Shown here: positions 1-45,456 of the stretch, piece after piece
How positions within the stretch are numbered: position 1 is the first letter of the stretch
Layout: every line of letters starts with the position of its first letter
NCBI RefSeq assembly: GCF_014359565.1
Contig: NZ_JACIZD010000019.1
Span: 1-45,456 of the forward strand
Source of the DNA: Immundisolibacter sp.
GTDB taxonomy: Bacteria > Pseudomonadota > Gammaproteobacteria > Immundisolibacterales > Immundisolibacteraceae
Length of the DNA stretch: 45,456 nt
Direction of reading: 5' to 3'
The notes under the pieces: model-generated
The model's input: the letters and a program-made list of their open reading frames with translations, nothing else
The model's database searches: none
Told to the model about the DNA's origin: nothing
Program-made: the position numbers and the translations under genes

Positions 1-187
1 TGGCGTTTGCGGGCGCGGCACAGCCTCAGTGCGTCCTGAGGGAGCCCAAAACCCGAAATACCCGGCTGAAACGCGTACATTTACCCAATCCACATCCGAA
101 AACGGGCCGTTTTTCCCCCAGCTCGGTCACGCGTTGGCGCCGTCATGTCCACGGCGCCGGTTTCGGTGGATTGATCAGCGATTCCCT
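1..187. repeat. Left copy of 187-bp terminal inverted repeat (probable IS end)
   Basis: These 187 bases are an exact reverse complement of 45270-45456; identity stops abruptly at 187/188. Read toward the interior, the inner edge ends in GATTCCCT directly against cas7 coding sequence, and the cas7 frame runs into the repeat and stops there at 175-177. This is what an insertion into cas7 looks like. One frame is open from base 1 to a TGA at 37-39, which could be the last codons of a transposase, but no transposase can be recognised in so short a piece. The repeat is far longer than usual IS terminal repeats, so both copies probably show the same end of the same element. Confidence 0.8.
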
Positions 188-453
188 TGGCTGATATTGA
201 GCGCCTTAAACGCTTCGACATGCGAGCGACCGAGAACCGCTCGCTCCTTCACGTAAATATCGAAGGGACGTTTGTAGTTATGCGCCAATGCTACGAAATT
301 GCGCACCTTGCGCTTGAGCGCCACATCAGTGACCAGGCCATGGCCGGTTTCGGCATCCAGGCGCGGCAGGTTGCCGGCGTCGGGGTCGCCATTGGGGTTG
401 CCGTCCTTCACGTCGAACAGCAGGACGAAGTCATAGCGGTTGGCAAGGCTCAT
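175..453 (-). pseudogene. cas7: Truncated Cas7 (Csd2), type I-C Cascade backbone
   Basis: The product begins [20 protein letters not shown] and contains [11 protein letters not shown], the N-terminal signature of Csd2/Cas7c, the subunit that polymerises along crRNA in type I-C Cascade. Only about 88 residues of Cas7 remain out of roughly 285-300 usual for the family. The reading frame then crosses into the 187-bp repeat and stops at 175-177. The ATG at 453-451 overlaps the cas8c stop codon (ATGA), the usual translational coupling in this operon. Without a full Cas7 the interference complex cannot form, unless the rest of the gene is restored by excision of the element. The truncation coincides exactly with the repeat border. 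Confidence 0.92.
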
Positions 454-2198
454 GCGGGTTCTCCCTGGGTGGCTTCGGTTTCGTGGTCGCGTTTGGTGAA
501 AAAGGCCTGGCGCTGGTGGTAATAGCCGAGCGCGAAGCGGCCCTGATCGGGCAGATTCAGGTGGCGCGGGAACTCGTCGATGCCGCCCATGATTTCGCCG
601 ATCAGTTTTTCCATCTGGGTCGCGCGCCCGGGATTGAGCTTGCCAAGATGGTGGTTCTTGAGCCGCAGCAGCGTGGTGAACACCGCCACCGGCGTGGCCG
701 AGGCAGCGCCGTAGTAGCGGTCACGGATGGTGGCGTTCAGGTTCGGGCTGGCTTCTTCCTGGATCTTTTCGAGCGTGGCAAACAGCCGACCGAGCCGGTA
801 GGCGGCACTGGGGTTGTCTGGATCGAGCATGGGTGAGAACTCCTCCCGGGGTGGATTCGAAACGCGTTGGCGGCGGGCGTCGCGGTTGAGCCAGGCCTTG
901 ATGGCGGCGGCTCGCGGATAGCTCACCTGCTGCTCGGCGCGGCAGCGCTGCACGGCGGCGTTCAGCAGGCTGGCGGGATAAGGCAGGCCTTCGAGGATGG
1001 CGCGCATCACCTCGCCGCCGAGCCTGGGCGAGATGTTGTCGGCCTTGCCCTGCACCGCGGTGGCGGCCAGCAGGCGAAACAGCGACAGGTGCTCCGGGTC
1101 GCGCGGCGAGCGCACCACGGTAAGGTCGTCGAAGTGCTGTTTGATGCGCCGGGCCAGCTCGATGGCCGGCGCGGTTTCCCAGAGGCGCACGGCGATGCGC
1201 GCAGCGTTCGGCGCCAGGCCCAGCACGTAAAAGCGGGTGTCTTCACCGCCGACGGCAAAGCGCCCGGTCTCGACGGCGCGGTAGAGCGCGCGCAGGGCGT
1301 CGGCACCGCGGTCCGGGTCGTCCTTGGGCGGCTCGCCGAAAAAATCTGGCAAGGCGGCTTCGAGCTCGTGCGGCTCCTCGGCCCAGAACACCGTGGAGGC
1401 ATCACCCACCTGGATGCGTTGGCGCGAGCCCTTGGCCAGCAGGTGGTTGAGCGCGGTGGTGTAGGCAAAGGCGGCGGCCTTGCCGACCGGCGCATTGGCC
1501 CCTTGAGCCTTGCCGTAGGAATTGAAGGCATCGAGGTTGAACGAGACGATGTTCGCGCCCGAACTTTGCGCGCCCCATACGCCCTTGATGGCGGCATGCA
1601 GGCGCTCAGGCGCGGTCTGCTCGCCGCTGACCAGGCAGGTCACTGTGGCTGCGTCACCCGGTTCCTCGCCGGTGAGGGTGGTCACCGCTGGGCGCTGACA
1701 AACCAGTTCCACGTCGCCATGCAGGCGAAAGCTGAGCAGCGGGTTGGTGGTCTTGATCTCCTCCCAGGCCGGGCAGGCGGCGAGCGCGTCGAAGTCGATG
1801 TGATCGAGAAATGCGCGCACGGCGGCGATGCCGGCATCTGCCCGCACCGCCTCTGGCAGCGCGTCGATGCGGGCGCGAAAGGCGGCATGCTGCTCGGCCA
1901 CCCGCTGCGGCTTGCCGCGGGTGTCGATGCCGAGCACGTACTCGGCGGTATCCCAGAGCAGATTGGCAGCTATGTTTGATGCTCTCTTGACCGCTTGCGG
2001 CATCAGAAAACGCTGGGCGACTTTCTTTTTGCCCTCGCCGCTGCGGGTATCCAGGATCTGCACCAGGCGACCGTCACCGTCGATTTCCAGAATGAAGGGA
2101 ATCTCCTTCTCCTCGAAGCCGTAGGCCGGCAGACGGTTGGCTGGGTCCGGGTCGGCCTGCTTGCGCCGGTAGTAGTCGCTGAGCGCCTGCAGAATCAT
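450..2198 (-). CDS. cas8c: Cas8c (Csd1), large subunit of type I-C Cascade
   Basis: The product has 582 residues, the normal length for Csd1/Cas8c. It starts [13 protein letters not shown] and ends with [14 protein letters not shown], close to the typical Csd1 N- and C-termini. Cas8c recognises the PAM and holds the target DNA in type I-C interference; its C-terminal part can also supply the small-subunit (Cas11) function through internal translation. The ATG at 2198-2196 overlaps the cas5 stop by 4 bases, and the stop overlaps the cas7 start in the same way. An in-frame extension upstream of this ATG runs through cas5 and is not coding. No internal break is seen, so this gene looks intact. 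Confidence 0.93.
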
Positions 2199-2863
2199 GC
2201 GCGCACCTCCGTGCCATCGAAGTCCGGCACCGTCACCACGCCGCTCGTCATCTGCGCACGGAAAAAGCGCGGCACGGGATCGGCGGGATTGGCGAAGTCG
2301 AGGTCGTGCAGCATGAAGCCCAGATCGCGGGTCTCGGCGATGGGCGGCGGTTCGGCGGTCGGGTCCGTCACCAGCCGGAAGGCCGCCGCAAATTCCCGGC
2401 AGCCCAGATACGGCTGGTTCACGCATTGGCCCCTGCTGGCGCGGCGCTCGAACATCTCGCGGTATTTGGTGAACGTCTCGCCCGGCGGGGCATTGGCTTG
2501 CAAGGCCAATTCGGCGTGCAGGCGATAGGCCACGTCGCGCAGAAACAGCCCGGCGCGTTGCTGACGCTCGTCCTCGATATACAGCCCGAGATGGCCAGTG
2601 CCGGCGCGCATGGCGGTCTCGACGTTGCGCATGGAAACCACGCCGGCGACCTCGTTGCGGCGCAGGTTGATCCAGCGGATGGGCGCCAACACCTCGATGC
2701 GCCGCACCCGCCAGCGGATGGCCGGCTTCCACAGGATGGCCTCGAACACTGCGCGCGCCGCCGACGGCGTGATGAGGTCGTAGCTCACGCGCTCGACCTT
2801 CATCTCGGGCCGGGTGAAGCAGGCGAAATCGCCGCGGACTTCGAGGCAATAGGCTTTGGTCAT
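2195..2863 (-). CDS. cas5: Cas5c (Cas5d), crRNA-processing subunit of type I-C
   Basis: The product has 222 residues and starts MTKAYCLEVRGDFACFTRPE, with SARAVFEAILWKP-type sequence (here AARAVFEAILWKPAIRW) typical of Cas5d. In type I-C systems, which lack Cas6, this protein cuts the precursor crRNA and stays bound to the 5' handle. The ATG at 2863-2861 is preceded by a good ribosome binding site (AAGGAG about 7 bases upstream), which decides the start against the long upstream-open frame. The gene lies 11 bases after cas3 and overlaps cas8c by 4 bases, so cas3-cas5-cas8c-cas7 form one operon. Confidence 0.93.
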   Translation of the reverse strand: MTKAYCLEVRGDFACFTRPEMKVERVSYDLITPSAARAVFEAILWKPAIRWRVRRIEVLAPIRWINLRRNEVAGVVSMRNVETAMRAGTGHLGLYIEDERQQRAGLFLRDVAYRLHAELALQANAPPGETFTKYREMFERRASRGQCVNQPYLGCREFAAAFRLVTDPTAEPPPIAETRDLGFMLHDLDFANPADPVPRFFRAQMTSGVVTVPDFDGTEVRA

Positions 2864-2874
2864 GAAATGCTCCT

Positions 2875-5169
2875 TCAAACCATCAGCGGCCGGCTCGGAA
2901 TGCCGCCGCCGTCCACACTCAGCCCCAACACCGGGTGGTAAAGCACGTCGCCCACCTGCACGAACAAGCCCGGCAATAACTCCTCGATATCCCCCTGCGC
3001 CAGCAGGCGCCGGGTGTCGCGCTGGGGGATGGTCACGGTGTAGCGCTGCAGGGCGCGCATCAGCCAGCGCCGGGTGCCGTCGCGGCGCAGTTGCGCAAGG
3101 TGCTGATCGACGCTGGCGTCCTGCCCCGCGGGGCCGCGGTAGCGCACGATGACGCTGGCCTGGTCGGCGTCGTCGATCAGGCGAAAACGCTCGGCGGCAG
3201 TGCGAAAGTTCACCGCTAGCGGCGGCTCGCGTTGGACGGTGAGCAGCTTGTCGATGCCGTGCTTGTCCAGATCGCACTGGTAATAGAGCTGGCGGAAGTA
3301 GCGCTCGAACAGCGCGCGGTCGAGCGGGTCGCCGGCATGCCCGTGCAGCACGCTGCGGCAGGCGCCCTCGCCCTTGGCGAGCAGGCCCGGCGGCGCGCCC
3401 TCGGGCGGCACGAACACCACCACTTCACCCAGGCCGTCCAAGCGGCCTTCGCGGTTGCAGCGCCCGGCGGCCTGGGCGATGGAGTCGAGCCCGGCCAACG
3501 CCCGGTAGACCACCGGGAAGTCAAGATCGACACCGGCCTCGACCAGCTGGGTGCTGACCACGCGTGTCGGCACACCGGCTGCGAGGCGCGCCTTGATGGC
3601 GTCGATGACATCGGCCCGGTGCGCGCCGCACATCAGCGCCGACAGGTGCAGGGTGCCCTTGGGCAGCAATGCGTGCAGTGCTGCGGCATGGCGGCGGGTG
3701 TTGACGATGGCCAGCACGCTGGGCTGCGCCGCAAGCTCGGCGGCAAGGTCTTCCCAGGCGGTGCGCGCCTGCCAATCGGCCGGCAGGCGCACGCGCACAC
3801 GCCGCAGGTCCCGGTACAGCTCGTCCGGTGTTTGGACGTGCGGGCCGCCCTGCATCAGCTCGCGCACGTCATCGAGCCCGGCGATGTTTTTCTGCGGGTC
3901 GAAATACTCCTGGCGCGCCAGCGCCGGCTGGGTGGCGGTGCTCAGCACCACCGTCACGCCATAGTGGCGGGTGAGCAGGTTCAGCGCGCCCAGGATCGGT
4001 TTCAGGAATTCGGGCGGCAGCAGCTGCGCCTCGTCCAGCACCACCACGCTGCCGACGATGTTGTGCAGCTTGCGGCAGCGGCTGGTACGCGCGGCGAACA
4101 GCGACTCGAAAAACTGCACACTGGTGGTGACGACGATGGGCGCGTCCCAGTTCTCGCAGGCGAGGCGGCTGCGCAGGCGCTCGCGGCCGGGGTCGGATTC
4201 GGCGTTGCTGTGGTGCTCGATGACCGCTTCGCCGAAGATGCCGCGCAGCACATCCGCCGTTTGCTCGATGATGCTGGTGTAGGGGATCACATAGATGATC
4301 CGCCGTTGGCCGTGTGCGAGTGCGTGGTCGAGCGCGAAGGCCATCGAGGCCAGCGTCTTGCCGCCGCCGGTGGGCACGGTGAGCGAGAAGATGCCGGGCG
4401 CGTCACTGGCCTTGGCGCGGCACTGGGCGAGGATGCGCGCGCGCAGGCGGTTGACCGGCGTGTCTGGCGCCTGCGCTGCGAGCGTGCCCATGTGGGCGTC
4501 GAGCGCCGCGCGTAGCGTTGCGAGTTCCGGCCAGGCGCCGCGGGCGCTGGCCTTGCCTTCATCCATGAAGGCTTCGGTGTCCAGAAAATCGGCATCGACC
4601 AGCGCCGAGAACAGCATCCGCAGCCACAACGCGAAGCCTGCCGAGCCGCCGGGCAGGTTGCGCAGCTCCGGCGCGAAATCGCCGTGGTCGAGGATCTCCG
4701 GCGGCGCCGCGGCCAAGGCTTCCTGCAACTCGGCGCGGCTCGCCTCGGCGTCGAGGCGCGCTTGTAGGCTGCTGAGGTCCGAGTGCCAGTCGTAGAGCCC
4801 GGCGTGGTGGCCGGCAATCAGATACGCCAACACCCGGCCGGCGATGCCGAAGCGCTCGCAGGCCAGCAACGCGCCAGCGGTGGAGTGGCTGACTCGGCCG
4901 GCGCCGCCTTCGATGTGCGCGTTCTCCGCGTCGGCGGCACTCGCCGCGCGCAGGTAGCGCTGAAAACCCGGCCGGTATTTGCCGAGGTCGTGCCACAGAC
5001 CGGCCAGGTGCGCCCAGGCCTGGCCACCGAAAGGCGCGGCGTGGCCCGCGGCCAGCCGCGCGACCTCCTGCAGGTGCTCGACGAGTGAGTGCAGTCGAAG
5101 ATCGCTTTCCCCAATCGCGGTGTGGGCCAGTGCACCTGCCGCTGTAGCGTTGTCTGTTGCGCTGGTCAT
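2875..5169 (-). CDS. cas3: Cas3 helicase-nuclease, type I-C
   Basis: The product has 764 residues with an N-terminal HD nuclease domain (HLAGLWHDLGKYRPGF near residue 55) and a superfamily 2 helicase. Visible helicase motifs are Walker A (VPTGGGKTLASMAF), a DEAQ box (VVLDEAQLLPPE), STATQPAL, and the motif VI region AQAAGRCNREGR. Cas3 is recruited by Cascade to unwind and degrade the target DNA. I chose the ATG at 5169-5167 because GGAG lies 7 bases upstream; a GTG at 5178 has no usable Shine-Dalgarno spacing. It is the first gene of the operon, in the standard I-C order. The adaptation genes cas4, cas1 and cas2 and the CRISPR array are not in the window; they would lie beyond the disrupted cas7. 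Confidence 0.95.
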   Translation of the reverse strand: MTSATDNATAAGALAHTAIGESDLRLHSLVEHLQEVARLAAGHAAPFGGQAWAHLAGLWHDLGKYRPGFQRYLRAASAADAENAHIEGGAGRVSHSTAGALLACERFGIAGRVLAYLIAGHHAGLYDWHSDLSSLQARLDAEASRAELQEALAAAPPEILDHGDFAPELRNLPGGSAGFALWLRMLFSALVDADFLDTEAFMDEGKASARGAWPELATLRAALDAHMGTLAAQAPDTPVNRLRARILAQCRAKASDAPGIFSLTVPTGGGKTLASMAFALDHALAHGQRRIIYVIPYTSIIEQTADVLRGIFGEAVIEHHSNAESDPGRERLRSRLACENWDAPIVVTTSVQFFESLFAARTSRCRKLHNIVGSVVVLDEAQLLPPEFLKPILGALNLLTRHYGVTVVLSTATQPALARQEYFDPQKNIAGLDDVRELMQGGPHVQTPDELYRDLRRVRVRLPADWQARTAWEDLAAELAAQPSVLAIVNTRRHAAALHALLPKGTLHLSALMCGAHRADVIDAIKARLAAGVPTRVVSTQLVEAGVDLDFPVVYRALAGLDSIAQAAGRCNREGRLDGLGEVVVFVPPEGAPPGLLAKGEGACRSVLHGHAGDPLDRALFERYFRQLYYQCDLDKHGIDKLLTVQREPPLAVNFRTAAERFRLIDDADQASVIVRYRGPAGQDASVDQHLAQLRRDGTRRWLMRALQRYTVTIPQRDTRRLLAQGDIEELLPGLFVQVGDVLYHPVLGLSVDGGGIPSRPLMV

Positions 5170-5232
5170 GGCTGCCACTCCAACACGCGCTTCCCCCGTT
5201 TAGGGGTGGATGGCTGCCTATGGTGAACCTCT

Positions 5233-5255
5233 ACAGTCTTGTTTCCTGAGACTGT
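5233..5255. repeat. Inverted repeat upstream of cas3
   Basis: Seven-base arms ACAGTCT and AGACTGT are separated by 9 bases and lie about 65-85 bases upstream of the cas3 start. It could be an operator for the cas operon or a weak hairpin in its leader. Only the symmetry is visible; no bound factor can be named. Confidence 0.35.
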
Positions 5256-5429
5256 GAGCCGGTGTGGAGAAATTTTTTCTGCGCTGTAGTGGCGTAGGGA
5301 GCATAACGTCAGGGCCTGCGCTTCGGCAGCGTGCGGACCGAGCGGTGGGGCAGGGCGGGTCACCACCGTCGGCTTCGGCAGCCGGCGTCGTTGCGGTGCC
5401 GTGAATCGGGCCGGCCAGGCCGTCTTCGG

Positions 5430-5630
5430 TCAGGCCGCCTGTTTTTCCAGTATCAGCGTGAACCCTGTGCGCGAGCGCTGGCGGCCTGGCGCCACCCGAT
5501 AGCTGGTCAGCACTGCGGGGTTGTAAGGCGTCACGTGGGCCAGCTCGAAGCGGAGTGAGGTGGACAGCATGGGTGCGCTGATGGCCAGCATGCCGGCGCC
5601 TGCCGGCTTGTGTTGGTGCGACGTCAGTGG
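5430..5630 (-). pseudogene. Possible 3' remnant of an unrecognised gene
   Basis: A minus-strand frame is open from just after a TAG at 5633-5631 to a TGA at 5432-5430 (66 codons). Its codons follow the GC3-rich pattern of neighbouring genes, and the peptide looks protein-like, for example LRFELAHVTPYNPAVLTSYR followed by VAPGRQRSRTGFTLILEKQ. The only ATG with useful length is at 5591-5589 and has no clear ribosome binding site. It reads like the C-terminal end of an enzyme whose 5' part has been lost, but I do not recognise the family. A chance open frame is also possible. Confidence 0.35.
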
Positions 5631-5815
5631 CTACACCGGCTTCGCCTGCATCGGCAGGTTCGATACTTGATCGCCAAGGCGACAGCGAGGCTTGCCACGG
5701 CGTGCGGATTCGCATGCGCGGGAATCCAGGCCGCCACTGCGGGGGGCGTATCTTGTCGCCGCCATCGCGTTGCATGACACTGCAGAAACGTCAAACCAAA
5801 CATGAGGAGAACAGT

Positions 5816-6610
5816 GTGGATTTGGGCTATTCGGGGATGAGCGTGGTTGTGACCGGTGCGGCGTCCAACATCGGCCGGGCGATTGCGCTGGGTTTTGCGG
5901 CCGAAGGCGCGCGGGTGACCATCGGTGACATCGATGCCGAGCAGGCCGGTCGCGTGGCCGGCGAGGCGCGGGCGCTGGGCGGGCAGGCGCAGGCGGTGAC
6001 GACCGACGTGACCGATCTTGCACAGGTGCAGGGCCTGTTCGCGGCCGCCGAGACGGCGCACGGGCCGGTGAAGGTGCTGGTGAATGCGGTCGGTTGGGAC
6101 CAGCTGATGTACTTCACCGAAACCACGCCGCAGTTCTGGGACAAGATCATTCGCATCAACTACGTGGGGGTGCTGAACTGCACCAAGACGGCGCTCGACG
6201 GCATGCTCAAATCCGGCGGTGGGTCGATCGTATCGATCAGTTCCGATGCCAGCCGTCAGGGCGAGGCGCGCGAGGCGGTTTATGGTGGCGTCAAGGCGGC
6301 CATCAACAGCTTCATGAAGAGCATCGCGCGCGAGAATGGCCGCTTTGGCGTGCGCTGCAACGTGGTCTGTCCGGGCGTCACCATCCCGGACGAGCAGAGC
6401 GAAGTCGGCGCAAACAGCATGTGGGCCAACAAGGGCGCCATGTTCACCGATGAACAACTGGAAAAAGTGGCCAAGGCCTTGCCGCTGAAGAAAATCGGCA
6501 AGCCGCGGGACATCGCCAACGCGGTATTGTTTCTGGGTTCGGACCGGGTGGCCGGACACATCACCGGTCAGGTGCTGTCGGTCAGCGGCGGCTATTCGAT
6601 GGCCGGTTGA
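5816..6610 (+). CDS. Short-chain dehydrogenase/reductase (SDR)
   Basis: The product has 264 residues with the classical SDR layout: the cofactor motif TGAASNIG near residue 14, NAVG in place of NNAG, the catalytic serine in SIVSISSD, and the active-site pair in YGGVKAA (YxxxK). The end, GQVLSVSGGYSMAG, is typical. It probably oxidises a hydroxyl group or reduces a keto group on an acyl-CoA or alicyclic compound with NAD(P); BadH-like hydroxyacyl-CoA dehydrogenases are similar in style, but the substrate cannot be read from sequence. The start is the GTG at 5816, which has AGGAG six bases upstream; the longer open frame upstream is not supported. It leads a five-gene plus-strand run with usp, gst, a second SDR and an amidohydrolase. 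Confidence 0.88.
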   Translation: MDLGYSGMSVVVTGAASNIGRAIALGFAAEGARVTIGDIDAEQAGRVAGEARALGGQAQAVTTDVTDLAQVQGLFAAAETAHGPVKVLVNAVGWDQLMYFTETTPQFWDKIIRINYVGVLNCTKTALDGMLKSGGGSIVSISSDASRQGEAREAVYGGVKAAINSFMKSIARENGRFGVRCNVVCPGVTIPDEQSEVGANSMWANKGAMFTDEQLEKVAKALPLKKIGKPRDIANAVLFLGSDRVAGHITGQVLSVSGGYSMAG

Positions 6611-6639
6611 CGGTTCAGACTCAACACGAGGACGCGTTC

Positions 6640-7083
6640 ATGCACAAATCTCTGGCTCCGCAAACGATCATGGTGCCGCTGACCACGGATCGGCCGGCAC
6701 GGCTGGCCCTGCGCGCGGCCGCCCAGATGACCCGCGAACTGGGCAGCCGGCTGATCCTGGCCTATGTGTCGCCGGAACCGGGCCAGATGGGCCAGGTCGG
6801 CTTTCGTGTGGAGAGCCTGGACCAGATTCGGGATCGGCTGGAAGGCGCGCTCGGCGCCATCATCCAGGAAGAAATCGGCGACCTGCCGCACCAGGCGGTG
6901 GCGCGGGTGGACGAGCCGGCCGAGGGAATCGTCGCCCTGGCGCGTGAGCACGGTGTGGACCTGATCGTGCTCGAAACTCGGCCGCGCTCGCTGCTGGAGC
7001 GGGTATTCAACCCGTCGGTATCGGCCAAGGTGGTGCATCACGCGCCCTGCGCGGTGCTGGTGTTACCGTCGCCGACGGCATGA
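6640..7083 (+). CDS. UspA-family universal stress protein
   Basis: The product has 147 residues, the size of a single Usp domain, from MHKSLAPQTIMVPLTTDRPA to the terminal VVHHAPCAVLVLPSPTA. The last segment (HAPC-VLVLP) is the C-terminal strand typical of the family. The usual ATP-binding pattern G-x2-G-x9-G-(S/T) is not present; the corresponding stretch reads LETRPRSLLERVFNPSVSAK. It may therefore belong to a non-nucleotide-binding subgroup. The ATG at 6640 follows a GAGG motif; a TTG overlapping the SDR stop is less likely. The stop codon overlaps the gst start (ATGA), showing translational coupling. Its role in the catabolic block is unknown. Confidence 0.82.
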   Translation: MHKSLAPQTIMVPLTTDRPARLALRAAAQMTRELGSRLILAYVSPEPGQMGQVGFRVESLDQIRDRLEGALGAIIQEEIGDLPHQAVARVDEPAEGIVALAREHGVDLIVLETRPRSLLERVFNPSVSAKVVHHAPCAVLVLPSPTA

Positions 7084-7691
7084 GGATTTACGAAGACCGC
7101 GTAGCCCCGAACCCGCGCCGCGTGCGGGTGTTCCTGGCCGAGAAGGGCATCACGGATGTCGAATTCGTCGCCGTCAGCATCGGCGAGGGCGGCATCCTGA
7201 CGCCGGAGTTCCTGCGCCGCAATCCGCTGGCCCAGGTGCCGGTTCTGGAACTGGACTACGGCAGTTACCTGACGGAATCGGTCGCAATCTGTCGTTACTT
7301 TGAGTACTTGCAGCCGAAACCTGCGCTTTTTGGAGAGCCTGGCCTCGACATGGCGCGGGTGGAGATGTGGAACCGGCGCATGGAGTTCGAGCTGTTCTGG
7401 CCGATTGCCAACGTGTTCCGGCATATCCATCCGTTCTTCAAGGGCAAGCACCCGCAGTTGCCGGAGTACGGTGAGGTATGCCGGGCGCATGCGCTCAAGC
7501 GCCTGGACTGGCTGGATGGCGAACTGGCCGACGGGCGGCCGTTCATCGCCGGTGACGTGTACACCATCGCCGACATCACGGCCCTGTGCGGCATCGATTT
7601 TGGCCGCGTCAGCGGCATCCGCATCGGCGAGCGGCCGCACCTGGCGCGCTGGCACGCCGCTGTTTCTGCCCGGCCCAGCGCGCAGGCCTGA
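7080..7691 (+). CDS. Glutathione S-transferase family protein
   Basis: The product has 203 residues. The N-terminal thioredoxin-like domain is clear: APNPRRVRVFLAEKGI, then NPLAQVPVLEL with the cis-proline that holds the glutathione backbone, and LTESVAICRYFE with the glutamate-serine pair that binds the gamma-glutamyl group. The C-terminal helical domain includes RPFIAGDVYTIADITALCGIDF, the N-capping box region. Such enzymes conjugate or reduce electrophilic substrates with glutathione, and in degradative clusters often act on epoxides, haloorganics or ring-cleavage products. The ATG overlaps the usp stop by 4 bases. The substrate is not deducible. Confidence 0.88.
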   Translation: MRIYEDRVAPNPRRVRVFLAEKGITDVEFVAVSIGEGGILTPEFLRRNPLAQVPVLELDYGSYLTESVAICRYFEYLQPKPALFGEPGLDMARVEMWNRRMEFELFWPIANVFRHIHPFFKGKHPQLPEYGEVCRAHALKRLDWLDGELADGRPFIAGDVYTIADITALCGIDFGRVSGIRIGERPHLARWHAAVSARPSAQA

Positions 7692-7796
7692 ACCGGTCTT
7701 GACGCCGACGGCCCTCTTTCGCGCATAAAATAACTGAACGACCGTGTACTTCTGACGTGGCCAAGGATGGCCTGGCTCACGCGCGAGGAGACCTCG

Positions 7797-8666
7797 GTGT
7801 TCGACGACCTGTCCATGCGCACGTCCTTCGGCCTGGACGATGACGCGCTGCGGACCCGCCCGACCGTGTTCCGCGACGATCTTTTTGCCGGTCAGACCGT
7901 ACTGGTCACCGGTGGTGGCAGCGGTATCGGCAAGGCGATTGCCGTGCTGTTCGCGCGGCTGGGCGCGTCGCTGATGATCTGCGGCCGACGCCCGGAGCCG
8001 CTGCAGGAAACACTCGCTCTGCTGCGTGACCTGGGCGCCGATGCCGACGCGCAGGCCATGACCATCCGCGACCCGGACCAGGTGCAGGCGCTGATCGACC
8101 ACACCTGGCAGCGCTTCGGTCGGCTCGATGTCCTGATCAACAACGCCGGTGGGCAGTTTGCGCAGCCGGCGCTGGACCTGAGCCCGCGCGGCTGGAACGC
8201 GGTCGTGGATACCAACCTGAACGGCACCTGGTACGTGACGCAGGCCGCCGCACGCGCCTGGCGCGAGCACGCGCATCCGGGCAACGTGGTCAGCATCGTG
8301 CTCGACAACTTCCGCGGCATGCCGTCGATCGCGCATTCCAGCGCCGCCCGTGCGGCGGTGATGAACCTGGCGCGCACGCTGGCGGTGGAGTGGGCGCCGC
8401 ACCGCATCCGCATCAACTGCGTGGCGCCTGGCGCCATCGAGAGCAGCGGCTTTGCGCAGTACCCGGCCGGGCAACTGAACCAGTTCTACAACGCCAATCC
8501 GATGCGGGCGCTGGGCGACGTGTACGACGTGGCCGAGGCCTGCGCGTACCTGGCAAGCCCGGCAGCCAAGTTCGTGACCGGCGAGACGCTGGTGGTGGAC
8601 GGCGGCGGGCAGCTGTGGGGCGAGACCTGGCTGACGCAGCGCCCGGACCATTTCAAGAGTTTTTGA
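7797..8666 (+). CDS. SDR oxidoreductase, enoyl-CoA reductase-like subgroup
   Basis: The product has 289 residues with a 40-residue N-terminal extension before the cofactor motif TGGGSGIG; NNAG and the C-terminal ETLVVDGGGQLWG are also present. The position of the catalytic YxxxK is occupied by HSSAARAAVMNLARTLAVEW. The HS-x-AAR-type pattern is shared with peroxisomal trans-2-enoyl-CoA reductase and 2,4-dienoyl-CoA reductase-like SDRs, which do not use the canonical tyrosine-lysine pair. An acyl-CoA or steroid side-chain substrate is therefore plausible but inferred. I chose the GTG at 7797 because AGGAG lies about 7 bases upstream; an ATG at 7767 has no such site. The gene is 29 bases before the amidohydrolase gene. 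Confidence 0.82.
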   Translation: MFDDLSMRTSFGLDDDALRTRPTVFRDDLFAGQTVLVTGGGSGIGKAIAVLFARLGASLMICGRRPEPLQETLALLRDLGADADAQAMTIRDPDQVQALIDHTWQRFGRLDVLINNAGGQFAQPALDLSPRGWNAVVDTNLNGTWYVTQAAARAWREHAHPGNVVSIVLDNFRGMPSIAHSSAARAAVMNLARTLAVEWAPHRIRINCVAPGAIESSGFAQYPAGQLNQFYNANPMRALGDVYDVAEACAYLASPAAKFVTGETLVVDGGGQLWGETWLTQRPDHFKSF

Positions 8667-8695
8667 AAACAATCAGTTAGAGGATAAATCGAATC

Positions 8696-9832
8696 ATGTC
8701 CGAAACCAATTACCAGGGCCCCTTGCTGTCGGCCGACTCGCATGTCGTGGAGCCGCGCGATTTGTGGGTCAAGCGCATGGACAGCAAATGGCGCGACCGC
8801 GCGCCGCGGATCGAATCCCTCGATGGGCTTGGCGACTGCATGCTGGTGGATGGCCTCAAGCCCCGTCCGCTGGCCTTCGAAGGGCCGATGATCGAGTTCA
8901 AGGCGCGCGGCGTCGAGATTCCCAAGATCACCGATTTTCGCTACGAGGACACCCGCCCCGGCGGCTGGGACCCGGACGCCCGCATGCAGGACCAGGACGT
9001 GGATGGCGTCAGCGGTGAGGTGATTTATCCGGGCGTCGGCCTGTTCGTGTGCGAGACGCCGGACGCCGAGTACGAGTACGCCGTCTGCCGCACCTACAAC
9101 GACTGGCTGGCCGAGTTCTGCAGCGCGCATCCGACGCGTCTTAAAGGCGCCGCCCTGCTGCCCGGCAAGGGGCCGACCGAGTGGGCCGTGGCCGAGGCTG
9201 AGCGGGCGATCGGCAAACTGGGCCTGGCAGCCGTGATGTTGCCGGCCACCAATACCGCCCAGCCTTACAACCAGCCGGTGTGGGATGCGCTGTGGGCGCG
9301 GCTGGAGGAGATGCGCGTGGTGGCGACGTTTCATTTGGGCGGAACGAGCTTTCCGACGCATATCCGCGGCCCGGGCGCCAGCGGCTCGCTGGTCTGCGGC
9401 GGCAAGTTCCAGCAGCTGGCCGAGCCGCTGAATCTGGTGATCTGGGGCGGCGCGCCGATGCGCTTTCCGAACATGAAATGGTCCCTGGTCGAGGGCGGCA
9501 TCGGCTGGATCGCCGCTGTGCTCGACCTGATGGACCACTGGTGGAACGACCACAAGGGCTGGATGAAGCCGCGGCTCGAGGAAAGGCCCAGCACCTATTT
9601 CCACCGCAATTTCTTCGCGACCTTCGAGGACGACCGGGCCGGCGTGCGTACGCGCGACATCATCGGCATCGACAACATCATGTGGGGTTCGGACTACCCG
9701 CACACCGAGGGCGTGTGGCCGTTCTCGCGTCGCCAGGTGGGGCGCGACTTTGCCGACTGCCCGGCCGACCAGACGCGCAAGATCGTCTACGAGAACGTGG
9801 CGCGGGTGTTCGGGTTTCCGATCGTGGCCTGA
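8696..9832 (+). CDS. Amidohydrolase-family metalloenzyme (Amidohydro_2 type)
   Basis: The product has 378 residues with the metal-binding start LLSADSHVVEP (DSH), a middle histidine region (VVATFHLGG), and the C-terminal IMWGSDYPHTEGVWP with the catalytic aspartate and the family-typical SDYPH. This fits the ACMSD/resorcylate decarboxylase-like branch, whose members hydrolyse or decarboxylate ring or ring-fission acids. Many homologues sit in steroid and aromatic degradation clusters. The 5' end carries a GAGG motif about 12 bases before the ATG, a long spacing. It is the last plus-strand gene of the block and faces a second amidohydrolase gene. The exact reaction is unknown. Confidence 0.85.
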   Translation: MSETNYQGPLLSADSHVVEPRDLWVKRMDSKWRDRAPRIESLDGLGDCMLVDGLKPRPLAFEGPMIEFKARGVEIPKITDFRYEDTRPGGWDPDARMQDQDVDGVSGEVIYPGVGLFVCETPDAEYEYAVCRTYNDWLAEFCSAHPTRLKGAALLPGKGPTEWAVAEAERAIGKLGLAAVMLPATNTAQPYNQPVWDALWARLEEMRVVATFHLGGTSFPTHIRGPGASGSLVCGGKFQQLAEPLNLVIWGGAPMRFPNMKWSLVEGGIGWIAAVLDLMDHWWNDHKGWMKPRLEERPSTYFHRNFFATFEDDRAGVRTRDIIGIDNIMWGSDYPHTEGVWPFSRRQVGRDFADCPADQTRKIVYENVARVFGFPIVA

Positions 9833-9877
9833 CGGCGTTTTCGCCGCCATCATTTTCGGTGCAGGAGGCCCGCGGGC

Positions 9878-9921
9878 GGGAGCGGCCTGGCTGGGTTGTT
9901 CGCGGCGAGGGCGCCGCTCCC
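9878..9921. repeat. Palindrome in the convergent intergenic region
   Basis: Perfect 9-base arms GGGAGCGGC and GCCGCTCCC are separated by 26 bases. It lies just 3' of the plus-strand amidohydrolase gene and before the second palindrome at 9947-9980. It may be a copy of a dispersed intergenic repeat or part of a bidirectional terminator. Confidence 0.5.
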
Positions 9922-9946
9922 ACGGTCATCGCCGCGTTTCCTGATC

Positions 9947-9980
9947 GGTGGCCCGGCGGGCTTCGGACTGCCGGGCCACC
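9947..9980. terminator. Strong hairpin between convergent amidohydrolase genes
   Basis: Perfect 11-base arms GGTGGCCCGGC and GCCGGGCCACC enclose a 12-base loop, ending 8 bases from the stop of the minus-strand gene. There is no clear uridine run on either side, so intrinsic termination is likely but not certain; the location between convergent genes favours a bidirectional transcription stop. Confidence 0.55.
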
Positions 9981-9988
9981 CCTGTGAC

Positions 9989-10981
9989 TTATAACTTGAG
10001 CAAGCGCTTCAGGTTACCGGCGTAGATGGCGGCTTTCTCGGCCGGCGGGATGGCCAGGGCCTCGATGCTGAACACCGTCTCGCGGGTGAACAGCGACCCG
10101 CCCTTGGTATCGAAGGGCGTGTCGGTGCCAAACAACAGCTTGTCGGCGCCAAAGAACGCGTAGGCTGCGTGCATGCCGCCGACCGAGCCCATCACCGCCG
10201 TGTCGTTGTAGAACATGCGGTAGTACTCGATCACCGGCTTTTGCAGGCGCTCGAGCGCGTCACCCATCTGGCCGAGGGCCTGGAACAGCGGGTAGACGTA
10301 CTCGATGCGTTTGTCGAAGTAGGGAATCATCGCCCCGGCGTGGTGGGTGATGATCTTGATGTCCGGGTGGCGGTCCAGCACGCCGGAAAAGATCAGCCGC
10401 GTCATGGCCATGCTGGTCTCGAACGGCCAGCCGAAGATCTGCCACATGGCGTACTGCGAGCGGTCCTCGTCCACGTAGTCTGCCCGCATCGGCGTGCGCG
10501 CCGGGTGCAGCCAGATCGGCAGGTCGAGCTTGGCCATCAGCTCATAAAACGGCATGAACTCGGGCGCGTCGATGGCCCGGCCCTGGCAGTTGGTATAGAT
10601 CAGGATGCCTTTCATGCCCAGTTGCGTGACGGCCCGCTCGGCCTCGCGCAGGGCGGCGTCCATGTTGTTCATGGCAATCGTGCCGACGGCCATGAAACGA
10701 TCCGGCCGCTTGGCCGCCATCTCGGCAATGGCGTCGTTGGCCACCGTGGCCAGTTCGGCAGCGAGTTTCGGATCGCTGACCACTTCCTCGATCGGCGGCG
10801 TGGCGATGGTCAGCACCTGCTGGTCGATGCCCAGACGATCCATCATGGCGATGCGCGGTGCCAGATCGACCATCTCCGGAATTTTCGCCGGCAGATCGCC
10901 CAGGTAGAAGTCCTTCACCGCCGCGCTGAAGCGATCGATGTAGGGCTTGGGCATGACGTGGGTGAAACAATCGATCTTCAT
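9989..10981 (-). CDS. Amidohydrolase-family enzyme, ACMSD-like
   Basis: The product has 330 residues beginning MKIDCFTHVMPKPY. Metal and active-site positions visible are the N-terminal D/H segment, PIWLHPARTP, IKIITHHAGAMIPYF and KLLFGTDTPFD. These are the ordered motifs of the Amidohydro_2 family that includes 2-amino-3-carboxymuconate-6-semialdehyde decarboxylase and 5-carboxyvanillate or gamma-resorcylate decarboxylases. The substrate is unknown. The start at 10981 has GAGGAG about 9 bases upstream; an in-frame extension upstream is not supported. It converges on the plus-strand amidohydrolase gene, to which it is only distantly similar. Confidence 0.85.
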   Translation of the reverse strand: MKIDCFTHVMPKPYIDRFSAAVKDFYLGDLPAKIPEMVDLAPRIAMMDRLGIDQQVLTIATPPIEEVVSDPKLAAELATVANDAIAEMAAKRPDRFMAVGTIAMNNMDAALREAERAVTQLGMKGILIYTNCQGRAIDAPEFMPFYELMAKLDLPIWLHPARTPMRADYVDEDRSQYAMWQIFGWPFETSMAMTRLIFSGVLDRHPDIKIITHHAGAMIPYFDKRIEYVYPLFQALGQMGDALERLQKPVIEYYRMFYNDTAVMGSVGGMHAAYAFFGADKLLFGTDTPFDTKGGSLFTRETVFSIEALAIPPAEKAAIYAGNLKRLLKL

Positions 10982-11066
10982 TGCGGGCTCCTCCTCGGGC
11001 TGTTGTGACGGGCCAGTGTAGGAGGGCGGCTTGCCGATCGACAACGCCGATTGAAAATGACCGCGC

Positions 11067-11570
11067 TCAGGCCGCCTGCCGTCCGGGCCGCAGCAGCACG
11101 TAAATCGACAGCGCGCCCAGCAACGCGAACCACAGCAGCGCCCAGGCGGCGATGCCAAGGCCCAGGAACTGCCAGGCGTTCTCGGCACACTCGCCGGAGC
11201 CGCGCAGGATCATCGACAGGGTTTTCAGCAGCGGAAAGTTCTCGACCATGTAATCCAGGCCCGGCCCGCAGGCCGGCACCTGATCGGCCGGCAGGGATTG
11301 CAGCCACACCTGGCGACCGGCGACGCCAGCGCCGAGCGCCGCCGCCAGCAGGCCGAGGCCTGCCACGATGCGGGTGCCGATGCGGCCCGGGCCGATCAGC
11401 GCGCCGGTCAGGAAGCTCAAACCCAGCGCCATGAACGCCAGCCGCTGCAGGATGCACAGCGGGCACGGTTCGATGTTCTGCACGAACTGCAGGTAGTAGC
11501 CGAAGCCGAGCAGGCCGGCGCAGGCCGCTGCGCCGAGCGCGAACCACTGACGGGAACTGGGGATGGGCAC
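11067..11570 (-). CDS. dsbB: Disulfide bond formation protein B (DsbB)
   Basis: The product has 167 residues and four hydrophobic membrane segments. It carries both DsbB redox pairs: C36 and C39 in EPCPLCILQR, and C101 with C128 in PACGPGLDYM and GSGECAENAW. DsbB sits in the inner membrane, reoxidises periplasmic DsbA and passes electrons to quinone. Length and topology are normal. It lies between the amidohydrolase and sodB genes on the same strand, with a gap of about 80 bases to sodB. Confidence 0.95.
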   Translation of the reverse strand: MPIPSSRQWFALGAAACAGLLGFGYYLQFVQNIEPCPLCILQRLAFMALGLSFLTGALIGPGRIGTRIVAGLGLLAAALGAGVAGRQVWLQSLPADQVPACGPGLDYMVENFPLLKTLSMILRGSGECAENAWQFLGLGIAAWALLWFALLGALSIYVLLRPGRQAA

Positions 11571-11648
11571 GGCTGTTTCCGGGTCGATTCAGATGTCAGA
11601 CAAGGCACGGGGCGCCGCAGCGCCCCGTGCCCGACCGCGACGGTGACC

Positions 11649-12227
11649 TCAACCGAAGTTGCGCGCCACGAAGTCCCAGTTGACCAGGTTCCAGAACGAT
11701 TCCACGTACTTGGCCCGCGCGTTGCGGTAGTCGATGTAGTAGGCGTGCTCCCACACGTCGCAGGTCAGCAGCGGCGTCTGCCCGGCAGTCAGCGGGCAGC
11801 CGGCGTTGCTGGTGGACACCAGTTCCAGGCCGCCGGCGGCGTTCTTCACCAGCCAGGCCCAGCCGGAGCCGAAGGTGGTGACGGCGGTCTGGCTGAATTT
11901 TTCCTTGAAGGCGTCGAACGAGCCAAAGGCCGTGTCGATGGCAGCCGCCAGGGCGCCGGTCGGCTTGCCGCCGGCCTTGGGCGCCAGGCAGTTCCAGTAG
12001 AAGGTGTGGTTCCAGATCTGCGCGGCGTTGTTGAAGATGCCGCCGCTGGACTTGCGCACGATGTCTTCCAGGGACAGGTTTTCGAACTCGGTGCCCGGAA
12101 TCAGCTTGTTCAGGTTGTCGACGTAGGTCTTGTGGTGCTTGCCGTGGTGAAACTCCAGGGTTTCGGCCGAAATGTGCGGCGCCAGGGCGTCGATGGCGTA
12201 GGGCAGGGGGGGCAGTTCGTGGGTCAT
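11649..12227 (-). CDS. sodB: Superoxide dismutase, Fe type
   Basis: The product has 192 residues, standard for SodB. Metal ligands are visible as H27 ([11 protein letters not shown]), H74 (IWNHTFYW), D157 and H161 (CDVWEHAYY). Gln70 in [11 protein letters not shown] is the second-sphere glutamine typical of iron enzymes. It converts superoxide to oxygen and hydrogen peroxide in the cytoplasm. The ATG at 12227-12225 opens [12 protein letters not shown], the usual Fe-SOD N-terminus, with GGAAC-like sequence upstream. It is divergent from gltB. Confidence 0.96.
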
Positions 12228-12300
12228 GGGGGTTCCTCGTTGCTGGAAATTGGGACGTGCAGAGGCCAGTCCGGGATAAGGTGTCGGGCCAGCCGCAGGC

Positions 12301-12316
12301 CGGCACGGCCTTTGCA
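12301..12316 (+). promoter_or_regulatory. Sigma-54 promoter match upstream of gltB
   Basis: The sequence CGGCACGGCCTTTGCA matches the -24/-12 consensus TGGCACG-N4-TTGCA at every defined position except the first base. GG (12302-12303) and GC (12314-12315) are separated by exactly 10 bases. The predicted start is near 12327, which would give a 5' leader of about 265 bases. Confidence 0.6.
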
Positions 12317-12332
12317 ATGACGAAGTTGCAAG
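12309..12332. repeat. Dyad overlapping the gltB -12 element
   Basis: The half-sites CCTTTGCAA and TTGCAAGG form an imperfect inverted repeat around 7 bases that overlaps the -12 element and the predicted start. It could be an operator for gltB or for the divergent sodB promoter. No factor can be assigned. Confidence 0.35.
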
Positions 12333-12504
12333 GCGAATCGAGTCTAGCAGGTTGCGGCAGCAGTTCTGCCAGTTGCACGGCGGTGGGCGGTTTTGGCGCG
12401 CACAACCGGCTCGGTTTGGATGAATGGCGCGTGGCCGATCCGTCCCCACGGTGCAGGCGATGACGGTTTGCACATTTGTGGGGCATGCTGTGGATGGATA
12501 AAAT

Positions 12505-12564
12505 CGCCGGTTCGTTTCCGGCGGCCCCCGACCGGTCGGGGGCGCCGGCTGCCATTCCGGCGCC
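12505..12564 (+). promoter_or_regulatory. Three adjacent hairpins in the gltB leader
   Basis: Within 60 bases there are CGCCGG/CCGGCG (12505-12523), the near-continuous palindrome CCCCCGAC-CG-GTCGGGGG (12525-12542), and GGCGCCGG/CCGGCGCC around 8 bases (12541-12564). The second and third share bases 12541-12542 and could compete. No uridine run follows. They end about 27 bases before the gltB start, so effects on translation or RNA stability are possible. Confidence 0.45.
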
Positions 12565-12591
12565 GTTACCAGAGACCTTATTGGAAACTCA

Positions 12592-18535
<5,944 letters not shown>

Positions 18536-18538
18536 GCG

Positions 18539-19612
18539 GTGGGCAGCCTGCCGCCGCTGCGCAACGACCGCCTGTTGCGCGCCCTGCGCCGTGAGCCGGT
18601 GGACCGCACGCCGGTGTGGATCATGCGCCAGGCCGGGCGCTACCTGCCGGAATACCGCGCCACGCGCGGGCGGGCCGGCAGTTTCCTGAGCCTGATGCGC
18701 AGCCCGGAACTGGCCACCGAAGTGTCGCTGCAGCCGCTGGCGCGCTTCGATCTGGACGCCGCCATCCTGTTCTCGGACATCCTGACCATCCCCGACGCGC
18801 TGGGCCTTGGCCTGCACTTCGTGGAAGGCGAGGGGCCGCGCTTCGAGCGGCCGGTCCGAAGCCGCGCCGACATCGACGCGCTGCGCGCGCCGGACATCGA
18901 AAGCGCGCTGCCCTATGTGTTCGATACGGTGCGCATGCTGCGCCGCGAGCTGGCCGGCCGGGTGCCGCTGATCGGCTTTGCCGGCAGCCCGTGGACGCTC
19001 GCCTGCTACATGGTGGAAGGCGGCGGCAGCGACGATTTCCGGCTCATCAAGGGCCTGTCGTACACCGATCCGGCGGCCCTGCACCGGCTGCTCGCGCTGC
19101 TGGCCGAATCGGTGGCCGATTACCTCACCGCGCAGGCGGCGGCCGGCGCGCAGGCGCTGATGCTGTTCGACACCTGGGGCGGGGTGCTGACCACGCCCGG
19201 TTACCGAGAGTTCTCGCTGGCCTACCAGGCGCGGGTGACTGAGCTGCTCAAATCCCGGACGGCAACGCGCGAACTGCCGCTGATCGTGTTCACCAAGGGC
19301 GCCGGCCGCTGGCTGGCCGAACAGGCGCAGATCGGCTGCGCGGCGCTCGGCGTCGACTGGACGCAGGAGCTCGGCGACGTGCGCGCCGCCACCGGCGGAA
19401 AGGTCGCCCTGCAGGGCAATCTGGACCCGATCGCCCTGTTCGGTCCGCCCGAGCGCATCCGCGCCGAGGTGGCACGCATTCTGGAAAGTTATGGCCCCGG
19501 CCCGGGGCATGTGTTCAACCTGGGCCACGGCGTGCTGCAACAGACCGATCCGGATCACGTGGCGGTGCTGGTGGATGCGGTCCACGAGCTGAGTGCGCCG
19601 TATCACGCCTGA
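18539..19612 (+). CDS. hemE: Uroporphyrinogen decarboxylase
   Basis: The product has 357 residues with both family signatures: [16 protein letters not shown] near residue 24 and [19 protein letters not shown] near residue 143. It removes four carboxyl groups from uroporphyrinogen III to give coproporphyrinogen III in haem synthesis. The start is GTG at 18539; the next methionine lies inside the first signature, so a start this far upstream is required. It sits 3 bases after gltD and 9 bases before priA. Confidence 0.96.
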
Positions 19613-19621
19613 GCGCGCCCC

Positions 19622-21805
19622 ATGCCGCGGCTGATCCTGAAGGTCGCCATCGACGCGCCGCTGCGGCACCTGTTCGATTATCTGCCCTTGTTCAATGTCC
19701 CGCCGCCGGCGGTCGGCTGCCGCGTGCGCGTGCCGTTCGGGCGGCGCAGCCAGGTCGGTCTGGTGGTGGCGCATGCCCGCCATGCGGAGGTGGCCGACGC
19801 GCAGCTTCGGCACATCCACGAGCCGCTGGATGCCGAGCCGCTGCTGCCGGCCAGCGTGCTCGAACTGCTGCGCCGGGCGGCCGACTACTACCATGCGCCG
19901 CCCGGCGAGGTGCTGGTGGGGACCCTGCCGGGCCTGCTGCGCGCCGGCCGGCCGGCGCGGCCGATGCAGGTCTGGCAATGGGCGCTGACCGAAGCGGCGC
20001 CCAGTCCAGACAGCTTGAGCCGGGCGCCCAGGCAGGCTGCTTTGCTCGGTGCGCTAGCGCAGGGTCCATGCGAGGAATCGCAGCTTGACGCGGCGCTTCC
20101 CGGTTGGCGGGTCACCGCACGCACGCTGGCCGACAAGGGCTGGATCGAGCGCGCGCCGATAGCCCCCGAAGCCGCCGCCGACGGGCCGCCCGAGCAGGGC
20201 CACGCACTCACCACGGCTCAGCGTGTGGCGGTCGATGCGGTTGCGGCCAGCAGCGGCTTCGGCGCCTTCCTGCTCGACGGCGTCACCGGCAGCGGCAAGA
20301 CCGAGGTGTATCTGACGGCCATCGAAGGGGTGCTCGCCGCCGGCCGTCAGGCGCTGGTGCTGGTGCCGGAAATCAGCCTCACGCCGCAGACCGAGGCACG
20401 CTTTCGGGCGCGCTTCGGGGCTGCCGTGGCGGTGCTGCACTCGGGCCTTTCCGACACCGAGCGCCTGGCCGCCTGGCTGGCCGCCCGCGGCGGCCAGGCC
20501 GGGGTGCTGATCGGCACCCGCTCGGCGGTGTTCGCGCCGCTGGCCCGGCCGGGCCTGATCGTGGTCGACGAGGAACACGACGGCTCCTACAAGCAGCAGG
20601 ACGGCTTTCGTTACCACGCCCGCGACATGGCGGTGCTGCGCGCGCGCATCGAGGACGTGCCGGTGCTGCTGGGCAGCGCCACGCCGTCCCTGGAGAGCCT
20701 GGCCCACGGCAGGAGCGGCCAGTACCGGATGCTGCATCTGCGCGAGCGGGCCGGCAGCGCCCGCCTGCCGCAATTGGAACTGCTCGACGTGCGTCACCAG
20801 CGCATGGCGGGCCTGGTGTCGCCCGCGCTGGCGGGGGCGGTGCGCGAGGAACTGGCCGCCGGCCGGCAGGTGATGCTGTTCCTGAACCGTCGCGGCTATG
20901 CGCCGGTGCTGCTGTGCCACGCCTGCGGCTGGGTACCCAAGTGCGACCGCTGCGACGCGCACTACACGCTGCATCGCGGCCGCCGCCTGCTGCTGTGCCA
21001 TCACTGCGGGCGCGAGCGGCCGCCGCCGACCCGCTGCGAGGGCTGCGGCGCGCAGGACCTGCTGCCGCTGGGGGCCGGCACCGAGCGCATCGAGACCGAC
21101 ATCGCGGCGCTGTTCCCGGACCACCGGGTGCTGCGCGTCGACCGCGACAGCACGCGCCGGCGCGGGGCGCTGGACGCGCACCTGGCCGCCGCGCGCGATG
21201 GCAGTGCCGACATCCTGGTCGGCACGCAGATGCTGGCCAAGGGCCATCACTTTCCGGCGGTGACGCTGGTCGGCATTCTCGACGCTGACCAGGGCCTGTT
21301 CGCGGCCGACTTTCGCGCCAGCGAGCGCCTGGCGCAGACCATTTATCAGGTCTCCGGCCGCTGCGGGCGCGGCGAGCAGGCGGGCCGGGTGCTGATCCAG
21401 ACCCACCAGCCGCAGCATCCGGTGCTGCGTGCGCTGCTGCACGGCGGCTACGGCACCTTTGCGGCCGAGCTGCTGGCCGAGCGTGAGGCCGCCGGCTGGC
21501 CGCCGTTCAGCCATCTGGCCCTGCTGCGGGCGGACTCGACGCGGCATGAGGACGCGCTGTGGTTCCTGGGCGAGACCCTGTCGGTGGCGGCGGAAATCGG
21601 CCACGCCGGGGTCGAGCTGCTGGGTCCGGTGCCGGCGCCGATGCCCAAACGCGCCGGCCGTTACCGCGCGCAGCTGCTGCTGCAGGCGCAGCGGCGGGCG
21701 CCGCTGCACGCGCTGCTGCGCGCTTGGTTGCCGGCGCTGGCGCAGCTGCCGGCGGCGCGCCAGGTGCGCTGGTCGCTGGACGTGGACCCGCTGGATACCT
21801 ACTGA
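19622..21805 (+). CDS. priA: Primosomal protein N' (PriA helicase)
   Basis: The product has 727 residues. The helicase core has Walker A (GVTGSGKTEVYL), a DEEHD box, and motif VI in the QVSGRCGRGEQAG region. Between the helicase motifs are the zinc-binding cysteines (LCHACGWVPKCDRCDAHY and LCHHCGRE...CEGCGAQ). PriA restarts stalled replication forks by loading the primosome. The length is normal. The ATG at 19622 is 9 bases after hemE. The 3' end is followed by the sigma-54 promoter match for nasT. Confidence 0.97.
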   Translation: MPRLILKVAIDAPLRHLFDYLPLFNVPPPAVGCRVRVPFGRRSQVGLVVAHARHAEVADAQLRHIHEPLDAEPLLPASVLELLRRAADYYHAPPGEVLVGTLPGLLRAGRPARPMQVWQWALTEAAPSPDSLSRAPRQAALLGALAQGPCEESQLDAALPGWRVTARTLADKGWIERAPIAPEAAADGPPEQGHALTTAQRVAVDAVAASSGFGAFLLDGVTGSGKTEVYLTAIEGVLAAGRQALVLVPEISLTPQTEARFRARFGAAVAVLHSGLSDTERLAAWLAARGGQAGVLIGTRSAVFAPLARPGLIVVDEEHDGSYKQQDGFRYHARDMAVLRARIEDVPVLLGSATPSLESLAHGRSGQYRMLHLRERAGSARLPQLELLDVRHQRMAGLVSPALAGAVREELAAGRQVMLFLNRRGYAPVLLCHACGWVPKCDRCDAHYTLHRGRRLLLCHHCGRERPPPTRCEGCGAQDLLPLGAGTERIETDIAALFPDHRVLRVDRDSTRRRGALDAHLAAARDGSADILVGTQMLAKGHHFPAVTLVGILDADQGLFAADFRASERLAQTIYQVSGRCGRGEQAGRVLIQTHQPQHPVLRALLHGGYGTFAAELLAEREAAGWPPFSHLALLRADSTRHEDALWFLGETLSVAAEIGHAGVELLGPVPAPMPKRAGRYRAQLLLQAQRRAPLHALLRAWLPALAQLPAARQVRWSLDVDPLDTY

Positions 21806-21838
21806 TCGACACCCGCGCAAGGCCCGACTGGCCGCCCC

Positions 21839-21854
21839 TGGCACGGCCACTGCT
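21839..21854 (+). promoter_or_regulatory. Sigma-54 promoter match upstream of nasT
   Basis: TGGCACGGCCACTGCT matches TGGCACG-N4-TTGCW with one mismatch in the -12 element. GG at 21840-21841 and GC at 21852-21853 have exact 10-base spacing. The predicted start is near 21865, about 26 bases before the nasT ATG. It lies just after priA ends, so nasTS can be transcribed independently of the upstream housekeeping genes. Confidence 0.62.
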
Positions 21855-21890
21855 AGCCCAGTTATAAGCCCCCGACATTGCCTGTCCCGG

Positions 21891-22478
21891 ATGAAACCTG
21901 CCTCCTTGCGCGTCATGCTGGTCGATGACGACCTCGAACGCCGCGCGCTGGTGGCCGCCGCACTGAACGATGCTGGCCTGGCAGTGGTGGCCCAGCTGGG
22001 CACTGCCGACGGGCTGTTGCGGGCGGTGGCCGGTTGCACGCCGGACGTGGTGATCATCGACCTGGAATCGCCCGACCGCGACATCCTGGAGAACATGCGC
22101 TGCCTGTCGCGCGACAACCCGCATCCGGTGGTGATGTTCGCCACCTCGTCCGATAGCGACGCCATTCGCGAGGCCATCGAGGCCGGCGTCAGCGCCTACG
22201 TGGTCGACGGCCTCAGTCCCGGCCGGGTGCGCTCGGTGGTGGAGGTGGCGGTCGCGCGCTTTCGCCAGTACGCATCGCTACAGCGCGAACTGGCCGAGGC
22301 GCGCACCAGTCTGGCGCAGCGCAAGCTCATCGATCGCGCCAAGGGCATCCTCATGGAGCGCGGCCGGCGCACCGAAAGCGAGGCCTACCATGCCCTGCGC
22401 AAGCTGGCCATGGATCAGAACAAGACCATCGCCGACATCGCCCAGGGCGTGATCGACACCGCCGAGTTGTTCAAATGA
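21891..22478 (+). CDS. nasT: NasT, ANTAR-domain nitrate antiterminator
   Basis: The product has 195 residues. The receiver-like domain (1-125) has acidic residues D12-D14 and D57 (VVIIDL), and the AGVSAYVVDGL segment that replaces the usual receiver lysine region in NasT proteins. The ANTAR RNA-binding domain (about 133-190) reads LAQRKLIDRAKGILMERGRR then TESEAYHALRKLAMD. NasT binds tandem hairpins in nitrate-assimilation leaders and prevents termination; NasS inhibits it when nitrate is absent. It overlaps nasS by 4 bases (ATGA), so the proteins are made together. Three candidate target leaders occur downstream in this window. I chose the ATG at 21891; an open frame upstream overlaps priA and is not coding. 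Confidence 0.94.
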   Translation: MKPASLRVMLVDDDLERRALVAAALNDAGLAVVAQLGTADGLLRAVAGCTPDVVIIDLESPDRDILENMRCLSRDNPHPVVMFATSSDSDAIREAIEAGVSAYVVDGLSPGRVRSVVEVAVARFRQYASLQRELAEARTSLAQRKLIDRAKGILMERGRRTESEAYHALRKLAMDQNKTIADIAQGVIDTAELFK

Positions 22479-23701
22479 GCCCGAGCCTGCCGACCCCGGA
22501 ACTGCCCCGGCTGCGCCTGGGCTACATCCCGCTCACGGACGCCGCGCCGCTGGTGGTGGCGCTGGAGAATGGCCACTTCGAGCGCTTCGGGCTGGATGTG
22601 AGCCTGTCGCGCCAGCCGTCGTGGGCCACGCTGCGCGACAAGCTCGGCATCGGTCATCTGGACGGCGCGCACCTGCTGGCGCCGATGGCGCTGGCCTGTT
22701 CGCTGGGTGTGGAAGGCGTGCCGCAGCGGCTGGTGACAGCGCTCAGTCTTGGCCTGGGCGGCAATGCCATCACCGTCGCCGACAACCTGTACCGGGACAT
22801 GCAGGCGGCGGCGGGCGGCCAGCCCGTGACCGCGCAGGCACTGGCCAGCGTCATCGCGCGGCGCCGGGCGGCAGGCGCCGATCCGCTGACCTTCGCGACG
22901 GTCTATCCGACCTCCAACCACACCTATCTGCTGCGCTACTGGCTGGCCGCAGCGGGCATCGACCCGGACCGTGACCTGCGCCTGATCGTGGTACCGCCGC
23001 CGCAGATGGTGCAGCGCCTGAAACAGGGCGACATCTACGGTTACTGCGTCGGCGAGCCCTGGAACACGCTGGCGGTGCGCGACGGCATCGGCTGCATCGT
23101 CGCCACCGGGCACGACGTGTGGAACAACGCGCCGGAAAAGGTGCTGGCCGTGGGCGCCGCCTGGGCGCAGCGCTACCCGGCCACGCACATGGCGCTGATC
23201 TGCGCCATCGTCGAGGCCGCCCGCTGGCTCGATGAAAGTCCCGAAAATCGCCTGCAGGCGGCGCATCTGCTGGCCGGCGCGACGTACCTGAACCTGCCGG
23301 TGGAGGTGATTGCGGCCTCGCTCAGCGGCCACCTGACGCTCGACCAGCGCGGCACGCAGCGCGAGCTGGCGGACTTTCACGTCTTTTACCGCTATGCCGC
23401 CAACTTCCCCTGGCGCTCCCATGCGCTGTGGATGCTGCGGCAAATGGTCCGCTGGGGACAGCTGCCGGCCGATGTCGATCTGCTGGCCGCGGCCCATGCC
23501 ACGTACCGCCCGGACATTTACCGGCTGGCCGCGGCCCGTCTGGGCGTGCCGGCGCCGGTCGTGGACATGAAGGCCGAGGGCGGCCATCGAGGCCCCTGGA
23601 AACTCGGTGAGGGCAACGCCGCGGTGGCGCTGGGCCCCGACCGTTTCATCGACGGGGCCGTGTTCGACCCGGCGGATGTTGGCGCGAAGATTGCTCAATA
23701 A
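22475..23701 (+). CDS. nasS: NasS, cytoplasmic nitrate sensor of the NrtA/CmpA family
   Basis: The product has 408 residues and resembles the periplasmic nitrate-binding protein NrtA encoded at 32823-34127: both share GYIPLTDAAP/GFIPLTDCAP, QPSWATLRDKL/EASWAAVRDKL, VVPPPQMV and YCVGEPWN/FCVGEPWN. Unlike NrtA it has no signal peptide or Tat motif, so it stays in the cytoplasm. This fits NasS, which binds nitrate or nitrite and then releases NasT. The order nasT-nasS with a 4-base overlap supports a stoichiometric pair. The last codons contain the sigma-54 promoter match for nirB. Confidence 0.92.
   Translation: MSPSLPTPELPRLRLGYIPLTDAAPLVVALENGHFERFGLDVSLSRQPSWATLRDKLGIGHLDGAHLLAPMALACSLGVEGVPQRLVTALSLGLGGNAITVADNLYRDMQAAAGGQPVTAQALASVIARRRAAGADPLTFATVYPTSNHTYLLRYWLAAAGIDPDRDLRLIVVPPPQMVQRLKQGDIYGYCVGEPWNTLAVRDGIGCIVATGHDVWNNAPEKVLAVGAAWAQRYPATHMALICAIVEAARWLDESPENRLQAAHLLAGATYLNLPVEVIAASLSGHLTLDQRGTQRELADFHVFYRYAANFPWRSHALWMLRQMVRWGQLPADVDLLAAAHATYRPDIYRLAAARLGVPAPVVDMKAEGGHRGPWKLGEGNAAVALGPDRFIDGAVFDPADVGAKIAQ
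23680..23695 (+). promoter_or_regulatory. Sigma-54 promoter match for nirB-nirD-nasA
   Basis: TGGCGCGAAGATTGCT matches TGGCACG-N4-TTGCW with a single mismatch. GG at 23681-23682 and GC at 23693-23694 are 10 bases apart. It sits inside the final codons of nasS. The predicted start near 23706 gives a leader of about 152 bases before nirB. Confidence 0.65.
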
Positions 23702-23713
23702 ATTCATGTAATC

Positions 23714-23755
23714 CGAATCGGCGGGGCAGCTTCTCAGAGGGCGCCCACCGATTCG
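23714..23755 (+). promoter_or_regulatory. First hairpin of the nirB leader
   Basis: Arms CGAATCGG and CCGATTCG (8 pairs) enclose a GC-rich interior with a further GGG/CCC helix. It begins only about 8 bases after the predicted transcription start. No uridine run follows, so it is not an ordinary terminator of nasS. It may be an extra structural element of the leader. Confidence 0.45.
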
Positions 23756-23783
23756 AAACCGCCCCAACGATGGAGCGGCCTGC

Positions 23784-23830
23784 GTTCGCCAAAGACGGTG
23801 AGCCGAACAGGACCCTGGTTTGTGCCAGGG
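23784..23830 (+). promoter_or_regulatory. Tandem hexaloop hairpins (ANTAR-target type) in the nirB leader
   Basis: Hairpin 1 (23784-23803) is GUUCGCC-AAAGAC-GGUGAGC: 7 pairs including two G-U pairs, with a six-base loop carrying A1 and G4, the two bases conserved in ANTAR-target loops. Hairpin 2 (23813-23830) is CCCUGG-UUUGUG-CCAGGG: six Watson-Crick pairs and a six-base loop with G4 but U1. The linker is 9 bases. No U-rich intrinsic terminator is visible between hairpin 2 and the nirB ATG at 23858. If NasT acts here it may work through another mechanism, or the terminator is not recognisable. NasT/NasS lie immediately upstream. Confidence 0.55.
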
Positions 23831-23857
23831 CGGTGTTACGCGCTTGAACCGACAGTC

Positions 23858-26800
23858 ATGGACGAACGACCCCACCTGATCGTGATCGGCAACGGCATGG
23901 CCGCCAGCCGCGCCGTGGACGAGCTGCTGGCCCGCGCGCCGCAGCGCTACCGCATCACCGTACTGGGCGCCGAACCGGCGCCCGCCTACAACCGCGTGCT
24001 GTTGTCGGCCGTGCTGGCGGGCGAGGCGGCCGCCGAGCAGCTGCGTTTGCAGCCCAAAAACGATCTGCAGGCCCACGGCGTGCGCGTGCTGACCGGTCAG
24101 CGCGTGGCAGGCATCCAGCCGCAGACGCGCCGCGTGCTGCTGGCGAATGGCGAATCGCTCACGTACGACCGCCTGCTGCTGGCAACCGGTGCCCGCGCCA
24201 CCCACCCGCCATTGCCCGGCAGCCGCCTGCCGGGCGTGATCGCCTTTCGCACCCTGAGCCACCTCGAACGCCTGCAGGACGCCTGCGCGGCCGGCGGCGA
24301 GGCAGTGGTGGTCGGCGGCGGGCTGCTGGGCCTGGAAACCGCCGCCGGTCTGGCCCGCCAGGGCATGGCCGTCACGGTACTGCACGCGGCCGGCCATCTG
24401 CTGAACCGCCAGCTCGACCCGCTCGCCGCGGCCATCCTGCAAACGCAGCTCGAAGCCCGCGGCATCCGCTTCGAATTGAACGCCCGCGCCGAGGCGCTGC
24501 TGGGCGAGCAGCACGTTGAAGCCGTCCGGCTGGCCGATGGCCGCGAGTTGCCGGCGCGGCTGGTGGTGTTCGCGGTCGGTATCAGCCCGCGCGCCGAACT
24601 GGCCCGCGAGGCCGGGCTCGCCTGCAACCGCGGCGTGCTGGTCGACGACGCACTGGCCACCTCCGATCCGCACATCGACGCCGTCGGCGAGTGCGCCGAG
24701 CACCGCGGCATCAGCTACGGCGTGGTGGCGCCGGTCCACGAGCAGGCGGCGGTGTGGGCGCGGCGCATGGCCGGCGACGACAGCGCGCTCTATGTCGGCT
24801 CGGTGGTGTCCGCTCAGCTGAAGGTCAGTGGCATCGACGTGTTCTCCAGCGGCGACCTCGACGCGCCCGATACGGACGATCTGGTGCTGCGCGACCCCAC
24901 GGCCGGCGTGTACCGGCGCCTGCTGCTGGCCGGCCCCCGCGTAGTAGGCGCGGTGCTGGTCGGCGACGTGTCGGACGGCCCCTGGTTTCAGCAACTCATC
25001 GCTTCCCGAACCGACGTTTCTGCCGCCCGCGAGGTGCTGCTGTTTGGTCGGTCGTTGGCCGAGCCGCGACTGGCGGACGGCGTTTCCCCATCGTCCTGCG
25101 AGGACAAAGCCATGCAAAAGACGCGACTGGTAGTGATCGGCAACGGCATGGTCGGCCAGCATCTGGTGGACACGCTGGCAGAAACGGCGGCCGACCGCTT
25201 CGAGCTCACCGTCTGCGGCGAGGAAACGCGTCCGGCCTACGACCGCGTGCACCTGAGCGAGTATTTCGGCGAGAAATCCGCGGCTGAACTGGCCCTGACC
25301 ACGCCGGATTTCTACGCCAGGCATGGCTTCACCCTGCGTACCGCCACGCCGGTGACGGCCATCGACCGCGCCGCGCGCAGCGTGACGACCGCTGCCGGCG
25401 AGGAACTGGCCTACGACAAGCTGGTGATCGCCAGCGGCTCGTTTCCGTTCGTGCCGCCGGTGCCGGGCCGCGAACGGCCGGGCTGTTTCGTGTACCGCAC
25501 GCTCGATGACTTGGACGCCATCCGCGCCAGCGCGCAGGGCGCGCGGGTCGGCGTGGTGGTCGGCGGTGGCCTGCTGGGCCTCGAGGCGGCCAATGCGCTC
25601 AAGGCCCTGGGGCTGGAGGCGCACGTCGTGGAGTTCGCCCCGCAGCTGATGGGTGTGCAGCTCGACGCCGGTGGCGGCGCCGTGCTGCGGCGCAAGGTCG
25701 AGGCGCTTGGCGTGCGCGTGCACACCGGGCGCAACACGCGCGAAATCGTGGACGGCGAAGCCTGCCGTCACCGCATGGTGTTCGCCGACGGCGAGCACCT
25801 GGAAACGGATCTGATCGTGTTCTCGGCCGGCATCCGCCCGCGCGACGAACTGGCCCGCGGTTGTGGTCTGGAAGTCGGCGAGCGCGGCGGCATCGTGGTC
25901 GACGACCAGTGCCGCACCTCGGACCCGGACATCTACGCCATCGGCGAGTGCGCGCTGTGGAGCGGGCGCATCTACGGCCTGGTGGCGCCCGGCTATCAGA
26001 TGGCCAAGACCGCGGCGGCCGACCTGTGCGGCGGCGAGGCCAGCTTCACCGGCGCCGACATGAGCACCAAGCTGAAACTGCTCGGCGTGGACGTGGGCAG
26101 CATCGGCGACGCCCACGCCAGGACGCCCGGCGCGCTGTGCTACACCTATCAGGACGACCAGGCGGGCGTGTACAAGAAGCTGGTGGTCGACGGCGATGGA
26201 AAGCGCCTGCTGGGCGCGGTGCTGGTCGGCGACGCCGCCGACTACGGCGGCCTGCTGCAGTACTGCCTGAACGGCATCGAGCTGCCGGCGCAGCCGCAGG
26301 CGCTGATCCTGCCGGACAGCGGCGGCGCCAAACCGGCCTTCGGACCCGACAAGCTGCCGGCCACGGCGCAGATCTGCTCCTGCCACGACGTGAGCAAGGG
26401 CGCACTGGTGGCCGCCATCGACGGCGGCTGCACCACGGTGGCGGAACTGAAAACCTGCACCAAGGCCGGCACCGGCTGCGGCGGCTGCGTGCCGCTGGTC
26501 AAATCCCTGCTGGAGCTGGAGCTCAAAAAGCGCGGCCTGGAGGTCAACACCGACCTGTGCGAGCACTTCCCCTACACGCGCCAGGATCTGTACAACCTGG
26601 TGCGCATGGGCCGGATCGAGACCTTCGACGCGCTGCTGGAAAAACACGGCCGCGGCCGCGGCTGCGACATCTGCAAGCCCACCGTGGCCGCCATCCTGGC
26701 CGCCTGCTGGAACGAATATGTCCTGAAGCCCGCCCACGAGGGCCTGCAGGACAGCAACGACCGCTTCCTGGCCAACCTGCAAAAGGACGGCACCTATTCG

Positions 26801-27640
26801 GTCATCCCGCGCGTGCCGGGCGGCGAGATCACGCCGGACAAGCTGATCGTGCTGGGCGAGGTGGCCAAGGAGTTCGACCTCTACACCAAGATCACCGGCG
26901 GCCAGCGCATCGACCTGCTGGGCGCCCGGGTGGATCAACTGCCGGCCATCTGGCGGCGGCTGGTCGATGCCGGCTTCGAGTCCGGCCACGCCTACGCCAA
27001 GGCGTTGCGCACGGTCAAATCCTGCGTCGGCAGCACGTGGTGCCGTTATGGCGTGGACGACAGCGTGGGTCTGGCGATCGAACTGGAGGAACGCTACAAG
27101 GGCCTGCGCTCGCCGCACAAGCTCAAGTTCGCCGTGTCCGGCTGCACCCGCGAATGCGCCGAGGCGCAAAGCAAGGACGTCGGCGTGATCGCCACCGAGC
27201 ACGGCTGGAACCTGTACATCTGCGGCAACGGCGGCATGAAGCCGCGCCACGCCGACCTGTTCGCCACCGCGCTCGATAAATCGACGCTGATCCGCTACAT
27301 CGACCGCTTCCTGATGTTCTACATCCGCACCGCCGACCGCCTGCAGCGCACCTCGGTGTGGCTGGACAACCTGGAAGGCGGCATCGACTACGTACGCGAG
27401 GTGGTCATCGACGATCGCCTGGGCCTGGGCGCCGAGCTGGAAGCCGAAATGGGCCACGTCATCGACACCTACGAGTGCGAGTGGAAAAGGACCGTCGATG
27501 ATCCGGACCGCCTGCGCCGTTTCCGCGCCTTCGTGAACAGCGACACGCCGGACGAGACGATCCGCTTCGTGCGGGAGCGCGGCCAGCCGCGCCCGGCCCG
27601 GGCCGACGAGCGCGCCACCGCGGCGGCCGATCATGGCTGA
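23858..27640 (+). CDS. nirB: Fused FAD/NAD(P) reductase - nitrite reductase large subunit (NirB)
   Basis: The product has 1260 residues. Residues 1 to about 400 form a complete pyridine-nucleotide disulfide-type reductase (LIVIGNGMAASRAVDELL, then AVVVGGGLLGLETAAGLA). Residues 419-1260 are a full-length NirB: a second FAD site (LVVIGNGMVGQHLVD), NADH site (VGVVVGGGLLGLEAANAL), BFD-type [2Fe-2S] cysteines (ICSCHDV, CTKAGTGCGGC), and the sirohaem/[4Fe-4S] ligands C1056, C1062, C1096 and C1100 (CVGSTWCRYG, CTREC). No stop separates the parts. An ATG at 25112 with AGGAC upstream could also give NirB alone. NirB-NirD reduces nitrite to ammonium with NADH. The extra module may deliver electrons to NasA, as NasC does elsewhere; this is inference. 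The ATG at 23858 has no strong ribosome binding site; an earlier GTG at 23798 would overlap the leader hairpins. Confidence 0.92.
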   Translation: MDERPHLIVIGNGMAASRAVDELLARAPQRYRITVLGAEPAPAYNRVLLSAVLAGEAAAEQLRLQPKNDLQAHGVRVLTGQRVAGIQPQTRRVLLANGESLTYDRLLLATGARATHPPLPGSRLPGVIAFRTLSHLERLQDACAAGGEAVVVGGGLLGLETAAGLARQGMAVTVLHAAGHLLNRQLDPLAAAILQTQLEARGIRFELNARAEALLGEQHVEAVRLADGRELPARLVVFAVGISPRAELAREAGLACNRGVLVDDALATSDPHIDAVGECAEHRGISYGVVAPVHEQAAVWARRMAGDDSALYVGSVVSAQLKVSGIDVFSSGDLDAPDTDDLVLRDPTAGVYRRLLLAGPRVVGAVLVGDVSDGPWFQQLIASRTDVSAAREVLLFGRSLAEPRLADGVSPSSCEDKAMQKTRLVVIGNGMVGQHLVDTLAETAADRFELTVCGEETRPAYDRVHLSEYFGEKSAAELALTTPDFYARHGFTLRTATPVTAIDRAARSVTTAAGEELAYDKLVIASGSFPFVPPVPGRERPGCFVYRTLDDLDAIRASAQGARVGVVVGGGLLGLEAANALKALGLEAHVVEFAPQLMGVQLDAGGGAVLRRKVEALGVRVHTGRNTREIVDGEACRHRMVFADGEHLETDLIVFSAGIRPRDELARGCGLEVGERGGIVVDDQCRTSDPDIYAIGECALWSGRIYGLVAPGYQMAKTAAADLCGGEASFTGADMSTKLKLLGVDVGSIGDAHARTPGALCYTYQDDQAGVYKKLVVDGDGKRLLGAVLVGDAADYGGLLQYCLNGIELPAQPQALILPDSGGAKPAFGPDKLPATAQICSCHDVSKGALVAAIDGGCTTVAELKTCTKAGTGCGGCVPLVKSLLELELKKRGLEVNTDLCEHFPYTRQDLYNLVRMGRIETFDALLEKHGRGRGCDICKPTVAAILAACWNEYVLKPAHEGLQDSNDRFLANLQKDGTYSVIPRVPGGEITPDKLIVLGEVAKEFDLYTKITGGQRIDLLGARVDQLPAIWRRLVDAGFESGHAYAKALRTVKSCVGSTWCRYGVDDSVGLAIELEERYKGLRSPHKLKFAVSGCTRECAEAQSKDVGVIATEHGWNLYICGNGGMKPRHADLFATALDKSTLIRYIDRFLMFYIRTADRLQRTSVWLDNLEGGIDYVREVVIDDRLGLGAELEAEMGHVIDTYECEWKRTVDDPDRLRRFRAFVNSDTPDETIRFVRERGQPRPARADERATAAADHG

Positions 27641-28016
27641 CGGCGCCGCCCTGCAACTCGACCCGAGTGTGGATGCAATGTGGATCGACGTATGCGCCGT
27701 GCAGGATCTGCCCCGCAACGCCGGCGCGGCGGCGCGCGTGGCCGGCCGGCAGGTGGCGATCTTCTACCTGCCGGCCGAGATACCCGCCGTTTACGCCCTC
27801 GACAACTGGGACCCGCTGGGTGAGGCCGCCGTGCTGGCGCGCGGCATCGTCGGCGATCTGGGCGGGCAGCTGGTGGTGGCCTCGCCGCTGTACAAGCAGC
27901 ATTTCCGGCTCCTCGACGGCCAGTGCCTGGAAGACCCGGCGGTGCGCGTGGCCAGCTACCCGGTGCGCCTGGACGGCGATCGGGTGTTGGTAGGCATGCC
28001 GGGCGCAGACCCGTGA
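27633..28016 (+). CDS. nirD: Nitrite reductase (NADH) small subunit
   Basis: The product has 127 residues with a Rieske-like fold pattern (WIDVCAVQDLPRNAG, VYALDNWDPLGEAAVLARGI, VVASPLYKQHFRLLDGQC). The Rieske cysteine/histidine iron ligands are replaced, as in NirD generally, so no cluster is expected. It partners with NirB in assimilatory nitrite reduction. The ATG overlaps the end of nirB by 8 bases, and the stop overlaps the nasA GTG, so the three genes form one coupled operon. Confidence 0.93.
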   Translation: MADGAALQLDPSVDAMWIDVCAVQDLPRNAGAAARVAGRQVAIFYLPAEIPAVYALDNWDPLGEAAVLARGIVGDLGGQLVVASPLYKQHFRLLDGQCLEDPAVRVASYPVRLDGDRVLVGMPGADP

Positions 28017-30673
28017 ACGGCCCGGTGCGCACCACCTGCCCATACTGCGGTGTCGGCTGCGGCGTGCTGGCCACGCCCGATGGCACAGGCGGTGCGGCCA
28101 TCGCCGGGGATCCGCAGCATCCGGCCAATCTGGGCCGTTTGTGCTCCAAGGGCGCGGCGCTGGGCGAGACGCTGGACCTGGACGGCCGCCTGCTGGAGCC
28201 GTTGCTGCATGGGCAGCCGGTGTCGTGGGATCAGGCACTCGACACCGTCGCCGAGGGCTTCGCGTCCGTCATCGCCGAGCACGGCCCGCAGGCGGTCGCC
28301 TTCTACGTCTCCGGCCAGCTGCTGAACGAGGACTACTACGTCGCCAACAAGCTGATGAAAGGCTTCATCGGCAGCAACAACATCGACACCAACTCGCGCC
28401 TGTGCATGGCCTCCAGCGTGGCCGGCCACGTCCGGGCGTTCGGGGCCGACACCGTGCCCGGTTGCTACGAGGACCTGGAACAGTGCGAGCTGCTGTTGCT
28501 GGTCGGCAGCAACACCGCCTGGTGCCATCCGGTGCTCTACCAGCGCATCCGCGCCGCCAGGGCCGCCCGGCCCGGCTTGCGCGTGGTGGTGATCGACCCG
28601 CGCCGCACACCGACCTGCGACATCGCCGATCTGCACCTGCCGCTGGCGCCGGGCAGCGACGTGGCGCTGTTCAACGGCCTGCTGGCGGCACTGGCCGATG
28701 CCGGCGCGGTGGACCGGGACTATGTGGTGGCCCATGTGGACGGCTTCGATGCTGCATTGGCAGCGGCGCATGCGGATGCGCCGGATGTGGCCGCGGTCGC
28801 CGCCGCGTGCGGGCTCGATCCGGCCGACGTGCAGACCCTGTTCGACTGGTTCATGGCCACCGACAAGACGGTCACCGTCTACTCGCAGGGCGTCAACCAG
28901 TCCACGGCCGGCACCGACAAGGTCAACGCCATCATCAACTGTCACCTGGCCACCGGCCGCATCGGCCGGCCGGGCATGGGGCCGCTGTCGTTCACCGGTC
29001 AGCCGAACGCCATGGGCGGGCGCGAGGTGGGCGGCCTGGTCAACGCGCTGGCCTGTCATCTGGATTTGGCGAATGCCGACCACCGCGCGCAGGTGGCGCA
29101 GTTCTGGGGCGGCGGGCCGATTGCCCACGCGCCGGGCCACAAGGCGGTCGATCTGTTTCGCGCCATCGAGGCCGGGCAGGTGCGCGCGGTGTGGATCATG
29201 GGCACCAACCCGCTGGTCAGCCTGCCGGAAGCGGACCGCTTCCGGGCCGCGCTCGCCGGCTGCGAACTGGTGGTCGTCAGCGACTGCGTGCGTCATACCG
29301 ACACCACAGCGCTGGCGCACGTGCTGCTTCCGGCGCTGGCCTGGGGCGAGAAAAGCGGCACGGTGACCAACAGCGAGCGGCGGCTGTCGCGCCAGCGGGC
29401 GTTTCTGCCGCCGCCGGGCCAGGCGCGGGCGGACTGGTGGGCGCTGTGCGAAGTGGGCAAGCGCCTGGGTCACGCCGGCTTCGGCTTTGCCGACGAGGCA
29501 GAAGTCTTCGACGAGTACGCGCGTCTGTCGGCCCTGGCCGGGCGGGCAGGTAGGGATTTCGACATCAGCGCGCTGGCGGGTCTGGGCCGGGCGGGGTTCG
29601 ACGCCCTGGAGCCCGTGCAATGGCCGGTGAGCGCCAGGCAGCCGGCCGGCACGCCGCGTTTGTTGGGCGACGGACAGTTTTTCACGCCGACCGGGCGCGG
29701 TCGCATGGTGGCCGTGACCCAGTGCGCTGCGGTCGACCAGCCGAATGCCGACTACCCGCTGCTGCTCAACACCGGCCGCGTGCGCGACCACTGGCACACG
29801 CTGACCCGCACCGGCAAATCGGCGCGCCTGTCCGCCCACATGCCGGAGCCGCGCCTGGATCTGCATCCGGATGATGCTGCCCGGCTAGGAGTAGAGGCGG
29901 GCGGTTTCGCGCGCGTGACGAGCCGCCACGGGCAGTGCGTGGTGCGCGCCGCCATCGATCCTGGCCAGCGTCTGGGCAGCGTGTTCCTGCCGATGCACTG
30001 GAGTCACAGCTTCGCCAGCACCGGCCCGGCCGATGCGCTGGTCGGCGCGCATCTGGACCCGATCTCCGGCCAGCCGGAGTTCAAGCACACCCCGGTGCGC
30101 GTACAGGGGGTGTCACTGCCGTGGCGCGCGCTGCTGCTGACGCGGTCTGAGCTCAGGCCGCGCGGCGTCGACTATTGGGCCAGTGCCCGTGCCGCCGATT
30201 GCTGGAGGCACCAGCTGGCTGCGAGCTGCGCGCCGGCCGACAGCGCCGCCTGGCTGCGCGAATTGCCCGGCGTCGATCCGGCCTGGCAGTGGCTGGAATA
30301 CCGCGACAGCGCCGGCGCCTACCGCGCGGCCGCCTTGCACGAGGGCCGGCTGATGCTGGCGCTGTTCAGCGGGCGCGATGTGGACTGGCTGGCCGGCGAC
30401 TGGCTGGTGGCGCGTTTTGGCCGCGAGCTGGCCGCCGATGAGCGCCGTCGCCTGCTGGCCGGCGTGCCGGGGGCGGGCGGTGCCGATGCCGGCCGCACCG
30501 TGTGCGCCTGCTTTCAGGTCGGCATCAACACGCTGCGCCGGGGCATCGCCGAGCAGGGTTTGAGCACCCCGGAAGCCATCGGCGCCGCGCTGAAGGCCGG
30601 TACCAACTGCGGCTCCTGCGTGCCGGAACTGCGCCAGCTGCTGGCGAGCGCCAAGGACACGCGGGCCGCCTGA
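28013..30673 (+). CDS. nasA: Assimilatory nitrate reductase, molybdopterin subunit
   Basis: The product has 886 residues. The N-terminal [4Fe-4S] site uses C9, C12, C16 and C44 (CPYCGVGC...RLCSKG). Molybdopterin-binding regions follow (NTNSRLCMASSVAGHVRAFG-like sequence and MGTNPLVSLPEADRF), with the C-terminal MopB module near VFLPMHWS. At the extreme C-terminus is a BFD-type [2Fe-2S] module (VCACFQVG...GTNCGSCVPELRQLL), as in Klebsiella-type NasA. It reduces nitrate to nitrite in the cytoplasm. The start is the GTG at 28013, overlapping the nirD stop (GTGA); a longer frame overlapping nirD is not supported. A dedicated NasC reductase gene is not present, which makes the extra module on NirB interesting. 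Confidence 0.95.
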   Translation: MNGPVRTTCPYCGVGCGVLATPDGTGGAAIAGDPQHPANLGRLCSKGAALGETLDLDGRLLEPLLHGQPVSWDQALDTVAEGFASVIAEHGPQAVAFYVSGQLLNEDYYVANKLMKGFIGSNNIDTNSRLCMASSVAGHVRAFGADTVPGCYEDLEQCELLLLVGSNTAWCHPVLYQRIRAARAARPGLRVVVIDPRRTPTCDIADLHLPLAPGSDVALFNGLLAALADAGAVDRDYVVAHVDGFDAALAAAHADAPDVAAVAAACGLDPADVQTLFDWFMATDKTVTVYSQGVNQSTAGTDKVNAIINCHLATGRIGRPGMGPLSFTGQPNAMGGREVGGLVNALACHLDLANADHRAQVAQFWGGGPIAHAPGHKAVDLFRAIEAGQVRAVWIMGTNPLVSLPEADRFRAALAGCELVVVSDCVRHTDTTALAHVLLPALAWGEKSGTVTNSERRLSRQRAFLPPPGQARADWWALCEVGKRLGHAGFGFADEAEVFDEYARLSALAGRAGRDFDISALAGLGRAGFDALEPVQWPVSARQPAGTPRLLGDGQFFTPTGRGRMVAVTQCAAVDQPNADYPLLLNTGRVRDHWHTLTRTGKSARLSAHMPEPRLDLHPDDAARLGVEAGGFARVTSRHGQCVVRAAIDPGQRLGSVFLPMHWSHSFASTGPADALVGAHLDPISGQPEFKHTPVRVQGVSLPWRALLLTRSELRPRGVDYWASARAADCWRHQLAASCAPADSAAWLRELPGVDPAWQWLEYRDSAGAYRAAALHEGRLMLALFSGRDVDWLAGDWLVARFGRELAADERRRLLAGVPGAGGADAGRTVCACFQVGINTLRRGIAEQGLSTPEAIGAALKAGTNCGSCVPELRQLLASAKDTRAA

Positions 30674-30711
30674 GCGGCTTGCTCGCGGGCCAGCGACCGG
30701 TCGCCGGGAGC

Positions 30712-30727
30712 TGGCCCAGTTATTGCT
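30712..30727 (+). promoter_or_regulatory. Sigma-54 promoter match for the porin gene
   Basis: TGGCCCAGTTATTGCT has a perfect -12 (TTGCT) and TGGC at -24, with GG at 30713-30714 and GC at 30725-30726, 10 bases apart. The predicted start is 30738, exactly the first base of the first leader hairpin. It lies 38 bases after the nasA stop. Confidence 0.6.
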
Positions 30728-30737
30728 GAATGCCAGC

Positions 30738-30790
30738 TGGCTGCGACGCTGCAGCCACGGGGTTCGCCCCAACCGACGCGCGGTCGCGTC
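30738..30790 (+). promoter_or_regulatory. Candidate ANTAR-target hairpins in the porin leader
   Basis: Hairpin 1 (30738-30757) is UGGCUGC-GACGCU-GCAGCCA: seven Watson-Crick pairs with a six-base loop carrying G4. Hairpin 2 (30775-30790) is GACGC-GCGGUC-GCGUC, also a six-base loop with G4. Both loops have G instead of A at position 1, a departure from the usual A1/G4 pattern. A small GGGG-UUCG-CCCC hairpin (30760-30770 area) lies between them. An intrinsic terminator follows at 30806. The arrangement matches an antitermination leader. Confidence 0.5.
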
Positions 30791-30805
30791 ACGCAACGAC
30801 AACGA

Positions 30806-30843
30806 GGTCGTACCTGCCAACAGGCGGGTGCGGCCTTTTTTTT
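30806..30843 (+). terminator. Intrinsic terminator in the porin leader
   Basis: A 13-pair stem (GGUCGUACCUGCC with GGCGGGUGCGGCC, including four G-U pairs) closes an AACA loop and is followed by eight uridines (30836-30843). The porin ATG at 30887 lies 43 bases downstream, so this is a leader attenuator for the porin as well as a stop for transcripts from nasA. Confidence 0.85.
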
Positions 30844-30886
30844 GTGCCCGCTGAAAGGCGGGCGCGTTCATATCAGGGATGGAAGC

Positions 30887-32209
30887 ATGAAATCTGACAT
30901 CGCAATCATCGGCGCAGGCGCTCTGTTGGCAGGCAGCCTGGCGACCGGCACGGCGGCCGCGCACGCCATCGACGACGCACTGTTCCCGCTGACCGACTCC
31001 CTCATGCAGGGCAAGGTCAGCCTGGACGTGCGCTACCGCTTCGAACAGGTCGACCAGGACCGGCCAGCGAGCATCCGGGACGAGGCCAGCGCCCAAACCG
31101 TACGCACGCGCCTGGGCTGGCGCACCGGTTTGTTTCACGGTTTCTTTGCCTACGGCGAAGCCGAGAATGTGTCGGTGGTCGGCGAGGAGGACTACAACAA
31201 CACCTACAACGGCAAGACCAGATTCCCGGTCGTGGCCGACCCGGACGGCACCGAGGTCAACCAGGCGTACCTGGGTTACCTCGGCCTGAAGGGCAACACC
31301 TTCCGCTACGGTCGCCAGGCGTTCTTCTTCGACAACCACCGCTTCGTCGGTGACGTCGGCTGGCGCCAGAACCAGCAGACCTTCGACAGCTTCTTTTACG
31401 AGAACAAGATGCTGCCGGGCGTGACCGGCAGCTATGCCTACGTCTACAACGTGAACCGCGTGTTCGGTGAGGACACGCCCAACAAGGCGTTCGCCAACGC
31501 CGGCGATCTGCACCTGAAAGGCCACCTGATCAATCTGCAGTGGAAGCCAAACCCCGTCACTACGCTGACCGGCTACGCCTACCTGCTCGATTTCGACGAC
31601 TTCGCGGCGGAGTCCACCGCCACCTATGGCCTGCGTGCGATGGGCGAAATCCCGTTGCCGCAGCTGAAATTGCCGACCCTGCCGGGCGCCGCCGGTTCGG
31701 CCATCCTGTACGCCGCCGAGTACGCCCGCCAGAGCGACTACGCCGACAACCCGGGCAATTTCAATCTCGACTACGCGCTGGCCGAGGGCGGCGTGCGCCT
31801 GTTTGGCGTCAGCTTCAAGGCCGCCTACGAGCTGCTGCAAGGCGGCGCGATGAACGGCACCCGCGCCCTGCAGACGCCGCTCGCCACGCTGCATGCCTTC
31901 AACGGCTGGACGGATCAGTTCCTGCGCACGCCGGCGGCAGGGCTGAAGGACACCTATTTCACGGTCGGCGGACCGGTGCCGGGGCTGGCCATGGACTGGC
32001 TGCTGCGTTACGACAGCTACAAATCGGACGCCGGGAGCAACGACTACGGCGACGAGTGGGGCGTGCTGCTGAGCAAGACCTTCGCCGAGAAGTACACCGT
32101 CGGCCTCAAGTACGCCGACTACAGCACCGACGCGCCGGCCTTCGTCGCCGGCCGGCCGGACACCAGCGACGTCAGCAAGAGCTGGCTGTGGGTGCAGATC
32201 AAGATCTGA
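30887..32209 (+). CDS. Outer-membrane porin, alginate-export (AlgE-like) barrel family
   Basis: The product has 440 residues. A signal peptide is clear (hydrophobic IAIIGAGALLAGSLATGT, likely cleaved after AHA). The mature part alternates polar and hydrophobic residues in many strands and ends WLWVQIKI, a terminal beta-strand of an outer-membrane barrel. Features such as FRYGRQAFFFDNHRFVGDVG, followed by WRQNQQTFD, are typical of the alginate-export-type barrel family found in Gram-negative bacteria. Its position between nasA and nrtABD, its own sigma-54 promoter and its attenuated leader suggest a porin for nitrate or nitrite uptake; that role is inferred. The ATG at 30887 is preferred to a GTG inside the terminator uridine run. 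Confidence 0.85.
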   Translation: MKSDIAIIGAGALLAGSLATGTAAAHAIDDALFPLTDSLMQGKVSLDVRYRFEQVDQDRPASIRDEASAQTVRTRLGWRTGLFHGFFAYGEAENVSVVGEEDYNNTYNGKTRFPVVADPDGTEVNQAYLGYLGLKGNTFRYGRQAFFFDNHRFVGDVGWRQNQQTFDSFFYENKMLPGVTGSYAYVYNVNRVFGEDTPNKAFANAGDLHLKGHLINLQWKPNPVTTLTGYAYLLDFDDFAAESTATYGLRAMGEIPLPQLKLPTLPGAAGSAILYAAEYARQSDYADNPGNFNLDYALAEGGVRLFGVSFKAAYELLQGGAMNGTRALQTPLATLHAFNGWTDQFLRTPAAGLKDTYFTVGGPVPGLAMDWLLRYDSYKSDAGSNDYGDEWGVLLSKTFAEKYTVGLKYADYSTDAPAFVAGRPDTSDVSKSWLWVQIKI

Positions 32210-32235
32210 TCTCCCAGCACGGCGGGTAGACAGAC

Positions 32236-32276
32236 GGGCCGGGCGTCCCCGTCGGGGGCGTCCGGTCCTGTTTGTT
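32236..32276 (+). terminator. Intrinsic terminator after the porin gene
   Basis: A 15-pair stem (GGGCCGGGCGTCCCC with GGGGGCGTCCGGTCC, G-U pairs allowed) encloses a 3-base loop and is followed by TGTTTGTT. It starts 27 bases after the porin stop codon. Confidence 0.75.
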
Positions 32277-32304
32277 CCGGTGCACATGTTTCTTGGGATG
32301 AGGG

Positions 32305-32625
32305 GTGGGACGAATGATCACACTCAAGCCGTATTGGCTGTCCGGCCGTTGTTGCGGTTGCCCAAGCGGGACGACTGGCGCATTGCCGGCCCACCGGCCG
32401 GCCTGGCTCGATTCGGTGCTCGCGCGCGCCACGGCGGTGCAGACCGCCGACCGCTACGCCCACGGGGCGGATGTAGTGGCGGACCTTGAACATGGCCTGT
32501 CCGGCGGCGCCGGCACGGCGCCACAACGCCCGCAACCCCTGTATGCACGCAATCCGCTGCGTTTCTGGCAGGGCCTGTACGCGCTGCTGGCGATCGCGCT
32601 GCTGGTGCTTTTGGCGCGGGCTTGA
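32305..32625 (+). pseudogene. C-terminal remnant of a nitrate-locus serine/threonine kinase-phosphatase
   Basis: About 70 residues read like the end of the bifunctional Ser/Thr kinase/phosphatase encoded beside nasA/nirB in pseudomonads. AWLDSVLARATAVQTADRYA is kinase C-lobe-like, then comes HGADVVADLEHGL, then a proline-rich linker ARNPLRFWQGLYALLAIALL with a C-terminal membrane helix. The catalytic kinase and PP2C-type domains are absent. The first 30 residues (MITLKPYWLSGRCCGCPSG) do not fit, and a frame +1 away reads LPKRDDWRIAGPP just upstream, which suggests a frameshift. A short membrane peptide expressed on its own cannot be excluded. It sits exactly between the porin and nrtABD units. 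Confidence 0.6.
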
Positions 32626-32631
32626 TGCGGC

Positions 32632-32647
32632 TGGCACGCGTCGTGCT
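32632..32647 (+). promoter_or_regulatory. Sigma-54 promoter match for nrtABD
   Basis: TGGCACGCGTCGTGCT has a perfect -24 element (TGGCACG) and one mismatch in the -12 element. GG at 32633-32634 and GC at 32645-32646 are 10 bases apart. The predicted start is near 32658, 8 bases before the first leader hairpin. Confidence 0.65.
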
Positions 32648-32665
32648 TTAAGCAACAGCGTAAGC

Positions 32666-32735
32666 GTCGTGTGTGCGGCAGCGAAGCCGCCCGCACGACC
32701 CACATAACGGACCGACTCACGCCACCGACGGCGTG
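32666..32735 (+). promoter_or_regulatory. Tandem ANTAR-target hairpins in the nrtA leader
   Basis: Hairpin 1 (32666-32699) has an inner helix GCGGC/GCCGC closing the six-base loop AGCGAA, extended after a small internal loop by GUCGUGU/GCACGAC. Hairpin 2 (32718-32735) is CACGCC-ACCGAC-GGCGUG, extendable by CGAC/GUCG. Both loops are hexamers with A1 and G4, the hallmark of ANTAR-protein RNA targets. The intrinsic terminator at 32754-32793 follows 18 bases later. NasT, encoded 11 kb upstream, is the obvious ligand: on nitrate it should bind and allow read-through into nrtABD. Confidence 0.78.
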
Positions 32736-32753
32736 GCGGTCGCGGGCAACGGA

Positions 32754-32793
32754 GCCCGCCGTCACACACCCTTGTGACGGCGGGCTTTTTTTT
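32754..32793 (+). terminator. Intrinsic terminator (attenuator) in the nrtA leader
   Basis: A perfect 13-pair stem (GCCCGCCGTCACA with TGTGACGGCGGGC) around a six-base loop is followed by eight uridines. It lies 29 bases before the nrtA start, between the promoter and its gene, so it can only work as a leader attenuator. Confidence 0.9.
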
Positions 32794-32822
32794 GGCCTCA
32801 CGGCAGCGCAAGGAGCCTGTGC

Positions 32823-34127
32823 ATGAACGATTCGAAGATCCCCGGCAGCCCCGTCGCTACCCCGGACAAGCCGGCCGATCAGCCGGTCGATCCGGGCCGA
32901 CGCAGCCTGCTGCGCGGCGCCCTGGTCACCACCGGCGCGGCCGCGCTCCTGAACCTGGTGCCATCGGCCATTCGCAGCGCGGCCTGGGCGGCCGGTTCGG
33001 ACGCGCCGGAAAAGCCGGACCTCAAGATTGGTTTCATTCCGCTGACCGATTGCGCGCCGGTGGTGATGGCGGCCTTGAAGGGTTTCGACAAGAAATACGG
33101 CCTGAACATCACCCCGACCAAGGAAGCCTCCTGGGCCGCCGTGCGCGACAAGCTGATGTATGGCGAGATCGACGCCGCGCACGTGCTGTACGGCCTCATC
33201 TACGGCGTGCAGCTGGGCACCCGCGGCCCGCAAAAGGACATGGCCGTGCTGCTGACGCTCAACAACAACGGTCAGGCCATCACGCTCTCGAACGACCTCA
33301 AGAAGGCTGGCGTCACCGACGGCGCCGCGCTCAAAAAGCTGGTCGACGGCAAGGCCCGCGATTACGTCTTCGCGCAGACCTTCCCGACCGGCACACATGC
33401 CATGTGGCTGTACTACTGGCTGGCGGCCAACGGCATCGATCCGTTCCGGGACGTCAAGAACATCGTCGTGCCGCCGCCGCAGATGGTGGCCAACATGCGC
33501 GTCGGCAACATGGACGGCTTTTGCGTGGGCGAGCCCTGGAACGCCCGCGCCATCGCCGACGACATCGGCTTTACCGCCGTCACCAGCCAGGAAATTTGGC
33601 CCGATCATCCGGAAAAAGTGCTCGGCACGAGCGCCGAGTTCGTCGCCCAGTACCCCAACACGGCGCGCGCCATGACGGCCGCCATCCTGGACGCCGCCCG
33701 CTGGTGCGACGCGCAGGAGAACCGCGCCGAGATGGCCGAGGCCGTGGCCGCCAAGTCGTACGTGAACTGCCCGGTGGACATCATCAAGGGGCGCATTCTG
33801 GGCGAGTACGAGAACGGCCTCGGCAAGAAATGGACCGACGCCAAGCCCATGCGCTTTTTCCGCGACGGCGAGGTCACTTATCCCTGGCTGTCGGACGGCA
33901 TGTGGTTCCTGACCCAGCACAAACGCTGGGGCCTGATGGCCGGCGACCCGGATTACCTGGCAGTGGCCAGGAAAGTGAACCGCCTCGACGTGTACGCGCA
34001 GGCGGCAGCGGCGGTGGGCGTGGCAGTTCCCAAGGACACGCTGCGCAAGTCCACGCTCATCGACGGCACGGTGTGGGACGGCACCGACCCGGCCGCGTAT
34101 GCGACAAGTTTCAAGATCAGGAGTTGA
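32823..34127 (+). CDS. nrtA: Nitrate ABC transporter, substrate-binding protein
   Basis: The product has 434 residues. An N-terminal twin-arginine-like signal is visible (GRRSLLRGALVTTGAAALL, R26-R27). The mature protein has the NrtA/CmpA motifs GFIPLTDCAPVV, EASWAAVRDKLMYGEIDAAH, VVPPPQMVANMRVG and FCVGEPWNARA. It should capture nitrate in the periplasm for NrtB/NrtD. The ATG at 32823 has AAGGAG about 8 bases upstream. It is the first gene of nrtABD and a paralogue of NasS at 22475-23701. Confidence 0.95.
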   Translation: MNDSKIPGSPVATPDKPADQPVDPGRRSLLRGALVTTGAAALLNLVPSAIRSAAWAAGSDAPEKPDLKIGFIPLTDCAPVVMAALKGFDKKYGLNITPTKEASWAAVRDKLMYGEIDAAHVLYGLIYGVQLGTRGPQKDMAVLLTLNNNGQAITLSNDLKKAGVTDGAALKKLVDGKARDYVFAQTFPTGTHAMWLYYWLAANGIDPFRDVKNIVVPPPQMVANMRVGNMDGFCVGEPWNARAIADDIGFTAVTSQEIWPDHPEKVLGTSAEFVAQYPNTARAMTAAILDAARWCDAQENRAEMAEAVAAKSYVNCPVDIIKGRILGEYENGLGKKWTDAKPMRFFRDGEVTYPWLSDGMWFLTQHKRWGLMAGDPDYLAVARKVNRLDVYAQAAAAVGVAVPKDTLRKSTLIDGTVWDGTDPAAYATSFKIRS

Positions 34128-34130
34128 GCC

Positions 34131-35045
34131 ATGGCCGCGGTTATCCCGTTCGTGTCGGCAGCCCAGGGGCCCGTGCTTGCGCCGGCCACCACAGAACCCG
34201 CGCCCGAGGGCGCGGCAACGGTGCCCGATGATATGGCGCCGTCCCCGCGCGGGCCGGCATGGTTGCGCGCCACAGGACCGAACCCGCGTGTGCAGGCTTT
34301 TGCCAGGCAAGCAATTGCCGCGGCGGTTGGCCTGCTGGTCCTGGTGGCGCTGTGGTCACTGGTGGCGGCCAATACCCGCCTGCCGGGGCCGGCCGCCACC
34401 TGGGTGTCGGCGGTCGAGTTGTTCAGCGATCCGTTCTACAGAAACTCGCCCAACGACCAGGGCATCGGCTGGAACGTGCTGGCCTCGTTGCGGCGGGTGG
34501 CGCTGGGTTTTGGTGCGGCGGCGCTGGTCGGCATCCCGCTCGGCTTCGTGATTGGCCGCTTCCGCTTTCTGGGCGATGCCGCCGGGCCGGTCATCAGCCT
34601 GCTGCGGCCGGTATCGCCGCTGGCCTGGCTGCCGATCGGCCTGTTGCTGTTCCGGTCGGCCGAGCCCTCGGCGATCTTCGCCATCTTCATCTGCAGCATC
34701 TGGCCGATGATCATCAACACCGCGTCCGGTGTGCAGCAGGTGCCGCGCGAGTATCTGGACGTGGCGCGCGTGCTGCGGCTGTCGGAATGGACCGTGTTTC
34801 GACGCATCCTGCTGCCGTCCAGCCTGCCGCAGGTGTTGACGGGCGTGCGCCTGTCGGTGGGCATCGCCTGGCTGGTGATCGTCGCCGCCGAGATGCTGAC
34901 CGGCGGCGTGGGCATCGGCTTCTGGGTGTGGGACGAGTGGAACAACCTGAACGTCGAACACATCCTGATCGCGATTTTCGTCATCGGCGCGGTCGGTCTG
35001 CTGCTGGAGCAGGCCCTGCTGCTGCTGGCCCGTCGATTGCCGTGA
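34131..35045 (+). CDS. nrtB: Nitrate ABC transporter, permease
   Basis: The product has 304 residues: an N-terminal soluble segment of about 55 residues, then a helix near 60-80 (AIAAAVGLLVLVALWSLVAA) and five further membrane segments. The cytoplasmic EAA loop reads EYLDVARVLRLSEWTVFRRI, which contacts the ATPase. It starts 3 bases after nrtA, with CAGGAG upstream inside the nrtA end. The proline/alanine-rich N-terminal tail is longer than in many homologues. Confidence 0.94.
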   Translation: MAAVIPFVSAAQGPVLAPATTEPAPEGAATVPDDMAPSPRGPAWLRATGPNPRVQAFARQAIAAAVGLLVLVALWSLVAANTRLPGPAATWVSAVELFSDPFYRNSPNDQGIGWNVLASLRRVALGFGAAALVGIPLGFVIGRFRFLGDAAGPVISLLRPVSPLAWLPIGLLLFRSAEPSAIFAIFICSIWPMIINTASGVQQVPREYLDVARVLRLSEWTVFRRILLPSSLPQVLTGVRLSVGIAWLVIVAAEMLTGGVGIGFWVWDEWNNLNVEHILIAIFVIGAVGLLLEQALLLLARRLP

Positions 35046-35109
35046 TTTTTTGTTTTCAACGCCGGCAGTCGTTGAAAGCGGTTGCGAGTTTTCTTGCGGG
35101 AGCCAGACC

Positions 35110-35907
35110 ATGAACGAATCGAAATTCCTGACCGTCGAAAAGGTCGACGTAACTTTCCCGACGCCCAAAGGCCCGCTCACCGTGCTGGAAGGCGCCAGTT
35201 TCGACGTGGCGCGCGGCGAGGTGGTGGCCCTGATCGGCCATTCCGGCTGCGGCAAATCGACACTACTGAACGTCATCGCCGGCCTGCACACCGCCAGCCG
35301 TGGCGGCGTGATCCTGGAAGGCCACGAAGTCACCGAGCCCGGCCCGGATCGGGCCATGGTGTTCCAGACCCACGCCCTGCTGCCGTGGCTGTCGGCCTAC
35401 GACAACGTGCGCCTGGCCGTGGACCGCGTGTTCGGCAAAACCAAGACCAAGGCCGAGCGCCACGACTGGACCGTGCAGCACCTGGAACTGGTGCACATGG
35501 CGCACGCGGCCGATCGCAAGCCGGCCGAGATTTCCGGCGGCATGCGCCAGCGGGTAGGCATCGCCCGGGCGCTGGCCATGCAGCCCAAAGTGCTGCTGAT
35601 GGACGAACCGTTTGGCGCTCTGGACGCCCTCACCCGCGCCCAGTTGCAGGACGCGCTACTGGAACTGCACGCCAGCCTGGGCATGACCGTCATCCTGGTC
35701 ACCCACGACGTGGATGAGGCGGTGCTGCTGTCGGATAAGGTGGTGATGCTCACCAACGGCCCGCACGCCCATGTGGGTGAAGTCATGAGCGTGCCGCTGG
35801 CGCGCCCGCGCGAGCGCCTGGCACTGGCCGAGGACGCGGTCTTTACCCACTGCCGCGCCGCGCTGCTGCGCTTTTTGCACGCCGCGCATCCGGCGCGGGC
35901 GGCGTGA
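35110..35907 (+). CDS. nrtD: Nitrate ABC transporter, ATPase
   Basis: The product has 265 residues with Walker A (GHSGCGKSTLLNVIAG), the ABC signature (ISGGMRQRVGIARAL), Walker B (VLLMDEPFGALDAL) and the switch histidine (VTHDVDEA). It resembles NrtD rather than the NrtC fusion with a regulatory binding domain, because nothing follows the ATPase domain. The ATG at 35110 has GGGAG upstream; the upstream-open frame is not supported. Together with NrtA and NrtB it forms the inner-membrane nitrate importer. It converges on the E2 gene 36 bases away; a GGCTCGG/CGAGAGCC imperfect hairpin lies between them. Confidence 0.94.
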   Translation: MNESKFLTVEKVDVTFPTPKGPLTVLEGASFDVARGEVVALIGHSGCGKSTLLNVIAGLHTASRGGVILEGHEVTEPGPDRAMVFQTHALLPWLSAYDNVRLAVDRVFGKTKTKAERHDWTVQHLELVHMAHAADRKPAEISGGMRQRVGIARALAMQPKVLLMDEPFGALDALTRAQLQDALLELHASLGMTVILVTHDVDEAVLLSDKVVMLTNGPHAHVGEVMSVPLARPRERLALAEDAVFTHCRAALLRFLHAAHPARAA

Positions 35908-35943
35908 GGCTCGGCTGCCGCCTCGCCCGAGAGCCACGCGACT

Positions 35944-37164
35944 TCAAGCATCCGCCAGCAGCAGCAGCGGGTCTTGCACCGCCGCCAGGATCGGCTGCAT
36001 GAAGCGCAGCGCGGTCACGCCGTCGATCAGGCGGTGGTCGTAGGACAGCACCAGGTTCAGGCGGCGCTGGATTTCGATGCGGCTGTCGTCGACCACCACC
36101 GGCTCGCTGCGCACCCGGCCCATGCCCAGGATGGCCACCTGCGGCGGGTTGATGATGGGCGTGCCGAAGATGTCCTGCCCGCCGTGGCTGCCCCAGTTGC
36201 TCAAGGTAAAGGTCGCGCCGCGCATGTCGTCTGGGGCGAGCTTGCGCTCGCGGGCACGGGCCGCCAGATCATCGATGGCGGCCGACAGCTGCACCACGTT
36301 CAGGCGGTCTGCGTCGCGGATCACCGGCACCACTAGACCCGCGTCGGTATAGGCGGCAAAGCCGATGTGGTAGTAGTGCTTCTCGACCACTTCGAGCGTC
36401 TGGTCGTCGATGCTGGCGTTGAACTGCGGCATGGCCTTGAGCGCCGGGATCAGCGCCTTGATCAGCAGCGCGACGTAGGACACGCGCTGCCCGGTGTGGG
36501 CGGCCAGGCGCGCCCGGGCGGTCTCGAAGGCGGCGGCGTTCACGGCAAAGCCCGTCGTTGCCTGCGGCACGTGGGCGGCGCGGCTCATGCTGTCGTACAT
36601 GGCCTTGGCGACGCCGGACAGGCGCCAGCGCCGCTCGCCGCCGGCGGCTGGCGATGAGGCAATGGCAGGGGAGGGCGCCGATGTCGGTGTCGGCACGGGG
36701 CGCGCGACGCGCGCCAGAACGGCGTCGATGTCTTCCCGCAGCACGCGCCCCTTGGGGCCGCTGCCGGTGACCGCGGCCAGGTCCACGTCCTGCTGGTGTG
36801 CGTAACGGCGGGTGCTCGGCGCGGCGCGGACCGGGCCAGCGGGCTGCCGTGCAGGCAGGGCCGGCGGGCTTGCAGCCGCGACCGGCGCGGCGTGCTTCTC
36901 GCCCGAGAACTGCTGCGCGGGCGCCCGTTCGGCATCGAACACGGCCAGTATTTCGCCGACCTTTACGATCTGCCCGACCTGCGCGGCCAGTTGCTCGACC
37001 CGGCCGCTGCACGGTGCCGGGATTTCCACCGTCGCCTTGTCGGTCTCGATCTCGCACAGGGTCTGGTCTTCCTGCACCTCGTCGCCAGGCGCCACGTGCC
37101 AGGCCAGCAGTTCGGATTCGGTAATGCCCTCGCCGACGTCGGGCAGACGAAATTCAAAACGCAT
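35944..37164 (-). CDS. Dihydrolipoamide acyltransferase (E2) of a 2-oxoacid dehydrogenase complex
   Basis: The product has 406 residues: one lipoyl domain with the modified lysine K43 (EIETDKATVEI), a Pro/Ala linker, a peripheral-subunit-binding domain (TRRYAHQQDVDLAAVTGSG) and the acyltransferase core ending SYDHRLIDGVTALRF, with catalytic H377 and D381. The sequence style and the separate E1-alpha and E1-beta genes fit a branched-chain 2-oxoacid dehydrogenase (BkdB-like); pyruvate or acetoin specificity is not excluded. The start is the ATG at 37164, 12 bases after the E1-beta gene. It is last in the operon. No E3 (lipoamide dehydrogenase) gene is adjacent. Confidence 0.92.
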   Translation of the reverse strand: MRFEFRLPDVGEGITESELLAWHVAPGDEVQEDQTLCEIETDKATVEIPAPCSGRVEQLAAQVGQIVKVGEILAVFDAERAPAQQFSGEKHAAPVAAASPPALPARQPAGPVRAAPSTRRYAHQQDVDLAAVTGSGPKGRVLREDIDAVLARVARPVPTPTSAPSPAIASSPAAGGERRWRLSGVAKAMYDSMSRAAHVPQATTGFAVNAAAFETARARLAAHTGQRVSYVALLIKALIPALKAMPQFNASIDDQTLEVVEKHYYHIGFAAYTDAGLVVPVIRDADRLNVVQLSAAIDDLAARARERKLAPDDMRGATFTLSNWGSHGGQDIFGTPIINPPQVAILGMGRVRSEPVVVDDSRIEIQRRLNLVLSYDHRLIDGVTALRFMQPILAAVQDPLLLLADA

Positions 37165-37176
37165 ATAAGCGCCTCC

Positions 37177-38172
37177 TCAAAACCGGTACTGCAGAACGGA
37201 CTCGATGCCATAGCGCACGCGCCGCACGTCCGGCAGGTAGAAATCCTCGATCTGGTTCTCCGGGAACTGCACGTCAAAGGCCGTCACCCGCCGCACCGGC
37301 GCCTTCAGGCAGTCGAACACGTGCTCGTTGACCAGCGCCGACAGTTCCGCGCCCAGGCCCAGCGTGCGCCGCGCCTCGTGGACGATGACGCAGCGGCCGG
37401 TGCGGCGCACCGAATCCAGGATGGTGCGGGTGTCCAGCGGCGCCAGCACGCGCAGATCGATCAGCTCCGCGTCCACTTCCATCTCGTCGATGGCCTGGCG
37501 GGCGGTATGTACCATCGCGCCCCAGGCGAGCACGGTCACGTCCCGCCCCTCGCGCACCACGCGCGCCTGGTCGAGTGGCAGCACGTACGGCGCGTCCGGC
37601 ACCGGCTCACGAAATGCCCGGTACAGGCGGCTGTGTTCCAGGAACACGACCGGATCGTCGCAGCGGATGCTGGCCGACAGCAGGCCCTTGGCCTCGGCCG
37701 GCGTGCTCGGGCATACCACGCGCACGCCGGGCGTGTGGATCAGGTACGACTCGGTCGATTCGGAATGGAACTGCAGCGGCTTGATGCCGCCGCCAAACGG
37801 CGTGCGGATGGTCATCGGCACCGAGAACTGGCCGCCGGAGCGCTCGCGCACGTTCGACATCAGGCACACGAACTGCCCGAAGGCGTTGTACAGAAAGCCC
37901 AGGAACTGGATCTCGACCACCGGCCGTTCGCCGCGCATGGCCATGCCGACGGCGGCGCCGATGAGGCCGTTTTCCGACAGCGGCGTGTCGATGACGCGCT
38001 CGCCGCCGAAGGCGTCGTACAGGCCCTCGGTGGCGCGAAACACGCCGCCGATGGGGCCGATGTCGTAGCCCATGACGCGCACGCGCGGGTCGTGGGCCAG
38101 CTCGTCGCGCAGGGCCTGGTTGACGGCCTGCACCAGGTTCAGATCGGTGGTTCCGGTGGTCGGCGCGTTCAT
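37177..38172 (-). CDS. 2-oxoacid dehydrogenase E1 component, beta subunit
   Basis: The product has 331 residues with the transketolase-type pyrimidine-binding domain (VRVMGYDIGPIGGVFRATEG, DTPLSENGLIGAAVGMAMRG) and the C-terminal domain (AELIDLRVLAPLDTRTILDS, VHEARRTLGLGAELSALV). It forms the thiamine diphosphate-dependent E1 heterotetramer with the alpha subunit. The ATG at 38172-38170 overlaps the E1-alpha stop by 4 bases (ATGA), which fixes the start. Length is normal for BkdA2/PdhB-like proteins. Confidence 0.94.
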   Translation of the reverse strand: MNAPTTGTTDLNLVQAVNQALRDELAHDPRVRVMGYDIGPIGGVFRATEGLYDAFGGERVIDTPLSENGLIGAAVGMAMRGERPVVEIQFLGFLYNAFGQFVCLMSNVRERSGGQFSVPMTIRTPFGGGIKPLQFHSESTESYLIHTPGVRVVCPSTPAEAKGLLSASIRCDDPVVFLEHSRLYRAFREPVPDAPYVLPLDQARVVREGRDVTVLAWGAMVHTARQAIDEMEVDAELIDLRVLAPLDTRTILDSVRRTGRCVIVHEARRTLGLGAELSALVNEHVFDCLKAPVRRVTAFDVQFPENQIEDFYLPDVRRVRYGIESVLQYRF

Positions 38173-39308
38173 GCCAGGGTCTCCGGGTCGATGCTGGTGA
38201 ACGGATTGGCGCCGCTCAGTTCCGCCGCCAGCTCCCGCTGCTGCAGGCGCAGGTGCCAGCCCGGATCGCCGTGCAACTGGCTGTCGAACATGGTCATCGG
38301 GTCCGAGCGCGGCAGTGCCAGTGCCCGCGCCGCGGCGGCCTGGACTTCGGCCAGGCACTCGGCCTCGTACTGCTCGCGCAGCGCCTCGGTGAACAGGCCG
38401 CGGGCCGTCAGGTAAGCCTCGAAGCGCGGGCGCGGGTCGAACTGTTTCCAGTGTTCGGCCAGCGCCTGGTCGCGATAGACCTCGGCGCTGTCGGAGGTGT
38501 TGTGGTCCACCACGCGGTAGGTGACCGCCTCGATCAGCGTCGGGCCGCTGCCGCTGCGGGCGCGGTCCACCGCCTCGCGCGTCTTCTGGTACATGGCCAG
38601 CACGTCGTTGCCGTCCACCCGCTCGCCGGGCAGGCCGTGGGCCAGCGCCTTGTGGGCGAAGGTGGGCGCCGCGTGCTGGCGGTGTGCGGGCGTGGAAATT
38701 GCCCACTGGTTGTTGTGGACCACGACGACCAGCGGCGCCTTGAACACGGCGGCGAAGTTCAGCGCATCGTGAAAATCACCCTCGCTGGTCGAGCCCTCGC
38801 CGGTGAAGGCCAGCGTCACCGTGTCGCGGCCGTTCAGCTTGTCGGCCATGGCCGAGCCTGCGCCATTTAGCACATTGGTGCCCAGGATCACGCCGTAGGG
38901 GGTGAAGGTGACACCCGGCGGGCGCTCCATCGGCAGATGTTCGGCGACGGTCTCGGGCGCGCCGCCGCGCAGGATGGCCAGCGTGCGGTCCATCGGCACG
39001 CCCCAGTACAGGTGCGCCGCGAACTGCCGGTAGGACGGAAAGCACCAGTCGCCTTCGCGAAGCGCCGCCGCGGCCCCCAGGCCCACGGCTTCCTCGTAGG
39101 TGGACTGCGCGGTCACGCTCAGCTCGCCACGGCGCTGCATGCGGATGGTGTGTGTCTCGTAGGCGCGCGTCTGCACCAGCGCGCGGTACATGCGCAGCAG
39201 CGTGGCGTCGTCCAGATCCGGCGCCTCCCCGACCAGCCCGCCATCGGGCGCCAGGATGCGGAAAAAATCCTCGTCCGGGGCCTGCTCCGCCCACTTGTGC
39301 TGTCCCAT
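38169..39308 (-). CDS. 2-oxoacid dehydrogenase E1 component, alpha subunit
   Basis: The product has 379 residues. The thiamine diphosphate/Mg motif appears at 170-200 as GEGSTSEGDFHDALNFA ending in NN; the usual GDG is GEG here, with glutamate in place of the metal-binding aspartate. The N-terminal MYRALVQTRAYETHTIRMQR and the phosphorylation-loop-like region near YRVVDHNTSDSAEVYR are typical of branched-chain E1-alpha. It decarboxylates the 2-oxoacid and passes the acyl group to E2. It is the first gene of the three-gene operon, divergent from the aldehyde dehydrogenase gene. Confidence 0.93.
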   Translation of the reverse strand: MGQHKWAEQAPDEDFFRILAPDGGLVGEAPDLDDATLLRMYRALVQTRAYETHTIRMQRRGELSVTAQSTYEEAVGLGAAAALREGDWCFPSYRQFAAHLYWGVPMDRTLAILRGGAPETVAEHLPMERPPGVTFTPYGVILGTNVLNGAGSAMADKLNGRDTVTLAFTGEGSTSEGDFHDALNFAAVFKAPLVVVVHNNQWAISTPAHRQHAAPTFAHKALAHGLPGERVDGNDVLAMYQKTREAVDRARSGSGPTLIEAVTYRVVDHNTSDSAEVYRDQALAEHWKQFDPRPRFEAYLTARGLFTEALREQYEAECLAEVQAAAARALALPRSDPMTMFDSQLHGDPGWHLRLQQRELAAELSGANPFTSIDPETLA

Positions 39309-39408
39309 CGCTGCCTCCTCGTCCGCCGGCCCGAACGACCGGCCGGCCTATAATGCCATCGACCTCAATCAGCGCCGGGCAGGCGCCTTCGGCCATCAAG
39401 GACGGATC
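39309..39408. promoter_or_regulatory. Divergent promoter region, E1-alpha / aldehyde dehydrogenase
   Basis: The 100-base gap has a TATAAT hexamer at 39349-39354 reading toward the aldehyde dehydrogenase gene, but no good -35 hexamer about 17 bases upstream. The E1-alpha side has GAGGAGGCAGC just before its ATG (ribosome binding site). Coregulation of the divergent genes is possible. Confidence 0.4.
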
Positions 39409-40860
39409 ATGATCGACTCCCCGCTGCTGCCGCATCTGGACGCTTACATCGACGGCCGCTGGACCAAGCCGGCCGCCGGCAAGACCTTCAAGGTCATCAA
39501 CCCCGCCACCGGCGACCACCTGGCCGACGTGGCCTCGCTGGGCCGTGACGAAGTGCTGTCCGCCATCAGCGCCGCCAAGCAGGCGCTGCGCACGCCGTCG
39601 ACTTTCGAGCAGCGCCATGCGTGGCTGACCGGCATCGCCCAGGCGCTGCGCGAGCACCGCGAGGAAATCGGCCGCATCCTGACCCTGGAGCACGGCAAGC
39701 CGTGGAAGGAGGGCGCCGGCGAGGCCGACTACGCAGCCGGCTTTTTCGCCTACTGCGCCGAGCACCTGGACCTGCTCAAGCCGCGCAAGCTGGCCGAGCG
39801 GCCGCGCGGCTGCGAATGGACCGTGCAGTACCGCCCGGCCGGCGTGGTGGGGCTGATCGTGCCGTGGAACTTCCCGATCGGCATGATCGCCAAAAAACTC
39901 TCGGCCGCCATCGCCGCCGACTGCGCCAGCGTCATCAAGCCGGCCTCCAAGACCCCGCTGACCATGCTGGCGCTGTTCACGCTGCTGGATCAGGTCGTCA
40001 AGCTGCCGGCCGGGCGCGCCAACCTGGTGATGGGCTCGGCCGGCATGATCGGCGATACGCTGCTCGGCCACCCCGACGTGGCGGTGATCAGCTTCACCGG
40101 CTCCACCGAAGTCGGCCGCGAGCTGATCGAGAAAAGCGCGCCGCTGGTCAAGCGCCTGACCCTGGAGCTGGGCGGCAATGCGCCGTTCATCGTTTATGAG
40201 GATGCCGACCTCGACCACGCCGCCGACCAGCTGATGGCGAGCAAATTCCGCGGCAACGGCCAGACCTGCGTGTGCGCCAACCGCGTGTACGTGCAGCGCA
40301 GCGTGGTCGATGCGTACCTGGAAAAGGTCGTCGCGCGGGTGAAGAAGCTCAAGCTGGGCAACGGCATGGATGCGGATACCGACATCGGCCCGCTGGTGGA
40401 CCGCGCCGGCTACGAGAAAGTGCGCTTTCACGTCGAGGACGCCCTGGCCAAGGGCGCGACCCTGCTGGTCGGCGGCGGCGCTCAGCCGATCGACACCGAA
40501 TGGGGCGGATTTCACCCCCCGACCGTTGTGCGCGGCGTGACCCACGACATGGCCTGCTGCAAGGAAGAAACCTTCGGCCCGCTGGTGCCGGTGATCGAGT
40601 TCGACACCGAGGCGCAGGTGCTGGACATGGCCAACGACACCGAGTTCGGCCTGGCCGCCTACGTGTTCACCCGCGACGAGGCCCGCGCCCAGCGCTCCAT
40701 CATGGCGCTGCAGTTCCAGCACGTCGGCTGGAACACCGGCTCCGGCCCCACCCCGGAAGCGCCATTCGGCGGCATCAAACAATCCGGCTTCGGCCGCGAG
40801 GGCGGCGCCGAGGGCATCTACGAGTTCGCCGAGGCGCAGACCGTGCCGCGCGGGGCATGA
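39409..40860 (+). CDS. NAD(P)-dependent aldehyde dehydrogenase, succinate-semialdehyde type
   Basis: The product has 483 residues. Visible ALDH motifs are the cofactor segment VGLIVPWNFPIGMIAKKLS, FTGSTEVGRELIE, the general base glutamate in LELGGNAPFIV, the nucleophile in NGQTCVCANRVYVQ (first cysteine, with a second two residues later as in GabD enzymes), and KEETFGPLVPVIEF. The overall sequence is closest in style to succinate-semialdehyde dehydrogenase GabD. The substrate may differ given the adjacent 2-oxoacid dehydrogenase genes. The ATG at 39409 has AAGGA upstream; a longer frame through the divergent gene is not supported. Confidence 0.9.
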   Translation: MIDSPLLPHLDAYIDGRWTKPAAGKTFKVINPATGDHLADVASLGRDEVLSAISAAKQALRTPSTFEQRHAWLTGIAQALREHREEIGRILTLEHGKPWKEGAGEADYAAGFFAYCAEHLDLLKPRKLAERPRGCEWTVQYRPAGVVGLIVPWNFPIGMIAKKLSAAIAADCASVIKPASKTPLTMLALFTLLDQVVKLPAGRANLVMGSAGMIGDTLLGHPDVAVISFTGSTEVGRELIEKSAPLVKRLTLELGGNAPFIVYEDADLDHAADQLMASKFRGNGQTCVCANRVYVQRSVVDAYLEKVVARVKKLKLGNGMDADTDIGPLVDRAGYEKVRFHVEDALAKGATLLVGGGAQPIDTEWGGFHPPTVVRGVTHDMACCKEETFGPLVPVIEFDTEAQVLDMANDTEFGLAAYVFTRDEARAQRSIMALQFQHVGWNTGSGPTPEAPFGGIKQSGFGREGGAEGIYEFAEAQTVPRGA

Positions 40861-40911
40861 AGCAACGCGGAAGCATTCAGCGTTTCACGCAGCGCAGGAA
40901 TGCGCCCTTAA

Positions 40912-41919
40912 ATGAAACTACCGCAGCGCCTGCGGCGTCGCCAATCGCGAGTCGCTCATACCAATGCTGCGGCTATGGTTGGCAGTCGGCCACTTGATGT
41001 CTGGCTGCAGCGCATAGCACATCTTACGCAAGTAGGTTTATTACTGTTGGGCGTGTTCGGATACTTCTACACGGTCTTACCGGTCTTTCAGAATCAGCAG
41101 CTGGAAGAGCAAGCCGCCCGACTCGAGATTGAAAAAGCAGACGCCCAGCGTCGACTTGATGAACTTCTTGTCGAGCAGCAGCGAGTGAGTCGGGACACGT
41201 CATTGCTTCGCGAGAGGTGGAAAAAGGAATTGGAGAGAAACGCTCAGCTATCTACTAGTGCAAGCGATGCCCGAAAACAGGAACTTCTTGCGATACAACG
41301 TGCCAGAGATGCTGAACGAGCCTTGCAAGCGCAGGTAAAGTCGCTCGACTCAGCCCGATGGGAGCTTGTGTTGCTCGACGTCTTGCGCGCATACATGCTT
41401 CCCTCTATCAAAAATTTCGCTAGGGACTGGTCAACGCACCTTGAAGGCTCTGATCTTATCCGGGCAGAAGAATCTGAATGGCCGCGCCCATATGTTGCGC
41501 TAGTCGAATCAGTGGAAGTGGCCAAGACGATGCGAGGTGGCGATCAAGTACCAGCAAGCTACTACTCTGAACTTCAAGCATTCATAGAGTCGCGTCGATC
41601 CGCACTGCAATGCACAATGCCCGACTTTTCTGGGCTTGCAGCGAGCTACCAAATGCAACGCTCAGCGCTTGAATCGACAGTTGAGGTGGAGACAAGGGCG
41701 AATATTGAAAAGCTTGTCAAAGAATATGCCTACAAGGGGGAAGAGATAAGAATCACCGACGATTATAGAGAGTCGGTTAGAAGTAGCGTTCGACGTGGCA
41801 AGGTGTTTGAACTAGATGCTGCATTTGAAAAGCAACTTCGCGATCTTAGGAAGTCATGTGACGATAAAGGTATAGCAGTTTATGAGGAGTTCCGTCGCAT
41901 GAAGGGGATTAAGCATTGA
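40912..41919 (+). CDS. Unrecognised membrane-anchored coiled-coil protein
   Basis: The product has 335 residues from the first ATG; an ATG at 40975 (314 residues, MVGSRPLDVWLQRIAHL) looks more natural because the first 20 residues are Arg-rich and unlike the rest. Neither has a clear ribosome binding site. One hydrophobic segment (VGLLLLGVFGYFYTVLPVF) near residue 42-60 is followed by about 110 residues of predicted coiled coil (QLEEQAARLEIEKADAQRRL and onward). The C-terminal half is charged and mainly helical. Base composition is clearly lower in GC than the neighbours to the left, marking the start of an accessory region. I do not recognise a family; a single-helix anchor with a long stalk suggests a sensor or scaffold, which is inference. 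Confidence 0.75.
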   Translation: MKLPQRLRRRQSRVAHTNAAAMVGSRPLDVWLQRIAHLTQVGLLLLGVFGYFYTVLPVFQNQQLEEQAARLEIEKADAQRRLDELLVEQQRVSRDTSLLRERWKKELERNAQLSTSASDARKQELLAIQRARDAERALQAQVKSLDSARWELVLLDVLRAYMLPSIKNFARDWSTHLEGSDLIRAEESEWPRPYVALVESVEVAKTMRGGDQVPASYYSELQAFIESRRSALQCTMPDFSGLAASYQMQRSALESTVEVETRANIEKLVKEYAYKGEEIRITDDYRESVRSSVRRGKVFELDAAFEKQLRDLRKSCDDKGIAVYEEFRRMKGIKH

Positions 41920-41934
41920 GGCCTCGTAGCCCGG

Positions 41935-41957
41935 TTGGGCTGACGCAGGAAGCCCAA
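41935..41957. repeat. REP-like hairpin, family A copy 1
   Basis: TTGGGCT and AGCCCAA arms enclose GACGCAGGA. The block GGTTGGGCTGACGCAGGAAG plus the following CCCAATATCG recurs at 43716-43745, and an inverted variant lies at 42102-42127. Such units are typical REP palindromes mobilised by RAYT transposases. Confidence 0.75.
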
Positions 41958-42101
41958 TATCGTTCATGCCGGGAATACTGGAGCACAACGGTTGCCGGCT
42001 GCAACCTGCACAACGGAGCGATTTCTGTGCGTGATGCTTGGGTGGGACGCAAGGTGCGCGGGCTTCGCAATCGTGTTTTTCAAGCGAGGGTTGAATCTTT
42101 T

Positions 42102-42127
42102 GAGCTTCCTGCGTCAGCCCGAGCGGG
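42102..42127. repeat. REP-like element, family A copy 2 (inverted)
   Basis: The sequence GAGCTTCCTGCGTCAGCCCG on this strand is the reverse complement of the family A core (GGGCTGACGCAGGAAGC), so copies 1 and 2 form an inverted pair about 145 bases apart, like a BIME. The GCCCGAGCGGGC-type symmetry follows. Confidence 0.65.
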
Positions 42128-42203
42128 CAGGGGTTTGGGGATGGATCCAAGAATCGTGGCCTGTCCTCTATTTGTAATAGGGTTTTGAAAAAGATGACTT
42201 GAG

Positions 42204-43049
42204 ATGACGACAGCAGCAACACAACCCCTTTCTGAGCGACTGCCGGGCTTTTTCCGAGCATACGCCGAAACGCGTAGCGCACCGGAAAAACAGAGATTGT
42301 CCAAGTGGTTGCCCGGCTTTTTTTACGGTTTTTCAGCTTACCGAGTCCAGGTCGAAGCTCCAAAGACGGCGCGTGTCGCGATTGATCCGGATGGCCTTGC
42401 TGCTTTTCTAGCGAGCCTGAAAATACCGCTCATTGCTTCACGTCAAGGTGCTTTTCATTTTGACCCGTGGGAAATAGCTGGTCTGGAATCCAAAGAAACG
42501 CGCAATGCCAGTGTGCTGGCTTGGCTGCTGAATCCGCTTGGTAGCCACGGTCTTGGCGTCGCCGCCATCAATGGCCTGCTGGCTGTGGTCAATCGCCATT
42601 TCCAGTCGTTTTTCAATGCTGATTTTTCGGCAGAACCTGGGCAGTTTTGTCGGGTGCGCACGGAAATCAACCCAAACGGCGAAATTGCCGACCGGGTGGA
42701 TGTCGAGATCGATGCCAAGAATTTTTACCTTATTGTCGAAATCAAGATTAATGCCCCGGAACAGAGTGAGCAACTGGAACGCTATTGCCGGCAGGCCGAG
42801 GAACGTGCAGGCAACCGGCCCTGGGCGGTTGTTTTCCTGACCCCAAAGGGCAAGGAGGCAACTTCAGCAGGCAAGTATGCGGATTCGGGTCGGATCGTTC
42901 CTATGCTCTGGAAATCACTTGCCTCCGCGCTGGAGCAACAACTTCCGAATCGTAAAGCAGTAACACACGACCTGCCCCTTCTCTCCATTCCGCGCCAGAG
43001 TGCCGAATATGCCGTTCGGTGTTTTCTCAAGAAAATTCGTTCATTCTAA
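42204..43049 (+). CDS. PD-(D/E)XK nuclease superfamily protein (PDDEXK_4-like)
   Basis: The product has 281 residues. ETRNASVLAWLLNPLGSHGLG (here from residue 98; H115, G116) is the characteristic N-terminal motif of the PDDEXK_4 group. The catalytic core follows: RTEINPNGEIADRVDVEIDA with D166, then FYLIVEIKINAPEQSEQL with E179-I-K181. The last part matches the alpha/beta nuclease fold pattern with AVVFLTPKG. Proteins of this group are common in accessory and defence-like regions, but their substrate is mostly unknown. The ATG at 42204 has only a weak GAG upstream. The next gene starts 17 bases after its stop, so the two form a likely two-gene unit. Confidence 0.8.
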   Translation: MTTAATQPLSERLPGFFRAYAETRSAPEKQRLSKWLPGFFYGFSAYRVQVEAPKTARVAIDPDGLAAFLASLKIPLIASRQGAFHFDPWEIAGLESKETRNASVLAWLLNPLGSHGLGVAAINGLLAVVNRHFQSFFNADFSAEPGQFCRVRTEINPNGEIADRVDVEIDAKNFYLIVEIKINAPEQSEQLERYCRQAEERAGNRPWAVVFLTPKGKEATSAGKYADSGRIVPMLWKSLASALEQQLPNRKAVTHDLPLLSIPRQSAEYAVRCFLKKIRSF

Positions 43050-43066
43050 CTTGTAGGAGAAAAAGC

Positions 43067-43726
43067 ATGTCAGAAGATAAAAAAGCAGGGCAATTGATTC
43101 TTTCTCAGCTCAAGATGTTCAATGAGGCGGCCGTTCTGTTCGAGCAGGTCGTTGAGCCGGCTATTTTGAAAGGGATCGATGTGACTGTCGACTCGTTTGC
43201 CGAAAAAAACGACTGGGATGGGGAATACGAATTGGAGTCGGATAACGATTGCTGGCTCGCACCCAAGGCCTGGATTACAAACCCAGGAGAAGAAGGCCCT
43301 AAATTCAAGGCGCAGTTTGCAATCGATTATATTGATGGCGATGATGATTTTTGGAGTGCCCTATTTTGTGATGTCGCGACTCAAGGCGGACGAGCTGGTT
43401 TTCTCTTCAAGATTGATGTGGGCGCTTTCGGACTAAGGAATACCCGGAGTGCTTGGGTCAAGACAATCCCGCAAGAACTTATTTCCAAGCTCACCGCGCT
43501 CGGTTTTCAAAACCGGAACAAGGGGAATTTCTTCCTTCCGGTCACTCTGGATAACCAGATGCTGGCAAACAGTTTTTTGGAGTATGGTGAATTTACCGAG
43601 GATGACGACATCTTCGCCCCGCTGCTATCTGCACTGGAAATACTGAAACAAGCCGTCCCGATCTTTGACCAGATCATGCAATATTGCTCTGCAGCGTGCG
43701 GGCCGGTGGGCGATAGGTTGGGCTGA
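43067..43726 (+). CDS. Unrecognised partner protein of the PDDEXK gene
   Basis: The product has 219 residues with the start fixed by TAGGAG 9 bases before the ATG at 43067. It is acidic (DGEYELESDNDCW, DYIDGDDDFWSALF, EFTEDDDIFAPLL), with no membrane segment or catalytic motif I can name. The last residues (CGPVGDRLG) are encoded by DNA at the REP hairpin, and the stop codon 43724-43726 lies inside REP copy 3. The natural C-terminus may therefore have been altered by REP insertion. Codon use is low-GC like its neighbour. Its tight spacing to the nuclease-like gene suggests a functional pair, perhaps an inhibitor or specificity factor; this is inference. Confidence 0.7.
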   Translation: MSEDKKAGQLILSQLKMFNEAAVLFEQVVEPAILKGIDVTVDSFAEKNDWDGEYELESDNDCWLAPKAWITNPGEEGPKFKAQFAIDYIDGDDDFWSALFCDVATQGGRAGFLFKIDVGAFGLRNTRSAWVKTIPQELISKLTALGFQNRNKGNFFLPVTLDNQMLANSFLEYGEFTEDDDIFAPLLSALEILKQAVPIFDQIMQYCSAACGPVGDRLG

Positions 43727-43740
43727 CGCAGGAAGCCCAA
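43718..43740. repeat. REP-like hairpin, family A copy 3
   Basis: TTGGGCT/AGCCCAA arms around GACGCAGGA, identical in core to copy 1 at 41935-41957 and extending through CCCAATATCG. It overlaps the 3' end of the upstream gene and directly precedes the transposase remnant. Confidence 0.75.
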
Positions 43741-43758
43741 TATCGGTTACGCCGAATC

Positions 43759-43977
43759 ATGCAACGCTGTTTCTGGGAACATCAGATCCGGGATGGCGCG
43801 GAGCTCGACCGGCATGTGGATTACATTCACTTCAATCCGGTCAAGCACGGCCTGGCAGGACGAGTAAGCGATTGGCCCTACTCGTCTTTCCACCGCTACG
43901 TGGCAAGGGGTGTTTTGCCCGAAGATTGGGCGGCGGGTGAATCGGAAAAAGCGGGCAGCTTCGGTGAGCCCGCATGA
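43759..43977 (+). pseudogene. C-terminal fragment of a REP-associated tyrosine transposase (RAYT)
   Basis: The 72 residues CFWEHQIRDGAELDRHVDYI, HFNPVKHGLAGRVSDWPYSS and FHRYVARGVLPEDWAAGESE are the well-known C-terminal part of Y1/RAYT transposases (WEH-IRD, YIHFNPVKHG, DWPYSSFHR). The frame is open upstream only to a TAG in the REP hairpin, so the HUH motif and the N-terminal half (about 80-100 residues) are missing. RAYTs mobilise REP palindromes, and both ends of this fragment carry REP hairpins (43718-43740 and 43986-44009). It is not expected to be active. Confidence 0.88.
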
Positions 43978-43985
43978 AAATCCGC

Positions 43986-44009
43986 GTGGGCACGCTGCGC
44001 TTTGCCCAC
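43986..44009. repeat. REP hairpin, family B
   Basis: Arms GTGGGCA and TGCCCAC enclose 10 bases; the reverse complement is GGGTGGGCAAAGCGCAGCGT followed by GCCCAC, a REP sequence common in gammaproteobacterial genomes next to RAYT genes. It follows the RAYT remnant by 8 bases and differs from family A. Confidence 0.75.
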
Positions 44010-44086
44010 CCTACGGCTCGCTATCACATTTGACACTATGGTCAAGCACGCAGTAGCCTAGCTCGGCGAAGTATTGGGTGCCCCGG

Positions 44087-44109
44087 AGGCGTAAAACAAG
44101 ACGCCTTTT
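44087..44109 (+). terminator. Terminator-like hairpin before the last gene
   Basis: AGGCGT and ACGCCT arms enclose 8 bases and are followed by a short thymine run (44106-44109). A direct repeat GGGTGCCC flanks it on both sides (about 44076-44083 and 44110-44118). The next gene begins 52 bases downstream. Confidence 0.5.
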
Positions 44110-44160
44110 CGGGTGCCCATTTGTAGTTATGCACCAAAGGCTTAGCGAGAGGCTGCTTCC

Positions 44161-45120
44161 GTGGACGAAGAGAAATATCTCGGATATATCAAGTACGAAG
44201 GCCCGCTAGTCGAGGACGGGCTCATGGATGCTCGGAAGCAGGCCAAGGCGCTGATTGGATTTGATTCGGCTTTACGTTACTTCATCGCCAAACGCGCTCC
44301 TGACTTTCGAAACATTGACTTTGAAATACCGGTCCGCGTTCGAAAAGGATCATGGGAAGCTTTAATACCGGAAACAGTCGCAGGCTGGGTTCAAGCAGGT
44401 TTGGGGGTGGTTGCCACCGCTTATTTCACGAAGGCCGCCCAAAAGATGGCGGACAAAGATTTCGAGGACTTCGGCATAACGGAACTGTTTAGGTTGGCTA
44501 TCGATTCCATAAAATGGTTCGCCAGAATCGGGAAGCACATGGGAAATGTTACCATCCGTGAATTTAAGAACGTTCAGTTCACTGATGGCCTAAAGCAAAT
44601 CGGAATTACAAACGAAGATGGAGAAGTTCTCTTTGTTCCCAAGCACATACTAGATTTGTATGTCAGTACGAATCCCGGGCTTTTGAAAGACATGGCTGAA
44701 AACATTCAAGACGGAAGATCATTTGCTATTGGCTCGGTGCAGGCCGGCGACGTTGACGAAGAAATAGTTGATTTGAAGGATAAGTACATTTTCTGTGATG
44801 AAGATGCTGAGCTTGAGGAAGACGTTCTCTTCCCAGAGCTAGTTCATGGCGACTACGTAGTCTTGGAGGGCGAAGTCACTCGGGAGAACAAAACGTCAAA
44901 CTCGATGGGATTCAAGTACAACGATCACATCCTGACTGCATACCCTGAAACGGGAAGTATTGTTCGCTACAAGCCACTACTGTTCCTGAAATGCAGGCTG
45001 TTTGGAACAGTTAACCGAATTGATGAAACAGGTCGCATCGGGGCGCGGCGACCTAAGTTGTATTTCTCCAACCTTGAGCCGCTGGAAGAAGATCGCGACT
45101 ATTCAATGGTATTCGAGTGA
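44161..45120 (+). CDS. Unrecognised accessory protein (possibly DUF7946-like N-terminus)
   Basis: The product has 319 residues. The N-terminal part (GYIKYEGPLVEDGLMDARKQ, then AKALIGFDSALRYF) resembles a family of uncharacterised proteins that I associate with DUF7946, but this is from memory of the pattern only. A hydrophobic stretch AGWVQAGLGVVATAYFTKAA lies near residue 75-95. The C-terminal half is rich in beta-strand patterns and acidic residues (DEDAELEEDVLFPELVHGDY). No catalytic motif is seen. The start is GTG at 44161 with GAGAGG upstream. GC content is low. It stands alone between a terminator-like hairpin and an attC-like palindrome. Confidence 0.7.
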   Translation: MDEEKYLGYIKYEGPLVEDGLMDARKQAKALIGFDSALRYFIAKRAPDFRNIDFEIPVRVRKGSWEALIPETVAGWVQAGLGVVATAYFTKAAQKMADKDFEDFGITELFRLAIDSIKWFARIGKHMGNVTIREFKNVQFTDGLKQIGITNEDGEVLFVPKHILDLYVSTNPGLLKDMAENIQDGRSFAIGSVQAGDVDEEIVDLKDKYIFCDEDAELEEDVLFPELVHGDYVVLEGEVTRENKTSNSMGFKYNDHILTAYPETGSIVRYKPLLFLKCRLFGTVNRIDETGRIGARRPKLYFSNLEPLEEDRDYSMVFE

Positions 45121-45122
45121 AC

Positions 45123-45190
45123 GTGCATAACCGTGCCTTCCCGTCAACGCATTTGCCGCCGCTTCGCGTCGTCAAATTAGCGATCGTTGA
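45123..45190. other. attC-like imperfect palindrome 3' of the last gene
   Basis: GTGCATAAC (45123-45131) begins a structure with nested arms TCAAC (45144-45148)/GTTGA (45186-45190) and ATTTG (45151-45155)/CAAAT (45173-45177) around a centre CCGCCGCTTCGCGTCG. The order resembles an integron attC site (R'', L'', GC-rich centre, L', R'). GTGCATAAC is the exact reverse complement of GTTATGCAC at 44126-44134, before the gene, as expected for the two ends of a cassette. The core boxes deviate from RYYYAAC/GTTRRRY at one position each. Confidence 0.3.
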
Positions 45191-45269
45191 TCGAAGTGGT
45201 TTGCCGAAGCTATGTCCAACCCGTTTGCATGCCTGGCTTTACGGTATTTCCGAGCTTGTTTGCCGCGTG
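45191..45269. other. Non-coding stretch before the right terminal repeat
   Basis: These 79 bases lie between the attC-like palindrome and the 187-bp repeat. I see no gene, hairpin or promoter here; with the palindrome and repeat the final 336 bases contain no supported coding sequence. Confidence 0.6.
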
Positions 45270-45456
45270 AGGGAATCGCTGATCAATCCACCGAAACCGG
45301 CGCCGTGGACATGACGGCGCCAACGCGTGACCGAGCTGGGGGAAAAACGGCCCGTTTTCGGATGTGGATTGGGTAAATGTACGCGTTTCAGCCGGGTATT
45401 TCGGGTTTTGGGCTCCCTCAGGACGCACTGAGGCTGTGCCGCGCCCGCAAACGCCA
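45270..45456. repeat. Right copy of 187-bp terminal inverted repeat (probable IS end)
   Basis: Exact reverse complement of 1-187. Reading rightward it begins AGGGAATCGCTGATCAATCC and runs to the window end without completing a transposase gene. The base before it (45269) differs from the equivalent left-hand flank, so identity ends exactly at the element border. No target duplication can be checked because only one border of each copy is visible. Confidence 0.8.

Follow-up and report, generated by a model that had tools for sequence, protein, structure and literature searches.

In the 45,456-nucleotide stretch of Immundisolibacter DNA analyzed here (the window), the outer-membrane porin gene located between nasA and nrtA is probably controlled by a NasT-type (ANTAR) antitermination leader that carries its own sigma-54 promoter (30712-30843). 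Descriptions of nitrate entry are usually confined to the inner membrane, general porins being assumed for the outer one; if the porin is indeed under a NasT-type switch, outer-membrane nitrate passage would become a regulated step. The leader was classed among the NasT/ANTAR leaders, a known type, as a variant, because its upstream hairpin (P1) lacks an A at loop position 1 (A1) and its score with R1, a covariance model built from two-hairpin nas-type leaders, was not significant. A sequence-only reading of the window had already placed a sigma-54 promoter and a nitrate-type attenuator ahead of the porin gene, and this core idea was supported, whereas the hairpins it had named are not the switch pair. 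The idea is now stronger than that reading could see, because a canonical hairpin (P2) that excludes the terminator and like leaders in other lineages have been found.

Architecture of the porin leader

The cluster is arranged in the order nasT, nasS, nirB, nirD-like, nasA, porin, nrtA, nrtB, and nrtC (Table 1). NasT is the single ANTAR protein encoded in the genome, NasS-type genes similarly adjoin nasT in relatives, and NrtB and NrtC exceeded the NCBIfam cut-offs for nitrate transporters. We also observed a strong sigma-54-type site (TGGCACGGCCACTGCT) ahead of nasT at 21839-21854, a possible own sigma-54 promoter of nirB (TGGCGCGAAGATTGCT, 23680-23695), and, near nirB, an A1/G4 hexaloop hairpin (GTTCGCC-AAAGAC-GGTGAGC, 23784-23803) that is not followed by a U-run terminator. 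A 106-codon open frame between the porin gene and the nrtA leader (32305-32625) has a hydrophobic stretch at its end and no Pfam match, and its product is possibly a small membrane protein.

Table 1. Elements of the porin leader and of the surrounding nitrate-assimilation cluster (window positions).
Feature	Position	Strand	Remarks
nasT	21891..22478	+	only ANTAR protein gene in genome; 9 kb upstream of porin leader
nasS, nitrate-sensor-like partner of NasT	22475..23701	+	PF13379
Sigma-54-type promoter, TGGCCCA-GTTA-TTGCT	30712..30727	+	0 of 16 positions differ in congener L080
Hairpin H1, candidate P1, TGGCTGC-GACGCT-GCAGCCA, 7 pairs	30738..30757	+	starts at predicted +1
Spacer hairpin, GGGG-UUCG-CCCC	30759..30770	+	from folding
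Hairpin H2, GACGC-GCGGTC-GCGTC	30775..30790	+	loop GCGGUC or CGGU tetraloop
Hairpin P2, ACGAC-AACGAG-GUCGU	30796..30811	+	canonical ANTAR loop A1/G4; between H2 and terminator
Intrinsic terminator, GGTCGTACCTGCC-AACA-GGCGGGTGCGGCC, 13 pairs	30806..30835; U8 30836-30843	+	excludes P2
Outer-membrane porin gene, 440 aa	30887..32209	+	Pfam PF13372 (Alginate_exp), 30.8 bits
nrtA leader	32632..32793	+	sigma-54 site 32632-32647; P2 AACGGA 32742-32759; terminator 32754-32785 with U8
nrtA leader, upstream hairpins	AGCGAA 32675-32690; ACCGAC 32719-32734	+	loops A1/G4
nrtABC, nitrate ABC importer	32823..35907	+	TIGR01183 and TIGR01184 above cut-off; PF13379

The sigma-54-type site is present where the sequence-only reading had put it, with the predicted +1 at about 30738, and the GG at -24 and the GC at -12 stand at the standard spacing (TGGCCCAGTTATTGCT) and are conserved in the congener. 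The match was dropped as stand-alone evidence, because the count of such sites in the GC-rich window was not above chance (8 found against 6.2 expected at <=2 mismatches), and its weight comes from its position, its conservation, and the neighboring nas promoters. RpoN and NtrC are both encoded in the genome; matches to NtrC palindromes were no more than chance, and no convincing NtrC site was found.

The 7-pair hexaloop hairpin beginning at +1 (H1) and the 13-pair terminator with U8 were likewise confirmed. The second hairpin named with them (H2) is also present, but its hexaloop is doubtful because G1 and C6 of the loop pair and the minimum-energy fold is a CGGU tetraloop. H1 and H2 together were rejected as the ANTAR motif: there is no overlap of either with the terminator, and the loop of H2 shrinks to a tetraloop. 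The second ANTAR hairpin that does look functional is P2, which had been missed. Its hexaloop (AACGAG) has A1 and G4, and, because the terminator ahead of the gene includes the 3' arm of P2 in its own 5' arm, the two structures are mutually exclusive. In prefix folding, the pair probability of P2 was 0.95-0.99 before the 3' arm of the terminator is made and 0 after, and a like switch between P2 and terminator was seen in the cluster's nrtA leader. The whole porin leader folded at z = -5.0 compared with shuffles. An A1/G4 hairpin with an overlapping terminator arose in 2 of 2000 shuffled leaders, and, when the terminator was kept and the upstream part shuffled, an overlapping A1/G4 hairpin arose in 17 of 2000 (0.85%).

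The A1/G4 pattern expected of P1 was absent from both candidates in the window (H1, GACGCU; H2, GCGGUC) and present in the congener (AACGCU). H2 is placed 5 nt ahead of P2, which is the usual position of P1, with a loop that is not canonical, and H1 is separated from P2 by extra hairpins. The R1 score of the porin leader in the window (10.9 bits, E 1.9; not significant) was low because the P1 position is taken by the atypical H2. The nrtA leader, scoring 42.7 bits, was the sole strong R1 match in the whole genome; it has three A1/G4 hexaloop hairpins, not two, the third of which overlaps the terminator, and three-hairpin nrtA leaders were also seen in L056 and L088.

Conservation and recurrence of the leader

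The same leader is carried by the congener G002 (porin 95% identical), the sole congener in which it was found. Between the window and G002, the sigma-54 site, H2, P2, and terminator differ in 1 of 86 columns, the length of a T-run, whereas the 10-nt promoter spacer has 5 differences and the third codon positions of the porin differ by 14%. The H1 loop carries a single difference, being AACGCU in the congener. Thus, the G1/G4 loops that had been noted for both hairpins do occur in the window, but the G1 of H1 is not conserved; as judged from the two leaders, it is a species difference on one of the two loop bases known to matter, and it may serve as a natural experiment on the RNA requirements of NasT. 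Conservation of the loops in relatives, on which the sequence-only reading had made its proposal depend, was borne out: A1/G4 loops are retained in the congener and in most of the distant leaders. In a third congener genome, the nrtA leader is present; the porin contig breaks off inside the gene, and no porin leader turned up in the rest of that genome.

Among 68 relatives of the porin, 36 are encoded directly after nrtC, 13 elsewhere in nitrate-assimilation clusters, and 19 without nas neighbors within the contig examined. With about 49 of the 68 in such clusters, the porin is a recurrent partner of nitrate assimilation and not the isolated curiosity it had been taken for, and the nitrate-context label tracked the porin tree more than chance. 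A leader of its own, in which a canonical P2 overlaps a terminator, was found for 6 of the 13 nitrate-context porins not following nrtC (the window, L080, L033, L072, L084, and L085) compared with none of the 19 context-free relatives (Fisher p = 0.0019); 10 of 4140 random stretches had P2 with a terminator. Because the window and L080 represent the same lineage, the independent porin-leader lineages number about five. No such leader was seen for 5 of the 13. None of the 36 porins directly after nrtC had its own leader either; these are likely to be co-transcribed with the upstream genes, and in nrtABC-porin operons the leader is placed ahead of nrtA.

Two loci depart from this pattern. The porin leader of L081 has P1 AATGCC and a P2 loop GAAGAC, again with G1; a third ANTAR-type leader of that genome (8263-8297, minus strand) separates the porin from a NirB-like gene, and the porin, the NirB-like gene, and nrtA have separate leaders. 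The porin of L092 has P1 and P2 hexaloops ahead of it, upstream of 10586, but no U-run terminator, and control there may take another route, such as translation.

With regard to nrtA itself, P2 with a terminator (stem >=3) was found in 19 of 44 leaders compared with 0.3% in shuffles. R1 sites were present in 26 of 369 genomes of the class, mostly beside nasT, nrtA-like, or porin genes, and two porin leaders were among them. The leader alignment contained 34 double-sided changes in P1 and 15 in P2, counts that are partly circular because the hairpins were chosen by pairing; the weight therefore rests on the shuffle and random-stretch nulls. A first covariance alignment made with MAFFT had misplaced linkers and was set aside, and a DNA match to the leader in family member L108 (E 0.02) was spurious, lying inside a seryl-tRNA synthetase-like gene.

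Proposed nitrate control of the porin and its alternatives

The AlphaFold2 model of the porin (41 sequences, pLDDT 83.6) has 18 strands and the predicted outer-membrane barrel fold of OprD/Occ and AlgE. The closest solved folds were a BenF-like porin (Z 33.0) and the OccK/OccAB channels, with AlgE matching at a Z of about 30 (identity 11-16% throughout). Several Arg/Lys residues are invariant in 41 porin relatives, which might suit an anion channel, but they are conserved to the same degree in those without nas neighbors. A literature search, with most subscription journals outside its reach, found no description of a nitrate porin of such kind.

In the mechanism we propose, sigma-54 RNA polymerase would start at about 30738 under nitrogen limitation, and we infer that it is activated by NtrC. 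As the leader is synthesized, H1 and P2 would form. When nitrate is absent, NasS would hold NasT, so that P2 gives way to the terminator and transcription ends at U8; when nitrate or nitrite is present, free NasT would bind the hexaloop hairpins and hold P2, so that polymerase continues into the porin gene in parallel with nrtABC, the leader of which is equivalent. Given the switch-like leader and the presence of related porins in the nitrate-uptake clusters of many bacteria, we propose that nitrate passage at the outer membrane may be controlled jointly with the nitrate pump of the inner membrane. A broader reading, which we hold only tentatively and rate somewhat below even, is that an 18-strand channel lineage is dedicated to nitrate/nitrite and forms part of the NasT regulon throughout Gammaproteobacteria. 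Its genes would either close nrtABC-porin operons or have a sigma-54 promoter and an ANTAR leader of their own, and NasT would accept G1 in P1.

The leader could instead be a plain terminator of the nasTS-nirB-nasA operon, with the A1/G4 hairpin arising by chance and the porin being expressed otherwise. The U8 hairpin follows the nasA stop codon by about 130-160 nt, where it would terminate that operon, and the sigma-54 match taken by itself does not exceed chance; however, the overlap with P2 is rare in terminator-kept shuffles (0.85%), like arrangements precede nrtA and porin relatives in other families, and the promoter and leader are more conserved than third codon positions, so that we consider this explanation very unlikely. 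Antitermination would be compatible with part of it, as the terminator of the porin leader may also end upstream transcripts. A serious rival, albeit an unlikely one in our estimation, is that the NasT target is weakened in the window species, where the change of A1 to G in H1 would remove P1 and leave mostly constitutive termination or a feeble response. The difference from the congener in the H1 loop, the importance of A1 in EutV and NasR (PMC3369931), and the R1 score of 10.9 bits speak for such a loss, whereas H2 lies at the usual P1 distance and might serve, the G1 that the L081 porin leader has in its P2 suggests that G1 may be tolerated, and everything else in the leader is intact.

It is also conceivable, although somewhat doubtful, that the leader works as proposed while the porin carries another anion or a carbohydrate and owes its place in the nas cluster to something other than nitrate uptake. 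The fold is common to OprD/Occ channels for varied solutes and to AlgE, and the 19 relatives without nas neighbors in the contig examined would fit such a role; on the other side stand the 49 relatives in nitrate-assimilation contexts, including the 36 directly after nrtC.

Comparison with known systems

The porin itself shares its predicted 18-strand barrel with the OprD/Occ channels and AlgE but differs from them in its low identity (11-16%) and its nitrate-assimilation setting, with a sequence match only to Pfam Alginate_exp. This match would point to the alginate exporter AlgE, but the neighbors are nitrate genes.

Rfam searches at the gathering score returned nothing in the window and only a tRNA in the loci of eight relatives. 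The consensus of the Rfam narK RNA (RF03032) nevertheless resembles the porin leader in having a sigma-54-like GGCaC...UUGCU, a hairpin, and a P2-like CGAC-AAAGAC-GUCG. RF03032 scored 25.3 bits for the porin leader, which is below its gathering cut-off of 43.2, and 30.3 bits, also below it, for the G035 nrtA leader, where its alignment coincides with the R1 match. At 3688-3758 of L015, RF03032 has the appearance of a NasT/ANTAR-type target, the sigma-54 promoter lying inside the model. These sequence likenesses suggest that the orphan narK RNA is probably a NasT-type target.

The dual-hexaloop mechanism is established for EutV (PMC3369931), and loop positions A1 and G4 are important in NasR and EutV targets, A1 being needed for full function (PMC3369931). 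Compared with the EutV/NasR/AmiR RNA (PMC3369931), the porin leader is alike in its A1/G4 P2 overlapping the terminator and its upstream hexaloop hairpin, whereas it is unlike in that the window's upstream loops have G1 and additional hairpins lie between H1 and P2. In Paracoccus, leaders of this kind are known to be controlled by NasS-NasT (PMC3795266, PMC5424462). The NasST nas leaders of Paracoccus denitrificans nasA (PMC5424462) and Bradyrhizobium (PMC6759348) have nasT/nasS nearby, as is the case here, and, as in the window, hairpins and a terminator precede nitrate genes. The published NasST targets that we found are reductases, nos, nap, and related genes, whereas the gene proposed as a target here encodes a porin and has a sigma-54 promoter of its own.
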